The notes below the pieces were generated by a model. The model had not been told where the DNA came from, did no database searches, and worked only from the letters and a program-made list of their open reading frames with translations. 64,000 nucleotides of DNA from Roseospira navarrensis (lineage in GTDB: Bacteria > Pseudomonadota > Alphaproteobacteria > Rhodospirillales > Rhodospirillaceae), in the NCBI RefSeq assembly GCF_009601025.1, contig NZ_WIVE01000014.1, positions 1 to 64,000 of the forward strand, given 5' to 3'. Positions within the stretch are counted from its first letter, which is position 1; the number at the start of each line of letters is the position of its first letter. Position numbers and translations under genes: made by a program. This document shows positions 1-64,000 of this stretch, piece by piece.

Positions 1-102
1 GCTCCGGCCGAGGACGCCGCCGCTGCTGAAGCGCCGGCTGCCGAGGAGGCCGCTCCGGCCGAGGACGCCGCCGCTGCCGAAGCGCCGGCTGCCGAGGAAG
101 AG
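1..102 (+). repeat. Two 51-bp tandem coding repeats
   Basis: Bases 1-51 and 52-102 are near-identical 51-bp units beginning GCTCCGGCCGAGGACGCC. A related partial unit lies at about 292-342. Each unit is in frame and encodes 17 residues of the Ala/Glu-rich protein. Confidence 0.75.
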
Positions 103-480
103 CAGACCCTCATTGAAGAAGGCGTCGATAACCTGGAGCAGGCCGGTGAAATGGCCGCCGAGGAAGCCAGCGAGGCTGCCGAGGCGGTGACGGACGCGGC
201 CGAGGCCACCGAAGACGCCGCTGCGGAAGCCACCGAGGAGGCCGCTCAGGCCACCGAGGAGGCCGCCGCCGAGGTCGAGGAGGCTGTGAGCGAGGACGCC
301 GCCGCTGCGGAAGCGCCGGCTGCTGAAGAGGCCGCTCCGGCGACCGAGGAAGAAGCCGCCGCCGAGGAGGCCGCGCCCGTCGAGGACGCCGCCGCCGAGG
401 AGCCGGTGATCGAGGAAACCCAGGTCGAGGACCCGGCCGCCGCGCCGGCCGAGACCACGGAGACCGCGTCCGCGCAGTAA
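1..480 (+). CDS. Ala/Glu-rich repetitive protein, C-terminal part
   Basis: The reading frame is open from base 1 to the TAA at 478-480, so the gene starts before the window. The 159 visible residues are almost only Ala, Glu, Pro, Asp, Thr and Val, with no Cys, no Trp and no predicted membrane segment. A 17-residue unit (APAED then AAAAEAPAAEEA) occurs twice in tandem at the start and returns in altered form near base 292. Such acidic Ala/Glu stretches are usually flexible tails or coiled-coil spacers of a longer protein. I do not recognise the family; the domain that would identify it lies upstream. An internal Met at 151 is unlikely to be the real start because the same composition continues on both sides. 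Confidence 0.6.
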   Translation, partial: APAEDAAAAEAPAAEEAAPAEDAAAAEAPAAEEEQTLIEEGVDNLEQAGEMAAEEASEAAEAVTDAAEATEDAAAEATEEAAQATEEAAAEVEEAVSEDAAAAEAPAAEEAAPATEEEAAAEEAAPVEDAAAEEPVIEETQVEDPAAAPAETTETASAQ

Positions 481-499
481 AACCGCGAGGACGTCAGGA

Positions 500-539
500 A
501 AGCGTACCGTACCTGAGCGTATCGTAAGCGTACCGTACC
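500..539 (+). repeat. Direct repeat of a 14-bp motif
   Basis: AAGCGTACCGTACC occurs at 500-513 and again at 526-539, 26 bp apart, with a degenerate copy (GAGCGTATCGTA) between them. The spacing is about two and a half helical turns. It could be an operator for the downstream hydrogenase operon or a relic of repeat slippage; nothing else supports either. Confidence 0.4.
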
Positions 540-710
540 ATTGGGAGTCTGGGACCCTCCCGTCACGGCGGGGCCGCACGTCGGCCTCGCCATGATGGGT
601 CCCCGCTCCTGACGGGCCCCCCGGACATCCGGGCCGCCGGTGGTTCTCTTGCCGGGTCGGGTCCACGTCCGGGACCGTCCCGCCCTCTCAGGGGGCGCGG
701 CGCCGTTCCG

Positions 711-755
711 CCCAGTCCGCCCAGTCCGCCCAGTCCGCCCAGTCCGCCCAGTCCG
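711..755 (+). repeat. Five tandem copies of CCCAGTCCG
   Basis: The 9-bp unit CCCAGTCCG is repeated five times without a mismatch at 711-755, in the gap upstream of hydB. It is a simple-sequence tract prone to slippage. Confidence 0.9.
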
Positions 756-945
756 ATTGTCCATCCGCCGCTTCCCGGGCTCCCGGAGGCGGTGTTTTCG
801 TGTGTGCGGAAAGACAGCGGCGCGGGCCGACTTTCGTTCCCCTGCCGCCGTCCCTCCGGTATTCTATGAGCGGACGGAACGGCGTCGGACAGACTCGCGG
901 GGGACCCCGTCGGGTGCGGGGGCTGCGGGACCGAAGGGGGCGGCC

Positions 946-2190
946 ATGACGGGGGAAGCACACCAGCACTCGGGCATGACGAACGGCGCCGCCCCGGGCC
1001 TCGTCTGTCTGACGGACGACGGTCTGGCGGCGCTGTTCGCCGTGCTGCGGGAGGCTGGGTGCGAGGTCATCGGGCCCACGGTCCGGGACGGCGCCATCGT
1101 GCTGGCGCCGCTGACCAGCGTTGACGACCTGCCCCGGGGCTGGCGCGATAGACAGGACGCCGGCCACTACCGACTCGCCCCGGGGACGGGGCCCGCCCGG
1201 TTCGCCCATGCAGTGCCCGCGCAGGGCTGGAAGCGGTTCGTGCATCCGCCCGAGGCGCGGCTGTGGACCGCCCGCCGCGACTCCGATGGGGATTTGTCCA
1301 TCGAGGGCCCGGAGGCGCCGCCCGCCCCGCGCGCCTTCCTGGGCGTGCGGCCGTGCGATCTGGCGGCGCTGGGCGTGCTGGACGGAGTCTTCGCCGATCC
1401 CGGGGCCGCGCACCACGATCCCGCCTATGCCCTCCGCCGGCGCGACGCTCTGGTGATCGCCGTGTCCTGCGGGAAGCCGGCGGCGAGTTGCTTCTGCGCC
1501 GCGATGGGCACCGGCCCGGCCGCTGGAGATACGGGCGCCGATGTGGCGCTGACCGAACTGGTGGAGGGCGACCGCGCCGTGTACCTCGCCCGGGCCGGCA
1601 GTCCGGCCGGGGCTGCGCTGCTGGAGGCGGTGCCTCACACCCCGGCCACGGATGACCACCACACGGCCCGCCGCGCCCAGGCCGATGCGGCCGCCGCCGC
1701 CCAGGTCCGCGCGCTGCCCGAGGCGGCGAGCCGCATCCTCGCCGACGCCACGGAGCATGCCCATTGGGCCGATGTGGCCGCGCGCTGCCTCGCCTGCGGC
1801 AGTTGCACCCTGTCGTGCCCCACCTGCTTCTGCGCCACGGTGGAGGACTCCACCAGCCTGGACGGAGCCACGGCGACGCGCACCCGGCGCTGGAGTTCCT
1901 GCTTCACCGAGGTGTTCTCGTATATCCACGGCGGGGCCGTGCGCGAGGAGCGGGGGGCGCGGTACCGGCAATGGATCACCCACAAGCTGTCGTCCTGGCA
2001 CGCCCAGTTCGGCACCAGCGGGTGCGTGGGTTGCGGCCGGTGCATCACGTGGTGCCCGGTCGGCATCGATATCACCGCCGAGGTGGCGGCCCTGGCCGCC
2101 GATCGGCCCATCCGCAACCGCCGCGCGCCCGCCCGCCTGCGGCCACAACACACCGGACCGCGACGGCGCAAGGACGACCCGCCGGCATGA
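946..2190 (+). CDS. hydB: [NiFe]-hydrogenase (group 3b) iron-sulfur beta subunit
   Basis: This 414-residue protein matches the 4Fe-4S dicluster subunit of cytosolic bidirectional NAD(P)-linked hydrogenases (HydB, also related to anaerobic sulfite reductase A). Two ferredoxin motifs lie in the C-terminal half: [12 protein letters not shown] with its first Cys at residue 281, and [12 protein letters not shown] with its first Cys at residue 360. The N-terminal half contains the family's [10 protein letters not shown] segment. By family knowledge it passes electrons between the FAD/NAD(P) subunit and the small subunit. ATG 946 is preferred over upstream starts in the same frame because GAAGGGGG lies just before it and the upstream extension is low-complexity. 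It is the first gene of a beta-(CNB)-gamma-delta-alpha operon, the standard hydBGDA order with one extra gene. Confidence 0.85.
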
Positions 2191-2227
2191 TGGCCGCGCG
2201 GCGCGGACGAGGAGAGGAGGCCCTGCC

Positions 2228-2698
2228 ATGGTATCCCTGCAGGACATGGACGATCTGCTGAATGCCCACCCGTTCTTCGCCGGGCTGGGGCCGAAGCACC
2301 TGGACGAACTGGCTGGCTGCGCCCGCAACGAGCGCTTCGACGCGGGCGACTACATCTTCCACGAAGGTGGCATGGCCGACCGATTCTACATCCTCCGCCA
2401 CGGCCAGGTGGCCGTCGAGGTCAAGGTGCCTCACAAGGGCTCGGTGGTGCTGGAGACCCTGCACGAGGACGACACGCTGGGCTGGTCCTGGCTGGTCCCG
2501 CCGCACCACTGGACCTTCGATGCCCGCGCCGTGTCCTTGGTGCGCGCCATCAGCCTGGACGGGGTCTGCCTGCGCGAGAAGATGGAGACGGACCACGAGT
2601 TGGGCTTCCACCTGATGGCGCGCTTCGTGCCGGTGATGGGCGAGCGCCTGCGGGCCGCCCGCCTGCAGATGCTCGACCTGTACGCGCCGCCGGCCTGA
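2228..2698 (+). CDS. Stand-alone cyclic nucleotide-binding domain protein
   Basis: This 156-residue protein is a Crp/Fnr-type cNMP-binding beta-barrel with no DNA-binding helix-turn-helix after it. The family's glycines appear in [20 protein letters not shown] and in the loop before LETLHEDD. The usual phosphate-binding cassette (GE...R-S/T-A) is degenerate here ([12 protein letters not shown]), so cAMP binding is doubtful. It sits between hydB and hydG, 37 bp after hydB and 23 bp before hydG, with a good GAGGAGAGGAGG ribosome site, so it should be made with the hydrogenase. It may be a regulatory or assembly subunit; the sequence alone does not tell. Confidence 0.75.
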
Positions 2699-2721
2699 CC
2701 CCCGCCGAGGAGGACCCGGCC

Positions 2722-3627
2722 ATGGACACCGCTCCCGGCGCGGATCTCGCCGCCCGCCTGACCCAGACCGCCGCCGCCGCCCGCGTGCCGGCGTCGATGA
2801 CGGCGCTCGACCCCATGCGTCCGCGGCCGTTCCGGATCGAGCGCTGGCAACGCGACCTGTCGGACACCTTCACGATCGACCTGGCACCCCTGGAGGGGTC
2901 GCCGCTAACGTTCCGCCCCGGCCAGTTCAACATGCTCTACATCCACGGCGCGGGCGAGGTGCCGATCAGCATCAGCGGCGATCCGGAGCGGCCCGAGCGC
3001 CTGATCCATACCACGCGCGCGGTGGGGCAGGTGACCAACGCCATGAAGGCGCTGCGGGTCGGCGATGTCATCGGCGTGCGCGGTCCGTTCGGCACACCCT
3101 GGCCGGTGGAGGCCGCCGACGGTCATGACGTGGTCATTGTGGCCGGCGGCATTGGGCTCGCCCCGCTGCGGCCGTTGATCCACGCCGTGCTGGCGCGCCG
3201 GGGCCGCCTGGGCAACGTGGTGCTGCTGTACGGGGCCCGCACCCCCGAGGACATCCTGTACCGCAAGCAGGTGTCCGCCTGGCGCGGGCGCTTCGACATG
3301 ACCGTGCACGTCACCGTGGACCGGGCGACCGGCCGCTGGTCCGGTCCGGTCGGCATGGTCACCAAGCTGATCGCGCGCGGCGGCTTCGATGCCCGCGACA
3401 CGGCGGCCTATGTCTGCGGGCCGGAAATCATGATGCGTCATGTGGCGCAGGCGCTGCTCGACCGGGGCGTGGCGGCCGAGCGGCTGTTCCTGTCCATGGA
3501 ACGGAACATGAAATGCGCCATCGGCTTCTGCGGCCACTGCCAGTGGGGGCCGGACTTCGTGTGCAAGGACGGCCCGGTGTTTCGCTATGACCGGGTCGCC
3601 ACGCGGCTGGCGCAGTCCGAGGTTTGA
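2722..3627 (+). CDS. hydG: [NiFe]-hydrogenase FAD/NAD(P)-binding gamma subunit
   Basis: This 301-residue oxidoreductase belongs to the ferredoxin reductase-like family shared by hydrogenase gamma subunits and dihydroorotate dehydrogenase electron-transfer subunits. An N-terminal FAD-binding barrel (about residues 30-130, RPGQFNMLY) is followed by an NAD(P)-binding fold with the loop [17 protein letters not shown]-terminal [2Fe-2S] site begins at Cys 265 (CAIGFCGHC, with a further Cys after GPDFV). It should exchange electrons between NAD(P)H and the iron-sulfur subunits. The start ATG 2722 follows GAGGAGG. The gene ends 13 bp before hydD. Confidence 0.85.
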
Positions 3628-3640
3628 GGAGGGCGGTATC

Positions 3641-4450
3641 ATGAGCACGGATGGATCCGACGCCCCGCGCCGCCCCAAGCTGGCGGTGTGGAAGTTCGCC
3701 AGTTGCGACGGCTGCCAACTCAGCCTGCTGGACTGCGAGGACGAGTTGCTGGACGTGGTGGGCGCGGTCGAGATCGCGTACTTCCTGGAGGCCACCCGGG
3801 CCACCGTGCCCGGTCCCTACGATGTTTCGCTGGTCGAGGGCTCCATCACCACGGCGCACGACCTGAAGCGGCTGCAGAAGATCCGGCGGCAGTCGAAGGT
3901 CCTGGTCACCATCGGGGCCTGCGCCACCAGCGGCGGCATTCAGGCGCTCAAGTCCATGGCCGACACCGAGGACTATATCCGCGCCGTTTATGCCCGCCCG
4001 GACTTCATCAAGACGCTGGACACCAGCACCCCCATCGCCCACCACGTGCCGGTGGACGTCGAATTGCGCGGCTGCCCCATCGACCGGGGCCAGCTTCTGC
4101 ACGTGCTGACCGCGCTCATCCAGGGCCGCCAGCCGCGCCTGCCCAACTACAGCCAGTGCGTCGAGTGCAAGCGGGCCGGCACCGTCTGCGTCATGGTGGC
4201 CAAGGGCGAACCCTGCCTGGGGCCGGTCACCCAGGCCGGCTGCGGCAACCTGTGTCCGCGTGTCGGGCGCGGCTGCTACGGCTGTTTCGGCCCGGCGGAG
4301 GGTGTGAACACCCGCGCCCTGGCGGGCCATCTGCGGGCCGGTCCGGCGCAGGGCGGCAGCGGCCTGGACGGCCCGGCGACCCGCCACCTGTTCCACACCT
4401 TCAACGCCAACGCCCCGGGCTTCCGGGAGGAGGGCCAGCGCCATGGCTAA
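3641..4450 (+). CDS. hydD: [NiFe]-hydrogenase small (delta) subunit
   Basis: This 269-residue protein is the small electron-transfer subunit of a group 3 [NiFe]-hydrogenase, related to the 20-kDa subunit of complex I. The proximal cluster motif is at the start ([18 protein letters not shown], Cys 22 and Cys 25), followed by GACATSGG and by RGCPIDRGQ. The C-terminal Cys-rich part ([36 protein letters not shown]) should hold further clusters. There is no twin-arginine signal, so the enzyme is cytoplasmic. ATG 3641 is preceded by GAGGAGGG; an upstream in-frame start would overlap hydG. The end overlaps hydA by 8 bp, so the two subunits are probably made by coupled translation. Confidence 0.88.
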
Positions 4451-5747
4451 GGCAGCCGGGGCCACGCGCCGGATCAAGGTGGAGAACCTCGCCCGCGTCG
4501 AGGGCGAGGGCGCGCTGTCGGTGCGCATCCGCGACGGCCAACTCAAGAACGTGGCCTTCACCATCCACGAGCCGCCGCGCTTTTTCGAGGCGCTGCTGCG
4601 CGGTCGGCCCTATTCCGATGCGCCCGATATCACCGCGCGCATTTGCGGCATCTGCCCCGTGGCCTATCTGCTCGGGGCCAGTCTGGCGATGGAGGATGCG
4701 CTCGGCCTGTCGGTGTCCGCCGACATGCGCCGGCTGCGCCGCCTGATCTATTGTGGCGAGTGGATCGAAAGCCACGTGCTGCACATCGCCATGCTGCACG
4801 CGCCGGACTTCCTGGGCTATGAGGACTCCATCCGCATGGCCCAGGACCATCCGGAGATCGTCAAGACCGCGCTGCGCCTGAAGAAGCTGGGGAATCACAT
4901 CCTTGAGGTCATCGGCGGCCGCGCCATCCATCCGGTGAACCTGCGCGTGGGCGGGGTCTGGCGGTCGCCGTCGCGCGACGAGGTCCTGGCGCTGCGCGCC
5001 GAACTGGACTGGGCGTTGGAGGCGGCGCGCGGGCTGGTCGGGTTCACGGCCACCCTGCCCATGCCGGCGGTGGAACGGGACTATCTGTTCGTCGCCCTGC
5101 ACACCGACGATCACTATGCGGTCTGCGAGGGCCGGATTGTGTCCTCGGACGGGCTCGACGTGCCGGTGCAGGCGTTCCACGACCACTTCAGCGAGGATCA
5201 CCAGAAGAACAGCAACGCCCTGGTGGGCGCGACCCGGGACGGCCGGACCTATCACGTCGGGCCGCTGGCGCGCTATGCGCTGAACTTCGACCAGTTGGCG
5301 CCGGAGGCGAGGGCCGCCGCGCAGGCGGCCGGGCTGGGGCGGGTGGTGCGCAATCCGTTCCAGAGCATCATCGTGCGCGCCGTCGAGACGCTTCAGGCGG
5401 TGATCGATGCGCGGGCGCTGGTGGACGCCTATGCGGCGCCGGACCCGCCGCACCCGGAGATCCCGCCGCGCGCCGGTACCGGCCACGGCGCCACGGAAGC
5501 GCCGCGCGGCCTGTGCCATCATGCCTATACGCTGGACGACACCGGCCACATCACGCACGCCTGCATCGTGCCGCCCACGGCCCAGAACCAGCGCAGCATC
5601 GGCGAGGACCTGTGGGACGTGGTGGCTGCCCACATCGAGGCCGACGACGCGCGGCTGAAGTGGGTGTGCGAGCAGGCCATCCGCAACTACGATCCGTGCA
5701 TTTCCTGCGCGACGCATTTCCTGACGCTGGAGGTGGACCGGGCGTGA
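4443..5747 (+). CDS. hydA: [NiFe]-hydrogenase large (alpha) subunit
   Basis: This 434-residue protein carries the catalytic Ni-Fe site of a group 3b hydrogenase. The N-terminal L1 motif RICGICP gives Cys 68 and Cys 71; the C-terminal L2 motif DPCISCATH gives Cys 419 and Cys 422. The last nine residues after the His are the kind of short tail that a maturation protease removes in this family. No hyp maturation gene or endopeptidase gene is in the window, so maturation must be supplied from elsewhere. The family makes or oxidises H2 with NAD(P)(H) in the cytoplasm, and some members reduce sulfur. The end overlaps the start of cobU (GTGA). Confidence 0.9.
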
Positions 5748-6289
5748 CCCAGACTCCGACCTGTACCCTGATCCTGGGCGGCGCGCGCTCGGGCAAGAGC
5801 CGCCATGCCGAAGCCCTGACCCTGGAGGCCGCCCGCGCGCGCGGTCAGGTCCCGGCCTATCTGGCCACGTTCCGCCCCTGGGGAGCGCCGGGCGATGATC
5901 CGGAGATGGACGAGCGCGTGCGCCTGCACCGGGAGCGGCGCGGCCGGGACTGGATCACGGAGGAGGTGCCGGTGGACCTGGACGCGGCCCTGCGCACCCA
6001 TGATGCCGTGCCGGTGCTGGTGGACTGCCTGACCCTGTGGCTCACCAACCTGATCCTGGACGAGATGGACGTGGGTGCACGGGTCGGCCTGCTGGTGCGG
6101 GCCCTGGAGGACCGCAGCGCGCCGGTGGTGCTGGTCGCCAACGAGGTCGGCCTGGGCCTGGTGCCGGAAACGCCCCTGGGCCGCCGTTTCCGCGACGAGG
6201 CCGGCGTGCTGAACCAACGCGTGGCGGCCATCTGCGACCGCGTGCTGTTCGTCGCCGCCGGTTTGCCGTTGACGTTGAAGGGCGGCTGA
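5744..6289 (+). CDS. cobU: Adenosylcobinamide kinase / guanylyltransferase
   Basis: This 181-residue protein matches CobU/CobP, which phosphorylates adenosylcobinamide and adds GMP in the lower-loop assembly of cobalamin. The P-loop GGARSGKS spans residues 12-19; the family's VDCLTLWLTNL and VANEVGLGLVPE blocks follow, and RFRDEAGVLNQRVA is near the end. The length is normal. The GTG start at 5744 overlaps the hydA stop as GTGA, so translation is probably coupled to hydA. No other cobalamin genes and no B12 riboswitch are visible here, so its link to the hydrogenase operon is positional only. Confidence 0.9.
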   Translation: MTQTPTCTLILGGARSGKSRHAEALTLEAARARGQVPAYLATFRPWGAPGDDPEMDERVRLHRERRGRDWITEEVPVDLDAALRTHDAVPVLVDCLTLWLTNLILDEMDVGARVGLLVRALEDRSAPVVLVANEVGLGLVPETPLGRRFRDEAGVLNQRVAAICDRVLFVAAGLPLTLKGG

Positions 6290-6302
6290 TCGCTGAGGCG
6301 CC

Positions 6303-6956
6303 CTACCGCTTTTTCGCGCGGCCCTTGAGGGTGGCCAGCACCTCCATGGCCAGCGCGCCGATCTCGCGCGCGGCGGTGGAGCGCGGCTGGTACTCCACCA
6401 CGCCCTTGCCCTCCATCATGCTGGCGGCATAGGCGACGCGGTTGCCCAGCTTGGTGTGAGCGATGGGCAGGCCCTCTTCCAGCAGCTTTTCCAGCATGAT
6501 GTCCGGCAGCTTGCCGCGCGGCGGCATGCGGTTCATGACGATCAGGGCGTCGGTTTTTTCCTTCGTGGCCATCTCCACGGTGGTGCGGGTGGCCCACAGG
6601 TCCATGGGGCTGGGCTGCACCGGCAACAAAAGAATGTCGCCGGCGCGCACGGCGGCGCGCGCCTCGGTCTCGGCATGGGGCGGCGTGTCCACCACCACCA
6701 TGTCGAAGCGGTCGCGCAGCCGGTCCAGCTCGGTGCCCAGGCGCCAGCCCGCCACATCGGACAGGTGCAGCGCCGCGCCGTCCGGATGATGCTCCATCCG
6801 CCAGCCATGCCACGAGGCGAGGCTGCGCTGGGGGTCGATGTCCACGATGGCGACCGAGTTGCCGCGCCGGGCCCAGGTGACGGCGAGCTGGGCCGCGACC
6901 GTCGTCTTGCCGGCGCCGCCCTTCTGCTGGGCCACGGTGATGATGCGCGCCGCCAT
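6303..6956 (-). CDS. ParA/MinD-type ATPase
   Basis: This 217-residue P-loop ATPase has a deviant Walker A motif near the N-terminus (QQKGGAGKTTVAAQL, residues 11-25), a second motif VAIVDIDPQRS and a third, VVVDTPPH. These are the ParA hallmarks. There is no ParB-like partner next to it, so chromosome segregation is unlikely. Orphan ParA proteins in alphaproteobacteria position protein cargoes such as chemoreceptor clusters or carboxysomes; which applies here is unknown. It converges on cobU with a 13-bp gap. The start codon ATG 6956 has AGGAGGAG just upstream. Confidence 0.8.
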   Translation of the reverse strand: MAARIITVAQQKGGAGKTTVAAQLAVTWARRGNSVAIVDIDPQRSLASWHGWRMEHHPDGAALHLSDVAGWRLGTELDRLRDRFDMVVVDTPPHAETEARAAVRAGDILLLPVQPSPMDLWATRTTVEMATKEKTDALIVMNRMPPRGKLPDIMLEKLLEEGLPIAHTKLGNRVAYAASMMEGKGVVEYQPRSTAAREIGALAMEVLATLKGRAKKR

Positions 6957-7028
6957 GGGGGACTCCTCCTGCCTGCGAAACCAACCGGAGCATAACGGCA
7001 GGACGCCGCCGTCTGCCAGTGCTTCCGG

Positions 7029-7504
7029 GCGGAATCACAGGGCAACGGTCTCAGGTTGACGGGATCCCGTCTGCAGGTCTTTGCAAAGGGTCGGAGACCC
7101 GCGCTCGAGATCCTTCAGCCGCTTCGCGGCTTCAGGATGACATCCTAGCGGAATCACAGGGCAACGGTCTCAGGTTGACGGGATCCCGTCTGCAGGTCTT
7201 TGCAAAGGGTCGGAGACCCGCGCTCGAGATCCTTCAGCCGCTTCGCGGCCTCAGGATGACATCCTAGCGGAATCACAGGGCAACGGTCTCAGGTTGACGG
7301 GATCCCGTCTGCAGGTCTTTGCAAAGGGTCGGAGACCCGCGCTCGAGATCCTTCAGCCGCTTCGCGGCTTCAGGATGACATCCTAGCGGAATCACAGGGC
7401 AACGGTCTCAGGTTGACGGGATCCCGTCTGCAGGTCTTTGCAAAGGGTCGGAGACCCGCGCTCGAGATCCTTCAGCCGCTTCGCGGCTTCAGGATGACAT
7501 CCTA
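7029..7504 (+). repeat. 119-bp tandem repeat, four copies
   Basis: Four head-to-tail copies start at 7029, 7148, 7267 and 7386, each exactly 119 bp. I see a single-base difference between copies (a C for T in the second). Each copy contains a terminal motif GGGCAACGGTCTCAGGTT, a hairpin around CTTTGCAAAG, and a second hairpin CCGCTTCGCGG inside CGAGATCCTTCAG...CAGGATGAC. The unit equals the left half of the element also found at 53985-54197; the right half follows once at 7505-7611. There is no variable spacer, so it is not a CRISPR array. Confidence 0.95.
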
Positions 7505-7611
7505 TCATTTTGGTGTGTCATCCCGAGTGAGCGAAGCGAGACGAGGGATCTCGGGAGGCCTGCTCTGACCGCACGGAACGGGCCGTCATGTTAACCTGAG
7601 CCCGTTGCCCT
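7505..7611 (+). repeat. Right half of a MITE-like intergenic element
   Basis: After the fourth 119-bp unit comes a single right half: GTCATCCCGAGTGAGCGAAG...GAGGGATCTCG hairpin, then a terminal motif AACCTGAGCCCGTTGCCCT that is the inverted complement of the left-end motif. The end lies 8 bp from the msbA stop codon. Confidence 0.8.
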
Positions 7612-7619
7612 CGGCGGCA

Positions 7620-9452
7620 TCATTCCGCCGGAATGATCTCGCCGCCCTGGCCGGCCCACAGGCGCGCATACAGCCCACCCTGGGCCACCAGGGCGTCATG
7701 GGGGCCGCTCTCGATGATGCGGCCGCCGTCCATGACGCAGATGGTGTCCGCGCCCCGCACGGTGGCCAGCCGGTGCGCCACGATCAGGGTGGTGCGCCCC
7801 TGGCCCAGGCGCTCCAGGGCCGCCTGCACCCGGCGTTCGGTGTCGCGGTCCAGGGCGGCGGTGGCCTCGTCCAGCAGCAGGATCGGCGCGTCCTTCACCA
7901 TGGCCCGCGCGATGGCCAGCCGCTGGCGCTGGCCGCCGGACAGGCGCAGGCCGCTTTCGCCGATCTGGGTGTCGAAGCCCCGGGGCAGGGCGGTGATGAA
8001 GTCCATGGCGTCGGCGTCGCGCGCGGCCGCTTCGGCCCGCGCCCGCCAGTCCGGCGTCGGATCGGCCGGGTCCACCGGGCCGGGGGCGCCGAACAGGATG
8101 TTCTCCAGCACCGTGCCTTCGAACAGGGTGACGTCCTGCGTGACCAGGGCGATGTGCCGCCACAGGGAGTCCAGCGGCACGCCCCGGATGTCCTGGCCAT
8201 CGATCAGCACGCGCCCGCTGGTGGGGTCCAGCAGCCGGGCCACCAGATTGAGCACCGTGGTCTTGCCCGCGCCCGAGGGCCCCACCAGGGCGACGGTGCG
8301 GCCCGCCGGGATATCCAGGGTCACGCCGCGCAGCGCGGGAATGGCGGCGTTCGGGTGCTCCACATGGACGCCCTCCAGCCGGATCGCACCGCTGGAGACG
8401 GCCAGCGGCGGGCTGGCGGGCGTGTCCACCAGGATCGGGCGGGCATCCAGCACCTGGAACAGCCGGTCCAGCACCGCCACGCCCTCCATCAGCGTGGCGT
8501 TCAGGTTGCCCAGCTTCTTGATCGGTCGATAGGCCAGGATCAGCGCCGTGATGAAGGCGAAGAAGGTGCCGGGGGTGGTGCCGCCCTCGATCACGCGAAG
8601 CCCGCCGTACAGCACCACCAGACTGACCGCGATGCCGGCGGCGACCTCGATCAGGAAGGCCGAGAGCATCTTGGTCTTCTCCACCTGGAACATGGAGGTG
8701 AACAGGCGTTCCACCAGGGAATGGGCGCGGGCGCGCTCGCGCGCCGGGGTGCCGAAGACCTTGACCACGCGCACGCCCTCGAAGGATTCGGACAGCATGG
8801 CGTCGAAGCGGCCCATCGTCTCCTGCAACTCGCCCGTGCGCAGGCGGGCGCGCCGCCCCAGCGCCAGCACCGGCAGCACCACGGCGGGAAAGATCAGCAG
8901 CCCGACCACGCTCAGCCGCCAGTCCATGACCATCAGGGTCACGATCAGGCTGACCAGGGTCGCCACGTCGCGCCCCAGCGCGATGCCGGTGGACGTGATG
9001 GTGTTTTTCAGGGTGTCCAGGTCCACGATCAGGCGGGACGTCAGGGTGCCGATCGGGTTGGCCTGGAAGAACGCAAGGTCCAGGCCCAGCAGATGGCCGA
9101 ACAGCCGCGTGCGGGCGGTCGCCACCATGCCCAGGCCGGCATAGAGCATGCTTGCCCGCTGCATGTAGTTGGAGATGCCCTTGAGCGCGAACGCCCCGGG
9201 CAGGCCCAGCCCGACGACCCACATCATGGTCGGGTCCTGCGCGGCCAGGACGTCGTCCACCGCCGGCTTCATCAGCCAGGCCGTCAGCGCGGTGGACCCC
9301 GCGACCAGCAGCATGGCCACGCCGCCGGCCGCCAGATAGGGCCACCACGGCCCCGCCGTGGCGCGCAGGAAGCGCCAGATCAGGCGCCAGGCGGCGGCCG
9401 AGCCGGAATGCGGCGCACCCGGCTTCGGGGTCTGCGCGGCGGGATCGGTCAC
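7620..9452 (-). CDS. msbA: MsbA-type lipid/multidrug ABC exporter
   Basis: This 610-residue half-transporter has six N-terminal membrane segments (about residues 40-330) and a C-terminal ATPase. The Walker A motif GPSGAGKTT, the signature LSGGQRQRLAIARAM and the Walker B motif ILLLDEATAALD are all intact. MsbA homodimers flip lipid A-core across the inner membrane; related exporters carry other lipids or drugs. The GTG start at 9452 overlaps the lptF stop as GTGA, so the two are co-translated. The link to an LptF-family permease supports a role in lipopolysaccharide export. The longer open frame upstream is the antisense of lptF and is not coding. Confidence 0.85.
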   Translation of the reverse strand: MTDPAAQTPKPGAPHSGSAAAWRLIWRFLRATAGPWWPYLAAGGVAMLLVAGSTALTAWLMKPAVDDVLAAQDPTMMWVVGLGLPGAFALKGISNYMQRASMLYAGLGMVATARTRLFGHLLGLDLAFFQANPIGTLTSRLIVDLDTLKNTITSTGIALGRDVATLVSLIVTLMVMDWRLSVVGLLIFPAVVLPVLALGRRARLRTGELQETMGRFDAMLSESFEGVRVVKVFGTPARERARAHSLVERLFTSMFQVEKTKMLSAFLIEVAAGIAVSLVVLYGGLRVIEGGTTPGTFFAFITALILAYRPIKKLGNLNATLMEGVAVLDRLFQVLDARPILVDTPASPPLAVSSGAIRLEGVHVEHPNAAIPALRGVTLDIPAGRTVALVGPSGAGKTTVLNLVARLLDPTSGRVLIDGQDIRGVPLDSLWRHIALVTQDVTLFEGTVLENILFGAPGPVDPADPTPDWRARAEAAARDADAMDFITALPRGFDTQIGESGLRLSGGQRQRLAIARAMVKDAPILLLDEATAALDRDTERRVQAALERLGQGRTTLIVAHRLATVRGADTICVMDGGRIIESGPHDALVAQGGLYARLWAGQGGEIIPAE

Positions 9453-10579
9453 GTGATTTCCGCCCGGCCGGGGCGCGGATAGCGCAGCATCCACCACAGG
9501 CCCAGGGCGAGCGTGCCCAGCGGACCCACGTAGAGCAGCGGCAGGTAGGTCGAGTCCGACTTGGCCAGGTTGGCCGCGCCCAACAACGAGGCCTGGCACA
9601 GCACCACCGCGATCACCGCGATGCCGACGCGGGCGTTGCGGCCCTGGCGGTTGAACTGCCCGGCCAGCAGCGCCCCCAGCGCCAGCAGCGCAAAGGCGAT
9701 GTTGGCGATCGGCTTGGACAGGCGCTGGTTGGCCTCCATGCGCGCGCTGCGGACCATGCTGTCCGAGAATCGGTCCGGTGTGTGCGGCGACATGCTGTCG
9801 CCGGTCTGCAGGGTGAACAACTGCCCGATGGGCCGTTCCCTGTTTTCCGGCACCCGGATCATGGTCTGGGCGTTTTCGGTGCCGATGGGCACGGACTGGC
9901 TGTCGAAGAACAGGAAACTGACCCGTCCGGTCGCCTTGTCCCGTTCCTGGCGGACCCCCTTGACCATGACGACGCGGGCCCGTCCGTCCTCGTAGACCAG
10001 CGCGCCGCGCCGGGCGGTGATGGTGACATCCACGCCCGGATCGGCGCGGTCGTGGATGATGATCCCGTTCAGGTCGCCTTGCGGGGTGCCCTCGCGGACA
10101 TAGATGGTCAGGTGCTCGTCCACCTCGGTGAAGGCGCCCTCGTCCAGCGCGATGCGGGTCATTTCCTGGCGGATCTCGAACCACAGGTCGTTGAAGGCGG
10201 CCTCCAGCCTGGGGACCGCGTCCAGGGTCAGGTAGTAGCCGAAGCCGGACAGCAGCACGCCCAGCACCAGGGCCGGCCGGCCGATCCGCCAGCGGCTGAG
10301 GCCGGCGGACTGCATGACCACCAGTTCCCGGTCGTGGGTCATGCGGTTGTAGACGAACAGGATGACCGCGAACAGCGCGATGGGCAGGAAGAAGGTCAGG
10401 AAGCCCGGCATCAGCAGCATCGTCAGCTTCAAAAAGGTGCCGACGGCCAGCCCCTTGTTGATGAAGGCGTCGAAGAAGCGCAACGAGTTGATGAGCCACA
10501 GCAGCGTCACCAGCGCGGCCGTTCCGAGAACGAGGCTGGTCACGAGCTGGCGCAGAATGTAGCGGGTCGTCAGTCGCAT
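9449..10579 (-). CDS. lptF: LptF/LptG-family lipopolysaccharide export permease
   Basis: This 376-residue protein has the LptF/G layout: an N-terminal amphipathic helix and three membrane segments (residues 1-120), a periplasmic beta-jellyroll domain (about 130-285), and three C-terminal membrane segments. The opening MRLTTRYILRQL is typical. With LptG and the ATPase LptB it extracts LPS from the inner membrane. Only one permease of the pair is here; the usual lptG neighbour is replaced by an msbA-type exporter. ATG 10579 is chosen over the upstream in-frame ATG at 10669 because the family starts at this point. Confidence 0.85.
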   Translation of the reverse strand: MRLTTRYILRQLVTSLVLGTAALVTLLWLINSLRFFDAFINKGLAVGTFLKLTMLLMPGFLTFFLPIALFAVILFVYNRMTHDRELVVMQSAGLSRWRIGRPALVLGVLLSGFGYYLTLDAVPRLEAAFNDLWFEIRQEMTRIALDEGAFTEVDEHLTIYVREGTPQGDLNGIIIHDRADPGVDVTITARRGALVYEDGRARVVMVKGVRQERDKATGRVSFLFFDSQSVPIGTENAQTMIRVPENRERPIGQLFTLQTGDSMSPHTPDRFSDSMVRSARMEANQRLSKPIANIAFALLALGALLAGQFNRQGRNARVGIAVIAVVLCQASLLGAANLAKSDSTYLPLLYVGPLGTLALGLWWMLRYPRPGRAEIT

Positions 10580-10774
10580 GGCGCCGGAGTATAGGCGGGG
10601 ACGCACGGGATCGAAAGCGGTCTGGCGGGGCCGACGGACCGGTTTCGCCGATGACCCAATTCCGCTCATCCTGGGTCCGAGAAAGACTCGTTTGTCCGGT
10701 GCATGGGTCCGGGCGCATCTTCAAGGTGCTGCCCGACGCTCCTGTCCGCCGATTGACTCCTGGGAGATCGACCC

Positions 10775-11026
10775 ATGACGACCCTGTCCGGTTTCGCTCA
10801 TCACCCCGCACCGCTCTCCGCGCCGACCCGCCCGGCGGCCGCGCGCGGTCAGTCCCCCGTCTTCGGGGCGCTTGGAGACGGGATCGTCCGCCAGGTCGCC
10901 GTGTGGATCGAGCGGGCCCGGACCCGCGCGCAGTTGCGCGCGCTGGACGACCGCATGTTGCGCGACATCGGGCTGAGCGTGGACTCCGTCCGCGGCGAGA
11001 CGGACAAGCCGTTCTGGATCGCCTGA
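10775..11026 (+). CDS. DUF1127 small protein
   Basis: This 83-residue protein ends in a DUF1127 domain (about residues 40-75: WIERARTRAQLRALDDRMLRDIGLS). These short Arg-rich proteins are abundant in alphaproteobacteria; some act in RNA turnover or phosphate responses, but the molecular role is not settled. The start follows GGGAG. It is a single-gene unit, transcribed away from lptF and followed by a strong terminator at 11080-11127. Confidence 0.85.
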   Translation: MTTLSGFAHHPAPLSAPTRPAAARGQSPVFGALGDGIVRQVAVWIERARTRAQLRALDDRMLRDIGLSVDSVRGETDKPFWIA

Positions 11027-11079
11027 CGGAGCCGCCACCGGCGGCGGCTGCCCCCCGGCCGCCGCCGCGTGGCTGGTAT

Positions 11080-11127
11080 GACCGGGCGGCATGACCCTCG
11101 CGAGGGGCGTGCCGCCCGGTTGTTGTT
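11080..11127 (+). terminator. Intrinsic terminator after the DUF1127 gene
   Basis: CCGGGCGGCATG (11080-11091) pairs with CGTGCCGCCCGG (11106-11117) with one G-T wobble, and the inner CCCTCGCGAGGG extends the stem. A T-rich tail TTGTTGTTTC follows. It lies 54 bp after the stop codon. Confidence 0.75.
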
Positions 11128-11194
11128 TCACCCGATGTCCCGGCCCGGCGGCGCGATCCCCCCACGCGCCGCCGGGTTCGTTTCACGCCAGCGG

Positions 11195-11304
11195 CACCGG
11201 CCCTCTTTCCCCACCCGGCCACCCACGAGAGTATCCTATTGGGTGGTGGGGTGGGGGAGAGGGCCGGCCACGGACTTCAACGGTCCTCGGCAGAGGCCGT
11301 TGGC
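11195..11304 (-). repeat. Dispersed double-hairpin repeat, family 2, copy 1
   Basis: A long hairpin (ACCGGCCCTCT near 11195 pairing with AGAGGGCCGG at 11259-11268, passing through CACCCGGCCACCCAC/GGGTGG) is followed by a second one, CAACGG-T-CCTC/GAGGCCGTTG, at 11279-11302. The same two hairpins occur in the opposite order and orientation at 26672-26781, including the linker sequence. Confidence 0.8.
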
Positions 11305-11479
11305 ATCACGCCCGTGTTGCCTTCGAAACGTCTGGAAATCCGGGCGCGGTTGCCGCATGATCGTCGCGTAACGGCAAGAGGACCCAACCCGTTCCGCCGC
11401 AGGGTTGCAGCGCGAGGGGACAGGTCGCCTTGGGGCCCGGAACCGGGCCCCTCGGGACGGAAGGGCGTCAAGACACGCG

Positions 11480-13033
11480 ATGGGACACGGTTCGCGTCTG
11501 CGGCGTCGCATGCTTCTGGCGACGTTGGGTCTGATGGTGGGCTGGACGGCCCTCCTGTGGGGGTCCCTGTACTGGGAGACCCGCCTTCTCACCGAGCAGG
11601 TCGTCTCGCTCGCCCGCTTCCATGCCGCCGGCGCCTTCGAACGCGATCTGGTCTACCGCGCCTGGAACGCCCGGATGGGCGGGGTCTATGCGCCCGTCAC
11701 CCATGTCGCCCCGAACCCGTACCTCAAGGTCGAGAGCCGGGATATCGACTCGGATATCGGGCCGCTGACGCTGGTCAATCCGTCCTACATGACGCGCATC
11801 GTCCACGGCATCGCCGAGGAGCGCACCGGCATCCTCAGCCGCATCACCAGCCTGGACCCCGTCCGGCCGGCCAACGCGCCCCAGCCGTGGGAGCGGCGGG
11901 CGCTGGAGCGTTTCGAGGCGGGCGCCCAGGACCACACGGAACAGGCCGTCACCGGCGAGGGGGTGCCGATCCTGCGCTACATGCGGCCGTTGACCGTCGA
12001 TGAGTCCTGCCTGACCTGCCACGACACGCAGGGCTATGCCCTGGGCGATGTGCGCGGCGGCATCAGCGTGACGATTCCGATGACCCCGGTCCAGGCGATC
12101 CAGGCGCCGACGCGGGCCTTCTCGGTCACCTGGCATCTGGCGGTCTGGGCTGTGGGACTGGCCGGCATCGCGATGGGGGGGCGGATCATGACCCGGCAGG
12201 TCGGCCAGTTGGAGGACGCCCGGTCCGAGGCCCTGGCCGACCGTCGCCGCGCCGAGGAGTCGGATCAGGCCAAGTCCCGCTTCCTGGCTACCATGAGTCA
12301 CGAGTTGCGCACGCCTCTGAACGCCATCCTCGGGTTCTCCCAGATGATGGAACAGAAGGTGCTGGGGCCGCTGGGCACACCCACCTACGAGGAGTATGCC
12401 CGCGACATCCGCACCAGCGGCGAGCACCTGCTCGCGCTGGTCAACGACGTGCTGGACCTGTCCAAGATCGAATCCGGGCGCATGGTTCTGACCGAGGGGC
12501 CCGTGGATTTGGGCGCCGAGGTGGTTCGCACCACCGGCCTGATGATGGGCCAGGCCAACGCCCGGGGCGTCCGCCTTGACGTGGATGTGCAGCCGGCGCT
12601 GCCCCTGATCCGCGGCGACGGGCGGGTGATCCGCCAGATGCTCATGAACATCGTCGCCAATGCCCTGCGCTTCACCCCGGAGGGGGGGCGGGTGCTCGTC
12701 ACCGCCAACATGGACCCCGAGGACTGCGCCCGGGTGATGGTCTCCGACACCGGGCAGGGGATCCCGGATGCGGACCTTCAGATCGTGCTGGAGCCGTTCC
12801 AGCAGGGCAGCAACGTCAGCGGTCTGTCCGGTGCCCGGGGGGGACTGTCCGACCGGCCGGCGTTCACCACCGGCACCGGCCTGGGGCTCGCCCTGGTGAA
12901 GGGCTTCATCGAGCTGCATGCGGGCAGCCTGATCCTGGCCAGCGAACCCGGCCACGGCACCACGGTCACATTGCGGTTCCCGGCCTGGCGCGTGCTGGCG
13001 GGTGAGGCGTCTCCGCCGCCCCAGCCGGCGTGA
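11480..13033 (+). CDS. DUF3365 sensor histidine kinase with CxxCH heme motif
   Basis: This 517-residue kinase has an N-terminal membrane segment (about residues 10-32), a periplasmic DUF3365/Tll0287-like sensor domain to about 210, a second membrane segment, then HisKA and ATPase domains. The sensor ends with CLTCHDTQGY (Cys 177, Cys 180, His 181), a c-type heme motif known in this family, so redox or gas sensing is likely. The phosphorylated His is 274 in MSHELRTPLNAILGF; the N box NIVANALRF and G1 box VSDTGQGIPDAD are intact. ATG 11480 is preferred over an upstream TTG at 11405. No response regulator lies beside it, so its partner is unknown. Confidence 0.85.
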   Translation: MGHGSRLRRRMLLATLGLMVGWTALLWGSLYWETRLLTEQVVSLARFHAAGAFERDLVYRAWNARMGGVYAPVTHVAPNPYLKVESRDIDSDIGPLTLVNPSYMTRIVHGIAEERTGILSRITSLDPVRPANAPQPWERRALERFEAGAQDHTEQAVTGEGVPILRYMRPLTVDESCLTCHDTQGYALGDVRGGISVTIPMTPVQAIQAPTRAFSVTWHLAVWAVGLAGIAMGGRIMTRQVGQLEDARSEALADRRRAEESDQAKSRFLATMSHELRTPLNAILGFSQMMEQKVLGPLGTPTYEEYARDIRTSGEHLLALVNDVLDLSKIESGRMVLTEGPVDLGAEVVRTTGLMMGQANARGVRLDVDVQPALPLIRGDGRVIRQMLMNIVANALRFTPEGGRVLVTANMDPEDCARVMVSDTGQGIPDADLQIVLEPFQQGSNVSGLSGARGGLSDRPAFTTGTGLGLALVKGFIELHAGSLILASEPGHGTTVTLRFPAWRVLAGEASPPPQPA

Positions 13034-13125
13034 GGCCCCCTCACCGCTTGAACGCGGCCCCGGGGCCGGTCCATGGTGCGGGCCGTCCGTACCCCCTTCC
13101 CGGCCCTCCGGAGACCGCCCCTCCC

Positions 13126-13701
13126 ATGCGCATCGTCAGTGGAACCCTGCGCGGCCGCCGCCTGGAGGCGCCGCCCGGCCGGGCCGTCCGGCCTACGTCG
13201 GAGCGGGCGCGGGCGGCGCTGTTCGACGTGCTGACCCACCGTTTCCAGGCGGACGGTCGCTTCGTTCTGGCCGGAGCCCCGGTGCTGGACGCCTTCGCCG
13301 GCACCGGCGCGTTGGGGCTGGAGGCCCTGTCCCGGGGGGCCGGGCATGTCACCTTCCTGGAGCGGGACGCCGCCCTGGTGCGGGCGCTGTCCGATCGGGC
13401 CGCCGCCTGGGGCGTGGCGGCCGCCGTGACCGTGCGCCGGGCCGACGCCACCCGACCGCCCGCGCGCCCCGCCGGGCGGGACCCCTGCACGCTGCTGCTG
13501 CTGGATCCGCCCTACGGGCAGGCGCTCGCCGCGCCGACGCTGGCCGCCCTGGCGGCCGCCGGTTGGGTGGCCCCGGGCGCCCTGTGCGTCGTGGAAACCG
13601 GGTGCGACGAGCCGCTGGACCCCCCGGCCGGCTTCGCGCTGGCCGACACCCGGGATCACGGCCGGGCGCGGGTGCGGGTCCTCGTCCGGGAGGCGCCCTG
13701 A
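13126..13701 (+). CDS. rsmD: 16S rRNA (guanine(966)-N2)-methyltransferase
   Basis: This 191-residue enzyme matches RsmD, which uses S-adenosylmethionine to methylate G966 of 16S rRNA. It opens with the family's MRIVSGTLRGRRL and RPTSERARAALFDVL. The SAM-binding loop DAFAGTGALGLEALSRGA and the catalytic LLLLDPPYG motif follow. The length is normal. It starts 93 bp after the kinase gene. Confidence 0.92.
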   Translation: MRIVSGTLRGRRLEAPPGRAVRPTSERARAALFDVLTHRFQADGRFVLAGAPVLDAFAGTGALGLEALSRGAGHVTFLERDAALVRALSDRAAAWGVAAAVTVRRADATRPPARPAGRDPCTLLLLDPPYGQALAAPTLAALAAAGWVAPGALCVVETGCDEPLDPPAGFALADTRDHGRARVRVLVREAP

Positions 13702-13978
13702 TTCCGCCATATCGGGGCCCCGCGGTCGCCCCGATCCTGGCCGGTCTTTACGCTCTGGCAACTTCCTCCGGCCATTCTGGCGCGGGGCGAACCGGGGCGG
13801 ATCGCGCGGGGATCCGGGCAACCGGACCGCGCCCGGATTAACTTTGGTCACAGGGCCCCTTCCTTTGATACGATGCCTTGAGATGGCCATGATTGGCCGG
13901 GCTGAAGGTCGGTCCGCGCGTGAGGCGGGCGACCGGCCGCGTGTCGCTCTGAACACGATCACAGGAAGGAGAGCGCCC

Positions 13979-15700
13979 ATGCCGCGTCACGCGGCCCGCA
14001 GTCCGGCTCCGGCGGCGGAGCGTCTCCGCCTTGGCGTCGCGGCGCTGCTCGCCGGCGCGCTGATCCTGGCCGCGCCGTCGGCCTGGGCGGAGGCCGGCGC
14101 GCCGCCACCGCCGCCGCCGACCAAGCCCACGGTGATCCTGACCGTGCCCGATCCGGGACCGCCGGGCGGTGGCGAGCCCACCCTGGGCGGCGGGCGCGTC
14201 GATCTGGCCATGCGGCCCCTGGCCGGGCCGCCCCGGCCGCCCGGTCCCAAGCCCGCCAACCCGCGCCCCAGCGAGGCGGACCTGATCGCCGCCGCCGGCT
14301 TCGCGCCGGAGCAGGTGGGCTATCTGGTGTTCGACCTGGACACGGGCGAGTACCTCGCCGGGCACAACGCCACCCGGGCGGACTTCCTGCCGGCCTCGGT
14401 GGCCAAGGTGCCGACCACGGTGGCCGCGCTGTCGGTGCTGGGGCCGGACCACACCTTTCCCACCCTGGTGCGCTTCGACGGCGACCGCACGGGCGGCACC
14501 TGGCGGGGCACCCTGGCCCTGGTGGGCGGCGGCGATCCGGTGCTGGACTCCGAGGATCTGCGGGAACTGGTCGAGGCCCTGAAGGCCGCCGGTCTGGAGA
14601 CGCTGGACGGTCCGTTCGTCTATGACGACTCGGCGCTGGTCGCGGCCTCGGCCCTGGAGCCGACCCAACCGGCCGAGCACAGCTACAACCCCGGCCTGTC
14701 GGCCCTGTCGCTGGACTTCAACCGGGTTCGGATCGAGTGGGACGGCGACTACATCAAGCGGGTCCGGACCCACGGCACCCCGCCGGTGGCCCCGATCCGG
14801 GTGGAGCGCAGCTATGATCTCTCGGTGGGCTGGTCCCGGAGCGGTCCCATGCTGCGCCATGCCTTCCCGCCGCCCGGCACCCGCGACGACGCCGGGCTGG
14901 TCACCGAGCAATGGAAGATGGCGCCCCTCGCCCCGGGGCGCGGGGCGCTGTGGCTGCCGGTGAAGGCGCCGGCGCCGTTCGTGGCCGCCGTGTTCCGGGA
15001 ACTCTGCGCCGAGGCCGGCATCACCCTGCCCGAGCCCGCGCCGGCGATGGGGCCGGCCCGGGGCCCCATCGTGGCCCAGCACTTCAGCCGGTCGCTGGAC
15101 TCCATCACCGTTGCGGCCCTCAAGCACAGCAACAACCTGGTCTCGGAACTGCTGGGGCTGGCGACCACCCGACGCCTGGAGGGCGGTCCGCTGAGCATCC
15201 CTGACTCGGCGGCGCGCCTGGAACGGTGGCTGGCCGAGACCCTGCCCTGGGTGGACTGGACCGGCTTCCATCTGGCCAACCACTCGGGCCTGTCGCCGGA
15301 CAGCCGCGCCAGCCCGGAGCAGATCGTTTCCATCCTGCGCTATGGCGCCGACCGATCCGCCATGGGCGCGCCCTATCTGCGGCTGATGCCGGCCCGCCAC
15401 TTCCCCGAGGCCGCCGGGCGCGAGATCGCGTCGCTGGTCCGCGCGGGCGACGTGGTGCCGCGCGTCTGGGCCAAGAGCGGCACCATGTTTCATGGGCGCG
15501 GGCTGGCGGGCGTGGCGCGCGGGTCCAGCGGCAACCGGCTGGTGTTCGCCGTGTTCGCCTCGGACCTGGAGCGGCGCCGCGCCTTCGATGAAGGCTACCT
15601 GCACTACTCGGGCACGGCGGTGCGCGCCGCCAAAACCCAGCTCGCCCGCGCCCGGGACCTGGAGCATGCCCTGCTGCTGAAGTGGATCACGGAGCACTGA
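13979..15700 (+). CDS. dacB: D-alanyl-D-alanine carboxypeptidase/endopeptidase (PBP4 type)
   Basis: This 573-residue periplasmic serine peptidase belongs to the PBP4 (S13) family, which trims or cleaves peptidoglycan cross-links. A signal peptide (hydrophobic core LGVAALLAGALILAA, cut after SAWA) is followed by a Pro/Gly-rich linker to about residue 90. The penicillin-binding motifs are complete: SVAK (Ser 140, Lys 143), SNN (384-386) and KSG (from Lys 499). The start ATG 13979 follows GGAAGGAGAG; the open frame upstream has no ribosome site. It converges with dsbD. Confidence 0.9.
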   Translation: MPRHAARSPAPAAERLRLGVAALLAGALILAAPSAWAEAGAPPPPPPTKPTVILTVPDPGPPGGGEPTLGGGRVDLAMRPLAGPPRPPGPKPANPRPSEADLIAAAGFAPEQVGYLVFDLDTGEYLAGHNATRADFLPASVAKVPTTVAALSVLGPDHTFPTLVRFDGDRTGGTWRGTLALVGGGDPVLDSEDLRELVEALKAAGLETLDGPFVYDDSALVAASALEPTQPAEHSYNPGLSALSLDFNRVRIEWDGDYIKRVRTHGTPPVAPIRVERSYDLSVGWSRSGPMLRHAFPPPGTRDDAGLVTEQWKMAPLAPGRGALWLPVKAPAPFVAAVFRELCAEAGITLPEPAPAMGPARGPIVAQHFSRSLDSITVAALKHSNNLVSELLGLATTRRLEGGPLSIPDSAARLERWLAETLPWVDWTGFHLANHSGLSPDSRASPEQIVSILRYGADRSAMGAPYLRLMPARHFPEAAGREIASLVRAGDVVPRVWAKSGTMFHGRGLAGVARGSSGNRLVFAVFASDLERRRAFDEGYLHYSGTAVRAAKTQLARARDLEHALLLKWITEH

Positions 15701-15752
15701 CCCGCGTTCGGGAGTGAACCGGCCCGACACGAACGACGCCCGTAGCCCGTAG

Positions 15753-15782
15753 GGTGCGTTCGCGCCGAAGGCGCAACGCACC
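15753..15782. terminator. Palindrome between convergent dacB and dsbD
   Basis: GGTGCGTT (15753-15760) and AACGCACC (15775-15782) flank an inner GCGCC/GGCGC stem, giving a near-perfect hairpin that reads the same on both strands. It lies 53 bp after dacB and 55 bp after dsbD, so it may end both transcripts. There is no T tract, and the sequence type is a common dispersed repeat in Proteobacteria. Confidence 0.5.
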
Positions 15783-15836
15783 GCATGGACGTGCGACGGT
15801 GCATTGCCCGCCGCTGTCGCGGCGCACGTCGGGGGC

Positions 15837-18119
15837 TCAGGTTGCGGGATCAGCCCCGGCCGCGGCCGCATCCAATCCGCCGGCCCGGTCCATGGCATCG
15901 AGGACCGCGCCGTTGGTCAGCAGCTCCGGCAGGGTCAGGCCGTCCGGCGCCCCCTGTCCGTAGACCGCGTTGAAGGGGATGCCGTACCGGCCGAAGCTGG
16001 CCAGATAGGCCGCAATGTCCGCGTCGGGTCGGGTCCAGTCGCCCCGCATCAACACCACATTCTCGGCCGCCAGACGGGCCGCAACCGGGTCCTGATCCAG
16101 CACCACCCGCTTGTTGACGAGGCAGGTCACGCACCAGTCCGCCGTGACGTCCACGAACACGGTGCGGCCCTCGGCCACGAGCCCGGGGATCGCGGCCACG
16201 TCCAGCGGGCGCCAGTCGGCGGCATCGGCGGCCAGCGGGCCACCGTCCCGTCCGGTCCCGCCGCCGCCCGGCAGCAGGCCGGCCCAGGCCGGCAGGGCCA
16301 GCGTGCCCAGCGCGACCAGCCCCGCCAGCGCCGCGCGCACCGGCAGGCGGTCGCGGGGAATGGCCAGGGTCAGGACCATCGCCACCATCAGCCCGCCCGC
16401 CAGCGCTGCCGCCAGCGGCGGCACCTGCGCGGCGAGCACCGTGAGCAGCCAGACGGCCGTGCCCGCGAGGGCGACGCCCAGCACGGCCTTCATCCACAGC
16501 ATCCAGCGGCCGGGGCGCGGCAGCATGGTGGCCATGCGGGGCCAGGCGGCCACCAGCAGATAGGGCAGGGCCATGCCCACGCCCAGGGCGAGGAAGATCA
16601 GCGCGATCTCGGCCCAGCCGCGCGACAGGGCGAAGCCCACCGCCGTGCCCAGGAACGGCGCGGAACAGGGCGTGGCGAGCAGCGTGGCCAGGGCGCCGGT
16701 TCCGAACGCCCCCCACAGGGAATGCGGATCGCCGTCGCCGGCCCGCACGGCCCCGGCCGAGGCGGCGCCGCTCAGCCAGCCGGGCAGGCCGACCTCGAAC
16801 AGGCCCCACAGGTTGGCGGCGAACAGGGTCAGCAGCACGATCATGACCACCAGGAACGCCGGCTGCTGGAACTGGATGCCCCAGCCGACGGCCACCCCGG
16901 CCGCCTTGACCGCGATCGCGGCCCCGGCCAGCACCAGGAACGAGGCGACGATGCCGGCCGCGCTCATCAGGAAGCTGGCGCGGGCCCGGGCCGGCGTGCC
17001 GCCGCCGTGCCCCACCAGCCCCAGCAGCTTCAGCGACAGCACCGGCAGCACGCAGGGCATCAGGTTCAGGATCAGCCCGCCCAGCAGCGCCAGACCGAGC
17101 ATGGAAAGAATGTCGGCGGGACCCGTCGCGGCTGGGACGGGCGCGGCGTCCGCAAGCCCGGCCGGCGCCTGGGCCGAGGCGGCGAGGGGATGCGGCCCGC
17201 CCGTGGCGGCTTCCGGCGTCACCCGGGCTTCCAGGCCGCGCACGCCATCCGCCACGGTGAGGGTCAGGGGCACGCCCGCCAGGGTTTCCACGCCCCCGGC
17301 CGTGGTCCACAACACCGACAGGCCGTCGCCGTCGTGGGCCACCCGGGGCGGATCGAACCAACTGCCCGGCGGTCCCTCGACGAACAGGTCCGGGTTTTCC
17401 AAGGGCGGGTCGGCCTGCACGACCACGCGCAGCACGGGCGCACCCTCCGCGCCGGTCTCCGCCACCGCCGCGTCCAGGGTCAGGCCGTGCGCCTGTCCAT
17501 CGCCCGGCACCGCCGCCTCGGCGCGGCTGATGGCGTGGGCGTGGTCCGTGGGTGCGCCCGGCCCGGCGGGCAGATCCATGGCCAGCGCCACCGTGCGCGG
17601 AATGCAGATGTCGGCACAGGTCAGGTAGTCCACGCGGGCATCCAGGCGCAGGCCCCGGTTCGCGTCGCTCACGGTGGCGTGAACGGGGTAGACCACGCCG
17701 TGCTTGTAGCCGAGGGTCTGGATGCCCAGCACGGAGAACCGCTCCGGCGCGGGCCAGAGCATCTCGGTGTCGGCCAGATTCTCGCTGCCGGACCAGTCGA
17801 TGGAGGGCGGGTAGCCGGCATCGCCGGGGGAGCGCCAGTAGACCTTCCAGTCGTCCTGCATCTCGAACTGGAGGCCGAGGCGGACGGTGTCGCTTCCGTT
17901 CAGGGCGGTGCGCGCCGCGATCAGGCGCACCCGCCCCTCGGGTGTTTCGGCCCAGGCGCTGGCCCCGGGTGTCGTCCAGTCGGGCAACTGGGCGCGGGCG
18001 GGCGCGGCGGCGGCCGTGAGCAGCGTCGCCAGGGCGATCGTCAGCCCCAGGATGACCAGAGCCAGCGGGGCCGTCGGCGCCTTGGCGCGGGCCGGGATGA
18101 GGGGGTGGGGTCGGCTCAT
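15837..18119 (-). CDS. dsbD: Thiol:disulfide interchange protein DsbD/ScsB family
   Basis: This 760-residue inner-membrane protein moves reducing power from cytoplasmic thioredoxin to periplasmic proteins. A signal segment (LALVILGLTIALATLL) leads to a periplasmic DsbD-type alpha domain containing DYLTCADICIP. The central part has about eight to nine membrane segments, including a family-typical PCVLPVLSLKLLG and TPCSAPFLG. The C-terminal domain is thioredoxin-like with the redox pair CVTC in TADWCVTCLVNKR. The N-terminal domain and overall layout are closer to ScsB-type DsbD than to E. coli DsbD. ATG 18119 is chosen because the hydrophobic signal follows it directly. Confidence 0.9.
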   Translation of the reverse strand: MSRPHPLIPARAKAPTAPLALVILGLTIALATLLTAAAAPARAQLPDWTTPGASAWAETPEGRVRLIAARTALNGSDTVRLGLQFEMQDDWKVYWRSPGDAGYPPSIDWSGSENLADTEMLWPAPERFSVLGIQTLGYKHGVVYPVHATVSDANRGLRLDARVDYLTCADICIPRTVALAMDLPAGPGAPTDHAHAISRAEAAVPGDGQAHGLTLDAAVAETGAEGAPVLRVVVQADPPLENPDLFVEGPPGSWFDPPRVAHDGDGLSVLWTTAGGVETLAGVPLTLTVADGVRGLEARVTPEAATGGPHPLAASAQAPAGLADAAPVPAATGPADILSMLGLALLGGLILNLMPCVLPVLSLKLLGLVGHGGGTPARARASFLMSAAGIVASFLVLAGAAIAVKAAGVAVGWGIQFQQPAFLVVMIVLLTLFAANLWGLFEVGLPGWLSGAASAGAVRAGDGDPHSLWGAFGTGALATLLATPCSAPFLGTAVGFALSRGWAEIALIFLALGVGMALPYLLVAAWPRMATMLPRPGRWMLWMKAVLGVALAGTAVWLLTVLAAQVPPLAAALAGGLMVAMVLTLAIPRDRLPVRAALAGLVALGTLALPAWAGLLPGGGGTGRDGGPLAADAADWRPLDVAAIPGLVAEGRTVFVDVTADWCVTCLVNKRVVLDQDPVAARLAAENVVLMRGDWTRPDADIAAYLASFGRYGIPFNAVYGQGAPDGLTLPELLTNGAVLDAMDRAGGLDAAAAGADPAT

Positions 18120-18478
18120 TGGTTTCGTCTCCCGCCCCCGAAGGCGGGGGCCTTCCGCGCCATGCCGCGCCGGGTGGCGGCCTGTGCGCCGCCGTGGCCG
18201 TTCCCATATCGGAAAGCGCGGTCCGGACCGCAAGGGCCGGGGGCCGCATGGTTTCCCTTGGAATCGGGGGGCGGACGTGGTCGAATCATCCCCAAGACCG
18301 ACGGCGGCTTCGGTGTGTCATCCCGGCCGGCCAAAAGGTCAACGTTTTTGTCGGCCGGCCGGCGCGATTGCGTCGGCGCGGCGAGACGAAACAAGACTCG
18401 CCCCTGTCACCGTTCAACACCGGCGCCAGGGTCACGAGATCATCGCACCGTCAGCGGGGATATGGAGGCTTCAACACC
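18120..18478. other. Divergent promoter region of dsbD and yqgE
   Basis: This 359-base gap separates two divergent genes and should hold both promoters. A 7-bp stem, GCCCCCG/CGGGGGC (18134-18151), lies just before the dsbD start on its leader side, and a larger inverted repeat is at 18323-18362. I could not assign convincing -35/-10 boxes. Confidence 0.45.
18323..18362. repeat. Inverted repeat CCGGCCGGCC/GGCCGGCCGG
   Basis: Ten-base perfect arms at 18323-18332 and 18353-18362 enclose an inner AAAA/TTTT pairing. It lies midway between dsbD and yqgE. It may be an operator or an mRNA hairpin; no function is shown. Confidence 0.55.
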
Positions 18479-19066
18479 ATGGCAACGACGTTTGCAAGCG
18501 TCGGAGCGGCGGACGGCTATCTGACGGGGAAGTGCCTGGTGGCCATGCCGGGCATGAGCGACCCGCGCTTCGTGCGGGCCGTCATCTACATCTGCGCCCA
18601 CACCGAAGAGGGCGCCATGGGCCTCGTGGTGAACCGCGCCATTCCCGACTTCAGCTTCGTGGATCTGCTGGAGCAGCTCAGCATCCCGGCGACACCCCGG
18701 TGCGAGCAGATTCAGGTCCAGTTCGGCGGCCCGGTGGAGAGCCAGCGCGGCTTTGTGCTGCATTCGGCAGACTATATCCATGAGGGCACCCTGGTGGTGG
18801 ACGACGCGGTGGCCCTGACCGCCACCCTGGAGGTGCTGCGCGACATCGCCGTGGGCACGGGACCGTCCCGCACCCTGATGGCGCTGGGCTACGCCGGCTG
18901 GAGCGCCGGGCAGTTGGACGACGAACTGCGCCGCAACGTGTGGCTGACGGTGGAGTCCGACCCCAACGTGGTCTTCGGCCTGGACCTGGACGCCAAGTAT
19001 GACCGGGCGCTGCGCAGCCTGGGCGTCGATCCCTCGCTGTTGTCCAGCGAGGGCGGCCACGCCTGA
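18479..19066 (+). CDS. YqgE/AlgH family protein
   Basis: This 195-residue protein has the full YqgE fold: the N-terminal LTGKCLVAMPGMSDPRF and the HTEEGAMGLVVNR block, then the later ALGYAGWSAGQLDDELRRN motif. YqgE/AlgH is widespread and conserved, linked in some species to alginate control, but its biochemical activity is unknown. The start follows GGAGG at a spacing of about 11. Its stop overlaps the xerC start by one base (TGATG), so the two are co-translated. Confidence 0.92.
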   Translation: MATTFASVGAADGYLTGKCLVAMPGMSDPRFVRAVIYICAHTEEGAMGLVVNRAIPDFSFVDLLEQLSIPATPRCEQIQVQFGGPVESQRGFVLHSADYIHEGTLVVDDAVALTATLEVLRDIAVGTGPSRTLMALGYAGWSAGQLDDELRRNVWLTVESDPNVVFGLDLDAKYDRALRSLGVDPSLLSSEGGHA

Positions 19067-20088
19067 TGACCGGCGCCGCCCCGGACCCCGGTCCCGCCGC
19101 ACAGGAGACCGCGCCCCCCGTGCCCGGGCCCGCGGTGGCCCTGGCCGCCGATGCCGGCCTGACCGCGGTGGTGACCCGCTGGCGGATCTGGCTGTGGGCC
19201 GAGCGCCGCGTCAGCCGCCACACCCTCGACGCCTATGTGCGGGACCTGGCGGGCTTCCTGGCCTTCCTGACGGACCATCTGGGCGGCACGCCGGGCCTGT
19301 CCGATCTGGCCACGCTGGATGCCGCCGATCTGCGCGCCTGGCTGGCGTGGCGCGGGGGCGAGGGCGTGGGGCGCACCGCGCAGGCGCGCGGGCTGTCCAC
19401 GCTGCGGGGCTTCTTCCGCTGGCTCGACCGCGAGGGCCTCGCGCACAATCCCGCGCTGGCGCAGGTGCGGGGGCCGCGCCCGAAGCCGCCGGTGCCCAAG
19501 GCGCTGGCGGAGGACGAGGCGGCCGAGGCGGTCAAGGCCGTCCGTGATCTTGAGGACGAGGGCTGGGTCGGCCGGCGGGATCTGGCGCTGGTGATGCTGC
19601 TGTACGGGGCCGGCCTGCGTCTGGGCGAGGCCCTGGCCCTGAACCAGCGCGATGCCCCGGACGGTCCGGCCATGACCGTGACCGGCAAGGGCCGCAAGCA
19701 GCGCGTGGTGCCCGTGCTGCCGGTGGTGCAGGACGCCGTGGCGGAGTACCGCGCGGCCTGTCCCCTGGCGCTGGGGCCGGACGATCCGCTGTTCGTGGGG
19801 GTGCGGGGCGCGCGGCTCAATCCCGGCGTGGTGCAGCGTCAGGTCCGACGGTTGCGCGAGGCCCTGGGGCTGCCGGAAACGGCGACGCCGCACGCCCTGC
19901 GGCACAGTTTCGCCACCCACCTGCTGGGGCGCGGCGGTGATCTGCGCACCATCCAGGAGCTTCTGGGGCACGCCTCGCTGTCCACCACCCAGCGCTATAC
20001 GGCTGTGGATGTGGCGCGGCTGAAGCGCATGCACGCCGACGCCCACCCGCGCGCGCGGGTGAGCGATCAGGACAAAGAGGGTGCTTGA
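19066..20088 (+). CDS. xerC: Site-specific tyrosine recombinase XerC
   Basis: This 340-residue recombinase resolves chromosome dimers at dif together with XerD. An N-terminal SAM-like core-binding domain (about 20-120) is followed by the catalytic domain with Arg 185 (GAGLRLGEAL), the HALRHSF box (His 276, Arg 279), the second His in LLGHASLSTTQ and the nucleophile Tyr 311. The length and N-terminal region fit XerC of alphaproteobacteria better than XerD, though the two are close. No integron or phage genes are nearby, so it is the housekeeping enzyme. Confidence 0.87.
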   Translation: MTGAAPDPGPAAQETAPPVPGPAVALAADAGLTAVVTRWRIWLWAERRVSRHTLDAYVRDLAGFLAFLTDHLGGTPGLSDLATLDAADLRAWLAWRGGEGVGRTAQARGLSTLRGFFRWLDREGLAHNPALAQVRGPRPKPPVPKALAEDEAAEAVKAVRDLEDEGWVGRRDLALVMLLYGAGLRLGEALALNQRDAPDGPAMTVTGKGRKQRVVPVLPVVQDAVAEYRAACPLALGPDDPLFVGVRGARLNPGVVQRQVRRLREALGLPETATPHALRHSFATHLLGRGGDLRTIQELLGHASLSTTQRYTAVDVARLKRMHADAHPRARVSDQDKEGA

Positions 20089-20132
20089 TCGGCGTTCGGG
20101 CGGTCAGGCCAAGGATGCGCGCCGCAACGCCG

Positions 20133-20501
20133 TCACTTCTGGCCGGCGTAGCAACCGTCGCGGGCGCAGACCTTGAGGGTGCCCTGGCGGTTGATCCACA
20201 GCGCGGTCACGCTTTCGAGCTGGTGATTTTCCATGGGGAGCATGCGGGCCGCCCGCTGCTCGCTGCGCCAGATCCAGGCATTGCACACGTTGCGCACGGC
20301 GATGGGCTCGCATGCTTCCTGCCCGGCGGCAATGAACGCGGCGTCGGACTTGGCATCGGGGCAGACCACCAGGGCGATGGTGCCATAGATGCCCACGACG
20401 CTGCACGATTCGGTTTCCGGAGCGGCCAGGGCCGAACTCGTGACGGCGGATCCGGTCAGCGCCAGCCCACCCAGGAGGGCAACCCACTTCAGAAGTCGCA
20501 T
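20133..20501 (-). CDS. Small secreted Cys-containing protein of unknown function
   Basis: This 122-residue protein starts with a clear signal peptide (MRLLKWVALLGGLALTGSAV, cleavage likely after SALA). The mature part is about 95 residues with six cysteines (CSVVG, VVCPD, EACEP, NVCNAW, KVCARDGC), which could form three disulfides in the periplasm. I recognise no family. It ends 45 bp from the xerC stop on the opposite strand. DsbD, encoded nearby, could help its disulfide chemistry, but that is inference. Confidence 0.65.
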   Translation of the reverse strand: MRLLKWVALLGGLALTGSAVTSSALAAPETESCSVVGIYGTIALVVCPDAKSDAAFIAAGQEACEPIAVRNVCNAWIWRSEQRAARMLPMENHQLESVTALWINRQGTLKVCARDGCYAGQK

Positions 20502-20736
20502 GGTTCGGTCACCTGTCCTTTTCGCGTGTTGCGTTGCGGCACGCCCGCGAATCCCGCCCCCGCCGAGGCGCCCCCGGAATCATCGGCCGCGCGCGGCCCG
20601 AAAGTCTGGTCCGGGATGGATCCCACTTGTACGCCATCGGCCCCGCCCCAGGGACGCCACGGGGCGGCCGGACTGGGCGGACGGATGGATATCAGACGCG
20701 CAAGATTTTGGCACCCTGCTGATTCATGACGGCCGC

Positions 20737-20754
20737 GTCAACCAATTCGTTGAC
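20737..20754. promoter_or_regulatory. 18-bp palindrome GTCAAC-N6-GTTGAC
   Basis: Perfect 6-bp arms GTCAAC and GTTGAC flank CAATTC. It lies in the 277-bp gap upstream of the small secreted protein and 25 bp after the GNAT gene. Its size fits a repressor operator; there is no T tract for termination. Confidence 0.4.
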
Positions 20755-20778
20755 ATGGCTGGTAGACCCTCCGTGGCG

Positions 20779-21267
20779 TCAAGGGGCGAGGGTCAGGCGC
20801 CAGCGCCAGATGTGCCCGTCTTCGCTGTCCTCGACCGTGCCCAGGCGCTCGAATCCGTGGTGTTCCAGCACGCGCGCGGCCCGGGTCGAATGCGGCAGGG
20901 TGTGGGCGCGCAGCTCCTGCACCTCGGCATGGGCGCGGGCGAGGTGGATCAGGCATCCCGTCATGGCGACGGCGTGGCCCCGGCCCTCGAACGGCGGGAA
21001 GGTGAAATAGGCGATCTCCGCCGCGCCGTCCCGGCAGGAGCCCTTGAACCCGCACACGCCCACCACCCGTTCCGGATCGGGCGCGATGGCGAGGTGTCCC
21101 AGCCAGGGGGCGGTCGCGCCCGTGACCTGGTACATCTTGCGGTGCGCACCCGCCATGGCCCGCACCAGATCGACCACCCGCGTCACGTCCACACCCGGCG
21201 GCACCACGGACAGGTCGCCGCGCGCGAGCGTCGCCGCGACGACGGGCGAGAGCGGAAACAGGCGCAT
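20779..21267 (-). CDS. GNAT-family N-acetyltransferase
   Basis: This 162-residue protein has the GNAT fold: GVCGFKG then IAYFTFPPFEGRGHAVAM, with the acetyl-CoA loop (usually Q/R-x-x-G-x-G/A) in the form FEGRGHA, and a C-terminal strand HGFERLGTVED. The substrate cannot be read from the sequence. The start overlaps the rluB stop by one base (TGATG), so it is probably made with RluB. Confidence 0.8.
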   Translation of the reverse strand: MRLFPLSPVVAATLARGDLSVVPPGVDVTRVVDLVRAMAGAHRKMYQVTGATAPWLGHLAIAPDPERVVGVCGFKGSCRDGAAEIAYFTFPPFEGRGHAVAMTGCLIHLARAHAEVQELRAHTLPHSTRAARVLEHHGFERLGTVEDSEDGHIWRWRLTLAP

Positions 21268-22109
21268 CAGGAGCCTCCGGCGCGGTCCCGGTCGGAGCCG
21301 TGGCGGGTGCGGCGCGGCCCGCCCGAGGTCCAGCCGGCCCCCAGATTGTCGCGAAGCTGCCGGCGCGGCACTTCCTCGACGGAGTCGCGGGGCAGGGGGC
21401 CCAGGATGAACGGTCCGTACCCGATCCGGATCAGGCGGGTGACCGGCCAGCCCATATGGGTCATGACATGGCGGATTTCGCGGTTGCGGCCCTCGCGCAG
21501 GGCCACCGTCAGCCAGGCGTTGGCGCCCTGCTGGCGCTCCAGCGCGGCCTTGATCGGCCCATAGCGGACGCCCTCCACCACCACCCCCGACTCGAGCGCG
21601 CCCAGCCGGTCGGGCTCCACCCGGCCGTGGACCCGCACCCGGTAGCGGCGCACCCAGCCGGTGTCGGGGTGTTCCAGGTGCCGGGCCAGGGCGCCGTCGT
21701 TGGTGAGCAACAGCAGGCCCTCGCTGTTCAGGTCGAGCCGGCCGACGGTGACGACGCGCGGCAGATCACCGGGCAGGCTGTCGAACACGGTGGAGCGGCC
21801 CTGCGGATCCCGGTTGGTGGTCACCAGGCCGGGCGGCTTGTGATAGCGCCACAGGCGCGTTTCCTCGGCGCGCGGAATGGGCTGGCCGTCCACCGTGATG
21901 ATCTCGTTGGCGCCGACGGTGCGCGCGGGCGTGTCCAGCACGGTGCCGTCGATCGCCACCCGGCCGGCCGCGATCATGCGCTCGGCCTCGCGGCGCGAGC
22001 ACAGGCCGGCGCGGGCCAGGACCTTGGCGATGCGGTCGCCCCCGGCGGAGGCCGGGGCGTGGGCCGTCTCGCCGTCGGCGGCGGTCGTGTCGTGGGATCG
22101 GGACGCCAT
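21267..22109 (-). CDS. rluB: 23S rRNA pseudouridine synthase (RluB/RsuA family)
   Basis: This 280-residue enzyme has an N-terminal S4 RNA-binding domain (DRIAKVLARAGLCSRREAER) and the RsuA/RluB catalytic core, with the catalytic Asp in VGRLDLNSEGLLLLTNDG. The family's later LREGRNREIRHV motif is present. RluB modifies U2605 of 23S rRNA; separating RluB from RluE or RsuA by reading alone is not fully safe. ATG 22109 is preferred over a GTG at 22145. The C-terminal tail is rich in Arg and Gly. Confidence 0.85.
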   Translation of the reverse strand: MASRSHDTTAADGETAHAPASAGGDRIAKVLARAGLCSRREAERMIAAGRVAIDGTVLDTPARTVGANEIITVDGQPIPRAEETRLWRYHKPPGLVTTNRDPQGRSTVFDSLPGDLPRVVTVGRLDLNSEGLLLLTNDGALARHLEHPDTGWVRRYRVRVHGRVEPDRLGALESGVVVEGVRYGPIKAALERQQGANAWLTVALREGRNREIRHVMTHMGWPVTRLIRIGYGPFILGPLPRDSVEEVPRRQLRDNLGAGWTSGGPRRTRHGSDRDRAGGS

Positions 22110-22154
22110 GTCGCGGGAAACTCCGGAACGCGGGGCGGCGGGCACGGCCGCCGG

Positions 22155-22781
22155 TCAGGGTGTGGGATCGGTCTCGACGAAGCCCGGGACCTCGGGGCCC
22201 CGCCGGGCCACCAGGGCTTCCAGACGGGGGTGTCGGCCCGGCTCCACCAGATGGGGCAGCACGATGCGCAGGAACGGCAGCGCCACCAGGGCGGTGAGAT
22301 CGGCCTGGGTCGGACGCATGCTGCCCAGCAGCCAGCCGCCCTCGGCATCGGGGCGTTCGGCCTCGGCGGCGGCGAGGCCGTCGGCGACCTGGCGCTCGTT
22401 GCCCTCGACCGCCGGGGCATACACCATCTCGGCCGGTCGTCGTGTGCGCTCATAATACGCCACCACGGCCTTGTCCATGGCTCCCGTCAACAGCGCGCAG
22501 TGCCGCAGGACCCGCCGGCGGTTCGCGCCGGACGGCGGGGTCAGGGCGCGCTCGGGGCCCACGAGTTCGTCCAGGTGGTCCAGGATGGCGCTGCTTTCGA
22601 TCAGCACCGTGCCGTCATCGAGCGTCACGGCGGGGACCCGGCCCAGGGGATTGACGCGGCGAATCGCGTCCATGTGGGTGGCCGTGCCCAGTTCCCGCCG
22701 CTCGAACGGCAGGCCGAGCACGGACAGCGACAGCACCACGCGGCGGGTGAAGGGCGACAGATTGCGGCCGATGACGATCAC
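22155..22781 (-). CDS. Glutathione S-transferase family protein
   Basis: This 208-residue protein has an N-terminal thioredoxin-like domain (SPFTRRVVLSLSVLGLPFE, then NPLGRVPAVTLDDG with the cis-Pro, and ESSAILDHLDE for glutathione gamma-Glu binding) and an all-helical C-terminal domain. The GTG at 22781 is preferred: AGGAG lies 8 bases before it, while the first GTG of the frame at 22790 directly abuts that ribosome site. The substrate is unknown. Confidence 0.85.
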   Translation of the reverse strand: MIVIGRNLSPFTRRVVLSLSVLGLPFERRELGTATHMDAIRRVNPLGRVPAVTLDDGTVLIESSAILDHLDELVGPERALTPPSGANRRRVLRHCALLTGAMDKAVVAYYERTRRPAEMVYAPAVEGNERQVADGLAAAEAERPDAEGGWLLGSMRPTQADLTALVALPFLRIVLPHLVEPGRHPRLEALVARRGPEVPGFVETDPTP

Positions 22782-22854
22782 GAGGCACACTCCTGACGTG
22801 TGGTCGGCGCGGCGGGGTCACCGTACTGCGGTGTCCGCGCGGATGCCGGAAAGA

Positions 22855-22872
22855 TTGGCACGGCCTATGCAA
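22855..22872 (+). promoter_or_regulatory. Sigma-54-type promoter
   Basis: TTGGCACGGCCTATGCAA matches the -24/-12 pattern TGGCACG-N4-TTGC with one mismatch (ATGC), and keeps the essential GG-N10-GC spacing (GG at 22857-22858, GC at 22869-22870). The predicted start is near 22882. No protein gene follows for 700 bp; a structured RNA and a terminator do. Confidence 0.6.
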
Positions 22873-22881
22873 GGCTCGCGA

Positions 22882-23078
22882 CAGGCAGGCAACGCGTCCC
22901 CTCCCGCAGGCCTGTCTGGGGGGCTCCAAAGCGACTTTCCCGTGTCCGCCGTCGCGAAGGACCCCATTCCGTCTCTCCTCCGGCCCCGGGTCCGCTTCCC
23001 TGGCCACGAGGGAGACATGGGAACGGGGAACGGTGCTGGCTCTTTGCTCCCTCTCAAAGCCACACCGTTCCCCTTTTT
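22882..23078 (+). ncRNA. Candidate sigma-54-dependent small RNA, about 197 nt
   Basis: The interval runs from the predicted sigma-54 start to the end of an intrinsic terminator. It can fold into consecutive hairpins: GACAGGC/GCCTGTC (22880-22886 with 22910-22916), GCGAC/GTCGC (22931-22935 with 22951-22955), GGACCC/GGGTCC (22959-22964 with 22988-22993), TCCC/GGGA just after, and the terminator stem. The first hairpin begins at the predicted 5' end. No open frame with a ribosome site fits inside. The direction is opposite to the GST gene. I do not recognise a named RNA family. Confidence 0.5.
23025..23078 (+). terminator. Strong intrinsic terminator
   Basis: GGGGAACGGTG (23025-23035) pairs perfectly with CACCGTTCCCC (23063-23073). 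An inner GGC-TTTG/CAAA-GCC stem extends it, and TTTTT (23074-23078) follows. No annotated gene on this strand precedes it for almost 3 kb, which supports a transcript starting in the gap. Confidence 0.8.
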
Positions 23079-23619
23079 CTATTGGCCGCCCGGCCCCGCC
23101 CGCCGCGACCTCTGGCAGGCCCTCCTGTCCCCGACGACAAAGCCCCTTCAGACAGACGTGCCGACGTCGCCCGCCCGCCCGCGCCGACGGGTGGTCAGGC
23201 GACTCGGCCGCACCTTGGCGCGCTTGACGGGCGCGCGCAAGCGTCGGGCTTCCGTCATTCTGCATCGCCTGCATCAGGAACGCATGCAAAATGAAAATCT
23301 GAAAGTCAAAATGACACGCAATTCGAGGCGCTGTGGGGCATACCGCGCGATCGCCGCGCCGCCGAGTCCGGTGGAGGCCCTCCGGGCACCGAAGGTTTGC
23401 GCAACCCAGAGTTTATCGGCGGTGGGCCATCGGCGTGGGGCGACCCTGCCTCCGCCCGCGTGGGCCGGACGCGAGAAAAACGCGGCCGACATGCGCCGAA
23501 CGCACGTGATCGCCGGATGACGGGCAGGTATGCTGGTGGAGCATCCCAAGTGGTGACCCGCCCCGCGCCGCGAGGGTCGGGCGGGCACGTATGCCGACAG
23601 AACATCGGAGGACCCGCTC

Positions 23620-25416
23620 ATGAGCACCTATACGGCGCCCCTCGACGACATGCAGTTCGCGCTGGACCTTGCGGGCCTTCCCGAGATCGCGGGCCTTCCC
23701 GGGTTCGAGGACGCCACCCCCGACCTGATCGCCGCCGTGCTGGAGGAGGCCGGCAAGTTCGGCGCCGGCGTGCTGGCCCCGATCAACGAGTCCGGGGACC
23801 GCCAGGGCTGCCGGCTGGATCCGGACGGCACCGTGCATCTGCCCGACGGCGCCATCGAGGCCTACGCCCAGTTCCTGGAGGCGGGCTGGAACAGCCTGCC
23901 GTTCAAGCCGGAGATCGGCGGCCAGGGCCTGCCGGGCGTGGTCGGCGTCGCCGTCAGCGAGATCTGGCAGGCCGCCAACATGGCCTGGGCGCTGTGCCCG
24001 CTGCTGACCACCGGCGCCATCGAGGCCCTGCAGGCCCACGGCACCGACGAGCAGAAGGCCATCTACCTGCCGAAGCTGGTCTCCGGCGAGTGGACCGGCA
24101 CCATGAACCTGACCGAGAGTCAGGCCGGCTCCGACCTGTCGGCGCTGCGCTGCAAGGCCGAGCCCGCGCCCGACCTGGGCGAGGGCGTGTACCGCATCAC
24201 CGGCCAGAAGATCTTCATCACCCACGGCGACCACGCGTTGGCCGAGAACATCTGTCACCTGGTGCTGGCGCGGCTGCCCGATGCGCCTCCGGGCGTCAAG
24301 GGCATCTCGCTGTTCCTGGTGCCGAAGATTCTGGTCAACCCCGACGGTTCGCTGGGCGGGAAGAACGACGTCAAGGCGGTCTCGCTGGAACACAAGCTGG
24401 GCATCCACGGCAGTCCGACCTGCGTGATGGCTTATGGCGACGAGGGCGGCGCCATCGGCACCCTGATCGGTGCGCCGCATCAGGGGCTCGGCTGCATGTT
24501 CACCATGATGAACAACGCCCGCCTGAACATCGGCCTGCAGGGCGTGGGCATCGCCGAGCGCGCCTATCAGCACGCCGCCGCCTTCGCCAAGGACCGGGTG
24601 CAGGGCGTGGATGTCACCGATCCCAAATCGGGCCGGACCTCGATCGTGCATCACCCGGACGTGCGGCGCATGCTGATGACCATGCGCGCCAAGACCGAGG
24701 CCGCGCGGGCGCTGACGTACTATGCCGCCGCCTGCATGGACCTGGCCCACGCGCACCCGGACGACACCCGGCGGGAGTCGGCGCATCATCGGCTCGATTT
24801 GCTCACCCCGGTGGTGAAGGCCTGGAGCACGGAAGTGGGCTTCGAGGTCAGCGATCTCGGTGTGCAGGTCCACGGCGGGACGGGGTACATCGAGGAAACC
24901 GGCGCGGCCCAGCATCTGCGGGACGCCCGCATCTCCCGTATCTACGAGGGCACCAACGGCATCCAGGCCATCGACCTGGTCAGCCGCAAGGTGCTGCGCG
25001 ACAAGGGGCACGAGGTTCACGCGCTGATCGCGGAAATGCGCGAGACCCACGCCGCGCTGGCGGATGCGCCCAACGAACTGGCCGCCATGGCGCCGCGCTT
25101 CGGCATCGTGATCGACGACCTGGAGGCGACCACCACCTGGCTGCTGGAGCACGCCATCCCCGAGGACGCCCAGGCGGCCAGCACGCCCTATGCCCTGCTG
25201 TTCGGCATCGCCGCCGGCGGCTGGCTGATGATGAAAGGCGCGCTGGAGGCGCAGCGGCGGCTTGAGGCCGGTGAGGGCAACCCGACCGTCCTGAAGTCCA
25301 AGCTGGCCACGGCGCGCTTCTTCGCCGATGCCCAGATGCCGTTCACCGGGGCGCACCGGGCGACCGCCATGGCCGGGCCGGACAGCCTGATGGCCATGGA
25401 GGAAGACTGGTTCTGA
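23620..25416 (+). CDS. Acyl-CoA dehydrogenase
   Basis: This 598-residue flavoenzyme is of the long bacterial acyl-CoA dehydrogenase type with an extra C-terminal domain (about 470-598), like FadE-related and DmdC proteins. The substrate and FAD regions are typical: NLTESQAGSDLSALRCKAEP, ITGQKIFITHGDH, LGIHGSPTC and the later QVHGGTGYIEETGAAQHLRD, RISRIYEGTNGIQAIDL. It would oxidise an acyl-CoA to the 2-enoyl-CoA and hand electrons to ETF. The chain length or a methylmercaptopropionyl-CoA substrate cannot be decided here. The start follows GGAGG. It is a single-gene unit; the protein ends EEDWF. Confidence 0.88.
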   Translation: MSTYTAPLDDMQFALDLAGLPEIAGLPGFEDATPDLIAAVLEEAGKFGAGVLAPINESGDRQGCRLDPDGTVHLPDGAIEAYAQFLEAGWNSLPFKPEIGGQGLPGVVGVAVSEIWQAANMAWALCPLLTTGAIEALQAHGTDEQKAIYLPKLVSGEWTGTMNLTESQAGSDLSALRCKAEPAPDLGEGVYRITGQKIFITHGDHALAENICHLVLARLPDAPPGVKGISLFLVPKILVNPDGSLGGKNDVKAVSLEHKLGIHGSPTCVMAYGDEGGAIGTLIGAPHQGLGCMFTMMNNARLNIGLQGVGIAERAYQHAAAFAKDRVQGVDVTDPKSGRTSIVHHPDVRRMLMTMRAKTEAARALTYYAAACMDLAHAHPDDTRRESAHHRLDLLTPVVKAWSTEVGFEVSDLGVQVHGGTGYIEETGAAQHLRDARISRIYEGTNGIQAIDLVSRKVLRDKGHEVHALIAEMRETHAALADAPNELAAMAPRFGIVIDDLEATTTWLLEHAIPEDAQAASTPYALLFGIAAGGWLMMKGALEAQRRLEAGEGNPTVLKSKLATARFFADAQMPFTGAHRATAMAGPDSLMAMEEDWF

Positions 25417-25470
25417 TCCCGGCCGACGGAAAGGGTCATCCCGTTTGGTCGGCTGGCGAAGCGGCGTATG

Positions 25471-25500
25471 GCTTTTGTTCTGACGAGTCAGGACAAAAGC
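25471..25500. terminator. 14-bp hairpin after the acyl-CoA dehydrogenase
   Basis: GCTTTTGTTCTGAC pairs with GTCAGGACAAAAGC with one G-T wobble around a minimal loop. It is AT-richer than its surroundings and reads as a hairpin on both strands, 55 bp past the stop codon. There is no long T tail. Confidence 0.45.
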
Positions 25501-25599
25501 CGGCCAGTCTCAATGTATCGCATAACAGAGTCTGAGTGGCTGGACGGGGCTTGCAGCCCGGTCCGGACCGTTTCGCCCGGTGGATGGGATTAAAACGGT

Positions 25600-25626
25600 C
25601 CGGGCGGGAGTCCAACTCCCGCCCGG
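25600..25626. terminator. 12-bp GC hairpin between convergent genes
   Basis: CCGGGCGGGAGT (25600-25611) and ACTCCCGCCCGG (25615-25626) form a perfect stem with a 3-base loop, 16 bp beyond the end of the EamA gene. It probably limits read-through between the convergent genes; a CCGGACCGTTT/AAACGGTCCGG hairpin lies just before it. Confidence 0.5.
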
Positions 25627-25642
25627 CCTACGACAGTCGGCC

Positions 25643-26620
25643 TCAGGGTCGCCGGTCCGGCCCCCGGTCGTCCGTGCTGTCCCGGTCGTGATCCGGATCC
25701 GGGTGCGGATGATCGCCGCCGTGCGGGGTCGCGGGGCGGCCCAACTGGGCCTCGCGGTACATGATGTAGAGCGCCGAGGCGATGATGATGGCCGCGCCCA
25801 CCAGCGTCCAGGCGTCCGGCACCTCGGCGAACAGCACCATGCCGATCAGAGTCGCCCACAGAATCTGGCTGTAGTCGAAGGGGGTGACCAGGGTCGCCTC
25901 GCCCTCGCGGTAGGCCCGGACGGCCAGATACTGCCCCAGGCTGGCCGCCGCGCCGATGGCCACCAGCAGCACCCAGGTCAGCGGCTCGGGCCAGCGCCAG
26001 ACCCACAGCGCCGGGCCCAGCGAGGCCAGCACCGCCCCGGTGACGAACCACATCAGGATCGACAGCGGCTTTTCGGTGCTGGAGAGCATCTTGACCATGG
26101 TCAGGGCGCTGGCGATCAGGGCCGCCGAGGCCAGCGCCGTCAGCGCATGGATATCCAGCGCCGTCGGGTCGGGCCGCATGACCACGATCACGCCGACGAA
26201 GCCGACCGCCGTGGCCAGCCCCCGGCGCCAGCGCACCACCTCGCCCAGGATCAGCACGGCCAGCACGATCATGAACAGCGGCCGGGCGTAGGTGATGGTG
26301 ATCGCGGCCGCCAGCTCCATGTGCGTGATGGCGTGGAACAGGCAGAACATGGCCAGGATGCCGAACACCACGCGCAGGCTGTGCATGCCCGGCCGCCGGG
26401 TGTGGAAGATGCCGAAGCCCTGCCGCCGGATGAACGGCAGCAGCACCATCATCCCGAACAGGCAGCGGAAGAACACGACCTGAAAGCTGTGCAGCTCTCC
26501 GCCGACGACTTTGATCATGCCGCCCATGGCCGAAAAACTGACGGCGCTGAGCAGCATGAACAGGGCGCCACGGGCGTTGCCGGACAACGCCTGCCACCAC
26601 GAGGCCACGGCAGGGGGCAC
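25643..26620 (-). CDS. EamA/DMT-family membrane transporter
   Basis: This 325-residue protein has about ten membrane segments in two repeated halves, each an EamA domain, as in drug/metabolite exporters. Recognisable blocks include FRCLFGMMVLLPF, AITITYARPLFMIVLAVLILGE in the first half and VTPFDYSQILWATLIGMVLFAE in the second. The C-terminal tail is rich in His and Asp (HGGDHPHPDPDHDRD), perhaps a metal-binding tail. The substrate is unknown. The GTG start at 26620 has AAGG about 9 bases upstream; the frame continues upstream only through a dispersed repeat. Confidence 0.85.
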   Translation of the reverse strand: MPPAVASWWQALSGNARGALFMLLSAVSFSAMGGMIKVVGGELHSFQVVFFRCLFGMMVLLPFIRRQGFGIFHTRRPGMHSLRVVFGILAMFCLFHAITHMELAAAITITYARPLFMIVLAVLILGEVVRWRRGLATAVGFVGVIVVMRPDPTALDIHALTALASAALIASALTMVKMLSSTEKPLSILMWFVTGAVLASLGPALWVWRWPEPLTWVLLVAIGAAASLGQYLAVRAYREGEATLVTPFDYSQILWATLIGMVLFAEVPDAWTLVGAAIIIASALYIMYREAQLGRPATPHGGDHPHPDPDHDRDSTDDRGPDRRP

Positions 26621-26671
26621 GGTCGGACCTTTCCGTTCGGGGGACGGGCTGTCCAGGGAGTGACATGTTCG

Positions 26672-26781
26672 ACCAACGGCCTCTGTTGAGGACCGTTGCA
26701 GTCCGCGGCCGGCCCGCTCTCCCACCCGGCCACCCACAGGGGACTCTCGTTGGGTGGCCGGGTGGGGGAGAGGGCCGGCGC
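26672..26781 (+). repeat. Dispersed double-hairpin repeat, family 2, copy 2
   Basis: CAACGGCCTC-TGTT-GAGG-A-CCGTTG (26674-26699) is followed by a long hairpin that joins GGCCGGCCCGCTCTCCC (from 26707) with GGGGGAGAGGGCCGGC (ending at 26780) through CACCCGGCCACCCA/TGGGTGGCCGGGTG. It is the inverted equivalent of 11195-11304 and lies upstream of the EamA gene. Confidence 0.8.
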
Positions 26782-26849
26782 CGCTGATATGAGGCTACGC
26801 GGTTTAGAATACGGACGGCGCACAAAATCCGGGGCCGGCGGTCAGGTCA

Positions 26850-26870
26850 GGCATGCAATGCGCGCATGCC
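26850..26870 (-). terminator. Hairpin downstream of the Amt-GGDEF gene
   Basis: GGCATGC (26850-26856) and GCATGCC (26864-26870) form a perfect 7-bp stem 26 bp past the stop codon of the ammonium transporter fusion. There is no T tract, so it may be an mRNA-end hairpin rather than a complete terminator. Confidence 0.35.
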
Positions 26871-26896
26871 AATGGGTGCGTGCGCGCGATGGGGGA

Positions 26897-28852
26897 TCAG
26901 GCCGTGCTTGGTTCGGCAAGGGGATCGCCACTGCCGCCGCCGCTGGGGGCGTGACGCGGGGTCGGGGGCGAGGCGGCGGGTTCGGTGCGCTCCTGTCCGG
27001 CCGGGACGATCCGGTTGCGGCCGGCCCGCTTGGCCTCGTACAGCGCCTCGTCGGCGGCCTTCAGCGCGTGGTCGAACAGGGCGTGGCGCGACAGCGCGGT
27101 GACCCCCAGGCTGGCCGTGACCGTCAGGGCGGCGTTCGGCGCCCCCGCGACCTCGAAAGGCGCGCCGTTGATGGTGTGCAGCATGCGCCGCGCCGAGACC
27201 ATGCCCTGCTGCAGCGTGGCGTGGGAGACGATGACGGCGAATTCCTCGCCGCCCAGACGCGCGATCACGTCGGAATCCCGCACCGCCAGGGACAGCCGCC
27301 GGGCCAGTTCGACCAGCACGGCGTCGCCCACGTCGTGGCCGTGGGTGTCGTTGATGGCCTTGAAGTGGTCCAGGTCGAGCATGACCAGCACCGCATCGCC
27401 GCCGTAGCGGTTCAGGTCCGCCATCACCATCGCGGCGGCCTGCATGAAGGCGCGGCGGTTCTTCAGGTTGGTCAGCGGGTCGTGCAGGGCGAGGCGCGCC
27501 GCTTCGTCCAGCAGTCGCCGGCTGCGGTCGGCCTCGCGGACGAAGCGCTCGCGGACCTGATTGTAGAACGAGGCGATGATGGCGGCATCGGTCTCGGCGT
27601 CCACCTCCACCGGGGTCGAGAAGTCGCCCTTCGAGCCCTGGGCGGAGAGCTGGTTGAGCAGGTCCAGCATGGCCGTGCCCGCGCCGTGCTCGGCCACGTT
27701 CAGGCCGATCCGCTCGTCCTCGGGCGAGACCCGGTAGCGCGCCCAGGCGTTGGTGACCCCCATGAAGACCCAGGCGACCACGAACGCGGCCCCGGTGATG
27801 CACACGGCGCCCAGGGCCTGGACGGCGACCCATCCGGTGCGCCCGCCGATGCCCTCGGGGATGTGCTCGGGGGTCGCGAACAGGGGCAGCATGACCGTGC
27901 CGATCACGCCGGCGAACAGGTGGACGGGGATCGCCCCCACCGGATCGTCGATGCGGGCGCGCTCCAGCAGGCCCAGGCCCCAGACCGCGACCAGCGCGCC
28001 CACGGCGCCGATGGCCATGGCGCCCAGCGGCTGGACGACGGAGCAGCCGGCGGTGATCGCCACCAGCCCGCCCAGCATGCCGGTCAGGATCTCGGTGGCC
28101 TTGGGCTTGCGGCCCAGCGCCGCCGCCATGGCCAGGATCGAGACGATGCCGACCGCCGCCCCCACGCCCGTGTTGACCAGGATCAGCGGGACCTGATGGT
28201 TGAAGTCGGTGGCCGCGCCGCTGTTGAAGCCGAACCAGCCGAACATGAGCAGGAACGCCCCCAGGGCCGAGACGGCGAGGTTGTCCCCCTCGATGTAGGA
28301 CGCCGAGCCCTCGCTCTCGAACCGTCCCAGGCGGGGCCCGATCCGCAGCACCGCCGCCAGCGCGATGGCCCCGCCCACGCCGTGCACGACCGTGCTGCCG
28401 GCGAAGTCCAGGAACCCCAGTTGCAGAAGCCATCCCCCCTCGGCCCAGGCCCAGTGCCCGGTGATCGGGTACACCACGACGCTCATGCAGATGGCCAGCA
28501 GCAGATAGCCGCGAAAGCTGGTGCGCTCCGCCACCGCGCCCGACACGATCGTGATCGCCGTGCCGCAGAACATGGCCTGGAACAACGCCATCAAGAGGTC
28601 GGGCGGACTGCCGTCGATCACCACGGACGGGGCAAAGCCGATCAACCCGAACCAACTGCTGCCGAACATCAGGGCGTTGCCGACCAGCAGGAAGAAAAAG
28701 ATGGTGGTGCCCAGGTCGGCCACGTTCTTGATGGCCACGTTGACCGAGTTCTTCCGGCGCACCATGCCGGCTTCATAGCAGGCAAACCCGGCCTGCATCA
28801 GCAGGACGAGGAATGTGGACAGCGCAAGCCAAATCATATGCTGGTCGGACAT
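26897..28852 (-). CDS. Ammonium transporter fused to a GGDEF diguanylate cyclase
   Basis: This 651-residue protein joins an Amt/Rh ammonium channel (about residues 1-400, eleven membrane segments) to a cytoplasmic GGDEF domain (about 455-615). The channel keeps both pore histidines, in STVVHGVGGAIAL and IPVHLFAGVIG, so it may still bind or conduct ammonium. The cyclase has GGEEF at 534-538 and an RDSD inhibitory site exactly five residues before it, so c-di-GMP synthesis and feedback inhibition are both expected. A helical linker (about 400-455) connects them. This looks like an ammonium sensor that sets c-di-GMP levels. No glnK lies beside it. A TTGACA-like -35 box is at 28919-28924. Confidence 0.9.
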   Translation of the reverse strand: MSDQHMIWLALSTFLVLLMQAGFACYEAGMVRRKNSVNVAIKNVADLGTTIFFFLLVGNALMFGSSWFGLIGFAPSVVIDGSPPDLLMALFQAMFCGTAITIVSGAVAERTSFRGYLLLAICMSVVVYPITGHWAWAEGGWLLQLGFLDFAGSTVVHGVGGAIALAAVLRIGPRLGRFESEGSASYIEGDNLAVSALGAFLLMFGWFGFNSGAATDFNHQVPLILVNTGVGAAVGIVSILAMAAALGRKPKATEILTGMLGGLVAITAGCSVVQPLGAMAIGAVGALVAVWGLGLLERARIDDPVGAIPVHLFAGVIGTVMLPLFATPEHIPEGIGGRTGWVAVQALGAVCITGAAFVVAWVFMGVTNAWARYRVSPEDERIGLNVAEHGAGTAMLDLLNQLSAQGSKGDFSTPVEVDAETDAAIIASFYNQVRERFVREADRSRRLLDEAARLALHDPLTNLKNRRAFMQAAAMVMADLNRYGGDAVLVMLDLDHFKAINDTHGHDVGDAVLVELARRLSLAVRDSDVIARLGGEEFAVIVSHATLQQGMVSARRMLHTINGAPFEVAGAPNAALTVTASLGVTALSRHALFDHALKAADEALYEAKRAGRNRIVPAGQERTEPAASPPTPRHAPSGGGSGDPLAEPSTA

Positions 28853-29116
28853 GGGAAGACTGCCTTGAGATGCGGCAGTGAACAGGATGTGCTAAAAAAA
28901 ATGCCTCTTTAACCCGGCTGTCAATACCAACCCGGCGTTGCGGCGCGTGTCTACCGCTTCAGGGGTATGTCCTTGGGGCTAGTGTGTTCTCTGGTTGATC
29001 GTTTGAAGGGTTGTCTCCGAGTCTCCGACGCTGCCTACCCTGGTGGGCCATGGGGTGCAGGCGGACCCGGCGCGCCCGAGTCTGTCGTGTGTGTGCCCTC
29101 GGAGTCGCCGGGTCCG

Positions 29117-30340
29117 TCAGGGCCCGGACGGTCGGGCCGGGCCAAGCCGGGCGGCCGGCAGCCGCACGGCGGCGGTCGTCCCCCGCCCCGGCACGCTGTG
29201 CAGGTCGAACACCCCGCCCAGGGCGGCCACCAGGGTCTTGACGATGGTCAGGCCGACGCCGGCGGTGGCCTGCGGGTCCGGCCGATGGCCGCCGGCGGAC
29301 GACGACGGGTCGAGGATGCGCCGCACCCGATCGCCCGAAGTGGCCCCGCCGCCGCTGTCGCTGACCCGGATCAGCAGACGGTCGCGGTCCAGCGCGGTGG
29401 TCAGGTCCACGCGTCCCCCGCTGCCGGTGAAGGCGATGGCGTTGGCCAGCAGGTTGTGCAGGATGTGCCGGAGCGCGCCCTCGTCCACGTGCAGCGGGCG
29501 GCCCGCCAGGGCCTCGTCCTCGTGCAGGCCCAGCGTGACCGAGGCCGCCGTGGCGCTGGGCAGCGCGGTCTGGATCATGTCGGCGCACAGGGTGTGAAGG
29601 TCCACCCAGGTCTCGCCGTCGCCGTGGCCCGGTTCGGTCTGCCGCGCCACGTCCAGCACCACGCCGAAGACGGATTCCATATGTCTGCCTGCCTTCACGA
29701 TGCTCTCGGCGTAGTCGCGCTGGGTTTCGTTCAGGGGACCGAAGACGCCCATGATCAGGGCCTCCGCATAGCCGATCACGTTGTTGAGCGGGGTGCGGAG
29801 CTGGTGGCTCATGTTGACCAGGAAGCGGTCCTTCTCGGCGTTGGCGTGATCGGACCGTTCGGCCGTGCGCTCCAGAGCGGCCATCCGGGCGCGGTCGGCG
29901 GTGATGTCCACGATCAGCCCGCTCACGCCCGTGACGGCCCCTGTCGCCGGGTCGCGCAGGGCGGCCTTGATGAAGCGGGCGTGGCCGCGGGCGCCGCCCC
30001 CGGCGCCGCCACCCGCCGCCGCGTACCGGATCGGGGCATCGTAGACGCGGGGGGAGTGGTCCCCGGCATCGGCATCCCGCACCAGGGCGCGGTCGTGCTC
30101 CTCGTGCGGGGCCGCCGCCGCCGGTCCCATGACCTGGGCCGCCGTCCGGCCCAGCAGGTCCGCCGTCGTGGAGCCGAGCACCCGGGTCGCGAGAAGGGTG
30201 TTGCAGTCCGTAAACCGAAGGTCCCGGTCCTTGACGAACGCGGGCACCCCCAGGCCCTCCATCAGGACGGCCCACTGAGAGACACCCCTGCCGCCGGGCA
30301 CGGCCTCTGGTTGACGCGGACGTTTGTCCCCATCCGTCAT
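29117..30340 (-). CDS. PAS-domain sensor histidine kinase
   Basis: This 407-residue protein lacks membrane segments, so it is a cytoplasmic sensor. A PAS domain (about residues 20-150, with a Gly/Ala-rich insert at 108-120) precedes HisKA with His 179 in NMSHQLRTPLNNVIGY and a HATPase domain with LLANAIAF and VSDSGGGATSG. The signal is unknown. It lies 264 bp upstream of the Amt-GGDEF gene on the same strand, and no response regulator is adjacent. The ATG at 30340 has AAGGGG upstream. Confidence 0.82.
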   Translation of the reverse strand: MTDGDKRPRQPEAVPGGRGVSQWAVLMEGLGVPAFVKDRDLRFTDCNTLLATRVLGSTTADLLGRTAAQVMGPAAAAPHEEHDRALVRDADAGDHSPRVYDAPIRYAAAGGGAGGGARGHARFIKAALRDPATGAVTGVSGLIVDITADRARMAALERTAERSDHANAEKDRFLVNMSHQLRTPLNNVIGYAEALIMGVFGPLNETQRDYAESIVKAGRHMESVFGVVLDVARQTEPGHGDGETWVDLHTLCADMIQTALPSATAASVTLGLHEDEALAGRPLHVDEGALRHILHNLLANAIAFTGSGGRVDLTTALDRDRLLIRVSDSGGGATSGDRVRRILDPSSSAGGHRPDPQATAGVGLTIVKTLVAALGGVFDLHSVPGRGTTAAVRLPAARLGPARPSGP

Positions 30341-30556
30341 GGTGAGTCCCCTTCACCCATCCAGCGCGCCGGGCCTGATCCGGCCGTTCCCCCCGGCCGG
30401 GGCCCCGTGGGGAATAGCCCCACATCCTGTAAGGATGCCTGATGTTGGGGGCGGACCGCCAGCGGCAATCGATAAAAATGTCAGAAGTGCTCGACGGCGG
30501 GCGGGCCCGGCCCGCAGGCGGTGGGGCCCCGTTTCGCCGACGCGTTTCGCCGCCTC

Positions 30557-30585
30557 TTTTCAAGGGGGCGGGGCACACGTATATT
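30557..30585 (+). promoter_or_regulatory. Sigma-70-type promoter of the two-gene islet
   Basis: A -35-like TTTTCA (30557-30562) is separated by exactly 17 bp from a -10 box TATATT (30580-30585). The predicted start is near 30592, 34 bp before the first small gene. Confidence 0.5.
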
Positions 30586-30625
30586 TCACTGAGATGGGGT
30601 CAAGGTCTCCAATGGGGGTGCGGGC

Positions 30626-30835
30626 ATGCGATCGCAAACCAAAAAGATCATTCCGGAACCGACCAGGAGCGGTGACCCCGAGCGCGACCCCGAACGGTCC
30701 CTGATTCTGGATGCGGGCCTGCGCCGTGCCGACAAGAAGATTGAAGAGATCCTGAGACTGCGCCGCGAAAAGACGCGGCAATACGTGAAGGCCCGGGTGG
30801 CGCACTGGGGCGGAAAGGTTGGGTCTCCGTCATGA
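30626..30835 (+). CDS. Small basic protein of unknown function
   Basis: This 69-residue protein is highly charged (many Arg, Lys, Glu, Asp) with a predicted helix at about residues 26-58 (ILDAGLRRADKKIEEILRLR). It has no Cys and no signal peptide. I recognise no family. It has a plausible promoter 34 bp upstream and GGGGGTG before the ATG, and it is followed after 40 bp by a second unknown gene. The region is less GC-rich than its neighbours. Confidence 0.5.
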   Translation: MRSQTKKIIPEPTRSGDPERDPERSLILDAGLRRADKKIEEILRLRREKTRQYVKARVAHWGGKVGSPS

Positions 30836-30875
30836 GGCCGGCATCGGTTTCAGACGCGGCCCCATTCTGACGATC

Positions 30876-31340
30876 ATGACCCAACCGGACTACAACGAAA
30901 TCTTTGAGCGGCTGACGCAGCTTGATGTGTCGGGTCAGGCCGACGTCGGCGTCAAACATGCTCTCGGGCTGATCGCATACGGAATCTATAAACAGGACAA
31001 ACGGGAGTTCATCCACCTCTGGCAGCAAGAAACCGGATGCAGCCCGCCGCCGGAAGAAGTCCAGAGATGGGTGAAGGACCGAACCCGGGATTCACAACTT
31101 CGGAAGCTGCGCCGGGAGGCGACATCCGTTCTTCTGGAGGTTCAGAAAGAGGCCGTGGCGAAAGCGGCGCCCCATATCCGCGCCGAAACGCTCAGGCGGA
31201 CCTGGTGGCCCAACGTCTTGTCGTCGGTGACCGGGACCGCCCTGTACACGATGGGGTTGATCTGCCTGGCGTTCATCCTGGCGCTGGCCGGGATTGACGC
31301 CGTGGCCGTCTTTCAGGCGGTCGTGGACGCCGTGAGATAG
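30876..31340 (+). CDS. C-terminally membrane-anchored protein of unknown function
   Basis: This 154-residue protein is mostly helical and charged (residues 1-110) and ends in one hydrophobic segment (ALYTMGLICLAFILALAGI, about 125-143), which suggests a tail anchor. A WLQQE-like motif is absent; the visible landmarks are HLWQQETGCSPPPEEVQRW and KAAPHIRAETLRRTWW. I recognise no family. No ribosome site is obvious at ATG 30876; the frame is open to a TTG at 30819, which would overlap the first gene. Codon use is less GC-rich than in the flanking sdhE and recG. Confidence 0.55.
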   Translation: MTQPDYNEIFERLTQLDVSGQADVGVKHALGLIAYGIYKQDKREFIHLWQQETGCSPPPEEVQRWVKDRTRDSQLRKLRREATSVLLEVQKEAVAKAAPHIRAETLRRTWWPNVLSSVTGTALYTMGLICLAFILALAGIDAVAVFQAVVDAVR

Positions 31341-31362
31341 CCAAACCCCGGCGTGCCTGCCC

Positions 31363-31620
31363 CTACACCGGCGGCATCAGGCGATAGGCCTTCAGGCGCG
31401 CCATGATGGGCGTGTCGTACTCGGCCGGTACGGCGGTGCGGTCGAACAGCCAGTCCATGATGTTGGCGTCGGGCTCGTCCAGCAGGGTCTCGAACTGGTC
31501 CAGCTCCTCGGGCCCCATGTCGGCCAGGAATTCCTCGGCGAAGCCCCCCAGGATCAGGTCGGTTTCCTTCATGCCGCGCAGTTTGGCGCGGTACAGAATG
31601 CGTTTGCGTCGGTCGTCCAT
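31363..31620 (-). CDS. sdhE: FAD assembly factor SdhE
   Basis: This 85-residue protein matches SdhE (SDHAF2, DUF339), which attaches FAD covalently to the flavoprotein subunit of succinate dehydrogenase. The essential RGxxE motif is RGMKE (residues 15-19), followed by the DLILGGFAEEF and DxPDANIMDWLF blocks. It starts divergently from recG and converges with the two-gene islet. Confidence 0.93.
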   Translation of the reverse strand: MDDRRKRILYRAKLRGMKETDLILGGFAEEFLADMGPEELDQFETLLDEPDANIMDWLFDRTAVPAEYDTPIMARLKAYRLMPPV

Positions 31621-31738
31621 GATCCGCTCCGGGCCGGCTGCGTGGGGCGCGCGCCCCGTCGCTCCGTGTTATACGGGATCCCGGCGCGGCTGTCAGCAGA
31701 CCCCGCCTCGGTTCCTCCCGCCACGTCCGTCCGCCGCC

Positions 31739-33835
31739 ATGCGCCCCGAACTGCTCTATCCCCTGTTCCAGCCCGTCGAGTCCCTGAAAGGGGTCGGCGC
31801 CCGCGTGGCGCCCCTGTTCCACAAGCTGGCGGGGCCGAAGGTGGTGGACATGCTGTGGCACCTGCCGACCGGGGTGATCGACCGGCGCGATCGCCCCACG
31901 GTGGCCGAGGCGATGCCCGGCAAGGTCGCCACCCTGGTGCTGACCATCGACGAGCACCGCCCGCCGCCGCCGGCCAGCCGCGCGCCCTACCGCGTCGCCG
32001 CATCCGACGAGACCGGCACGCTCACGCTCGTGTTCTTCCGCGCCGGCCGGGACTACATGCTGAAGATGCTGCCGCCGGGCGAGCAACGGGCCGTCAGCGG
32101 CCGCGTGGAATACTTCAACGACCTGCCGCAGATGGCCCACCCGGACCATATCGTGCCGGTCTCGGACCTGGCGCAGATCCAGACCGTCGAGCCGGTCTAT
32201 CCCATGACCCAGGGCCTGACGCCGAAGACGGTGCACAAGGTGGCCGGGCAGGCGCTGGCGCTGGCGCTCAAGGTGGCGGAGACCGCGCCCGAGTGGCTGG
32301 ACCCCACGCTGCTGGCCCGGCGCGGCTGGCCGGGGTGGGGGGCGGCGCTGGAGGCCGCGCACCACCCCGCCGACGAGGACGCGGTCTCGCCCCTGGCGCC
32401 GGCCCGCCAGCGGCTGGCCTACGACGAGCTTCTGGCCACCCAACTCGCGCTGTTCATCGTGCGGGCCAAGATGCGCGACCGCCCGGGCCGCGCGCGCACG
32501 GGCGCCGGAGAGATGCGCGCGGCCGCCCTGGCCGGGCTGCCCTTCACCCTGACCGGGGCGCAGACCCGCGCCCTGGAGGAGATCGCCGCCGACATGGCGA
32601 AGCCCGCCCGCATGCTGCGCCTGCTGCAGGGCGACGTGGGCAGCGGCAAGACCGTGGTGGCGTGGCTGGCCATGCTGATCGCGCTGGAGTCGGGCGCCCA
32701 GGCCGCGCTGATGGCGCCGACGGAGATCCTGGCCCGCCAGCACATGGAGACCCTCGCGCCGCTGGCCGAGGCCTCCGGGGTGCGCATCGCCCTGCTGACC
32801 GGCCGCGACAAGGGCAAGCCGCGCGAAGCCCTGCTGGCCGATCTGGCCGACGGCACGGTGCGGGTGATCGTCGGCACCCATGCGCTGTTCCAGGACGACG
32901 TGACGTTCCGCGACCTGGGGCTGGTGGTGATCGACGAGCAGCACCGATTCGGCGTGGATCAGCGCCTTGGTCTGTCCGCCAAGGGCCCGGACGCCGACGT
33001 GCTGGTGATGACCGCCACGCCGATCCCGCGCACCCTGACGCTCACGCACTACGGCGACATGGACATCTCGCGTCTGGACGAGAAACCGCCCGGCCGCCAG
33101 CCGATCAGGACCGTGGTGCTCTCCGTCCAGCGCCTGACCGAGGTGATCGACGCCATCAAGCGCGCCATGGCCGCCGGCCACAAGGTCTATTGGGTCTGCC
33201 CGCTGGTGGAGGAGTCGGAAACCGCCGACATGGCCGCCGCCGAGAGCCGCTATGAGGATCTGCGCGAGGTGCTGGGCGGCCGGGTCGGGCTGGTCCACGG
33301 CCGCATGAAGGCCGCCGACAAGGACGCCGTGATGGCCCGCTTTGCCGGCGAGGGCTGCGACGTGCTGGTGGCGACCACGGTGATCGAGGTGGGCGTGAAC
33401 GTGCCCGCCGCCACCGTCATGGTGATCGAGCACGCCGAACGCTTCGGGCTGTCGCAGTTGCACCAGTTGCGCGGGCGCATCGGGCGTGGCTCTGAAAAAT
33501 CAAGCTGCCTGCTCGTCTATCAGGGGCCCCTGGGCGAGGTGGCCCGCGAGCGCCTGCGGGTGATCCGCGACACCGAGGACGGCTTCGTCATCGCCGAGGA
33601 GGACTTGCGTCTGCGCGGCGCCGGCGAGGTCCTGGGCACGCGCCAGAGCGGCATGCCGAACTTCCGCCTCGCCGACCTGGACGCGCATACGGATCTGCTG
33701 GAGACCGCCAGCGCCGACGCCAAGCTGATCCTGGCGCGCGACCCCGACCTGGAGGGCGAGCGCGGCCGGGCGCTGCGGGTGCTGCTGTACCTGTTCGAGC
33801 GGGACGCGGCGGTGCGCACCGTCCGGTCCGGGTGA
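31739..33835 (+). CDS. recG: ATP-dependent DNA helicase RecG
   Basis: This 698-residue helicase rescues stalled replication forks by branch migration. The N-terminal wedge domain (about 1-200, opening LFQPVESLKGVGARVAPLF) binds the fork; the motor has Walker A GDVGSGKT near residue 300, the DEQH box in VVIDEQHRFG, and C-terminal motifs including TTVIEVGVNVP and QLRGRIGRG. ATG 31739 matches the family start; the open frame upstream overlaps sdhE on the other strand and is not coding. It is followed by a dispersed repeat element. Confidence 0.95.
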   Translation: MRPELLYPLFQPVESLKGVGARVAPLFHKLAGPKVVDMLWHLPTGVIDRRDRPTVAEAMPGKVATLVLTIDEHRPPPPASRAPYRVAASDETGTLTLVFFRAGRDYMLKMLPPGEQRAVSGRVEYFNDLPQMAHPDHIVPVSDLAQIQTVEPVYPMTQGLTPKTVHKVAGQALALALKVAETAPEWLDPTLLARRGWPGWGAALEAAHHPADEDAVSPLAPARQRLAYDELLATQLALFIVRAKMRDRPGRARTGAGEMRAAALAGLPFTLTGAQTRALEEIAADMAKPARMLRLLQGDVGSGKTVVAWLAMLIALESGAQAALMAPTEILARQHMETLAPLAEASGVRIALLTGRDKGKPREALLADLADGTVRVIVGTHALFQDDVTFRDLGLVVIDEQHRFGVDQRLGLSAKGPDADVLVMTATPIPRTLTLTHYGDMDISRLDEKPPGRQPIRTVVLSVQRLTEVIDAIKRAMAAGHKVYWVCPLVEESETADMAAAESRYEDLREVLGGRVGLVHGRMKAADKDAVMARFAGEGCDVLVATTVIEVGVNVPAATVMVIEHAERFGLSQLHQLRGRIGRGSEKSSCLLVYQGPLGEVARERLRVIRDTEDGFVIAEEDLRLRGAGEVLGTRQSGMPNFRLADLDAHTDLLETASADAKLILARDPDLEGERGRALRVLLYLFERDAAVRTVRSG

Positions 33836-34080
<245 letters not shown>

Positions 34081-34175
34081 GGGGGCGGGCAGGGGGGTGA
34101 GGGCCGGACCGGGTGGCGGCCAGATTTAAGACTTCATTAACCGCTTAAATTTCGTCTTGTAGAGCCTTCTGAGTA

Positions 34176-34205
34176 TTGACATTCTTTGCTCGTTGTTGCT
34201 ACAGT
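34176..34205 (+). promoter_or_regulatory. Sigma-70 promoter of the lipoprotein-flgO unit
   Basis: A consensus -35 TTGACA (34176-34181) precedes a -10-like TACAGT (34200-34205) after 18 bp. The predicted start is near 34212, 15 bp before the first ATG of the unit. The region around it is AT-rich for this genome. Confidence 0.6.
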
Positions 34206-34226
34206 GGTCGGGGTAGAGCAGAAAGG

Positions 34227-34418
34227 ATGACGCTCGTGCGCAGATCAGGTCTCTTGCTCATTGCCGGCGTCCTGGCCGTCGCGACGGCGGGATGCGGCAC
34301 CGCTCCCGGACCCACGGCCTATATGGAAGACAAGGCCGAGGCCAAGGCCGCGGCGGAGGACCAGCCGGTTCGGCGCGACCTGCCTGAACCGCCGGTCGCC
34401 CACTATGTCGTCGAATAG
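34227..34418 (+). CDS. Small lipoprotein
   Basis: This 63-residue protein has a lipoprotein signal (MTLVRRSGLLLIAGVLAVAT) ending in TAGC, so Cys 22 or thereabouts would be acylated. The mature part is short, acidic in the middle and Pro-rich at the end, with no recognisable domain. The ATG has GAAAGG upstream. It is followed after 12 bp by a FlgO-family lipoprotein, and a promoter and terminator bracket the pair. Confidence 0.7.
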   Translation: MTLVRRSGLLLIAGVLAVATAGCGTAPGPTAYMEDKAEAKAAAEDQPVRRDLPEPPVAHYVVE

Positions 34419-34430
34419 GGGAGGCCGGTG

Positions 34431-35042
34431 ATGCGATCCGTCCTGATGTCCGTGCTGGTCGCCGGCGCCGCCGTGACCGCGCTTTCGGCCTGCGCGCCCG
34501 AGCAGTTTCCCGACACGTTCCAGACCGAGCGGTCCCGCCCGGCGGTGGACGTGGAAGCGGCCAGCTATCAGGCCGCCGATCAGCTTCTGGAACTGTCCCA
34601 CGCCCGCCTGAACACCGACAAGCCGATCGTGGTCACCACGCTGGTGGACAACGGCGACCTGACCCGCGCCGCCCCCATCGGGCGTCTGGTCGCGGAGCAG
34701 ATCGCCACCCGCCTGACCAACGCCGGCTACACCGTGCGCGAGATGCGGTTCGGCAGCTCCCTGAAGGTGCGCGAGGGCACGGGGGAACTGGTTCTCTCCC
34801 GCGACCTGCGCGACATCAGCCGCAGCGTCGGCGCCCAGGCGATCGTCGCCGGCACGTACACGCCGGGCAGCCAGTGGGTGTTCGTCAACGCCAAGCTGAT
34901 CCACGCCACCAGCGGTGATGTGCTGTCCGCCGCCGACTTCCAGTTGCGCAACGACGGCAACGTGCAAAGCCTGGTCGCCATGCCGGCGTCGGACTCGGCC
35001 GTCGGCACCTGCGCGTCCTATTCCTACACCACGGCCCGCTAG
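34431..35042 (+). CDS. FlgO-family outer-membrane lipoprotein
   Basis: This 203-residue protein has a lipoprotein signal peptide ending ALSAC and a FlgO domain (about residues 40-190: YQAADQLLE, IVVTTLVDNGDLTRAAPIGRLVAEQIATRL, VGAQAIVAGTYTPG). FlgO helps flagellar motility in Vibrio, but members of the family also occur apart from flagellar genes. No flagellar genes are near here. ATG 34431 is preferred over the GTG three bases earlier because GGGGAGG is then at the usual distance. A terminator follows at 35094. Confidence 0.8.
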   Translation: MRSVLMSVLVAGAAVTALSACAPEQFPDTFQTERSRPAVDVEAASYQAADQLLELSHARLNTDKPIVVTTLVDNGDLTRAAPIGRLVAEQIATRLTNAGYTVREMRFGSSLKVREGTGELVLSRDLRDISRSVGAQAIVAGTYTPGSQWVFVNAKLIHATSGDVLSAADFQLRNDGNVQSLVAMPASDSAVGTCASYSYTTAR

Positions 35043-35093
35043 CCTGCGTCCCGGTCCTCCGGTCCCCGATTTCCGTCCGCATATCAGCCTCAC

Positions 35094-35120
35094 GGGTGGC
35101 CCCAGGGTCACCCTTTTTTT
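35094..35120 (+). terminator. Intrinsic terminator after flgO-family gene
   Basis: GGGTGGCC (35094-35101) pairs with GGTCACCC (35106-35113; one G-T wobble) around a CCAG loop, followed by TTTTTTT. It lies 51 bp after the stop codon. Confidence 0.85.
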
Positions 35121-35156
35121 CGGGTCATCCCGACGGGGAAGCGGGACAACAGGACC

Positions 35157-35268
35157 GTCATCCTGAAGGCGCAGAGCGCCTGAAGGATCTCGCGCACGGG
35201 CGGGGTCCCGGCGCGGCGTCACTCTGTCTCCCGAGATCCCTCGCCGCCTCCTGCGGCTCGGGATGACA
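35157..35268. repeat. Two-hairpin dispersed repeat, short member
   Basis: GTCATCCTGAAGGCGCAGAG...TGAAGGATCTCG is followed by CGAGATCCCTCG...CGGGATGAC. It matches the inner hairpin pair of the MITE-like family but has no terminal GGCAACGGG motifs. It lies between the convergent flgO-family and lipid kinase genes. Confidence 0.75.
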
Positions 35269-35374
35269 GTGACAGGACAGGGACGGCGCGACCCCTCTGC
35301 ACGTCTCGGCCTGACTCTCCGAGACCGTCCCCGGCCTTCCGTGAAGATCGGCCTATTGTTCAGGCCGAACAGGT

Positions 35375-36343
35375 TCATGTCATCGGCGCGATCAGGTCCA
35401 GGCCGTCCTCCACGTCCAGGGTGATCGCGGCCGGCAGGGTCTCCGCCAGATCGCCGTCCGCCTGCACGGGCAACGGCCCGGCGGCCTCCACGGTCACGCG
35501 GCGGGCCGTGCGCAGGCTGACACCCGGCCCCCGCCCGAACCGGCCGGTAAGCAGGCCCAGGCCGTGCCCCGCCAGCGCCACGGCCCCCGGGCGGTGGACC
35601 ACCACGACATGCAGGTCGGGCGCGCCGATCTCGGCCGTCGGCGCGACGGTCAGCGAGCCGCCGTAGAACCGCGAGCGGGTGACCAGCACCAGGGCCCCGG
35701 TGAGGCCCTCGACCGACCCGTCGGGGCGCTCCAGGGTCGCGGTGATGACCGGGTAGGCATAGCGCGGCACGATGGACAGCAGCGCCCACAGATAGGCCGC
35801 CGCGCCCGCCCGGTGCTTCAGGACTCCATCCACGCAGCGCACCACCTCGGAATCGATCCCGGTGCTGGCCATGGCGACGAACGGGCGACCATTCAGCCGC
35901 GCGGGTCTCAAAAGGCGCCGGTGGCCCGCGTCCAGCACCCGGGCCGCGACCCGGGGAACGCGCGGCTTCAGGCCGATGTCGCGGGCCAGCACGTTGACCG
36001 TACCCAAGGGGATGAGGCCGACCGCCGGTCGGTCGGGGCCCGGAGTCGGGCAGGCGTCCAGGATCCCCGCGACCACCTCGGCGATGGTGCCGTCGCCGCC
36101 CGCCGCCACGACGACCGCCGCCCCCTCGCGGGCCGCGCGCGCGGCCAGGGGCCGGCCCTGCCCGGCGCCCCGGGTGTACCAGATGGCCGGGGCGTGCCCC
36201 AGGTCCCGCAGGGTCTCGATGGCCGTAGCCAGCCGCCGGGCGCTGGTGCCCCCCGCCTTCGGATTGGCAATCACGACCAGTCCGGCGCGGACCGCCGGTC
36301 GCCGTGAATTATTTGTTTCATAATCAAAATCCGGTGCGTCCAT
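35375..36343 (-). CDS. Diacylglycerol/lipid kinase family protein
   Basis: This 322-residue protein has the DAGK catalytic fold: IANPKAGG near the N-terminus and the nucleotide motif GGDGT at residues 82-86, then IPLGTVNVLARDIG (the family PxGTxNxxA box) and a C-terminal beta-rich YegS/DgkB-like domain with VQADGD near the end. Members phosphorylate diacylglycerol, sphingoid bases or related lipids; the substrate here is unknown. It is divergent from the LpxH-like operon. Confidence 0.87.
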   Translation of the reverse strand: MDAPDFDYETNNSRRPAVRAGLVVIANPKAGGTSARRLATAIETLRDLGHAPAIWYTRGAGQGRPLAARAAREGAAVVVAAGGDGTIAEVVAGILDACPTPGPDRPAVGLIPLGTVNVLARDIGLKPRVPRVAARVLDAGHRRLLRPARLNGRPFVAMASTGIDSEVVRCVDGVLKHRAGAAAYLWALLSIVPRYAYPVITATLERPDGSVEGLTGALVLVTRSRFYGGSLTVAPTAEIGAPDLHVVVVHRPGAVALAGHGLGLLTGRFGRGPGVSLRTARRVTVEAAGPLPVQADGDLAETLPAAITLDVEDGLDLIAPMT

Positions 36344-36637
36344 GGCTCACGTACACTAGAGTTGGGGCCCGCACGGTTCAGGCGTTCGATCCGGGGGCCA
36401 TCCCTGCGTCCTTTCGCTTGCGGTCCGGCGTTCGACTGCGTAGACGGTCCGCAAGGGCCGGGCCGCGCGGCGGCCGGCCCCACGCAGGAGCAGGGGCGGG
36501 AACGACACCCGCGGGACACGCCGGACGCGACGGGCGGCAGGCCGAACGACGCAGGTGGTGACACGATGCAGCCACGGCAACAGACACCGGGCGAGGTCGC
36601 CCGAGGCAACACAACGTCAGAGAAGCAGGTCGAGGAC

Positions 36638-37642
36638 ATGACCGCAACGGGTCCGGGGCCGCAGGTCTACAAAACCATCTTCCTGTCCGACATCCATCTG
36701 GGCACGCGCGGCTGCAAGGCCGAGATGCTTCTGGATTTCCTCAAGGAGACGGACAGCGAGACACTCTATCTGGTCGGCGACATCGTGGACGGCTGGCGGC
36801 TGAAAAAGCACTGGCACTGGCCCCAGGCCCACAACGACGTCATCCAGAAGCTGCTGCGCAAGGCCCGCAAGGGCACCCGGGTGATTTTTATCCCCGGCAA
36901 TCATGACGAATTCGCCCGCGACTATTGCGACACCGAATTCGGCGACATCGAATTGCGCCGCGAGGCTATCCATGAGGGCGCGGACGGCCGGCGCTATCTG
37001 GTCATCCACGGCGACGAGTTCGACGGCGTCGTCATGTACGCCCGCTGGCTGGCGGTGCTCGGCGACTGGGCCTACGTGGTCGTGCTGGAAATCAACCACT
37101 GGTTCAACCTTTTGCGGCGCCGACTGGGCCTGCCGTACTGGTCGGTCTCGCAGTACCTGAAGCACAAGGTGAAGAACGCCGTTCAGTTCATCACCAAGTT
37201 CGAGGAAGGCATGGCCGACCTCGCCCGCAAGCGCGGCGTGGACGGCATCATCTGCGGCCACATTCACCACGCCGAGATCCGGCAGGTGGGCGAGGTGCTG
37301 TACTGCAACGACGGCGACTGGGTGGAAAGCTGCACCGCCATGGTCGAACACACCGACGGCCGCATGGAAATCCTGGACTGGACCAAGGTGCGCGACGTCT
37401 CGATGGTCGAGGAATATCGCCGCCAGCCCCGCCGCGCGAAGGGCGCGCGCGGGGCCGCGCCCGCGACGGTTCCGGCCGCCGGAGCGGACGTTCTGGTGCA
37501 TCCGGCGCCCGAGCGGACCACCCTGCAACCCGCCGCCAACGCCCCCGCCAATACAGACGACGAGGGCGCGGCGTCCCGCGAATCCGGGGACGAGGCCGCC
37601 GCTCCGCTCCCGGTCCGCGAGCGCGCCCGGGCCTCGTTCTGA
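36638..37642 (+). CDS. LpxH-like UDP-2,3-diacylglucosamine diphosphatase family phosphoesterase
   Basis: This 334-residue metallophosphoesterase shows all family motifs: DIHLG, GDIVDGW, GNHDE, VIHGDEFD and GHIHHA. These place it in the calcineurin-like family that contains LpxH, and related alphaproteobacterial proteins carry the LpxH annotation; the exact substrate is inferred. The C-terminal 75 residues are Ala/Pro-rich and disordered. Two starts are possible: ATG 36638 (GGTCGAGG upstream), taken here because the conserved part begins right after it, or ATG 36566 (AGGTGG upstream), which adds 24 residues. It opens an operon with a glycosyltransferase, waaA and lpxK. Confidence 0.8.
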   Translation: MTATGPGPQVYKTIFLSDIHLGTRGCKAEMLLDFLKETDSETLYLVGDIVDGWRLKKHWHWPQAHNDVIQKLLRKARKGTRVIFIPGNHDEFARDYCDTEFGDIELRREAIHEGADGRRYLVIHGDEFDGVVMYARWLAVLGDWAYVVVLEINHWFNLLRRRLGLPYWSVSQYLKHKVKNAVQFITKFEEGMADLARKRGVDGIICGHIHHAEIRQVGEVLYCNDGDWVESCTAMVEHTDGRMEILDWTKVRDVSMVEEYRRQPRRAKGARGAAPATVPAAGADVLVHPAPERTTLQPAANAPANTDDEGAASRESGDEAAAPLPVRERARASF

Positions 37643-37657
37643 GGGGGTCGGGCCAGC

Positions 37658-38794
37658 ATGTCCGCCCCGCATACCCGTCCTTCGCCGGACCCTGACGATC
37701 ACGATGCTCTGCCCCCGGCCCGGGCGGTGGACTCCGGCCGCGAGCGCATCATGATCGTGACCGATGCGTGGTTCCCGCAGGTCAACGGCGTCGTGCGCAC
37801 CCTGGATACCCTGCGCGCTCATCTGGAGGGGCGGGGTCACGCCGTCCGCATGGTCACGCCGGACCAGTTCGAGACCGTGCCGTGTCCGACCTACCCGCAG
37901 ATCCGGCTGGCGCTGGCGCCGCGTCACGGCATCGGCGCGGCGATGACTGACTGGGCGCCCACGGTCGTCCACATCGCCACCGAAGGACCGCTCGGCTGGG
38001 CCGCGCGCGGCCTGTGCATCGACCGGGGCTGGCCGTTCACGACCGCCTTCCACACCCGGTTTCCCGAATACGTCCACGCCCGGTTCTGGGTGCCGGTGGA
38101 CTGGAGCTATGCCCTGCTGCGGCACTTCCATGGCCGCTCCCGCGCCATCATGGTCGCGACCCCGTCCATCGAGGACGAGTTGACCCGCTGGGGCTTCCGC
38201 AACATCCGGCGCTGGGGCCGGGGCGTGGACACGGCGCTGTTCCGGCCCCGCGACAAGAGCGCGCTCGACGGCGTGATCCAGGGGCCGCGTCCCTGGTACG
38301 TCTATGTGGGTCGGGTGGCCATCGAAAAGAACATCGAGGCCTTCCTGTCCCTCGACCTGCCCGGCACCAGGATCGTGGTGGGGGGCGGCCCGCAACTGGA
38401 AGACCTGCGCGTCCGTCATCCCGAGGTCGTGTTTACCGGCGAGAAGCGGGGCGAGGATCTGGCGCTGCACTATGCGGTCGCCGATGCCTTCGTGTTCCCC
38501 AGCCTGACCGACACCTTCGGGCTGGTGCTGCTGGAGGCGCTGGCCTGCGGCGTGCCGGTGGCGGCCTTCCCGGTGGCCGGGCCGCTGGATGTGATCGGCG
38601 ATGCGCCGGTCGGGCGTCTGGACGACGACCTGCGCACCGCCTGTCTGGCCGCGCTGGAGGCCGATCCGGCGACCTGTCGGGCGTTCGCCGAAGGTCGGTC
38701 GTGGGACGCCAGCGTGGACCAGTTCCTCTCCAACATCTGCCCCTTCGACCCGGCCGAGCCGGCAACGAAGGCGGTGGGTGCGGCCAGCGCTTGA
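37658..38794 (+). CDS. GT4-family glycosyltransferase
   Basis: This 378-residue enzyme has the GT-B fold of glycosyltransferase family 4. It opens with IMIVTDAWFPQVNGVVRTL, typical of alpha-glycosyltransferases that act on lipids, and the C-terminal half has FVFPSLTDTFGLVLLEALACGVP for nucleotide-sugar binding. Plausible products are a membrane glycolipid or a sugar on lipid A; the substrate cannot be read. It starts 15 bp after the phosphoesterase gene, and this pairing is common in alphaproteobacteria. Confidence 0.85.
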   Translation: MSAPHTRPSPDPDDHDALPPARAVDSGRERIMIVTDAWFPQVNGVVRTLDTLRAHLEGRGHAVRMVTPDQFETVPCPTYPQIRLALAPRHGIGAAMTDWAPTVVHIATEGPLGWAARGLCIDRGWPFTTAFHTRFPEYVHARFWVPVDWSYALLRHFHGRSRAIMVATPSIEDELTRWGFRNIRRWGRGVDTALFRPRDKSALDGVIQGPRPWYVYVGRVAIEKNIEAFLSLDLPGTRIVVGGGPQLEDLRVRHPEVVFTGEKRGEDLALHYAVADAFVFPSLTDTFGLVLLEALACGVPVAAFPVAGPLDVIGDAPVGRLDDDLRTACLAALEADPATCRAFAEGRSWDASVDQFLSNICPFDPAEPATKAVGAASA

Positions 38795-38855
38795 CCCGGC
38801 GCGCCGGCCCCCTTAAGCCTCGCCGAGCCCCCACCCCACAGATGCCGGCGCGCGC

Positions 38856-40166
38856 ATGGCCCTTTTGACCCTCTACCGGGGATTGACCGACCTGTCCGCG
38901 CCCGTCGTGCGGCTCGCCCTTCGTCGCCGCCTGGCGCGCGGCAAGGAGGACGCCGCGCGTCTGGGTGAGCGCCTGGGCCATCCCGGCCGCCCCCGCCCGG
39001 ATGGGCCGCTGGTCTGGCTGCATGGCGCCAGCGTGGGCGAGGGCCTGTCGCTACTGCCGCTGATCGAGCGCCTGCGGGCCGAGCGCCCGGCGGTGCGGGT
39101 GATGTGCACCACGGGCACCGTCACCTCGGCGGGCCTGATGGCGGCGCGCCTGCCGGAGGGGGCGCTGCATCAGTTCGTGCCCGTGGACCTGTCGCGGCGG
39201 GCGGTGCATCGCTTCCTGGACCACTGGCGGCCCGATCTGGCGCTGTTCGCCGAAAGCGAGTTCTGGCCCAACCTGATGACCGAGACGGCCGCGCGCCGCA
39301 TCCCCATGGCGCTGCTGAACGGCCGGGTGTCCCCCGGGTCGGCCGGGGCCTGGGCGCGCTACGGGCCGGGGGCCATCCGGGCGATGCTCGGCCCCATGCG
39401 GGTGACGCTGGCCCAGAGCGAGGCGGACGGCGCGCGGCTGCGCGCCCTGGGCGCGGACCCGGTGGCCTGCGTGGGCAACCTGAAGTTCGCCGCGCCGCCC
39501 GCGCCGGCGGACCCGGACGAGCTGGCCCGCCTGCGGGCGGCGATCGGCGACCGGCCGTGCTGGCTGGCGCTGTCCACGCACGACCCGGAAGAAGCGCTGG
39601 TGGCCCGGGTGCACCGGCAGGTGGCCGGGCGGGTTCCCGGGCTGCTGACCCTGGTCATGCCGCGCCATCATGTGCGGGGCGAGACCGTGGCCGCCGCGCT
39701 GGCGGCCGAGGGCGTGCGGGTCGCCCGCCGCAGCCTCGGAGAGGGGCCGGGGCGGGACACCGACGTCTATCTGATGGACACCATGGGCGAGGTGGGCCTC
39801 GCGGCGCGGCTGGCGCCCGTCGTGGTCATGGGCAAGACCCTGGCCGGCGAGGGCGGCGGCCAGAACCCCCTTGAGCCGGCGCGGCTGGGCGCGGCCGTGC
39901 TGTTCGGCCCGCGCATGGACAACTTCCGCGACATGGTCGCCCGCATGCGGGCGGCGGAGGCCGCGCGGCAGGTCGCCGACGAGGCCGATCTGGCCGCCGT
40001 GCTCGGGTCGCTGCTGACCGATGCCCAGGCCCGGACCGCCTTGGGCCAGCGCGGGGCGGCCTTCGCCGACGGTGAGGCCGGCGTGCTCGACCGGGTCATG
40101 GCGGCGCTGGCGCCCCTGCTGGATCCGCTGGCGCCGGCCGGAGGCGGGCGTCATGCGGGCGCCTGA
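38856..40166 (+). CDS. waaA: 3-deoxy-D-manno-octulosonic acid transferase
   Basis: This 436-residue enzyme matches KdtA/WaaA, which adds Kdo from CMP-Kdo to lipid IVA in the inner membrane. Family blocks are LVWLHGASVGE, FAESEFWPNL, RIPMALLNGRVS and, near the C-terminus, GEGGGQNPLEPA. A hydrophobic N-terminus anchors it. It starts 61 bp after the glycosyltransferase and overlaps lpxK by 14 bp. Confidence 0.93.
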   Translation: MALLTLYRGLTDLSAPVVRLALRRRLARGKEDAARLGERLGHPGRPRPDGPLVWLHGASVGEGLSLLPLIERLRAERPAVRVMCTTGTVTSAGLMAARLPEGALHQFVPVDLSRRAVHRFLDHWRPDLALFAESEFWPNLMTETAARRIPMALLNGRVSPGSAGAWARYGPGAIRAMLGPMRVTLAQSEADGARLRALGADPVACVGNLKFAAPPAPADPDELARLRAAIGDRPCWLALSTHDPEEALVARVHRQVAGRVPGLLTLVMPRHHVRGETVAAALAAEGVRVARRSLGEGPGRDTDVYLMDTMGEVGLAARLAPVVVMGKTLAGEGGGQNPLEPARLGAAVLFGPRMDNFRDMVARMRAAEAARQVADEADLAAVLGSLLTDAQARTALGQRGAAFADGEAGVLDRVMAALAPLLDPLAPAGGGRHAGA

Positions 40167-41154
40167 GTTCTGGTGGCGGCGGGACGGCGGCGGCGTCGCC
40201 GGCCGCCTGCTGGAGCCCGTGGGGCTGCTGTACGGCTGGGCCACGGCCCGGCGTCTCGCCCGGGGGAAGCCGGAGCGCCTGCCCGTGCCGGTGATCTGTG
40301 TCGGCAATCTGGCCGCCGGGGGAACCGGCAAGACGCCGGTGGTCGAGGCCGTGGCCTGGCGCCTGCGCAAGGCGATGGGCCTCAACGCCATGGTGCTGTC
40401 GCGCGGCTACGGCGGGCAGGAGACCGGGCCCCTGCGGGTCGATCCGGGCGTGCACGACGCGGCGGCCGTGGGCGACGAGCCCCTGATGATGGCGCGGGGC
40501 GGATTGCCGGTGTGGATCGCCCGCGACCGCGCCGAGGGCGGTCGGGCCGCCGTGGTGGACGGCGCCGACGTGGTGGTGATGGACGACGGCTTCCAGAACC
40601 CGGCGCTGGTGCAGGACCTTTCCCTTGTCGTCGTGGATGGCGCGCGCGGCTTCGGCAACGGCCGCCTGATCCCGGCCGGTCCCCTGCGCGAGCCCGTGCC
40701 GGTGGGCCTGGGCCGGGCCGGCGCGGTGGTGGTCATGGGACCGGACCGGACCGGGGTGGCGCGGCGGGTCCCAAGGGAGGTGCCGGTCCTCGCCGCCGGC
40801 CTGGAGCCCGGACCTCGTGTGCGCTCGTGGCAAGGGCAATCCGTGGTCGCCTTCGCCGGCATCGGCGATCCGGCCAAGGTGTTCCGGTTGCTGCACGATG
40901 TGGGCTGCCGGGTGGTGGCGGCCCATCCCTTCGCGGACCATCACCCGTACCAGCCGGCGGACATCCAGCCCATTCTGGACGAAGCCTTTCTGCTGGGCGC
41001 GCTGCCCGTGACCACGGCCAAGGACGCGGCCCGGCTCAGCCCGGACCAGCGCCAGCAGGTGGACGTGATCGACATCACCGTGACCTGGACCGATCCGGGG
41101 GCGCTGGACCGCCTGTTGCGGCGGGCGGTGGAGGCGGGGCGGGACGCGCGCTGA
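40153..41154 (+). CDS. lpxK: Tetraacyldisaccharide 4'-kinase
   Basis: This 333-residue kinase phosphorylates the 4' position of the lipid A precursor. It has an N-terminal membrane-binding helix, the P-loop GNLAAGGTGKTP (Gly 56-Thr 61) and a later DDGFQNPAL block typical of LpxK. The start overlaps the end of waaA by 14 bp, so they are co-translated. In the usual pathway LpxK acts before WaaA, so the gene order is not the reaction order. It converges with the radical SAM gene. Confidence 0.93.
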   Translation: MRAPEFWWRRDGGGVAGRLLEPVGLLYGWATARRLARGKPERLPVPVICVGNLAAGGTGKTPVVEAVAWRLRKAMGLNAMVLSRGYGGQETGPLRVDPGVHDAAAVGDEPLMMARGGLPVWIARDRAEGGRAAVVDGADVVVMDDGFQNPALVQDLSLVVVDGARGFGNGRLIPAGPLREPVPVGLGRAGAVVVMGPDRTGVARRVPREVPVLAAGLEPGPRVRSWQGQSVVAFAGIGDPAKVFRLLHDVGCRVVAAHPFADHHPYQPADIQPILDEAFLLGALPVTTAKDAARLSPDQRQQVDVIDITVTWTDPGALDRLLRRAVEAGRDAR

Positions 41155-41177
41155 CGTCGGGTCATGGCCGATCAGGC

Positions 41178-42296
41178 TCAAAACAACGACAACTGATCGC
41201 CCGGACGCGGGGGTGGGGCGAAGCGGCCGCACTCCAGCGCGTGCCCGCGCTTCGTCAGGCCGTGGCGGCGGGCGGCGACGGCGAAGCGCTGGGCGAGCAA
41301 CTGGGCCTCGGTGCCGGTCCCCCGCATGCGGTCGTGAAAGCGCGACGACGAGGCCGCGCCCGCCCGCATGGCCGCGATCCGGCTCATGACCCGGCGCGCC
41401 CGATCCGGGACGTGGGTCTCCAGCCACTCGCGAAACAGATCCGCCACCTCCAGGGGCAGCCGCACGAGGATGTAGTCCGCCTGGACGGCCCCGGCCTCGG
41501 CCGCCGCCGCCAGGATGCGGTCCAACTCGTGGTCGGTCAGGCCCGGGATCATGGGTGCGGCCATGACGGAGACCGGCACGCCGGCCGCGCTCAGGGTCCG
41601 CACCGCGCGCAGGCGGGCCGCCGGCGGGCTGGCGCGCGGCTCCATCCGGCGGGCGAGATCCCGATCCAGCGTGGTGACGGACAGGGCCACGCCGACCAGA
41701 TTGCGCGCCGCCATGTCCGCCAGCAGGTCCGCATCCCGCTCCACCATGGCCGACTTGGTGGTGATGGTGACCGGGTGGTTGAAGGCGGAGAGCACCGCCA
41801 ACACCTCCCGCATGAGCTGGGACCGCCGTTCCACCGGCTGATAGGGGTCGGTGTTGGTGCCGATGGCGATGGGCGCGGGGCGGTAGCCCGGTTTGCGCAG
41901 GGCGGCGTCCAGTTGGGCCGCCGCGTCCGGCTTCATGAACAGCCGGGTCTCGAAATCCAGGCCCGGCGAGAGCCCCAGATAGGCGTGCGTCGGGCGGGCG
42001 TAGCAGTACACGCAGCCGTGCTCGCAGCCCCGGTACAGGTTGATGGAGCGGTCGAAGGGGATGTCCGGCGAGTCGTTCCGGCTGATGATCGTCCGGCTGG
42101 CGTCCACCTGCACCGTGGTGGCGGGGGAGGGCGGCGGTCCCCAGCCGTCGCGGTCGTCGTCGCCCTCCGCCACCGGCTCCAGCGTGCCCCAGCCGTCGTC
42201 CTCCACCTCGTGGCGCACGGGCTCGAAGCGGCCGTCCCGGTTGGACAGCGCGCCGCGACGGGGCGAACGGGTGGGGGAGTGAGCAGAGCCGGCCAT
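41178..42296 (-). CDS. PA0069-family radical SAM protein (spore photoproduct lyase-like)
   Basis: This 372-residue enzyme has the radical SAM cluster motif CxxxCxxC as GCEHGCVYCYARP (Cys 91, 95, 98). The next blocks (IAIGTNTDPYQPVER, VTITTKSAMVERD) match the PA0069/SplB-like family, which includes DNA photolesion lyases; the true substrate of this subfamily is not established. The N-terminal 60 residues are acidic and disordered. The protein ends in QLSLF, which matches the sliding-clamp-binding motif. It is the last gene on this strand before the lpxK operon. Confidence 0.85.
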   Translation of the reverse strand: MAGSAHSPTRSPRRGALSNRDGRFEPVRHEVEDDGWGTLEPVAEGDDDRDGWGPPPSPATTVQVDASRTIISRNDSPDIPFDRSINLYRGCEHGCVYCYARPTHAYLGLSPGLDFETRLFMKPDAAAQLDAALRKPGYRPAPIAIGTNTDPYQPVERRSQLMREVLAVLSAFNHPVTITTKSAMVERDADLLADMAARNLVGVALSVTTLDRDLARRMEPRASPPAARLRAVRTLSAAGVPVSVMAAPMIPGLTDHELDRILAAAAEAGAVQADYILVRLPLEVADLFREWLETHVPDRARRVMSRIAAMRAGAASSSRFHDRMRGTGTEAQLLAQRFAVAARRHGLTKRGHALECGRFAPPPRPGDQLSLF

Positions 42297-42393
42297 GCCC
42301 CCATCATGGCGCGCGTCCGGAACAGATCAAGAACAATCTGGGCGGGGGCTTTGCAGGCAGACGCGCGGGGGAGCCACGTTCATGGAAGGCATC

Positions 42394-42513
42394 GTCATCC
42401 TGAGGCCGCGAAGCGGCCGAAGGATCTGGGGCCGGGACCAACCGCCAGCGCGGGTGTCGGTGAGCCATCCGGCCTCACGAGATCCTTCGCCCCCTTCGGG
42501 GGCTCAGGATGAC
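42394..42513. repeat. Two-hairpin dispersed repeat, short member
   Basis: GTCATCCTGAGGCCGCGAAG...GAAGGATCTG is followed by a divergent arm ACGAGATCCTTCGCCCC...CTCAGGATGAC. It is in the gap between the radical SAM and tolA genes and lacks the GGCAACGGG ends. Confidence 0.75.
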
Positions 42514-42542
42514 GTCATCCCCCGCGGCGGCCGGCGCCCGCC

Positions 42543-43514
<972 letters not shown>

Positions 43515-43530
43515 GATCGGGTCGCGGGCC

Positions 43531-43977
43531 TTATTGTGCCCCGCCGGACGGCGGCTGGGTGATGAGCGCCACGCGCCGGTAGCCGGCGTCGTAAAGCGCG
43601 CCCATGGCGGCCATGACGCGGCCGTAGGGCACGCCCTCGTCGCCGCGCACATAGACGCGGGCCTCGGGGTTGGCGCCGGTGATGGCGTCCATGCGGGCGG
43701 CCAGCCCGCCCAGGGCGACCTCGGTCTGATTGATGAACAGCCGGCCGTCCCCCTGGACCGTGATGGTCAGGGCCGTGTTGTCCTGATCCAGGCTGGGACT
43801 GCTGGCGCGCGGCAGTTCCACGTCCACGCCCGTGACCAGCAGCGGGGCCGTCACCATGAAGATGACCAGCAGCACCAGCATCACATCCACCATGGGTGTC
43901 ACGTTGATGTCGCTGATCGGGCGGCGACGGTGGCGGCCGGAGGTGCCCCCGCCGCGGGGTTGCAGACTGGCGCCCAT
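43531..43977 (-). CDS. tolR: Tol-Pal proton channel subunit TolR
   Basis: This 148-residue protein is a TolR/ExbD subunit. One membrane segment carries the conserved Asp 31 (VDVMLVLLVIFMVTAPLL) that couples proton flow to TolA. The periplasmic domain has the family's VYVRGDEGVPYGRVMAAM block. ATG 43977 follows AGGAG, and the gene ends 16 bp before tolA. Confidence 0.92.
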   Translation of the reverse strand: MGASLQPRGGGTSGRHRRRPISDINVTPMVDVMLVLLVIFMVTAPLLVTGVDVELPRASSPSLDQDNTALTITVQGDGRLFINQTEVALGGLAARMDAITGANPEARVYVRGDEGVPYGRVMAAMGALYDAGYRRVALITQPPSGGAQ

Positions 43978-44055
43978 GGTCTCGACGTCTCCTGGTGCAT
44001 CCTGGTGCGGGTCGTCAGGCGCGCGCGCCGGGGCGCGCGCGGGCGGTCGGAGGGA

Positions 44056-45021
<966 letters not shown>

Positions 45022-45031
45022 GGTCTGTCCG

Positions 45032-45523
45032 TCACGATCCGTGGGTCTCGGGGGCGGGAGCATCCGCCGGGTGGGCTGCCAGATGGTCGCGCAGGGCGGT
45101 ACGCAGCGAGGGGGGAATGCGGCCGGGTCGGCCCCGCTCGGTGACCAGCGCGAGGCGCAGCAGCAGGCTCACCAGCCGCTCGCCCTGACGCGTGATCTCC
45201 TGGCCGAGGCGCATGCTGGCGCCGCCCACCTCCAGAATGCGGGTCTCGACCATCAGCAGGTCGTCCAGCCGCGCCGGTTTGTGAAAGGTCGCCTCGGCGT
45301 GCTGGACGGCGAAGCCCACGCCGGCCTCGGCCATCAGGTCCCCGTGCGACAGGCCGAAGCGGCGCATCATCTCGGTGCGGGCCCGCTCGGCGAAGTTCAG
45401 GTAATCCGAGTGATAGACGATGCCGCCCGCGTCGGTGTTCTCGTAATACACCCGCACCGGCAGGATATGCAGCGGTCCCCGGAACACCCCCGAGTGGGGC
45501 GCGGGATCCTGGAGTGCATTCAA
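45032..45523 (-). CDS. ybgC: Tol-Pal-associated acyl-CoA thioesterase
   Basis: This 163-residue hotdog-fold protein matches Ybg[19 protein letters not shown] holds the catalytic Asp 31 and His 38. Family members hydrolyse short acyl-CoAs and are encoded with tol genes. The start is TTG 45523, overlapping the ruvB stop (TTGA); a strong AGGAGG nine bases upstream supports this start. Translation is probably coupled to ruvB. Confidence 0.9.
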
Positions 45524-46620
45524 GGTCTCGTCCCTCCTGCATCGTTGTCATCGCCCGGCGAAGGCTGGTTCAGCATGTCCAGTTGCGCGCGATCCCGCCC
45601 GGCCGGCGCGGCCAGGCCCATGTGCCGATAGCCGGTTTCGGTGACCATGCGCCCGCGCGGCGTGCGCTGGATCAGGCCCTGCTGGATGAGGAACGGCTCG
45701 ATGACCTCTTCCAGCGTGTCGCGCTCTTCCGCCAGGGCGGCCGCGATGGTCTCCACGCCCACCGGGCCGCCGGAATAGTGCCGCACGATACACGAGAGAT
45801 AGCGCCTGTCCATGGCGTCCAGGCCCAGGGCGTCCACCTCCAGGCGGCGCAGGGCGGCGTCCGTGGCCACCTGGTCCACGGTGGCGCGCCCGGCGACGGC
45901 GGCGAAGTCGCGCACCCGGCGCAGCAGGCGCCCGGCCACACGGGGGGTGCCGCGCGAGCGCCGCGCGATCTCCATCGCGCCGTCGGGGGTCAGCGTCATG
46001 CCCAGTTTGTCGGCGCCCCGGCGCACGATGGCCTCCAGGTCCTCGGGGTCGTAGAAGTTCAGGCGGACGGGAATGCCGAAGCGGTCCCGCAGGGGCGTGG
46101 TCAGCAGGCCCGACCGGGTGGTGGCGCCCACCAGCGTGAAGGGCTTCAGGTCGATGCGAACCGAGCGCGCGGCCGGCCCTTCCCCGATGATGAGGTCGAG
46201 CTGGAAGTCTTCCATCGCCGGATACAACACCTCCTCTATGGCGGGATTGAGGCGGTGGATCTCGTCGATGAAGAGCACGTCGCCGCGCTCCAGGTTGGTC
46301 AGGATGGCGGCCAGATCCCCGGCCTTGGCGATCATCGGGCCGGAGGTGGCGCGGAAGCCCACCCCCAGTTCGCGGGCGACGATCTGGGCCAGGGTGGTCT
46401 TGCCCAGGCCGGGCGGGCCGTGCAGCAGCACGTGGTCCATGGCCTCGGCGCGGGTGCGGGCGGCCTGGACGAAGACGCGCAGATTGTCGCAGGCGAGCCG
46501 CTGGCCGATGAAGTCGTCCAGGGTCTGCGGGCGCAGGCCGACCTCGCCCGTGTCGTCGGGCCGGGCCTGGCCGGAGACGAGGCGGTCGGGGGCGTCGGAA
46601 GGCGTATGATTGGGCGTCAT
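45520..46620 (-). CDS. ruvB: Holliday junction helicase RuvB
   Basis: This 366-residue AAA+ ATPase is the branch-migration motor. Walker A is HGPPGLGKT (Gly 68-Thr 75), Walker [11 protein letters not shown], the sensor block is [18 protein letters not shown], and the C-terminal winged helix has [21 protein letters not shown] and RGRMVTE. It lies downstream of the PAS-GGDEF gene rather than directly after ruvA. Confidence 0.96.
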
Positions 46621-46695
46621 GGGCGGATGGTAGCGAAAGCCCGCCGGGAGGGATACGCCCGAGGCGGGAAAGCGTCGTGGTCCCCAGGTCCCGGA

Positions 46696-48030
46696 TCAGG
46701 CCGGTGAGCTGGGTGCGATGTCCCCGCCCTGCGCCGGGCCCGGGATGTGGGTGGGGTCGCGGGTGTCGGACTTCATCCGGTACATGGCCGCGTCGGCGCG
46801 CTTCAGCAGGGTGTCCATGTCCCCGGCGTCGTCGGGATAGAACGCGATGCCCAGCGACACGCCCACCTGGACGGTGTGGCCCTTCAGGGTCATGGGGGCC
46901 GTGACGGCCTCGGTCAGGGCGTGGCAGACCCGGGGGTAGTGGTCCCGGGGCGTCTGTCCTTCCATGAGGATCACGAACTCGTCGCCACCCATGCGCACGG
47001 CGGTGTCCGAGGCGCGCAACTGGTCGCTGATGCGCTGCGCGACCTGTTGCAACAGCAGATCGCCGATCTCGTGGCCCAGGGTGTCGTTGACCTCCTTGAA
47101 GCGGTCCAGGTCGATGTAGACCAGCGCCAGCCGGCCGCCTTCCCGGTCGGCCCGGGCGATGGCCTGGCGCATCCGGTCCATGAGAACCAGCCGATTGGGC
47201 AGGTTGGTGAGAGCATCGTGAAAGGCCAGGTATCGGATCTTCTCGTCCTGAAGGTGACTGTCCGTGATGTCGCGGCAGACGGCCACGTAGCGGATATCGT
47301 GGTCCGACGGATCGGCGGCGCGATTGATGCTCATGGACTGCAGGTAGGGCTCGCCGGTCTTGCGCCGGTTCCAGACCTCGCCCTGCCAGACGCCCTGCCG
47401 TTCCAGGGTGGTCCACATGTCCTGGTAGAAGTCGCCATTGTGCCGGTTGGAGCGCAGCATGCTCGGCGTCTGGCCGACCAGCTCGGCCTGGGTGTATCCC
47501 GTCATGCGGGTGAAGGCCGGGTTGACGGTCAGGATGCAGGCATTGCGGTCGGTCACCAGGATGCCTTCGGAGGAGTACTCATAGACGGCGGCGGCCAGTT
47601 GAAGTTCGCTTTCCGCGCCGAGAAAGCGCCGGTAGAAGCGGTGCATGGCCTCGATCGCCGTGCAGACCAGCAGGGCGTCCACCAGAAAGACCGCGTTGGA
47701 CATCCACATGTCCTTCTGGAAGCCCACGGGCCAGGCCATGTAGGGCGGCCAGAACAGGTACGTGGCCAGCCCGATGCCGAGCAGCGCGGCCACCATCCCG
47801 ACCCGGAACCCCCCGACCACGGCCGCGATGGCCACGGACGGAAAGAAGGTGATGTACTGAATGCCGCCCTCCAGCGGCGCGATCAGCAGACGCACCAGCA
47901 GGGCGATGGCCATCAGAACGACGACGAACAGATAGTGCCAGCGCACGCCATGCCTGGCCCCGGCCTGCGCCTGCACGTGGCGCAGGGCGATCTCCATCGT
48001 GTCGCGCAGGGTGAGGGAGAGCTTCGGCAT
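46696..48030 (-). CDS. DUF4118-PAS-GGDEF diguanylate cyclase
   Basis: This 444-residue protein has four N-terminal membrane segments of the DUF4118 type seen in KdpD-like sensors (about 30-140), a PAS domain (about 160-275, with the VNPAFTRMTGYTQAELVG block) and a GGDEF domain (about 285-430). The active-site motif is intact GGDEF, with an RASD inhibitory site exactly five residues before it. c-di-GMP synthesis and feedback control are expected. It is inserted between ruvA and ruvB; the gap to ruvA is 186 bp and to ruvB 75 bp. No EAL domain is present. Confidence 0.88.
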   Translation of the reverse strand: MPKLSLTLRDTMEIALRHVQAQAGARHGVRWHYLFVVVLMAIALLVRLLIAPLEGGIQYITFFPSVAIAAVVGGFRVGMVAALLGIGLATYLFWPPYMAWPVGFQKDMWMSNAVFLVDALLVCTAIEAMHRFYRRFLGAESELQLAAAVYEYSSEGILVTDRNACILTVNPAFTRMTGYTQAELVGQTPSMLRSNRHNGDFYQDMWTTLERQGVWQGEVWNRRKTGEPYLQSMSINRAADPSDHDIRYVAVCRDITDSHLQDEKIRYLAFHDALTNLPNRLVLMDRMRQAIARADREGGRLALVYIDLDRFKEVNDTLGHEIGDLLLQQVAQRISDQLRASDTAVRMGGDEFVILMEGQTPRDHYPRVCHALTEAVTAPMTLKGHTVQVGVSLGIAFYPDDAGDMDTLLKRADAAMYRMKSDTRDPTHIPGPAQGGDIAPSSPA

Positions 48031-48216
48031 GGTCCTCGTCTGGCCGTCGGGTGGCGCCAGGGGGCTCGCATCCGGGCGTCTTGCCCGACTCAATCCGCGC
48101 GGCCCCCTCCGTCGCCGACCGGACGGAGCGATCCCGACGTGTAGACCCACCGCCTGGGTATGCTGGACAGAATGATGCCGCCCCGATTTCGTTTCTGCAA
48201 CGGCCGGATGCGCGGA

Positions 48217-48858
48217 TCAGGTGCGCCCCAACTCGCGCAGCGCGGTCCCGATGACGCCCTCCACCGTGGCGGCGTCGCCCTGCGCCGTTGCGGCGGCGGT
48301 GGCGGCGGCCCAGGCCTCGGCGCGGCCGTAGCCCAGGTTGACCAGGGCCGAGGTGGCATCGTCGATCACCGATCCGGCCGGTGCGCCGCCTGCGGCCCCC
48401 GCCGTCGTCTCGGGCAGGGCGACCCCGGCCGGGCGGCCCACCGGCAGCGCGCCCAGACCGGCCGCCTTGTCCTTCAGTTCGGCGACGATGCGCCCGGCCA
48501 GCTTGGGCCCCACACCGGCGGCGCGGGTCAGCATGGCCTTGTCCTGCGCGGCGAGGATCTGGCCCATCTGCTCGGCCGGGACCACGGTCAGGATGGCCAG
48601 CGCGACCTTGGTTCCCACGCCCTGCACCGTGCCCAGCAGGCGGAAGCAGTCCCGCTCCAGCGCATCCGCGAAGCCGTACAGGTGGATATGGTCCTCGCGC
48701 ACGTGGGTCTCGACCACCAGCGCCGCCTCGCCGCCGGGGGCCGGCAGCCGCGCCAGGGTGCGGCCCGAGCAGAACACCAGATAGCCGACGCCGTTCACGT
48801 CCAGCACCAGGCCGTCCTCGCCGGCCTCCAGCACGGTGCCGCGCAGGGCCGCGATCAT
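48217..48858 (-). CDS. ruvA: Holliday junction protein RuvA
   Basis: This 213-residue protein binds four-way junctions and loads RuvB. It opens with [13 protein letters not shown], and the [23 protein letters not shown] block and the helix-hairpin-helix [14 protein letters not shown] follow. The C-terminal domain III is typical. The start overlaps the ruvC stop by 4 bp (ATGA), so the two are co-translated. Confidence 0.95.
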
Positions 48859-49355
48859 GGCCGCGCCCCGGCCATCAGGGCGCGCTGGCTGGCGCGCAGG
48901 TGGGCGTGACAGATGGCGACGGCCAGGGCGTCCGACGCATCGGTCCGCGTCGGGTCCGCCCCCGGCAGCAGGGTGCGGACCATGAGCGCGATCTGCGCCT
49001 TCTCGGCGTGGCCGCGCCCGACCACGGCCTTCTTGACCGCGTTCGGCGTGTATTCCGCCACCACCAGGCCGCACCGCGCCGGAGCCAGCATGACCACGCC
49101 GCGCGCCTGTCCCAGCTTGAGCGTGCTGAGCGGGTTGCGGTTGACGAAGGTTTCCTCCACCGCCGCTTCGGCCGGATTGAAGCGCTCGATCACCGCCATC
49201 ACCCCGTCATGAAGCTGGGCCAGCCGGTCGGCCAGCGCGGCGCGGTCGTCGCTGGTCACGACGCCGTCCGCGACGTGGGACAGGCGGTTGCCGGCCGCCT
49301 CCACGATGCCCCAGCCGGTGACCCGCAGGCCCGGATCCAGCCCCAGGATGCGCAT
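48855..49355 (-). CDS. ruvC: Crossover junction endonuclease RuvC
   Basis: This 166-residue nuclease resolves Holliday junctions. Acidic catalytic residues are visible: Asp 7 ([14 protein letters not shown]), the Glu in AAVEETFV, and the Asp of the C-terminal [12 protein letters not shown]. The length is normal. It starts 159 bp before yebC ends on the same strand; the gap holds a dispersed repeat. Confidence 0.95.
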
Positions 49356-49391
49356 GGGTGTGTCCTTCCTGGCGCCCCGCGCGCCCCGCCC

Positions 49392-49502
49392 GTCATCCTG
49401 AGCCGCCGGAGGCGGCGAAGGATCTCGTCAGGCAGGGTGCGTCGGGTCCGGGGTTTCGTCAGGGCACGAGATCCTTCGACCGCCTTGCGGCCTCAGGATG
49501 AC
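49392..49502. repeat. Two-hairpin dispersed repeat, short member
   Basis: GTCATCCTGAGCCGCCGGAGGC...GAAGGATCTCG is followed by CGAGATCCTTCGACCGCC...CTCAGGATGAC. It matches the inner hairpins of the MITE-like family but lacks the end motifs, and sits between ruvC and yebC. Confidence 0.78.
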
Positions 49503-49514
49503 GCCCTGGTGTTC

Positions 49515-50264
49515 CTACGCGCTCAGCTTGTCCATGATCTCGTCGGAGATCTCGTAGTTCGCGGCCACCCGCTGGACATCGTCGTTGTCGTCCAGCACGT
49601 CCAGGAACTTCAGCAGGGTCTTCGCCGTATCCTCGTCCACCGGCACGGTGCTGTTGGGCCGCCAGTCCAGGCGCGCCGCCTCCGGCTCGCCCTTGGCGGC
49701 CGTCAGGGCCTCGCGCACGGTGTTCAGATCATCCGGCTGACAATAGATGTCGTGGCCGCTGTCGTCGCTGACCACGTCGTCGGCGCCCGCCTCGATGGCG
49801 GCTTCCAGCATCTCGTCGGCGCCGCCGGCCTCGGCCGCGTACCGCACCAGCCCGACCCGCTCGAAGTTGAACGCGACCGAGTTGGTCTCGCCCATGGTGC
49901 CGCCGTTCTTGTTGAAGGCGGCGCGGACCTCGGCGGCGGTGCGGTTGCGGTTGTCGGACAGGCATTCGACGATCACCGCCACCTGGCCGGGGCCGTAGCC
50001 CTCGTAGCGCAGTTCCTCCAGATCGGCCCCGTCGGTCGAACTGGTGGCGCGGGCCATCGCGCGTTCGATGTTGTCCTTGGGCATCGAGGCCTGCTTGGCG
50101 GCCGCGATGGCGGCCCGCAGGCGCGGGTTCGAATCCGGGTCGGGCGAACCGACCTTGCACGAGACGGTGATTTCGCGGGCGAGCTTGGTGAACAGCTTGG
50201 CGCGCTTCGCGTCCTGCCCGCCCTTGCGATACATGATGTTCTTGAACTGGGAATGGCCGGCCAT
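49515..50264 (-). CDS. YebC/PmpR-family transcription or translation regulator
   Basis: This 249-residue protein matches the YebC family: [25 protein letters not shown], then the [10 protein letters not shown] block, [20 protein letters not shown] and the negatively charged C-terminal domain. YebC proteins act as DNA-binding regulators in some species and relieve ribosome stalling in others. It lies upstream of ruvC, the classic yebC-ruvCAB arrangement. Confidence 0.94.
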
Positions 50265-50400
50265 GGTCGTGTGGCACCCGTGTCTGTCGAAGATGGAAGT
50301 CGGTGCCCCCGATTACACCAGATGCCGGGCGGATTCCAGCGGGTTGCCCGCTGACAGCGTGCGCGGACCGGCTGCTTGGCGCGATTTTAAACAGTTCAAA

Positions 50401-50427
50401 TAAAATCCTGGAATTCGCAGCCTGTAT
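50401..50427 (+). promoter_or_regulatory. Candidate sigma-28 promoter of the chemoreceptor gene
   Basis: TAAAATCC (50401-50408), an 11-bp spacer and GCCTGTAT (50420-50427) resemble the flagellar sigma-28 pattern TAAA-N15-GCCGATAA. The TAAA and GCC parts match and the spacing is right; the rest is poor. It lies 165 bp before the receptor start. Confidence 0.35.
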
Positions 50428-50591
50428 CGCGTCCGAACTCAATTTGCTACTCTGGTAGGGTGTGGGCGTTCATATACGGAACGTATGGAACGTCTGCCCA
50501 AAATTTGGGAGGCGGCCCGTCGACGCTGCTCATCCCTTCATCACCAGCCTGAGTCGCCGTGCGGTCTTCAAGACGGGGGAGGGGGTCGTTC

Positions 50592-52763
50592 ATGTCTCGT
50601 GTTCTGTCGCGCTATCGGATTGCCATCGTCCTGCCGCTGCTGATCGGGCTGATCGCGCTGGTTTCGGTCGCGGTCACCGGCACGCTCGCCTACCTGCGCG
50701 CGGCCGGGGACATGACGGTCCAGGCCGAGGAAAAGATGATGGCCCTGCGCGAGGGACGGACCAATGCGCTCGGCACCTTCCTGGACAACATTGAAAGCGA
50801 CATCCGGATCACATCCAACAACGAGACGGTGGCCCGCGCGCTGAAGGACTTCGGCCTGGGGTTCGACGCCGCCCGCCGCAACGCCCCCGGCAACGACGTG
50901 GTGGCCGCCCTCCAGGGGGCCTACATCGACGGCAATCCCCATCCCGAAGGCGAGAAGGACAAGCTGGACGCGGCGCCCGACGGCACATGGTACGACGAAC
51001 AGCACGCCCTCTATCACGCCTGGTTCCGGGCCCTGCAGCGGGAGCGCGGGTACTACGATGTCTTCCTGATCTCGCCCGACGGCGACGTCATCTACACGGT
51101 GTTCAAGGAGGCCGATTTCGCCACCAACCTGACCGACGGCCAATGGGCCGGGTCGGGGCTGGCCGAGGCCTATCGGCACATCACGGAGGACCCCCGGCCG
51201 GACGCGGTGACCTTCGTGGACTTCGCGGCCTATGCGCCGTCCGGGAACGCGCCGGCCAGCTTCATCGCGGGCGCCGTGTTCGACGAGGACGGGGACTTCG
51301 CGGGCGTGCTGGCCTTCCAGATGCCGATCGGGCGCATCAACGACATCATGCAGATCGAGGCCGGCATGGGCGAGTCCGGCGAGGCCTACCTTGTGGGCAC
51401 GGACCTGCTGATGCGCAGCGACTCGCGGTTCTCGGATCAGTCCACCATCCTGGCCCGCACGGTCGAGACCGAGACCGCCCGCGCCGCCCTGGCCGGCGAA
51501 AGCGGGGTGCGGCAGGTGGCGGACTATCGCGGCGTGCCCGTCGTTTCGGCCTTCGGCCCGATTGATGTCCAGGGCGTCCGCTGGGCCGTTCTGGCGGAAG
51601 TGGACGTGGCCGAGGTGATGGCCCCCGTCGTGGCCATGGAGTGGTTCCTGATCCTGGCCGGGATCGGCATCCTGGTCGTGGTGGGTCTGCTGGGGATCCT
51701 GTTCGCGCGGGCCATCACCCGACCCCTGGCCGCCATGACGGGCGCGATGGGGCGACTGGCCGAGGGCGACCTGTCGGTGACCATTCCCGCCACGGAGCGC
51801 CGCGACGAGCTGGGCGACATGTCCCACGCCATGGCGGTCTTCAAGACCCGCTTCCAGGAGGCGGAGGACCTGAAGGCCGCCCAGGAGCGCGAGCGGCAGG
51901 AGGCCGAGGCCGCCCGCCGCAAGAGCCTGCTGGCGATGGCCGACCGCTTCGAGCGGGACGTCTCGGGCGTGGTCGAGGCCGTCTCCAGCGCCGCCACCGA
52001 GTTGGAGACCTCGGCCAACGGCCTGACCGGCGTTGCCGACCGGGCCAGCAGCAACGCCACCACCGTCGCCGGCGCGGCCGAGCAGACAGCCGCCAACGTT
52101 GAGACGGTGGCGACCGCGACCGAGGAACTGGCGGCCTCCATCCAGGAGATCGCCCGTCAGGTCGAACAGGCGCGCACCACCGCCGAGACGGCCGTGCAGG
52201 AGGCCGACCGCACCACCGAGGAGGTCCGCGCGCTGGATCAGGCGGCGGACAACATCGGCGAGGTCCTCTCGCTCATCAACGACATCGCCAGCCAGACCAA
52301 CCTTCTCGCCCTGAATGCGACCATCGAGGCGGCGCGGGCCGGCGAGGCCGGCAAGGGCTTCGCCGTCGTGGCCAACGAGGTCAAGGCGCTGGCCGGTCAG
52401 ACCGCCCGGGCGACCGACGACATCGACCGCCACATCAAGGAGGTGCAGGCCAACACCCAGCACGCCGTCAAGGCCATCGAGCACTTCGCGGCCACGGTGG
52501 GCCGCATCGGCGAGATCTCGGCCGCCGTGGCCGCCGCGGTCGAACAGCAGAACGCCGCCATCGGCGAGGTCAGCCGCAACACCGCCGAGGCGGCCGGCGG
52601 CACCCAGGAGGTCAGCCGCTCCATCGGCGACGTCACGGCCGCATCCGAGGAGGCGGGCGGGGCCGCGCGCGAGGTGCTCGGCGCTGCCGGGGAACTCAGC
52701 CGGCGCGCGGCCGATCTGTCCTCGGCCGTCAATCGGTTCCTTCAGGGCGTGCGGCAGGACTGA
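50592..52763 (+). CDS. Methyl-accepting chemotaxis protein
   Basis: This 723-residue receptor has an N-terminal membrane segment, a large periplasmic Cache-type sensor domain (about 35-345), a second membrane segment ([20 protein letters not shown]), a HAMP domain ([21 protein letters not shown]) and a cytoplasmic signalling domain with the hairpin tip [36 protein letters not shown] split over residues near 560-595. The ligand is unknown; Cache domains commonly sense small organic acids or amino acids. The C-terminus FLQGVRQD has no CheR-binding pentapeptide. ATG 50592 follows GGAGGGGG. Confidence 0.92.
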
Positions 52764-52884
52764 CCGGGGCGCGTCCGGGGCCGGCCCATCCCGGTGCGCC
52801 GCCATGCGGTTGCCGCATTGCTGCGCGATTGGCGGAGGGTGTCCCCGGCAATGCCAAGCCCTGCAACGGGAGGACGGGTCCCCC

Positions 52885-53772
52885 ATGGAAATGCATCAGG
52901 TCCGCTACTTCCTGGCCCTGGCGGACTGCCTGAATTTCACCCGCGCCGCGGAAACCTGCAACGTCTCCCAGCCGTCCCTGACCAAGGCCATCAAGAAGCT
53001 GGAGGACGAGCTGGGCGGCCAGTTGTTCCGGCGCGAACGCAACCTGACCCACCTGACCGACCTGGGCCACCTGATCCGCCCGCACCTGGAAGCGGTCATG
53101 GCGGCCAGCTCCGCCGCCCAGTGCGAGGCCCAGTCCTTCCAGGCGCTGGAAAAGGCGCCCCTGAACATCGGCGTGATGTGCACCATCGGGCCGCGCCGGC
53201 TGATCCGCTTCTTCCAGCGGCTGGAACGCGACATTCCCACCCTGGAGGTCAGCCTGCGCGAGGGGCCGGGCGACTGGATCCAGGACCTGATGATGCAGGG
53301 GGCCCTGGATCTGGCGCTGTTGGCCCAACCCGCGTTCCCGGACCGGCTGGACGCCCGCACCCTGTTCCGCGAGCGCTATGTGGTCGCCTTTCCGGAGGGC
53401 CACCGCTTCCAGACCATGAACGCGGTCTCGCTGTCGGATCTGGACGGCGAGGACTACCTGAACCGCTCCAACTGCGAATTCGGGGACTACATGGCCGCCC
53501 TGCACCCGCAGATGGACGAGCCCAGGATCCGCGTCCGCTACGAGACCGAACGGGAGGACTGGATCCAGGCCATGATCCTGGCCGGGATGGGGTGTGCCAT
53601 CATGCCGGAGTTCCTGCCCATCATGCCGGGCGTGCTGACCCGTGAACTGGTCCAGCCCGCGCTGACCCGCGAAATCAGCCTGGTGACGGTGGCGGGGCGG
53701 CGGTTCTCGCCCGCCGTCAAGGCGGTCATCAACCTGGCGGAGCGGTTCGACTGGACGACGGACCTCGCCTGA
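52885..53772 (+). CDS. LysR-family transcriptional regulator
   Basis: This 295-residue regulator has an N-terminal winged helix (MEMHQVRYFLALADCLNFTR...VSQPSLTKAIKKLEDELGGQLF, residues 1-60) and a periplasmic-binding-protein-like effector domain (about 90-290). No target gene lies divergently beside it, which is unusual for LysR genes. The ATG at 52885 follows GGGAGG; an ATG two codons later could also serve. Confidence 0.9.
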   Translation: MEMHQVRYFLALADCLNFTRAAETCNVSQPSLTKAIKKLEDELGGQLFRRERNLTHLTDLGHLIRPHLEAVMAASSAAQCEAQSFQALEKAPLNIGVMCTIGPRRLIRFFQRLERDIPTLEVSLREGPGDWIQDLMMQGALDLALLAQPAFPDRLDARTLFRERYVVAFPEGHRFQTMNAVSLSDLDGEDYLNRSNCEFGDYMAALHPQMDEPRIRVRYETEREDWIQAMILAGMGCAIMPEFLPIMPGVLTRELVQPALTREISLVTVAGRRFSPAVKAVINLAERFDWTTDLA

Positions 53773-53901
53773 CGCAGTCTCCCGCGCCTTTTGTTTGGGT
53801 CATCACGGATGTCCGGGGACGGGAGGGGTCAGGACGGCGGGGGCCGCGCGGTCCTCGCGTGCTCTCTGGCGTCGCGCTGCGCGCCTGAACCCCCTCCCGA
53901 C

Positions 53902-53976
53902 CTCCCCCATGAATGGGGGAGGAGTTCCGGTCCATGCCGCGCCGACCGGACTCCCTCCCCATGGAATGGGGAGGGG
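53902..53976. repeat. Two CTCCC/GGGAG hairpins
   Basis: CTCCCCCAT (53902-53910) pairs with ATGGGGGAG (53913-53921) and CCCTCCCCAT (near 53953) with ATGGGGAGGG (to about 53974). Both loops are very short and contain an ATG by chance. Such CCTCCCC/GGGGAGG pairs are often dispersed repeats in high-GC genomes. Confidence 0.6.
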
Positions 53977-53984
53977 TGGGGTCA

Positions 53985-54197
53985 GGGCAACGGGCTCAGG
54001 TTACCATGACGGCACGGTCCGCGCCGTCAGAGCAGGCCTCTCGAGATCCCTCGTCTCGCTTCGCTCACTCGGGATGACACACTGAAATTATAGGATGTCA
54101 TCCTGAAGCCGCGAAGCGGCTGAAGGATCTCGAGCGCGGGTCTCCGATCCGCTGCAAAGACCTGCAGAAGCGATCGCGTGAACCTGAGCCCGTTGCC
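53985..54197 (-). mobile_element. MITE-like element with terminal inverted repeats
   Basis: This 213-bp element starts with GGGCAACGGGCTCAGGTT and ends with AACCTGAGCCCGTTGCC, so the ends are inverted repeats of 17 bases. Inside are a CGAGATCCCTCG...CGGGATGAC hairpin and a GTCATCCTGAAG...TGAAGGATCTCG hairpin around CCGCGAAGCGG. It is the inverted copy of 7385-7611, with near-identical arms. It encodes no protein. No clear target-site duplication was seen. Confidence 0.7.
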
Positions 54198-54283
54198 TTG
54201 GGGGAGGGGGTGTCTCGGTGGCCGCCACGGTTCAGAAACCACCGGACCCCCGGATGTCCGTCATGACCTTTTTTTCCTTGATC

Positions 54284-54351
54284 GGCGATGAACCGGCCGT
54301 GTTTGGTTCATCGCCTCCGCCGCGTCCGATAGGGTCCGAGGTGTCGGACCC
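54284..54351 (+). promoter_or_regulatory. Two hairpins in the queA leader
   Basis: GGCGATGAACC (54284-54294) pairs perfectly with GGTTCATCGCC (54305-54315), and GGGTCCGA (54332-54339) with TCGGACCC (54344-54351). They end 26 bases before the queA ATG. The layout does not match a known preQ1 riboswitch; it could be a leader control element or a repeat. Confidence 0.4.
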
Positions 54352-54377
54352 GGTTTCCCCCATCCCGCCGAGAGCCC

Positions 54378-55424
54378 ATGCGCGTCGATCTGTTTGATTT
54401 CCACCTGCCGCCCGAACGCATCGCCGACCGTCCGGCCAGTCCCCGGGACGCCGCCCGCCTGCTGCATGTGGCGGCGGACGGGGCGCTGTCGGACCGGGCC
54501 GTGCTGGACCTGCCCGCTCTGCTGTCCCCCGGCGATGTGCTAGTGCTCAACGATACCCGGGTGATCCCGGCCCGGTTGTTCGCCCGGGTCGGCCAGGGCC
54601 GCGTGGAACTGATGCTGCACCGGCGGGTCGCCCCAGACGCCTGGTGGGCCTTCGCGCGGCCCGCGAAGAAGCTGAAACCCGGCACGGCCCTCGCCATCGC
54701 CGAGGACCTGAGCGCCACATGCGTCGAGACGGGCGAGGGCGGCGAGGTGCTGGTGCGCTTCGACCGCGCCGGGGCCGACCTGATGGCGGCGCTGCAGGCG
54801 CACGGTCATGTCCCGCTGCCGCCCTACATCAAGCGGGCGGACGACGCCCGCGACCGCGCCGACTACCAGACCATCCACGCCCGCACGGACGGCGCGGTGG
54901 CGGCGCCGACGGCGGGCCTTCACATGACGGAGCGGCTGTTCGCGGCCCTGGACGCGCGCGGGGTCCGGCGGGTGACGGTGACCCTGCATGTGGGCGCCGG
55001 CACCTTCCTGCCGGTGAAGGCGGACGACACCGACGACCACCGCATGCACGTGGAGGACGGCACGGTCTCCGCCGAGGCCGCCGCCACGATCAACGCGGCC
55101 CGTGCCGCCGGCGGCCGGGTGGTTGCCGTCGGCACCACGGCGCTCAGGGTGCTGGAGAGCGCGGCCGCGCCCGACGGCACCCTGGCCGCGTTCTCGGGCG
55201 GGACGGATCTGTTCATCACGCCGGGCGATCGGGTGCGCGCCGTGGACCGGCTGATGACCAACTTCCACCTGCCGAAGAGCACGCTGTTCATGCTGGTCTC
55301 GGCCTTCAGCGGGCTGGAGACCATGCGGGCGGCCTATGCCCACGCCATCGCGGCCGGCTACCGATTCTACAGCTATGGCGACGCCTGCCTTCTCGACCGC
55401 CGGGCAGAGTCCGACGGTGCGTGA
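54378..55424 (+). CDS. queA: tRNA preQ1(34) S-adenosylmethionine ribosyltransferase-isomerase
   Basis: This 348-residue enzyme transfers the ribosyl part of SAM to preQ1 in tRNA, giving epoxyqueuosine. The family blocks are [62 protein letters not shown] and [18 protein letters not shown]. The length is normal. The usual tgt partner is not adjacent; a hydrolase gene converges 7 bp after it. Confidence 0.95.
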
Positions 55425-55431
55425 GCGAGAT

Positions 55432-56085
55432 TCACCCGGCGCGCACGCGATCCGGATTGGCCAGCAGGTAGCGGTCCACCGCGTCCGCCAGGGCCTCCAT
55501 GTGCTCGGTGAAAAAGTGCGAGGCGCCCTCGATCACCGCGTGCTCGACCGTGATGGTCTTCTGGGCCGACAGCTTGGCCGCCAGCTTGACCACCGAGGCC
55601 TCCGGCACGATCTCGTCGCGGTCTCCGTGGACGATGAGACCGGAGGACGGGCAGGGGGCCAGGAAGGTGAAGTCCTGCCGGTTCGCCGGCGGCGCCACCG
55701 AGATGAAGCCGCTGATCTCCGGGCGGCGCATCAGCAACTGCATGCCGATCCAGGCGCCGAACGAGAATCCGGCGACCCAGCAGTGGGCGGCGTCGGGGTT
55801 GACGGCCTGCAGCCAGTCCAGGGCGGCGGCGGCGTCGGACAACTCGCCCTGGCCGTTGTCGAACACGCCTTGCGACCGTCCGACCCCCCGGAAGTTGAAG
55901 CGCATCACGGAGAATCCGCGCCGTGAGAACGCCTGGTGCAACGTGTACACCACCTTGTTGTTCATGCTGCCGCCCTGCTGGGGGTGCGGGTGCAGGATGA
56001 GCGCGATCGGCGCCTGGGCCGCCTTGCTGTGGTGGTAGCGGCCTTCCAGGCGGCCTTCGGGGCCGTTGAATATGACGTCGGGCAT
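55432..56085 (-). CDS. Alpha/beta hydrolase
   Basis: This 217-residue protein has the alpha/beta-hydrolase fold with a nucleophile elbow GFSFG, an N-terminal LILHPHPQQGGSMNNK block (oxyanion region) and a C-terminal ASHFF with the probable catalytic His. It resembles the family often annotated near cysteine or polyhydroxy metabolism genes; the substrate is unknown. It is divergent from cysE. Confidence 0.85.
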   Translation of the reverse strand: MPDVIFNGPEGRLEGRYHHSKAAQAPIALILHPHPQQGGSMNNKVVYTLHQAFSRRGFSVMRFNFRGVGRSQGVFDNGQGELSDAAAALDWLQAVNPDAAHCWVAGFSFGAWIGMQLLMRRPEISGFISVAPPANRQDFTFLAPCPSSGLIVHGDRDEIVPEASVVKLAAKLSAQKTITVEHAVIEGASHFFTEHMEALADAVDRYLLANPDRVRAG

Positions 56086-56647
56086 GGGGCGCGGCGGGTT
56101 CCGTCTCTAGATGGTGAACGTGGGCGGGTCGCCACAGGGGCGACCAGGGGTCGGGGCATGGGGCGCCGACCGGCCGTGCCCGCAACGACTCCCGGCGACC
56201 GGGCAGGGGCTGGGGTTTTCTTGACCGAATTCCTCGGATACCATAAACTCCTCCAACACTGCCAGTTTATGGATCGGCCGAGGTGCCGGACAGGTCTGGC
56301 GGACAACACCGTCCATCTCGGTCCTGACGCACGGCGCGGGTCCGCGTACACAGGGATACAGAACAGACAGTCGGACGACCGATCGGACCAGACGGCCGTT
56401 CCGTTCGGCGCCTCTCCCCCCAACATCCGTGTCGGGTTCGGGGCACCCTCCCGAGCCGGATATGACCCGGGTGTGGGCGGCCCCGCCGCCGTCGCCCTTC
56501 CGGCGGGCGGGCCCCCCTCGGTGGTGCGGCAGAGGGATGGGCCGAAAGCACGACGGGACCAGTCGGTCGACCGCGAGGCCGCGGACATCGAGGCCGCGGA
56601 CACCGCGCCGCACTCTAGCACATGTGACCGTAAGGAATTCAAGCGCC
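56086..56647. other. 562-bp gap before cysE
   Basis: The gap contains the promoter and IscR-like site at 56221 and a long untranslated stretch (56256-56647). I see no convincing small gene; the in-frame extensions of cysE upstream have no ribosome site. Confidence 0.45.
56221..56249 (+). promoter_or_regulatory. Promoter with an IscR-like site upstream of cysE
   Basis: A -35 box TTGACC (56221-56226), a 17-bp spacer and a -10 TAAACT (56244-56249) form a good promoter. The segment TTGACCGAATTCCTCGGATAC (read in two parts) fits much of the IscR type 1 consensus YYGACTRWWWYAGTCRRSTAT, by my count 16 of 21 positions. The start would be near 56256, about 390 bases before cysE. Confidence 0.4.
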
Positions 56648-57463
56648 ATGGCATTCGCCAGACTGAGGGAAGACATCAACACCATCCTGGAGAAGGACCC
56701 GGCGGCCCGGTCCCGCCTGGAGGTGCTGCTGTGTTACCCGGGTCTGCATGCCGTGATGTTTCATCGGCTGTCGCACCCGTTGTGGCGGCGCGGGCTGCGG
56801 TTCCTGCCGCGCCTGATCTCGCATATCGCCAAGATGCTGACGGGGGTCGAGATCCATCCCGGCGCCACGTTGGGCCGCCGCCTGTTCATCGACCACGCCA
56901 CCGGCGTGGTGATCGGCGAGACGGCCGAGGTGGGCGACGACGTCACGCTCTATCACGGGGTGACCCTGGGCGGCACCTCGCTGCACAACGGCAAGCGTCA
57001 CCCCACCCTGCGGGACGGCGTGATCGTGGGCTCCGGCGGACAGGTGCTGGGGCCCGTCATCATCGGCGCCGAGGCCCGCGTGGGCGCCAACGCCGTGGTG
57101 CTGTCCGACGTCCCGTCCGGCGCCACCGTGGTGGGCATCCCGGCCCGGGTGGTTCGCCGCGACAAGGTGGACGCCACCCATCACTGCGAGTTCCAGGCCT
57201 ACGGCACGCCGACGGACGGCATCACCGACCCCATGGCCCGGACCCTGACCACCCTGACCGATCAGGTCGGGCGACTGGCGGCGCAGGTGGAGGATCTGGA
57301 ACGGCGGCTGGCCGACCGGGACGCCCCGACGGTGCGCCCGGCCGGAGTCGTGACTCTGCCCGGGCAGGGCGCGGACGGGGGCGCCAACGGGGGCGCCAAA
57401 GGGGGCGGGGGCGATCGCCACGCCGGAGAGCCGCCGCCGGAGCGTCGCGCCGCCGGCCGCTGA
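56648..57463 (+). CDS. cysE: Serine O-acetyltransferase
   Basis: This 271-residue enzyme makes O-acetylserine for cysteine synthesis. It has the N-terminal helical domain, then the left-handed beta-helix of hexapeptide repeats (from about residue 70: [40 protein letters not shown] is the catalytic region) and a C-terminal coiled-coil and a long Gly/Arg-rich tail after about 215. ATG 56648 matches the family start, although no strong ribosome site is visible. It is the first gene of a sulfur-handling cluster. Confidence 0.92.
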
Positions 57464-57569
57464 TGGGGGCGACCTTGAAGAGACCGAAACGAGCGACCGG
57501 ATCAATGGAACGCATGCAGTGGATGACGGCCGGGAACGCCCCGGCCACGCGGAAGAAGGAGGGAGAGGG

Positions 57570-58031
57570 TTGAGGCTCAGCACCAAAGGCCGATACGCGG
57601 TGATGGCGATGGCCGACCTGGCGGTTCATGCACAGGACAAGCCGGTGGCGCTGGCGGACATCGCCGAACGGCAGGAGATTTCGTTGTCCTACCTGGAGCA
57701 GCTCTTCGGACGGCTGCGCAAGGGCGGGCTGGTGCGCAGTGTGCGTGGTCCCGGCGGCGGCTACATGCTGTCGCGCTCGGGCGCGGACATCCGCATCTCG
57801 GACATCATCCTGTCTGTGGACGAGCCGATCCAGACCACCCGGTGTTCGCCGGGCTCGCCGGCCGGCTGCCACAACAACAAGGGGCGCTGCCTGACCCACG
57901 ACCTGTGGGAAGAACTGGCCAACCAGATCTATCTGTACCTCAGCTCCGTGTCGCTGGAGGACGTGACCCAGCGGCGCGTTCTGGGCACCAGCGGCCTGAT
58001 CCAGGGGTTCGAGGCGACGGCGGCGCAGTAG
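57570..58031 (+). CDS. iscR: Rrf2-family iron-sulfur regulator, IscR type
   Basis: This 153-residue protein has an N-terminal winged helix (MRLSTKGRYAVMAMADLA) and the three-cysteine cluster site Cys 92, Cys 100 and Cys 107, followed by LTHDLW as in IscR. The spacing (Cx7Cx6C) is slightly wider than in E. coli IscR (Cx5Cx5C). The start is TTG 57570, with GAAGGAGGGAG upstream. It should sense cluster status and control this cluster; an IscR-like site is at 56221. Confidence 0.85.
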   Translation: MRLSTKGRYAVMAMADLAVHAQDKPVALADIAERQEISLSYLEQLFGRLRKGGLVRSVRGPGGGYMLSRSGADIRISDIILSVDEPIQTTRCSPGSPAGCHNNKGRCLTHDLWEELANQIYLYLSSVSLEDVTQRRVLGTSGLIQGFEATAAQ

Positions 58032-58126
58032 GCGGGCGTCACGCCCGTCCCGCCGCCCGTGTCGATCCTCCTTGCCACGGCGGGTCTTCGGACCCGTCGC
58101 GGTGCTGATTCGCGGTCGTCCGCTTC

Positions 58127-59269
58127 ATGTGCTCCGCCGCACCAGTCGGCCCTCCCGCCGAAACCACCGCCCTCTATCTCGACCACAACGCGACCGCGCC
58201 CCTGCGGCCGGCGGCCGCCGAAGCCATGCGCGCCGCCCTCACGGTCGCGGGGAATCCCTCGTCCGTCCACCGGCACGGGCGCCGTGCGCGGGCGCTGATC
58301 GAGGAGGCCCGCGAGTCGGTCGCCGCCCTGGCCGGTGTGCCTCCCGCGTGGGTGGTGTTCACGGGCAGCGGCTCGGAAGCCAATGCCCTGGCGCTGAGCG
58401 GACCGGGGCCGGGGCCGCGCCTGTGTTCGGCCGTGGAGCACGACTCGGTGCTGCGCTGGGTGCCGGAGTCCGGGCGGCTGGCCGTGGACGGGCATGGGGT
58501 CCTCGGCCTGGAGGGGCTGCGGGTCGCGCTCGACGACGCCGAGGGACCGGGGGTGCTCTCCCTCATGCGGGCGAACAACGAAACCGGCGTGCTGCAGCCG
58601 GTGGCCGAGGCCGCGCGGCTGGCGCGGGATGCGGGCTGGCTGCTGCACTGCGACGCCGTTCAGGCCCCGGGGCGGCTGTGGCCCTTCGATGTGGGATCGC
58701 TGGGGGCGGACCTGGTGACGCTCTCGGCGCACAAACTGGGCGGACCGGCGGGCGTGGGCGCGCTGATCGTGGGTGATGGCGTGACCCTGGCCCCGCTGGT
58801 GCGCGGCGGCGGCCAGGAGCGGGGGCGGCGCGCCGGGACCGAGAATCTGATCGGCATCGCCGGCTTCGGCGCGGCCGCCCGTGCGGTGCTGGAGGAGGGG
58901 GCTGACGAGGCCGCGCGTCTGGCGGGGCTGCGCGACCGGCTGGAGGCGGCGCTTGTTGGGGCCTGCCCGGGGGCCGTGGTCCATGGGGTGGGTGGCGAGC
59001 GCCTGCCCAACACCACCTGCATCGCACATCCGTCCCTGGCGGCCGACATGCTGCTGATGCGCCTGGATCTGGCCGGGGTGTCGGTGTCGGCCGGATCGGC
59101 CTGCTCCTCCGGCAAGGTGGCCCCGTCGCACGTGCTGCGCGCCATGGGCCTCGACGAGCCCGCCGCCCGCCGCGCCATCCGCATCAGCTTGGGCTGGACC
59201 ACCACCGAAGCGGACATCGACCGCATGGCGGTGGTGTGGGGGGAGATGGGGGGTGGAGCAGGGGGATAG
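58127..59269 (+). CDS. iscS: Cysteine desulfurase (IscS/NifS type)
   Basis: This 380-residue PLP enzyme takes sulfur from cysteine as a persulfide. The PLP-binding Lys 203 is in LSAHKLGGPAG, and the active-site Cys 326 is in SAGSACSSGKVAPSHVL. The N-terminal LDHNATAPLRP is typical. Class I IscS/NifS features are present. It lies 95 bp after the IscR-type regulator and is the probable sulfur donor for cluster assembly and for MnmA nearby. Confidence 0.92.
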   Translation: MCSAAPVGPPAETTALYLDHNATAPLRPAAAEAMRAALTVAGNPSSVHRHGRRARALIEEARESVAALAGVPPAWVVFTGSGSEANALALSGPGPGPRLCSAVEHDSVLRWVPESGRLAVDGHGVLGLEGLRVALDDAEGPGVLSLMRANNETGVLQPVAEAARLARDAGWLLHCDAVQAPGRLWPFDVGSLGADLVTLSAHKLGGPAGVGALIVGDGVTLAPLVRGGGQERGRRAGTENLIGIAGFGAAARAVLEEGADEAARLAGLRDRLEAALVGACPGAVVHGVGGERLPNTTCIAHPSLAADMLLMRLDLAGVSVSAGSACSSGKVAPSHVLRAMGLDEPAARRAIRISLGWTTTEADIDRMAVVWGEMGGGAGG

Positions 59270-59476
59270 CAGAGGTGGGGTTGGCGCGTCGGCTCCCACG
59301 CCCTACCTGGAGCGCCGGCGCGGGCCTTGCCGCGCGGGCGTGTGGGCGCTATCCATGCCTCCGTCACAGACAGCGCGCGGCGGCATTGGCCGCGTCCGTG
59401 CGCCGCTGCCGCCGCAGCCGCCTTCATGGGGGCGGTCACCGCGCCAAATCACTGCCCTGCCGGAGGACCCTGATCC

Positions 59477-59806
59477 ATGCCCAAGCTTGTCTTCATCGAC
59501 CGCGACGACACCCGCCACGAGGTCGAGGTGCCCGTGGGCCTTTCGGTGATGGAGGCCGCCCACCGTCACGACATCGACCTGGAAGGCGCGTGCGAGGGCT
59601 CGCTGGCCTGCTCGACCTGTCACGTGATCGTGGATCCGGCCTGGTTCGACAAGCTGTCGGAGCCCACCGAGGACGAGGAAGACATGCTGGACCTGGCCTT
59701 CGGTCTGGAGCGCACCTCCCGCCTGGGCTGCCAGATCATCATGAGCGAGGACCTGGACGGCCTGGAGGTCCGCCTGCCGGCCGAGACGCGCAACGCCATG
59801 GTCTAG
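59477..59806 (+). CDS. fdx: Adrenodoxin-type [2Fe-2S] ferredoxin
   Basis: This 109-residue protein holds a [2Fe-2S] cluster with Cys 39, Cys 45, Cys 48 and Cys 85 ([16 protein letters not shown] and LGCQIIM). Such Fdx proteins give electrons during iron-sulfur cluster assembly. The start follows GGAGG about 9 bases upstream. It follows the desulfurase by 207 bp. Confidence 0.93.
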
Positions 59807-59835
59807 GGGTTCATACCACCAGGAGCCGCCGTCCG

Positions 59836-60543
59836 ATGACCCTTGAGGACTCCACCGCCCCCGAGGCCGTGCCCGGGATCGCCACCGCCGACAGTCTGTT
59901 CGCCCGCCTGCGCCATGCCTGCGCGCCGGCGTGGACGGCCTATGTGGACCATCCGTTCGTCCGCCAGATGGCGGACGGCAGCCTGCGTCAGGACTGTTTC
60001 CGGCACTATATGGGTCAGGATTACCTGTTCCTGATCCAATTCGCGCGGGCCTATGCCCTGGGCGTCTACAAGAGCGAGTCGCTGGAGGACATGCGCCGCA
60101 TGGGCGAGGGCATGGCCGCGATCCTCGACGAGATGGGCCTGCACGTGAAGTACTGCCAGGCGTGGGGCATCTCGCCGGAGGACCTGGAGGCCCTGCCCGA
60201 GGCCAAGGCCACCATGGCCTACACCCGCTATGTGCTGGAACGGGGCATGGCCGGCGACCTGCTGGACCTGAACGTGGCGCTGGCGCCGTGCGTGGTAGGC
60301 TACGCGGAGATCGGCGAACGGCTGATCGAGTCGGTCCACGACGACCATCCCTATGCCGCCTGGATCCGGGAGTACGGCGGCTCGGCCTATCGCCAGGTCG
60401 CCCGCGACGCCGTGGACACCATGGACCGGCTGATGGAGTCGCGCGGGGGGGCGGGCCGCATGCCGGGCCTGATCGAGACCTTCCGCAAGGCCACCATCCT
60501 GGAGGCCGACTTCTGGCAGATGGGGCTGACGCTTGCTGACTAG
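59836..60543 (+). CDS. tenA: Aminopyrimidine aminohydrolase (thiaminase II, TenA)
   Basis: This 235-residue protein matches TenA, which hydrolyses thiamine or salvages its pyrimidine part. The nucleophile is Cys 152 in [12 protein letters not shown], and the [12 protein letters not shown] and [20 protein letters not shown] blocks match. The start follows AGGAG. No TPP riboswitch is visible before it. Its end overlaps mnmA. Confidence 0.93.
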
Positions 60544-61690
60544 TCCGGCCGTCGTGCGCGCGGGCGCTCTGGACGATCTCGGCCCCGATCTGGAGCCGGG
60601 CCGGGGCCGGCGCGCCGTGGTGGCCATGTCGGGCGGCGTGGACAGCTCCGTGACCGCCGGCGTGCTGGCCGAGGCCGGCTGGGAGGTGGTCGGGCTCACC
60701 ATGCAGCTCTACGACCACGGCCAGGGGGTGCCGGGCGGGCGCACGTGCTGCGCGGGGCAGGACATCCACGACGCCCGCCGGGTGGCCGATCGGTTGGGCG
60801 TGGCCCACTATGTGGTGGACTACGAGGGCAGCTTCCGCCGCGACGTCATGGACCCGTTCGCCGACGGCTATGTGCGCGGCGAGACTCCTGTGCCCTGCGT
60901 GCTGTGCAATCAGACCGTCAAGTTCCGCGACCTGATGGAGGCGGCGCGCGGCCTGGGCGCCGAGGTGCTGGCCACCGGGCACTACGTGCGCCGACGCCCG
61001 GGAGAGGGGCAGGGCGAGGGGCCGGCGCTGTGGCGCGGCGCCGACCCGGACAAGGACCAGAGCTACTTTCTGTTCGCCACCACCCGCGCCCAGCTTGACC
61101 GCCTGCGATTCCCCTTGGGCGGGCTGGACAAGGGCCGCACGCGAGGGCTCGCGGCGCGCTACGGGCTGGCGGTGGCCGACAAGGCGGAAAGCCAGGACAT
61201 CTGCTTCGTGCCCGGCGGCGACTACGCCCGCGTGGTGGAACGCCTGCGCCCGGGCGCGCTCGACCCGGGGGAGATCGTGGATCTGTCCGGCCGCGTGCTG
61301 GGCCATCACGACGGCATCATCCGCTACACCGTGGGCCAGCGGCGCGGCCTGGGCATCGGCGGCACGGCGGAGCCGCTGTACGTCATCCGGCTGGAGCCGG
61401 AGACGCGCCGCGTCGTGGTCGGCCCCCGGGCCGCACTGGGGAAGGTATCGTTCACGATCCACGGGGTGAACTGGCTGGGCGAGGGCGATGCGCTGCCCCG
61501 CGACGGGGTCCATGCCCACGTCAAGATCCGCAACACCTTCGAACCCGTGCGCGCGACGGTCATGCCGCTGGAGGGCCGGCGCGCCCGGGTGCGCCTGGAC
61601 GCTCCGGCGCACGGCGTCTCGCCGGGGCAGGCCTGCGTGCTGTACGACGGCGACCGGGTGCTGGGCGGCGGCTGGATCGAGCGGGATTAG
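60533..61690 (+). CDS. mnmA: tRNA-specific 2-thiouridylase
   Basis: This 385-residue enzyme puts sulfur on uridine 34 of Lys, Glu and Gln tRNAs. The PP-loop is SGGVDSS (residues 33-39), the nucleophile Cys 125 is in [11 protein letters not shown], and the second Cys is in [12 protein letters not shown]; both match the persulfide chemistry of MnmA. The start is TTG 60533, overlapping tenA by 11 bp; a GTG at 60554 is an alternative. The sulfur would come from the desulfurase encoded just upstream. Confidence 0.9.
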
Positions 61691-61696
61691 GCCCGC

Positions 61697-62236
61697 CTAG
61701 GCGTCCCCCGTCTCCGGCAGGTCGGCGGGGCGGGTGAAGGCCACGACCCGCGCCCCCTTTGGCGATGTCGCGCCGCCCAGATCCGCCCACTGCGCCACGG
61801 GCAGGTCGAGCGCGGCCAGGGCGGCGGTCGGGAACTTGGACCGCAGGGCGCGCGCCGGCCGACCCCGGTCGCCACGGGCGAGTTCGACCGCCAGCCGCTC
61901 GAATGCCGGATTGTGGCCGACCACCATGACGGCCTGAACGGTCTCGTCAACGTGGGCCAGCCGCAGGCGCACCGGCAGCGGATCGAAGGCGTACAGCGTC
62001 TCGTCCGTCACCACGGGCGCGTTGCCCAGCCCCGCCCGCACCAGGGCCAGCGTCTGGCAGGCGCGCACCGCCGTGGAGCACAGCACCAGCCCGGGCGCCG
62101 GGTCCAGGGCGGCCACCACCGCGGCCATGGCGCGCCCGGCGCGGTCGCCGCGCGGGGCCAGCGGGCGGTCGTGATCCTCCAGATTGGGATGCTCCCAACT
62201 GGATTTGGCGTGCCGTAACAGGTATAGCCGTTTCAT
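61697..62236 (-). CDS. sixA: SixA-type histidine phosphatase
   Basis: This 179-residue protein has the phosphoglycerate-mutase-like fold. The catalytic RHA motif is at Arg 8-His 9 (MKRLYLLRHAKSSW), and later VVGHNPAFERL supplies the second His. SixA removes phosphate from His residues of phosphotransfer proteins, or from nucleotides in relatives. It converges with mnmA (6 bp) and is divergent from ppk. Confidence 0.87.
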   Translation of the reverse strand: MKRLYLLRHAKSSWEHPNLEDHDRPLAPRGDRAGRAMAAVVAALDPAPGLVLCSTAVRACQTLALVRAGLGNAPVVTDETLYAFDPLPVRLRLAHVDETVQAVMVVGHNPAFERLAVELARGDRGRPARALRSKFPTAALAALDLPVAQWADLGGATSPKGARVVAFTRPADLPETGDA

Positions 62237-62426
62237 GCCGGGGTCCGGGCCGCGAGGATGTGGGGTGTGCGCCCAGTAGTAGGGACTCGGCCCCCGGCGG
62301 TCGAGACCGAATCGTCATTTGACGGGCGCGGCCGGTGCCGCCTGAATGCTCGCCTGGACCGGGCCGGTCCCACCGGGATCCGCCCGTCGCCGCCTCACCC
62401 CGCCACCGCCATCGACGGAGACGACC

Positions 62427-64000
62427 ATGACCCGCCCCGAGGACGCCACGGCCCCCGCCCGGATCGACCCGCCGGCCAGCGTCGAGGAAATCACGGCGGC
62501 GGCGGCGGCGCGGGCGATCACGATGGAGTCGCCCGAGCGGTTCATCAACCGCGAGCTGTCGTGGCTCGGCTTCAACTTCCGGGTCCTGGAGGAGGCGCGC
62601 AACCACCGCCATCCCCTGATGGAACGGGTGCGGTTCCTGTCCATCTCCGGCTCGAACCTGGATGAGTTCTACATGGTCCGCGTCGCCGGCCTGAAGGGGC
62701 AGGTCACCGCCGGCATCAACAAGATCAGCCAGGACGGCCGCACGCCCGCCCAGCAGCTCACGGAGATCAACCGCATGGCCCGCCAGCTTCTGGAGGAGCA
62801 GCGGGACATCTGGGCCGAACTGCACGGCGATCTGCGCGCGGCCGGGGTGCGCCTGCTCAATGTGGGCGAACTGACGGCCGAGGACCGGGACTGGCTGGAG
62901 GATCACTTCAACGCCCAGATCTTCCCCATTCTCACGCCGCTGGCCATCGACCCGGCGCACCCGTTTCCGTTCATCCCGAACCTGGGTCATGCGCTGGTGC
63001 TGCAGTTGAAGGCCGAGGGCGGCGGCGAGGGCCTGCGCGCCCTGGTGCCGCTGCCGGCCCAGGTGGACCGCCTGACCCGGCTGCCGGGCGAGGGGCACCG
63101 CTATCTGTTCATCGAGGATCTGGTGGGCCTGTTCATGGACCGCCTGTTCCCCGGCTTCAAGATCGAGCAGGCGGGCCATTTCCGCGTCATCCGTGACAGC
63201 GAAATGGAAATCGACGAAGAGGCCGAGGACCTGGTCCGCAGCTTCGAATCGGCCCTCAAGCGGCGGCGGCGCGGCCACTGCATCCGGCTGACGCTCAACG
63301 CCGACATGCCGGAATCCCTCGTGGGGCAGATCTGCGAGGCCATGAACGTGGCCCAGGAGGACCTGTTCCGCCTGGACGGCCCCATCGGCATGGCCGACCT
63401 GAAGCAACTGATTTCCGACGACCGGCCGGACCTTCAGTTCGTGCCCTACACGGCCCGCTTCCCGGAGCGCATCCGCGACTTCGGCGGCGATTGTCTGGCG
63501 GCCATCAAGCAGAAGGACATCATCGTCCATCACCCCTACGAGTCGTTCGATGTGGTGGTGCAGTTCCTGCGGCAGGCGGCGGCCGACCCCAACGTGGTCT
63601 CGATCAAGCAGACGCTGTACCGCACCTCCAACAACTCGCCCATCGTCGCGGCCCTGATCGAGGCGGCGGAAAGCGGCAAGTCCGTCACCGCCATGGTGGA
63701 GTTGAAGGCGCGCTTCGACGAAGAGGCCAACATCCGTTGGGCGCGCGACCTGGAACGCGCCGGCGTCAACGTGGTCTATGGCTTCATGGACCTGAAGACG
63801 CACGCCAAGATCTCGCTGGTGGTGCGGCGCGAGGGGGGCGCACTCCGCTCCTACGTCCATTTCGGCACGGGCAACTATCACCCGATCACGGCCAAGATCT
63901 ACACCGACCTGTCGTTCTTCACGGCCGATGCGGCGCTGTGCCGGGACGCGGCGACCGCCTTCAACTACATGACCGGCTATGCCCGGCCCAAGGCGCTGGA
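62427..64000 (+). CDS. ppk: Polyphosphate kinase 1, N-terminal part
   Basis: The frame from ATG 62427 is open to the end of the window (about 524 residues; the family has around 700, so roughly 180 are missing). It has the N-terminal [42 protein letters not shown], and the [15 protein letters not shown] block. The phosphorylated His is 459 in [14 protein letters not shown]1 makes inorganic polyphosphate from ATP. GGAG precedes the start. It is divergent from sixA, which is a common alphaproteobacterial neighbour arrangement. Confidence 0.94.

Follow-up and report, generated by a model that had tools for sequence, protein, structure and literature searches.

A conserved candidate sigma-54-dependent small RNA with C/U-rich loops in Roseospira and Rhodospira, and its possible control by a LuxO-type regulator

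The window, by which the whole 64-kb stretch of Roseospira navarrensis DNA analyzed here is meant, contains a gene-free gap between a glutathione S-transferase-like gene (22155-22790, minus strand) and an acyl-CoA dehydrogenase gene (23620-25416, plus strand), both assigned through Pfam. In the preliminary description, a length of 838 bp was given for this gap; the gap itself is present and measures 829 bp by the open reading frame (ORF) calls, from the start of the former gene (22790) to that of the latter (23620). On the plus strand, it holds a sigma-54 -24/-12 promoter, TGGCACGGCCTATGC (22856-22870), followed by a candidate sRNA that extends from a predicted 5' end at 22882 to the end of a T-run at 23078. 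Elsewhere, the window encodes a tyrosine recombinase of the phage integrase family (19066-20088, plus strand).

The locus was compared across six genomes of Roseospira and Rhodospira, here termed the genus set: the window's own genome (4.43 Mb on 197 contigs), Roseospira marina DSM 15113, R. visakhapatnamensis JA131, Rhodospira trueperi ATCC 700224 and two Rhodospira metagenome-assembled genomes, G003 and G005, the latter being 88% complete and a sister of R. visakhapatnamensis. The promoter reads TGGCACG-N5-TGC from position 22856 and spans about -26 to -12 relative to the predicted RNA start; its GG-N10-GC spacing recurs in all six genomes, which bears out the strictly spaced element reported initially. 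TGGCACGGCCTATGC is the sole site with this spacing and at least 10 of 12 consensus matches on both strands of the 64-kb window. It scores 11 matches, and since sites of score 11 arise at a mean of 0.35 per shuffled window (20 shuffles), the site taken alone is suggestive and not proof. In a promoter-anchored comparison, however, the TGGCACG and TGC boxes are 100% identical in 6/6 genomes, while identity amounts to 23-30%, the chance level, in the 60 bases before them, in the 5-base spacer and in the 11 bases after them.

The predicted RNA of about 192 nt comprises four hairpins and ends in an 11-bp stem plus T-run. Hairpin 1 (22882-22918) presents the loop UCCCCUCC (22897-22904) on a covarying stem; hairpin 2 (22920-22965), with the loop UUUCCCGUGUCCGCC (22936-22950), is backed by fold, conservation and covariation; hairpin 3 (22971-23016) appears variable from its fold and the six-genome comparison; and the terminator-like hairpin (23025-23073), again backed by fold, conservation and covariation, displays TTGCTCCCTCTC at 23044-23055 and is followed by TTTTT at 23074-23078, all on the plus strand. 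Folding of 22882-23080 yields -97.5 kcal/mol with z = -4.5, a value equalled by none of 200 shuffles, so that the series of four hairpins originally described as starting at the predicted 5' end is upheld. The last hairpin reaches z = -6.7 with TTTTT directly after it and is not among the predictions of a terminator scan of the window. The 11-bp terminator stem with TTTTT is thus present in the window as first described, but the T-run is not conserved everywhere: what follows the terminal stem is GCCAGCC in R. trueperi and GCCTTCC in G003, which makes termination less certain in these two species. The loops (CCCCUCC, CCGUGUCC and UUGCUCCCUCUC in RNA letters) are C/U-rich, largely invariant and different from one another; they rank among the best-conserved parts of the molecule and are more constant than much of the stems. 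GUGUCC in the loop of hairpin 2 and the 12-nt terminal loop UUGCUCCCUCUC are invariant across the six genomes. All three forward frames across the RNA are open in the window, where long mechanical ORFs span it, as is common at this G+C; counted from the predicted 5' end, however, every frame meets a stop in at least one of the six genomes, and a coding sequence at the locus was ruled out on this ground. A search of the window against Rfam 15 returned no match at the gathering level, and thus none to the curated Qrr family model; the eight weak matches (E up to 10) all belong to microRNA families.

The sRNA locus is found in all five other genomes of the genus set with the same promoter and the same spacing. 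Hairpins 1, 2 and the terminal hairpin keep their place in the six genomes, and hairpin 3 is much shorter in R. visakhapatnamensis and G005. A covariance model for which four of these genomes supplied the sequences identifies exactly one match in each of the six. In the six-sequence alignment, which was fitted to this model and hence leans towards its structure, 91.6% of 190 cells are paired and 12 of 32 stem pairs have changed on both sides; none of 500 shuffles reaches the observed value for pairing or for two-sided change, and controls with slid partners give 39.5-50.0% paired. The homologue search with the covariance model covered the genomes of the family (n = 73), of which eight pass E 0.05; six of these are the genus set, and the two others (E about 0.04), inspected by eye, show no such promoter. 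Two simpler patterns were also applied. Promoter plus GTGTCC gave 47 matches versus 18 for the reversed control, with six in the genus set, 20 in a genus designated g104 and a remaining 21 that about equal the yield of the control. Promoter plus loop gave 29 stretches, five of them in Roseospira and Rhodospira; among the others, five were checked and none matched the covariance model. Conservation of promoter and hairpins in related genomes had been set beforehand as the check, and it was found in 6/6 genomes, with identical boxes and covarying stems, which lifts the element above chance. Together with the lack of an Rfam match, this conservation supports the initial description of a structured, sigma-54-dependent and undescribed sRNA, and, judged from sequence comparison, the element itself very probably represents a real sRNA family of Roseospira and Rhodospira.

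The surroundings of the sRNA bear on whether it is a separate transcript. The glutathione S-transferase-like gene also adjoins it in R. marina and R. visakhapatnamensis, and the acyl-CoA dehydrogenase gene in R. marina, G003 and R. trueperi; at least one of the two neighbors is retained in five genomes, the window's included, and the sixth locus lies on a 4.6-kb contig with neither. With the acyl-CoA dehydrogenase gene beside the sRNA on the same strand in 4/6 genomes, the RNA could be taken for the long leader of that mRNA. In the window, however, about 540 bp separate the RNA end from this gene and a strong terminator-like hairpin intervenes, and R. visakhapatnamensis possesses the RNA although no acyl-CoA dehydrogenase gene was found in the 13 kb around it. 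The distance and the persistence of the RNA without the gene make a leader role very improbable. As a separate observation, GGACACGGGACACGGGATG and near copies of it occur on 14 contigs of R. visakhapatnamensis, in seven cases no more than about 110 bases from the contig start, and constitute an unexplained repeat.

Sigma-54 promoters require an enhancer-binding activator protein, and six clear candidates are encoded by the window's genome: NifA, NtrC, NtrX, FlbD, a LuxO-type protein (608-610 bits) and an AtoC-like protein. The preliminary description had considered the sRNA to be perhaps nitrogen-linked and had pointed to an Amt-GGDEF protein nearby. This protein, an ammonium transporter fused to GGDEF, is indeed encoded at 26897-28852 on the minus strand, which also encodes a PAS-histidine kinase upstream of it (29117-30340), but closeness was not counted as evidence. 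An sRNA of the nitrogen-stress response, activated by NtrC or NifA in the manner of NrsZ of Pseudomonas, would be in keeping with the sigma-54 promoter and with the nitrogen regulators of the window's genome. For comparison, the genus's own NtrC-type sites were collected from its two main P-II genes (by our inference, probably glnB and glnK), which have sigma-54 promoters in 10 of 12 loci (L109-L117 and L120 among these). A matrix was derived from the TGC-N11-GC sites of nine of the 12 loci, which precede the promoter by about 110 or 145 nt; one further candidate, at L109 of the window's genome, was left out, and two loci are without a promoter. The matrix scores its own nine sites at 17.6-23.8 bits, and its best scores upstream of the six sRNAs are -6.3, -5.6, -2.9, -1.0, 6.1 and 11.3 bits. 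Weak NtrC-like sites therefore exist in R. visakhapatnamensis (11.3 bits, with 0.5% of shuffles as good) and R. trueperi (6.1 bits, 6%), but none of the six regions attains the scores of the genus's own sites and four lie under zero. Moreover, the NifA box TGT-N10-ACA is absent within 330 nt upstream in all six, and the -12 box is TGC at the sRNA versus TGA at the P-II genes. NtrC and NifA were rejected as main activators on the basis of the matrix and the box search, the suggested link to nitrogen was not supported, and nitrogen control of the sRNA is decidedly unlikely.

The LuxO-type protein offers another lead. It is encoded in 6/6 genomes of the genus set; across the order, 96 of 317 genomes have such a protein at E 1e-120, with every score under the 800 bits set as the curated Vibrio cut-off. 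G005 is without the genus-type LuxO and carries another LuxO-type protein. The recognition helix reads STIYRRI, the genus type, in the window's genome, R. marina and R. trueperi, and STIYRKR in R. visakhapatnamensis and G005; R. visakhapatnamensis has two LuxO-type proteins (L175, L179), with the helices STIYRKR and STIYRRI. In V. cholerae LuxO, K428 and L429 are named among the critical residues in a section of PMC11407668, and by our own equation they correspond to the recognition-helix positions that differ here. Upstream of the sRNAs, no LuxO site with up to three mismatches is present within 400 nt in any of the six genomes, and the TTGCA-N3-TGCAA sites at about 100 nt upstream that characterize Qrr genes are accordingly not found in the genus set. 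Downstream, the window contains two LuxO-like palindromes, ATGCAAAATGAAA (at 23284, with 2 mismatches) and AGTCAAAATGACA (at 23304, a variant motif), which may form a downstream enhancer at 23284-23316 (no strand assigned) or could instead be the operator of the next gene. Over the six genomes, the region from +220 to +620 of the promoter, picked post hoc after a match in it had been noticed, includes nine sites that differ from TTGCANNNTGCAA at no more than two positions, where shuffles average 1.25; none of 500 shuffles reaches nine, the highest being six. At the same threshold, there are none in the 400 nt upstream and none from +620 to +1020. At up to one mismatch, a single site is found downstream versus 0.10 expected, which 10% of shuffles reach and which is not significant. 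The enrichment thus concerns degenerate sites with two mismatches, 320-520 bp downstream, and is uneven over the genomes: the sisters R. visakhapatnamensis and G005 account for six of the nine, and G003 has none. In these two sisters, the sites depart least from the canonical motif and occupy the stretch from the sRNA to the stop of a putative convergent ORF, whose two versions share 54.7% identity over 86 aa; no other gene start was found beside this cluster. The variant palindrome TGTCANNNTGACA, a motif defined from the downstream region itself, is the only copy (up to one mismatch) in the 64, 14 and 12 kb around the sRNA of the window, R. marina and R. trueperi, respectively, where it could belong to the acyl-CoA dehydrogenase promoter. 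Around luxO of the genus, neither motif was found, apart from one TGTCA-type site inside the R. trueperi ORF as called.

These observations are open to the explanation that the same sRNA answers to a different activator, such as FlbD, NtrX, the AtoC-like protein or another, with the downstream palindromes serving the acyl-CoA dehydrogenase gene instead. Besides the LuxO type, NifA, NtrC, NtrX, FlbD and the AtoC-like protein are all available in this genome, the sRNAs have no LuxO site upstream, and the downstream region precedes the acyl-CoA dehydrogenase gene in 4/6 genomes. Nevertheless, the LuxO-like sites of R. visakhapatnamensis and G005 occupy the corresponding position, and no gene start was found alongside them; no convincing common palindrome is apparent in the 200 nt upstream of the six sRNAs; a dyad search there found its best dyads in 3/6, the same as in one shuffled set. 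Control by another activator is therefore possible but doubtful. The best reading, albeit unproven, is LuxO-type, Qrr-like control of the sRNA, to which we give about an even chance; read post hoc, a LuxO-type activator with changed specificity would act from downstream.

LuxO sites of the canonical type do accompany sigma-54 RNA candidates elsewhere in the order. In four other genera, sigma-54 promoters of sRNA candidates have TTGCA-N3-TGCAA with zero or one mismatch at -169 to -113. In g104, a LuxO-type protein is encoded in 29/29 genomes, and the 20 genomes that match the promoter-GTGTCC pattern harbor a sigma-54 RNA that is highly conserved and differs from the window's; in 6/6 loci examined, one to three LuxO sites with at most one mismatch are positioned at -169 to -123. 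This RNA is short (L068-L073, L191, L192), measuring about 106 nt up to and including the terminator stem, and judging by its sites it is apparently a LuxO-driven RNA outside the Vibrionaceae. Within the family of the window, G034 (L187) has TTGCAGGATGCAA, without mismatch, at -126 before a sigma-54 promoter and hairpin RNA; its sister G017 (L194) keeps the RNA with a weaker LuxO site (2 mismatches, -102). A similar unit in G020 (L222) includes a LuxO site with one mismatch at -137, which may be due to chance, since the pattern concerned gave 10 matches versus 6 in the reversed control. In another family, G045 (L169:1153-1432, L172) combines a sigma-54 promoter, two LuxO sites with one mismatch each and an RNA loop CUUCCUCCUCCCCCUU in a unit directly beyond luxO and convergent with it; in its sister G255, no sRNA of this type was found in the 6 kb around luxO. 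C/U-rich loops are also seen in the sRNA candidates of G034, G017, G020 and G045. The background of LuxO sites amounts to 4 (up to one mismatch) in 90 kb. In the family f21, a perfect TTGCAAAATGCAA precedes the first position matched by the LuxO model by about 85-120 bp at 6/9 luxO loci (L147, L152, L153, L154, L160, L164), an arrangement that suggests autoregulation. Two patterns joining LuxO site and promoter were searched. The first gave 10 matches versus 4 in the reversed control: three g104 RNAs, the G034 sRNA, two before ORFs (L185, L188) and four without a good -12 box; the second gave the 10 matches versus 6 mentioned for G020, with good -12 boxes in G034, G015 and G020. At L188 (G015) and L185 (G238), a LuxO site and a good sigma-54 promoter shortly precede an ORF, and these ORFs are possible protein targets of LuxO. 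When 30 further luxO loci and that of the window's genome were scanned for sigma-54 promoters under relaxed criteria, only L169 was convincing among the candidates viewed. The genus covariance model found no significant match in the RNAs of the sister genera (best E = 0.083, at one of them), so these RNAs are analogues at most, alike in design and not in alignable sequence.

As for function, the locus is best pictured as a stand-alone, trans-acting sRNA gene, one per genome in the genus set. The genus LuxO-type response regulator, bound at the degenerate palindromes 320-520 bp downstream, would be the candidate activator; in its phosphorylated form, it would drive RNA synthesis with sigma-54 polymerase, a Qrr-like switch that is on when LuxO is phosphorylated. 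Stiff covarying stems would then present the C/U-rich loops for pairing with G/A-rich translation-start regions: CCCCUCC and CUCCCUC are complementary to GGAGGGG and GAGGGAG, so that the sRNA probably pairs with ribosome-binding sites and may block translation of several mRNAs. Complements of loop 2 before ATG number 13, 20, 20, 26, 14 and 34 in the window's genome, R. marina, G005, G003, R. trueperi and R. visakhapatnamensis, respectively, a total of 127 versus 17 in the reversed control, an excess that composition may explain; among these matches, which were not examined one by one, no target was recognized as conserved in all six. The perfect complement of the terminator loop, AGAGGGAGCAA, does not occur in the six genomes outside the sRNA itself. 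An RNA that binds a protein, as a decoy for a regulator that recognizes C-rich loops, or binds another RNA instead of mRNAs would fit loops that are repeated, C/U-rich and better conserved than much of the stems, and it would fit the invariant 12-nt TTGCTCCCTCTC, the complement of whose neighborhood has no partner. Partial Shine-Dalgarno pairing, however, would not appear as a perfect 11-mer, and in rhizobia the predicted contact of NfeR1 with ntrB spans only 8 nt, according to the portion of PMC10746234 consulted; a decoy is hence rather improbable beside pairing with mRNAs. Taken jointly, and only as a tentative proposal that we consider somewhat less than evenly probable, photosynthetic and other Rhodospirillales may use a LuxO-sigma-54-sRNA switch with anti-Shine-Dalgarno RNAs unrelated to Qrr in sequence, and in Roseospira and Rhodospira the LuxO helix (STIYRRI vs STIYRKx) and its sites would have changed together, with the enhancer moved behind the sRNA gene.

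In the open-licence PMC literature, no report of LuxO in Thalassospira or of a small RNA in Roseospira was found, and in the excerpts that join LuxO, Qrr and Alphaproteobacteria, Qrr is mentioned for comparison only. Another paper, consulted in excerpts, describes a gene annotated as LuxO in Micavibrio; genes of this kind are therefore not new per se in the class. Whether or not LuxO is involved, a conserved sRNA that combines a sigma-54 promoter with three distinct C/U-rich loops would be a new regulator in purple bacteria.

CrcZ/CrcY and NrsZ of Pseudomonas are other sigma-54-dependent sRNAs and are driven by CbrB or NtrC; unlike them, the sRNA described here is without a consistent NtrC site. 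LuxO-driven sRNAs are the textbook core of Vibrio quorum sensing, and Qrr RNAs are defined by pairing, with Hfq, with the mRNA of a LuxR/HapR-type master regulator. The candidate resembles Qrr of the Vibrionaceae in the sigma-54 promoter of a stand-alone, multi-hairpin sRNA, the LuxO-type activator in the genome and the LuxO-like palindromes nearby. It differs in lacking an Rfam match, in being single-copy in the genus set, in not lying beside luxO in the window's genome and in its downstream, degenerate sites, whereas the LuxO consensus TTGCA-N3-TGCAA is placed at about -89 to -120 in Vibrio in the passages available from PMC11443567 and PMC3352281. With alpha-r14/NfeR1 of Alphaproteobacteria, it shares several hairpins, a conserved unpaired C-rich motif and diverging stems, and the three loops of NfeR1 are described as pairing with Shine-Dalgarno regions and silencing several mRNAs (PMC10746234, in part). 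However, the identical CCUCCUCCC repeats in three hairpin loops of alpha-r14 contrast with three differing loops here, none of which is CCUCCUCCC, and the NfeR1 promoter is sigma-70, LsrB-activated and NtrC-repressed instead of sigma-54. SisA-D (alpha-R8) of Caulobacter display a likewise C/U-rich single-stranded core, UUUCCUCCCU, in the part of PMC12559287 consulted, but in a different architecture, and sigma54/RpoN is not mentioned in the main text of that paper. The sRNA may work like Qrr or alpha-r14 RNAs, yet it departs from both in defining features that were tested. If its circuit is the same in kind as that of Vibrio, this circuit would be far older than Vibrio or would have been reinvented around LuxO in another class, with the output RNA replaced.
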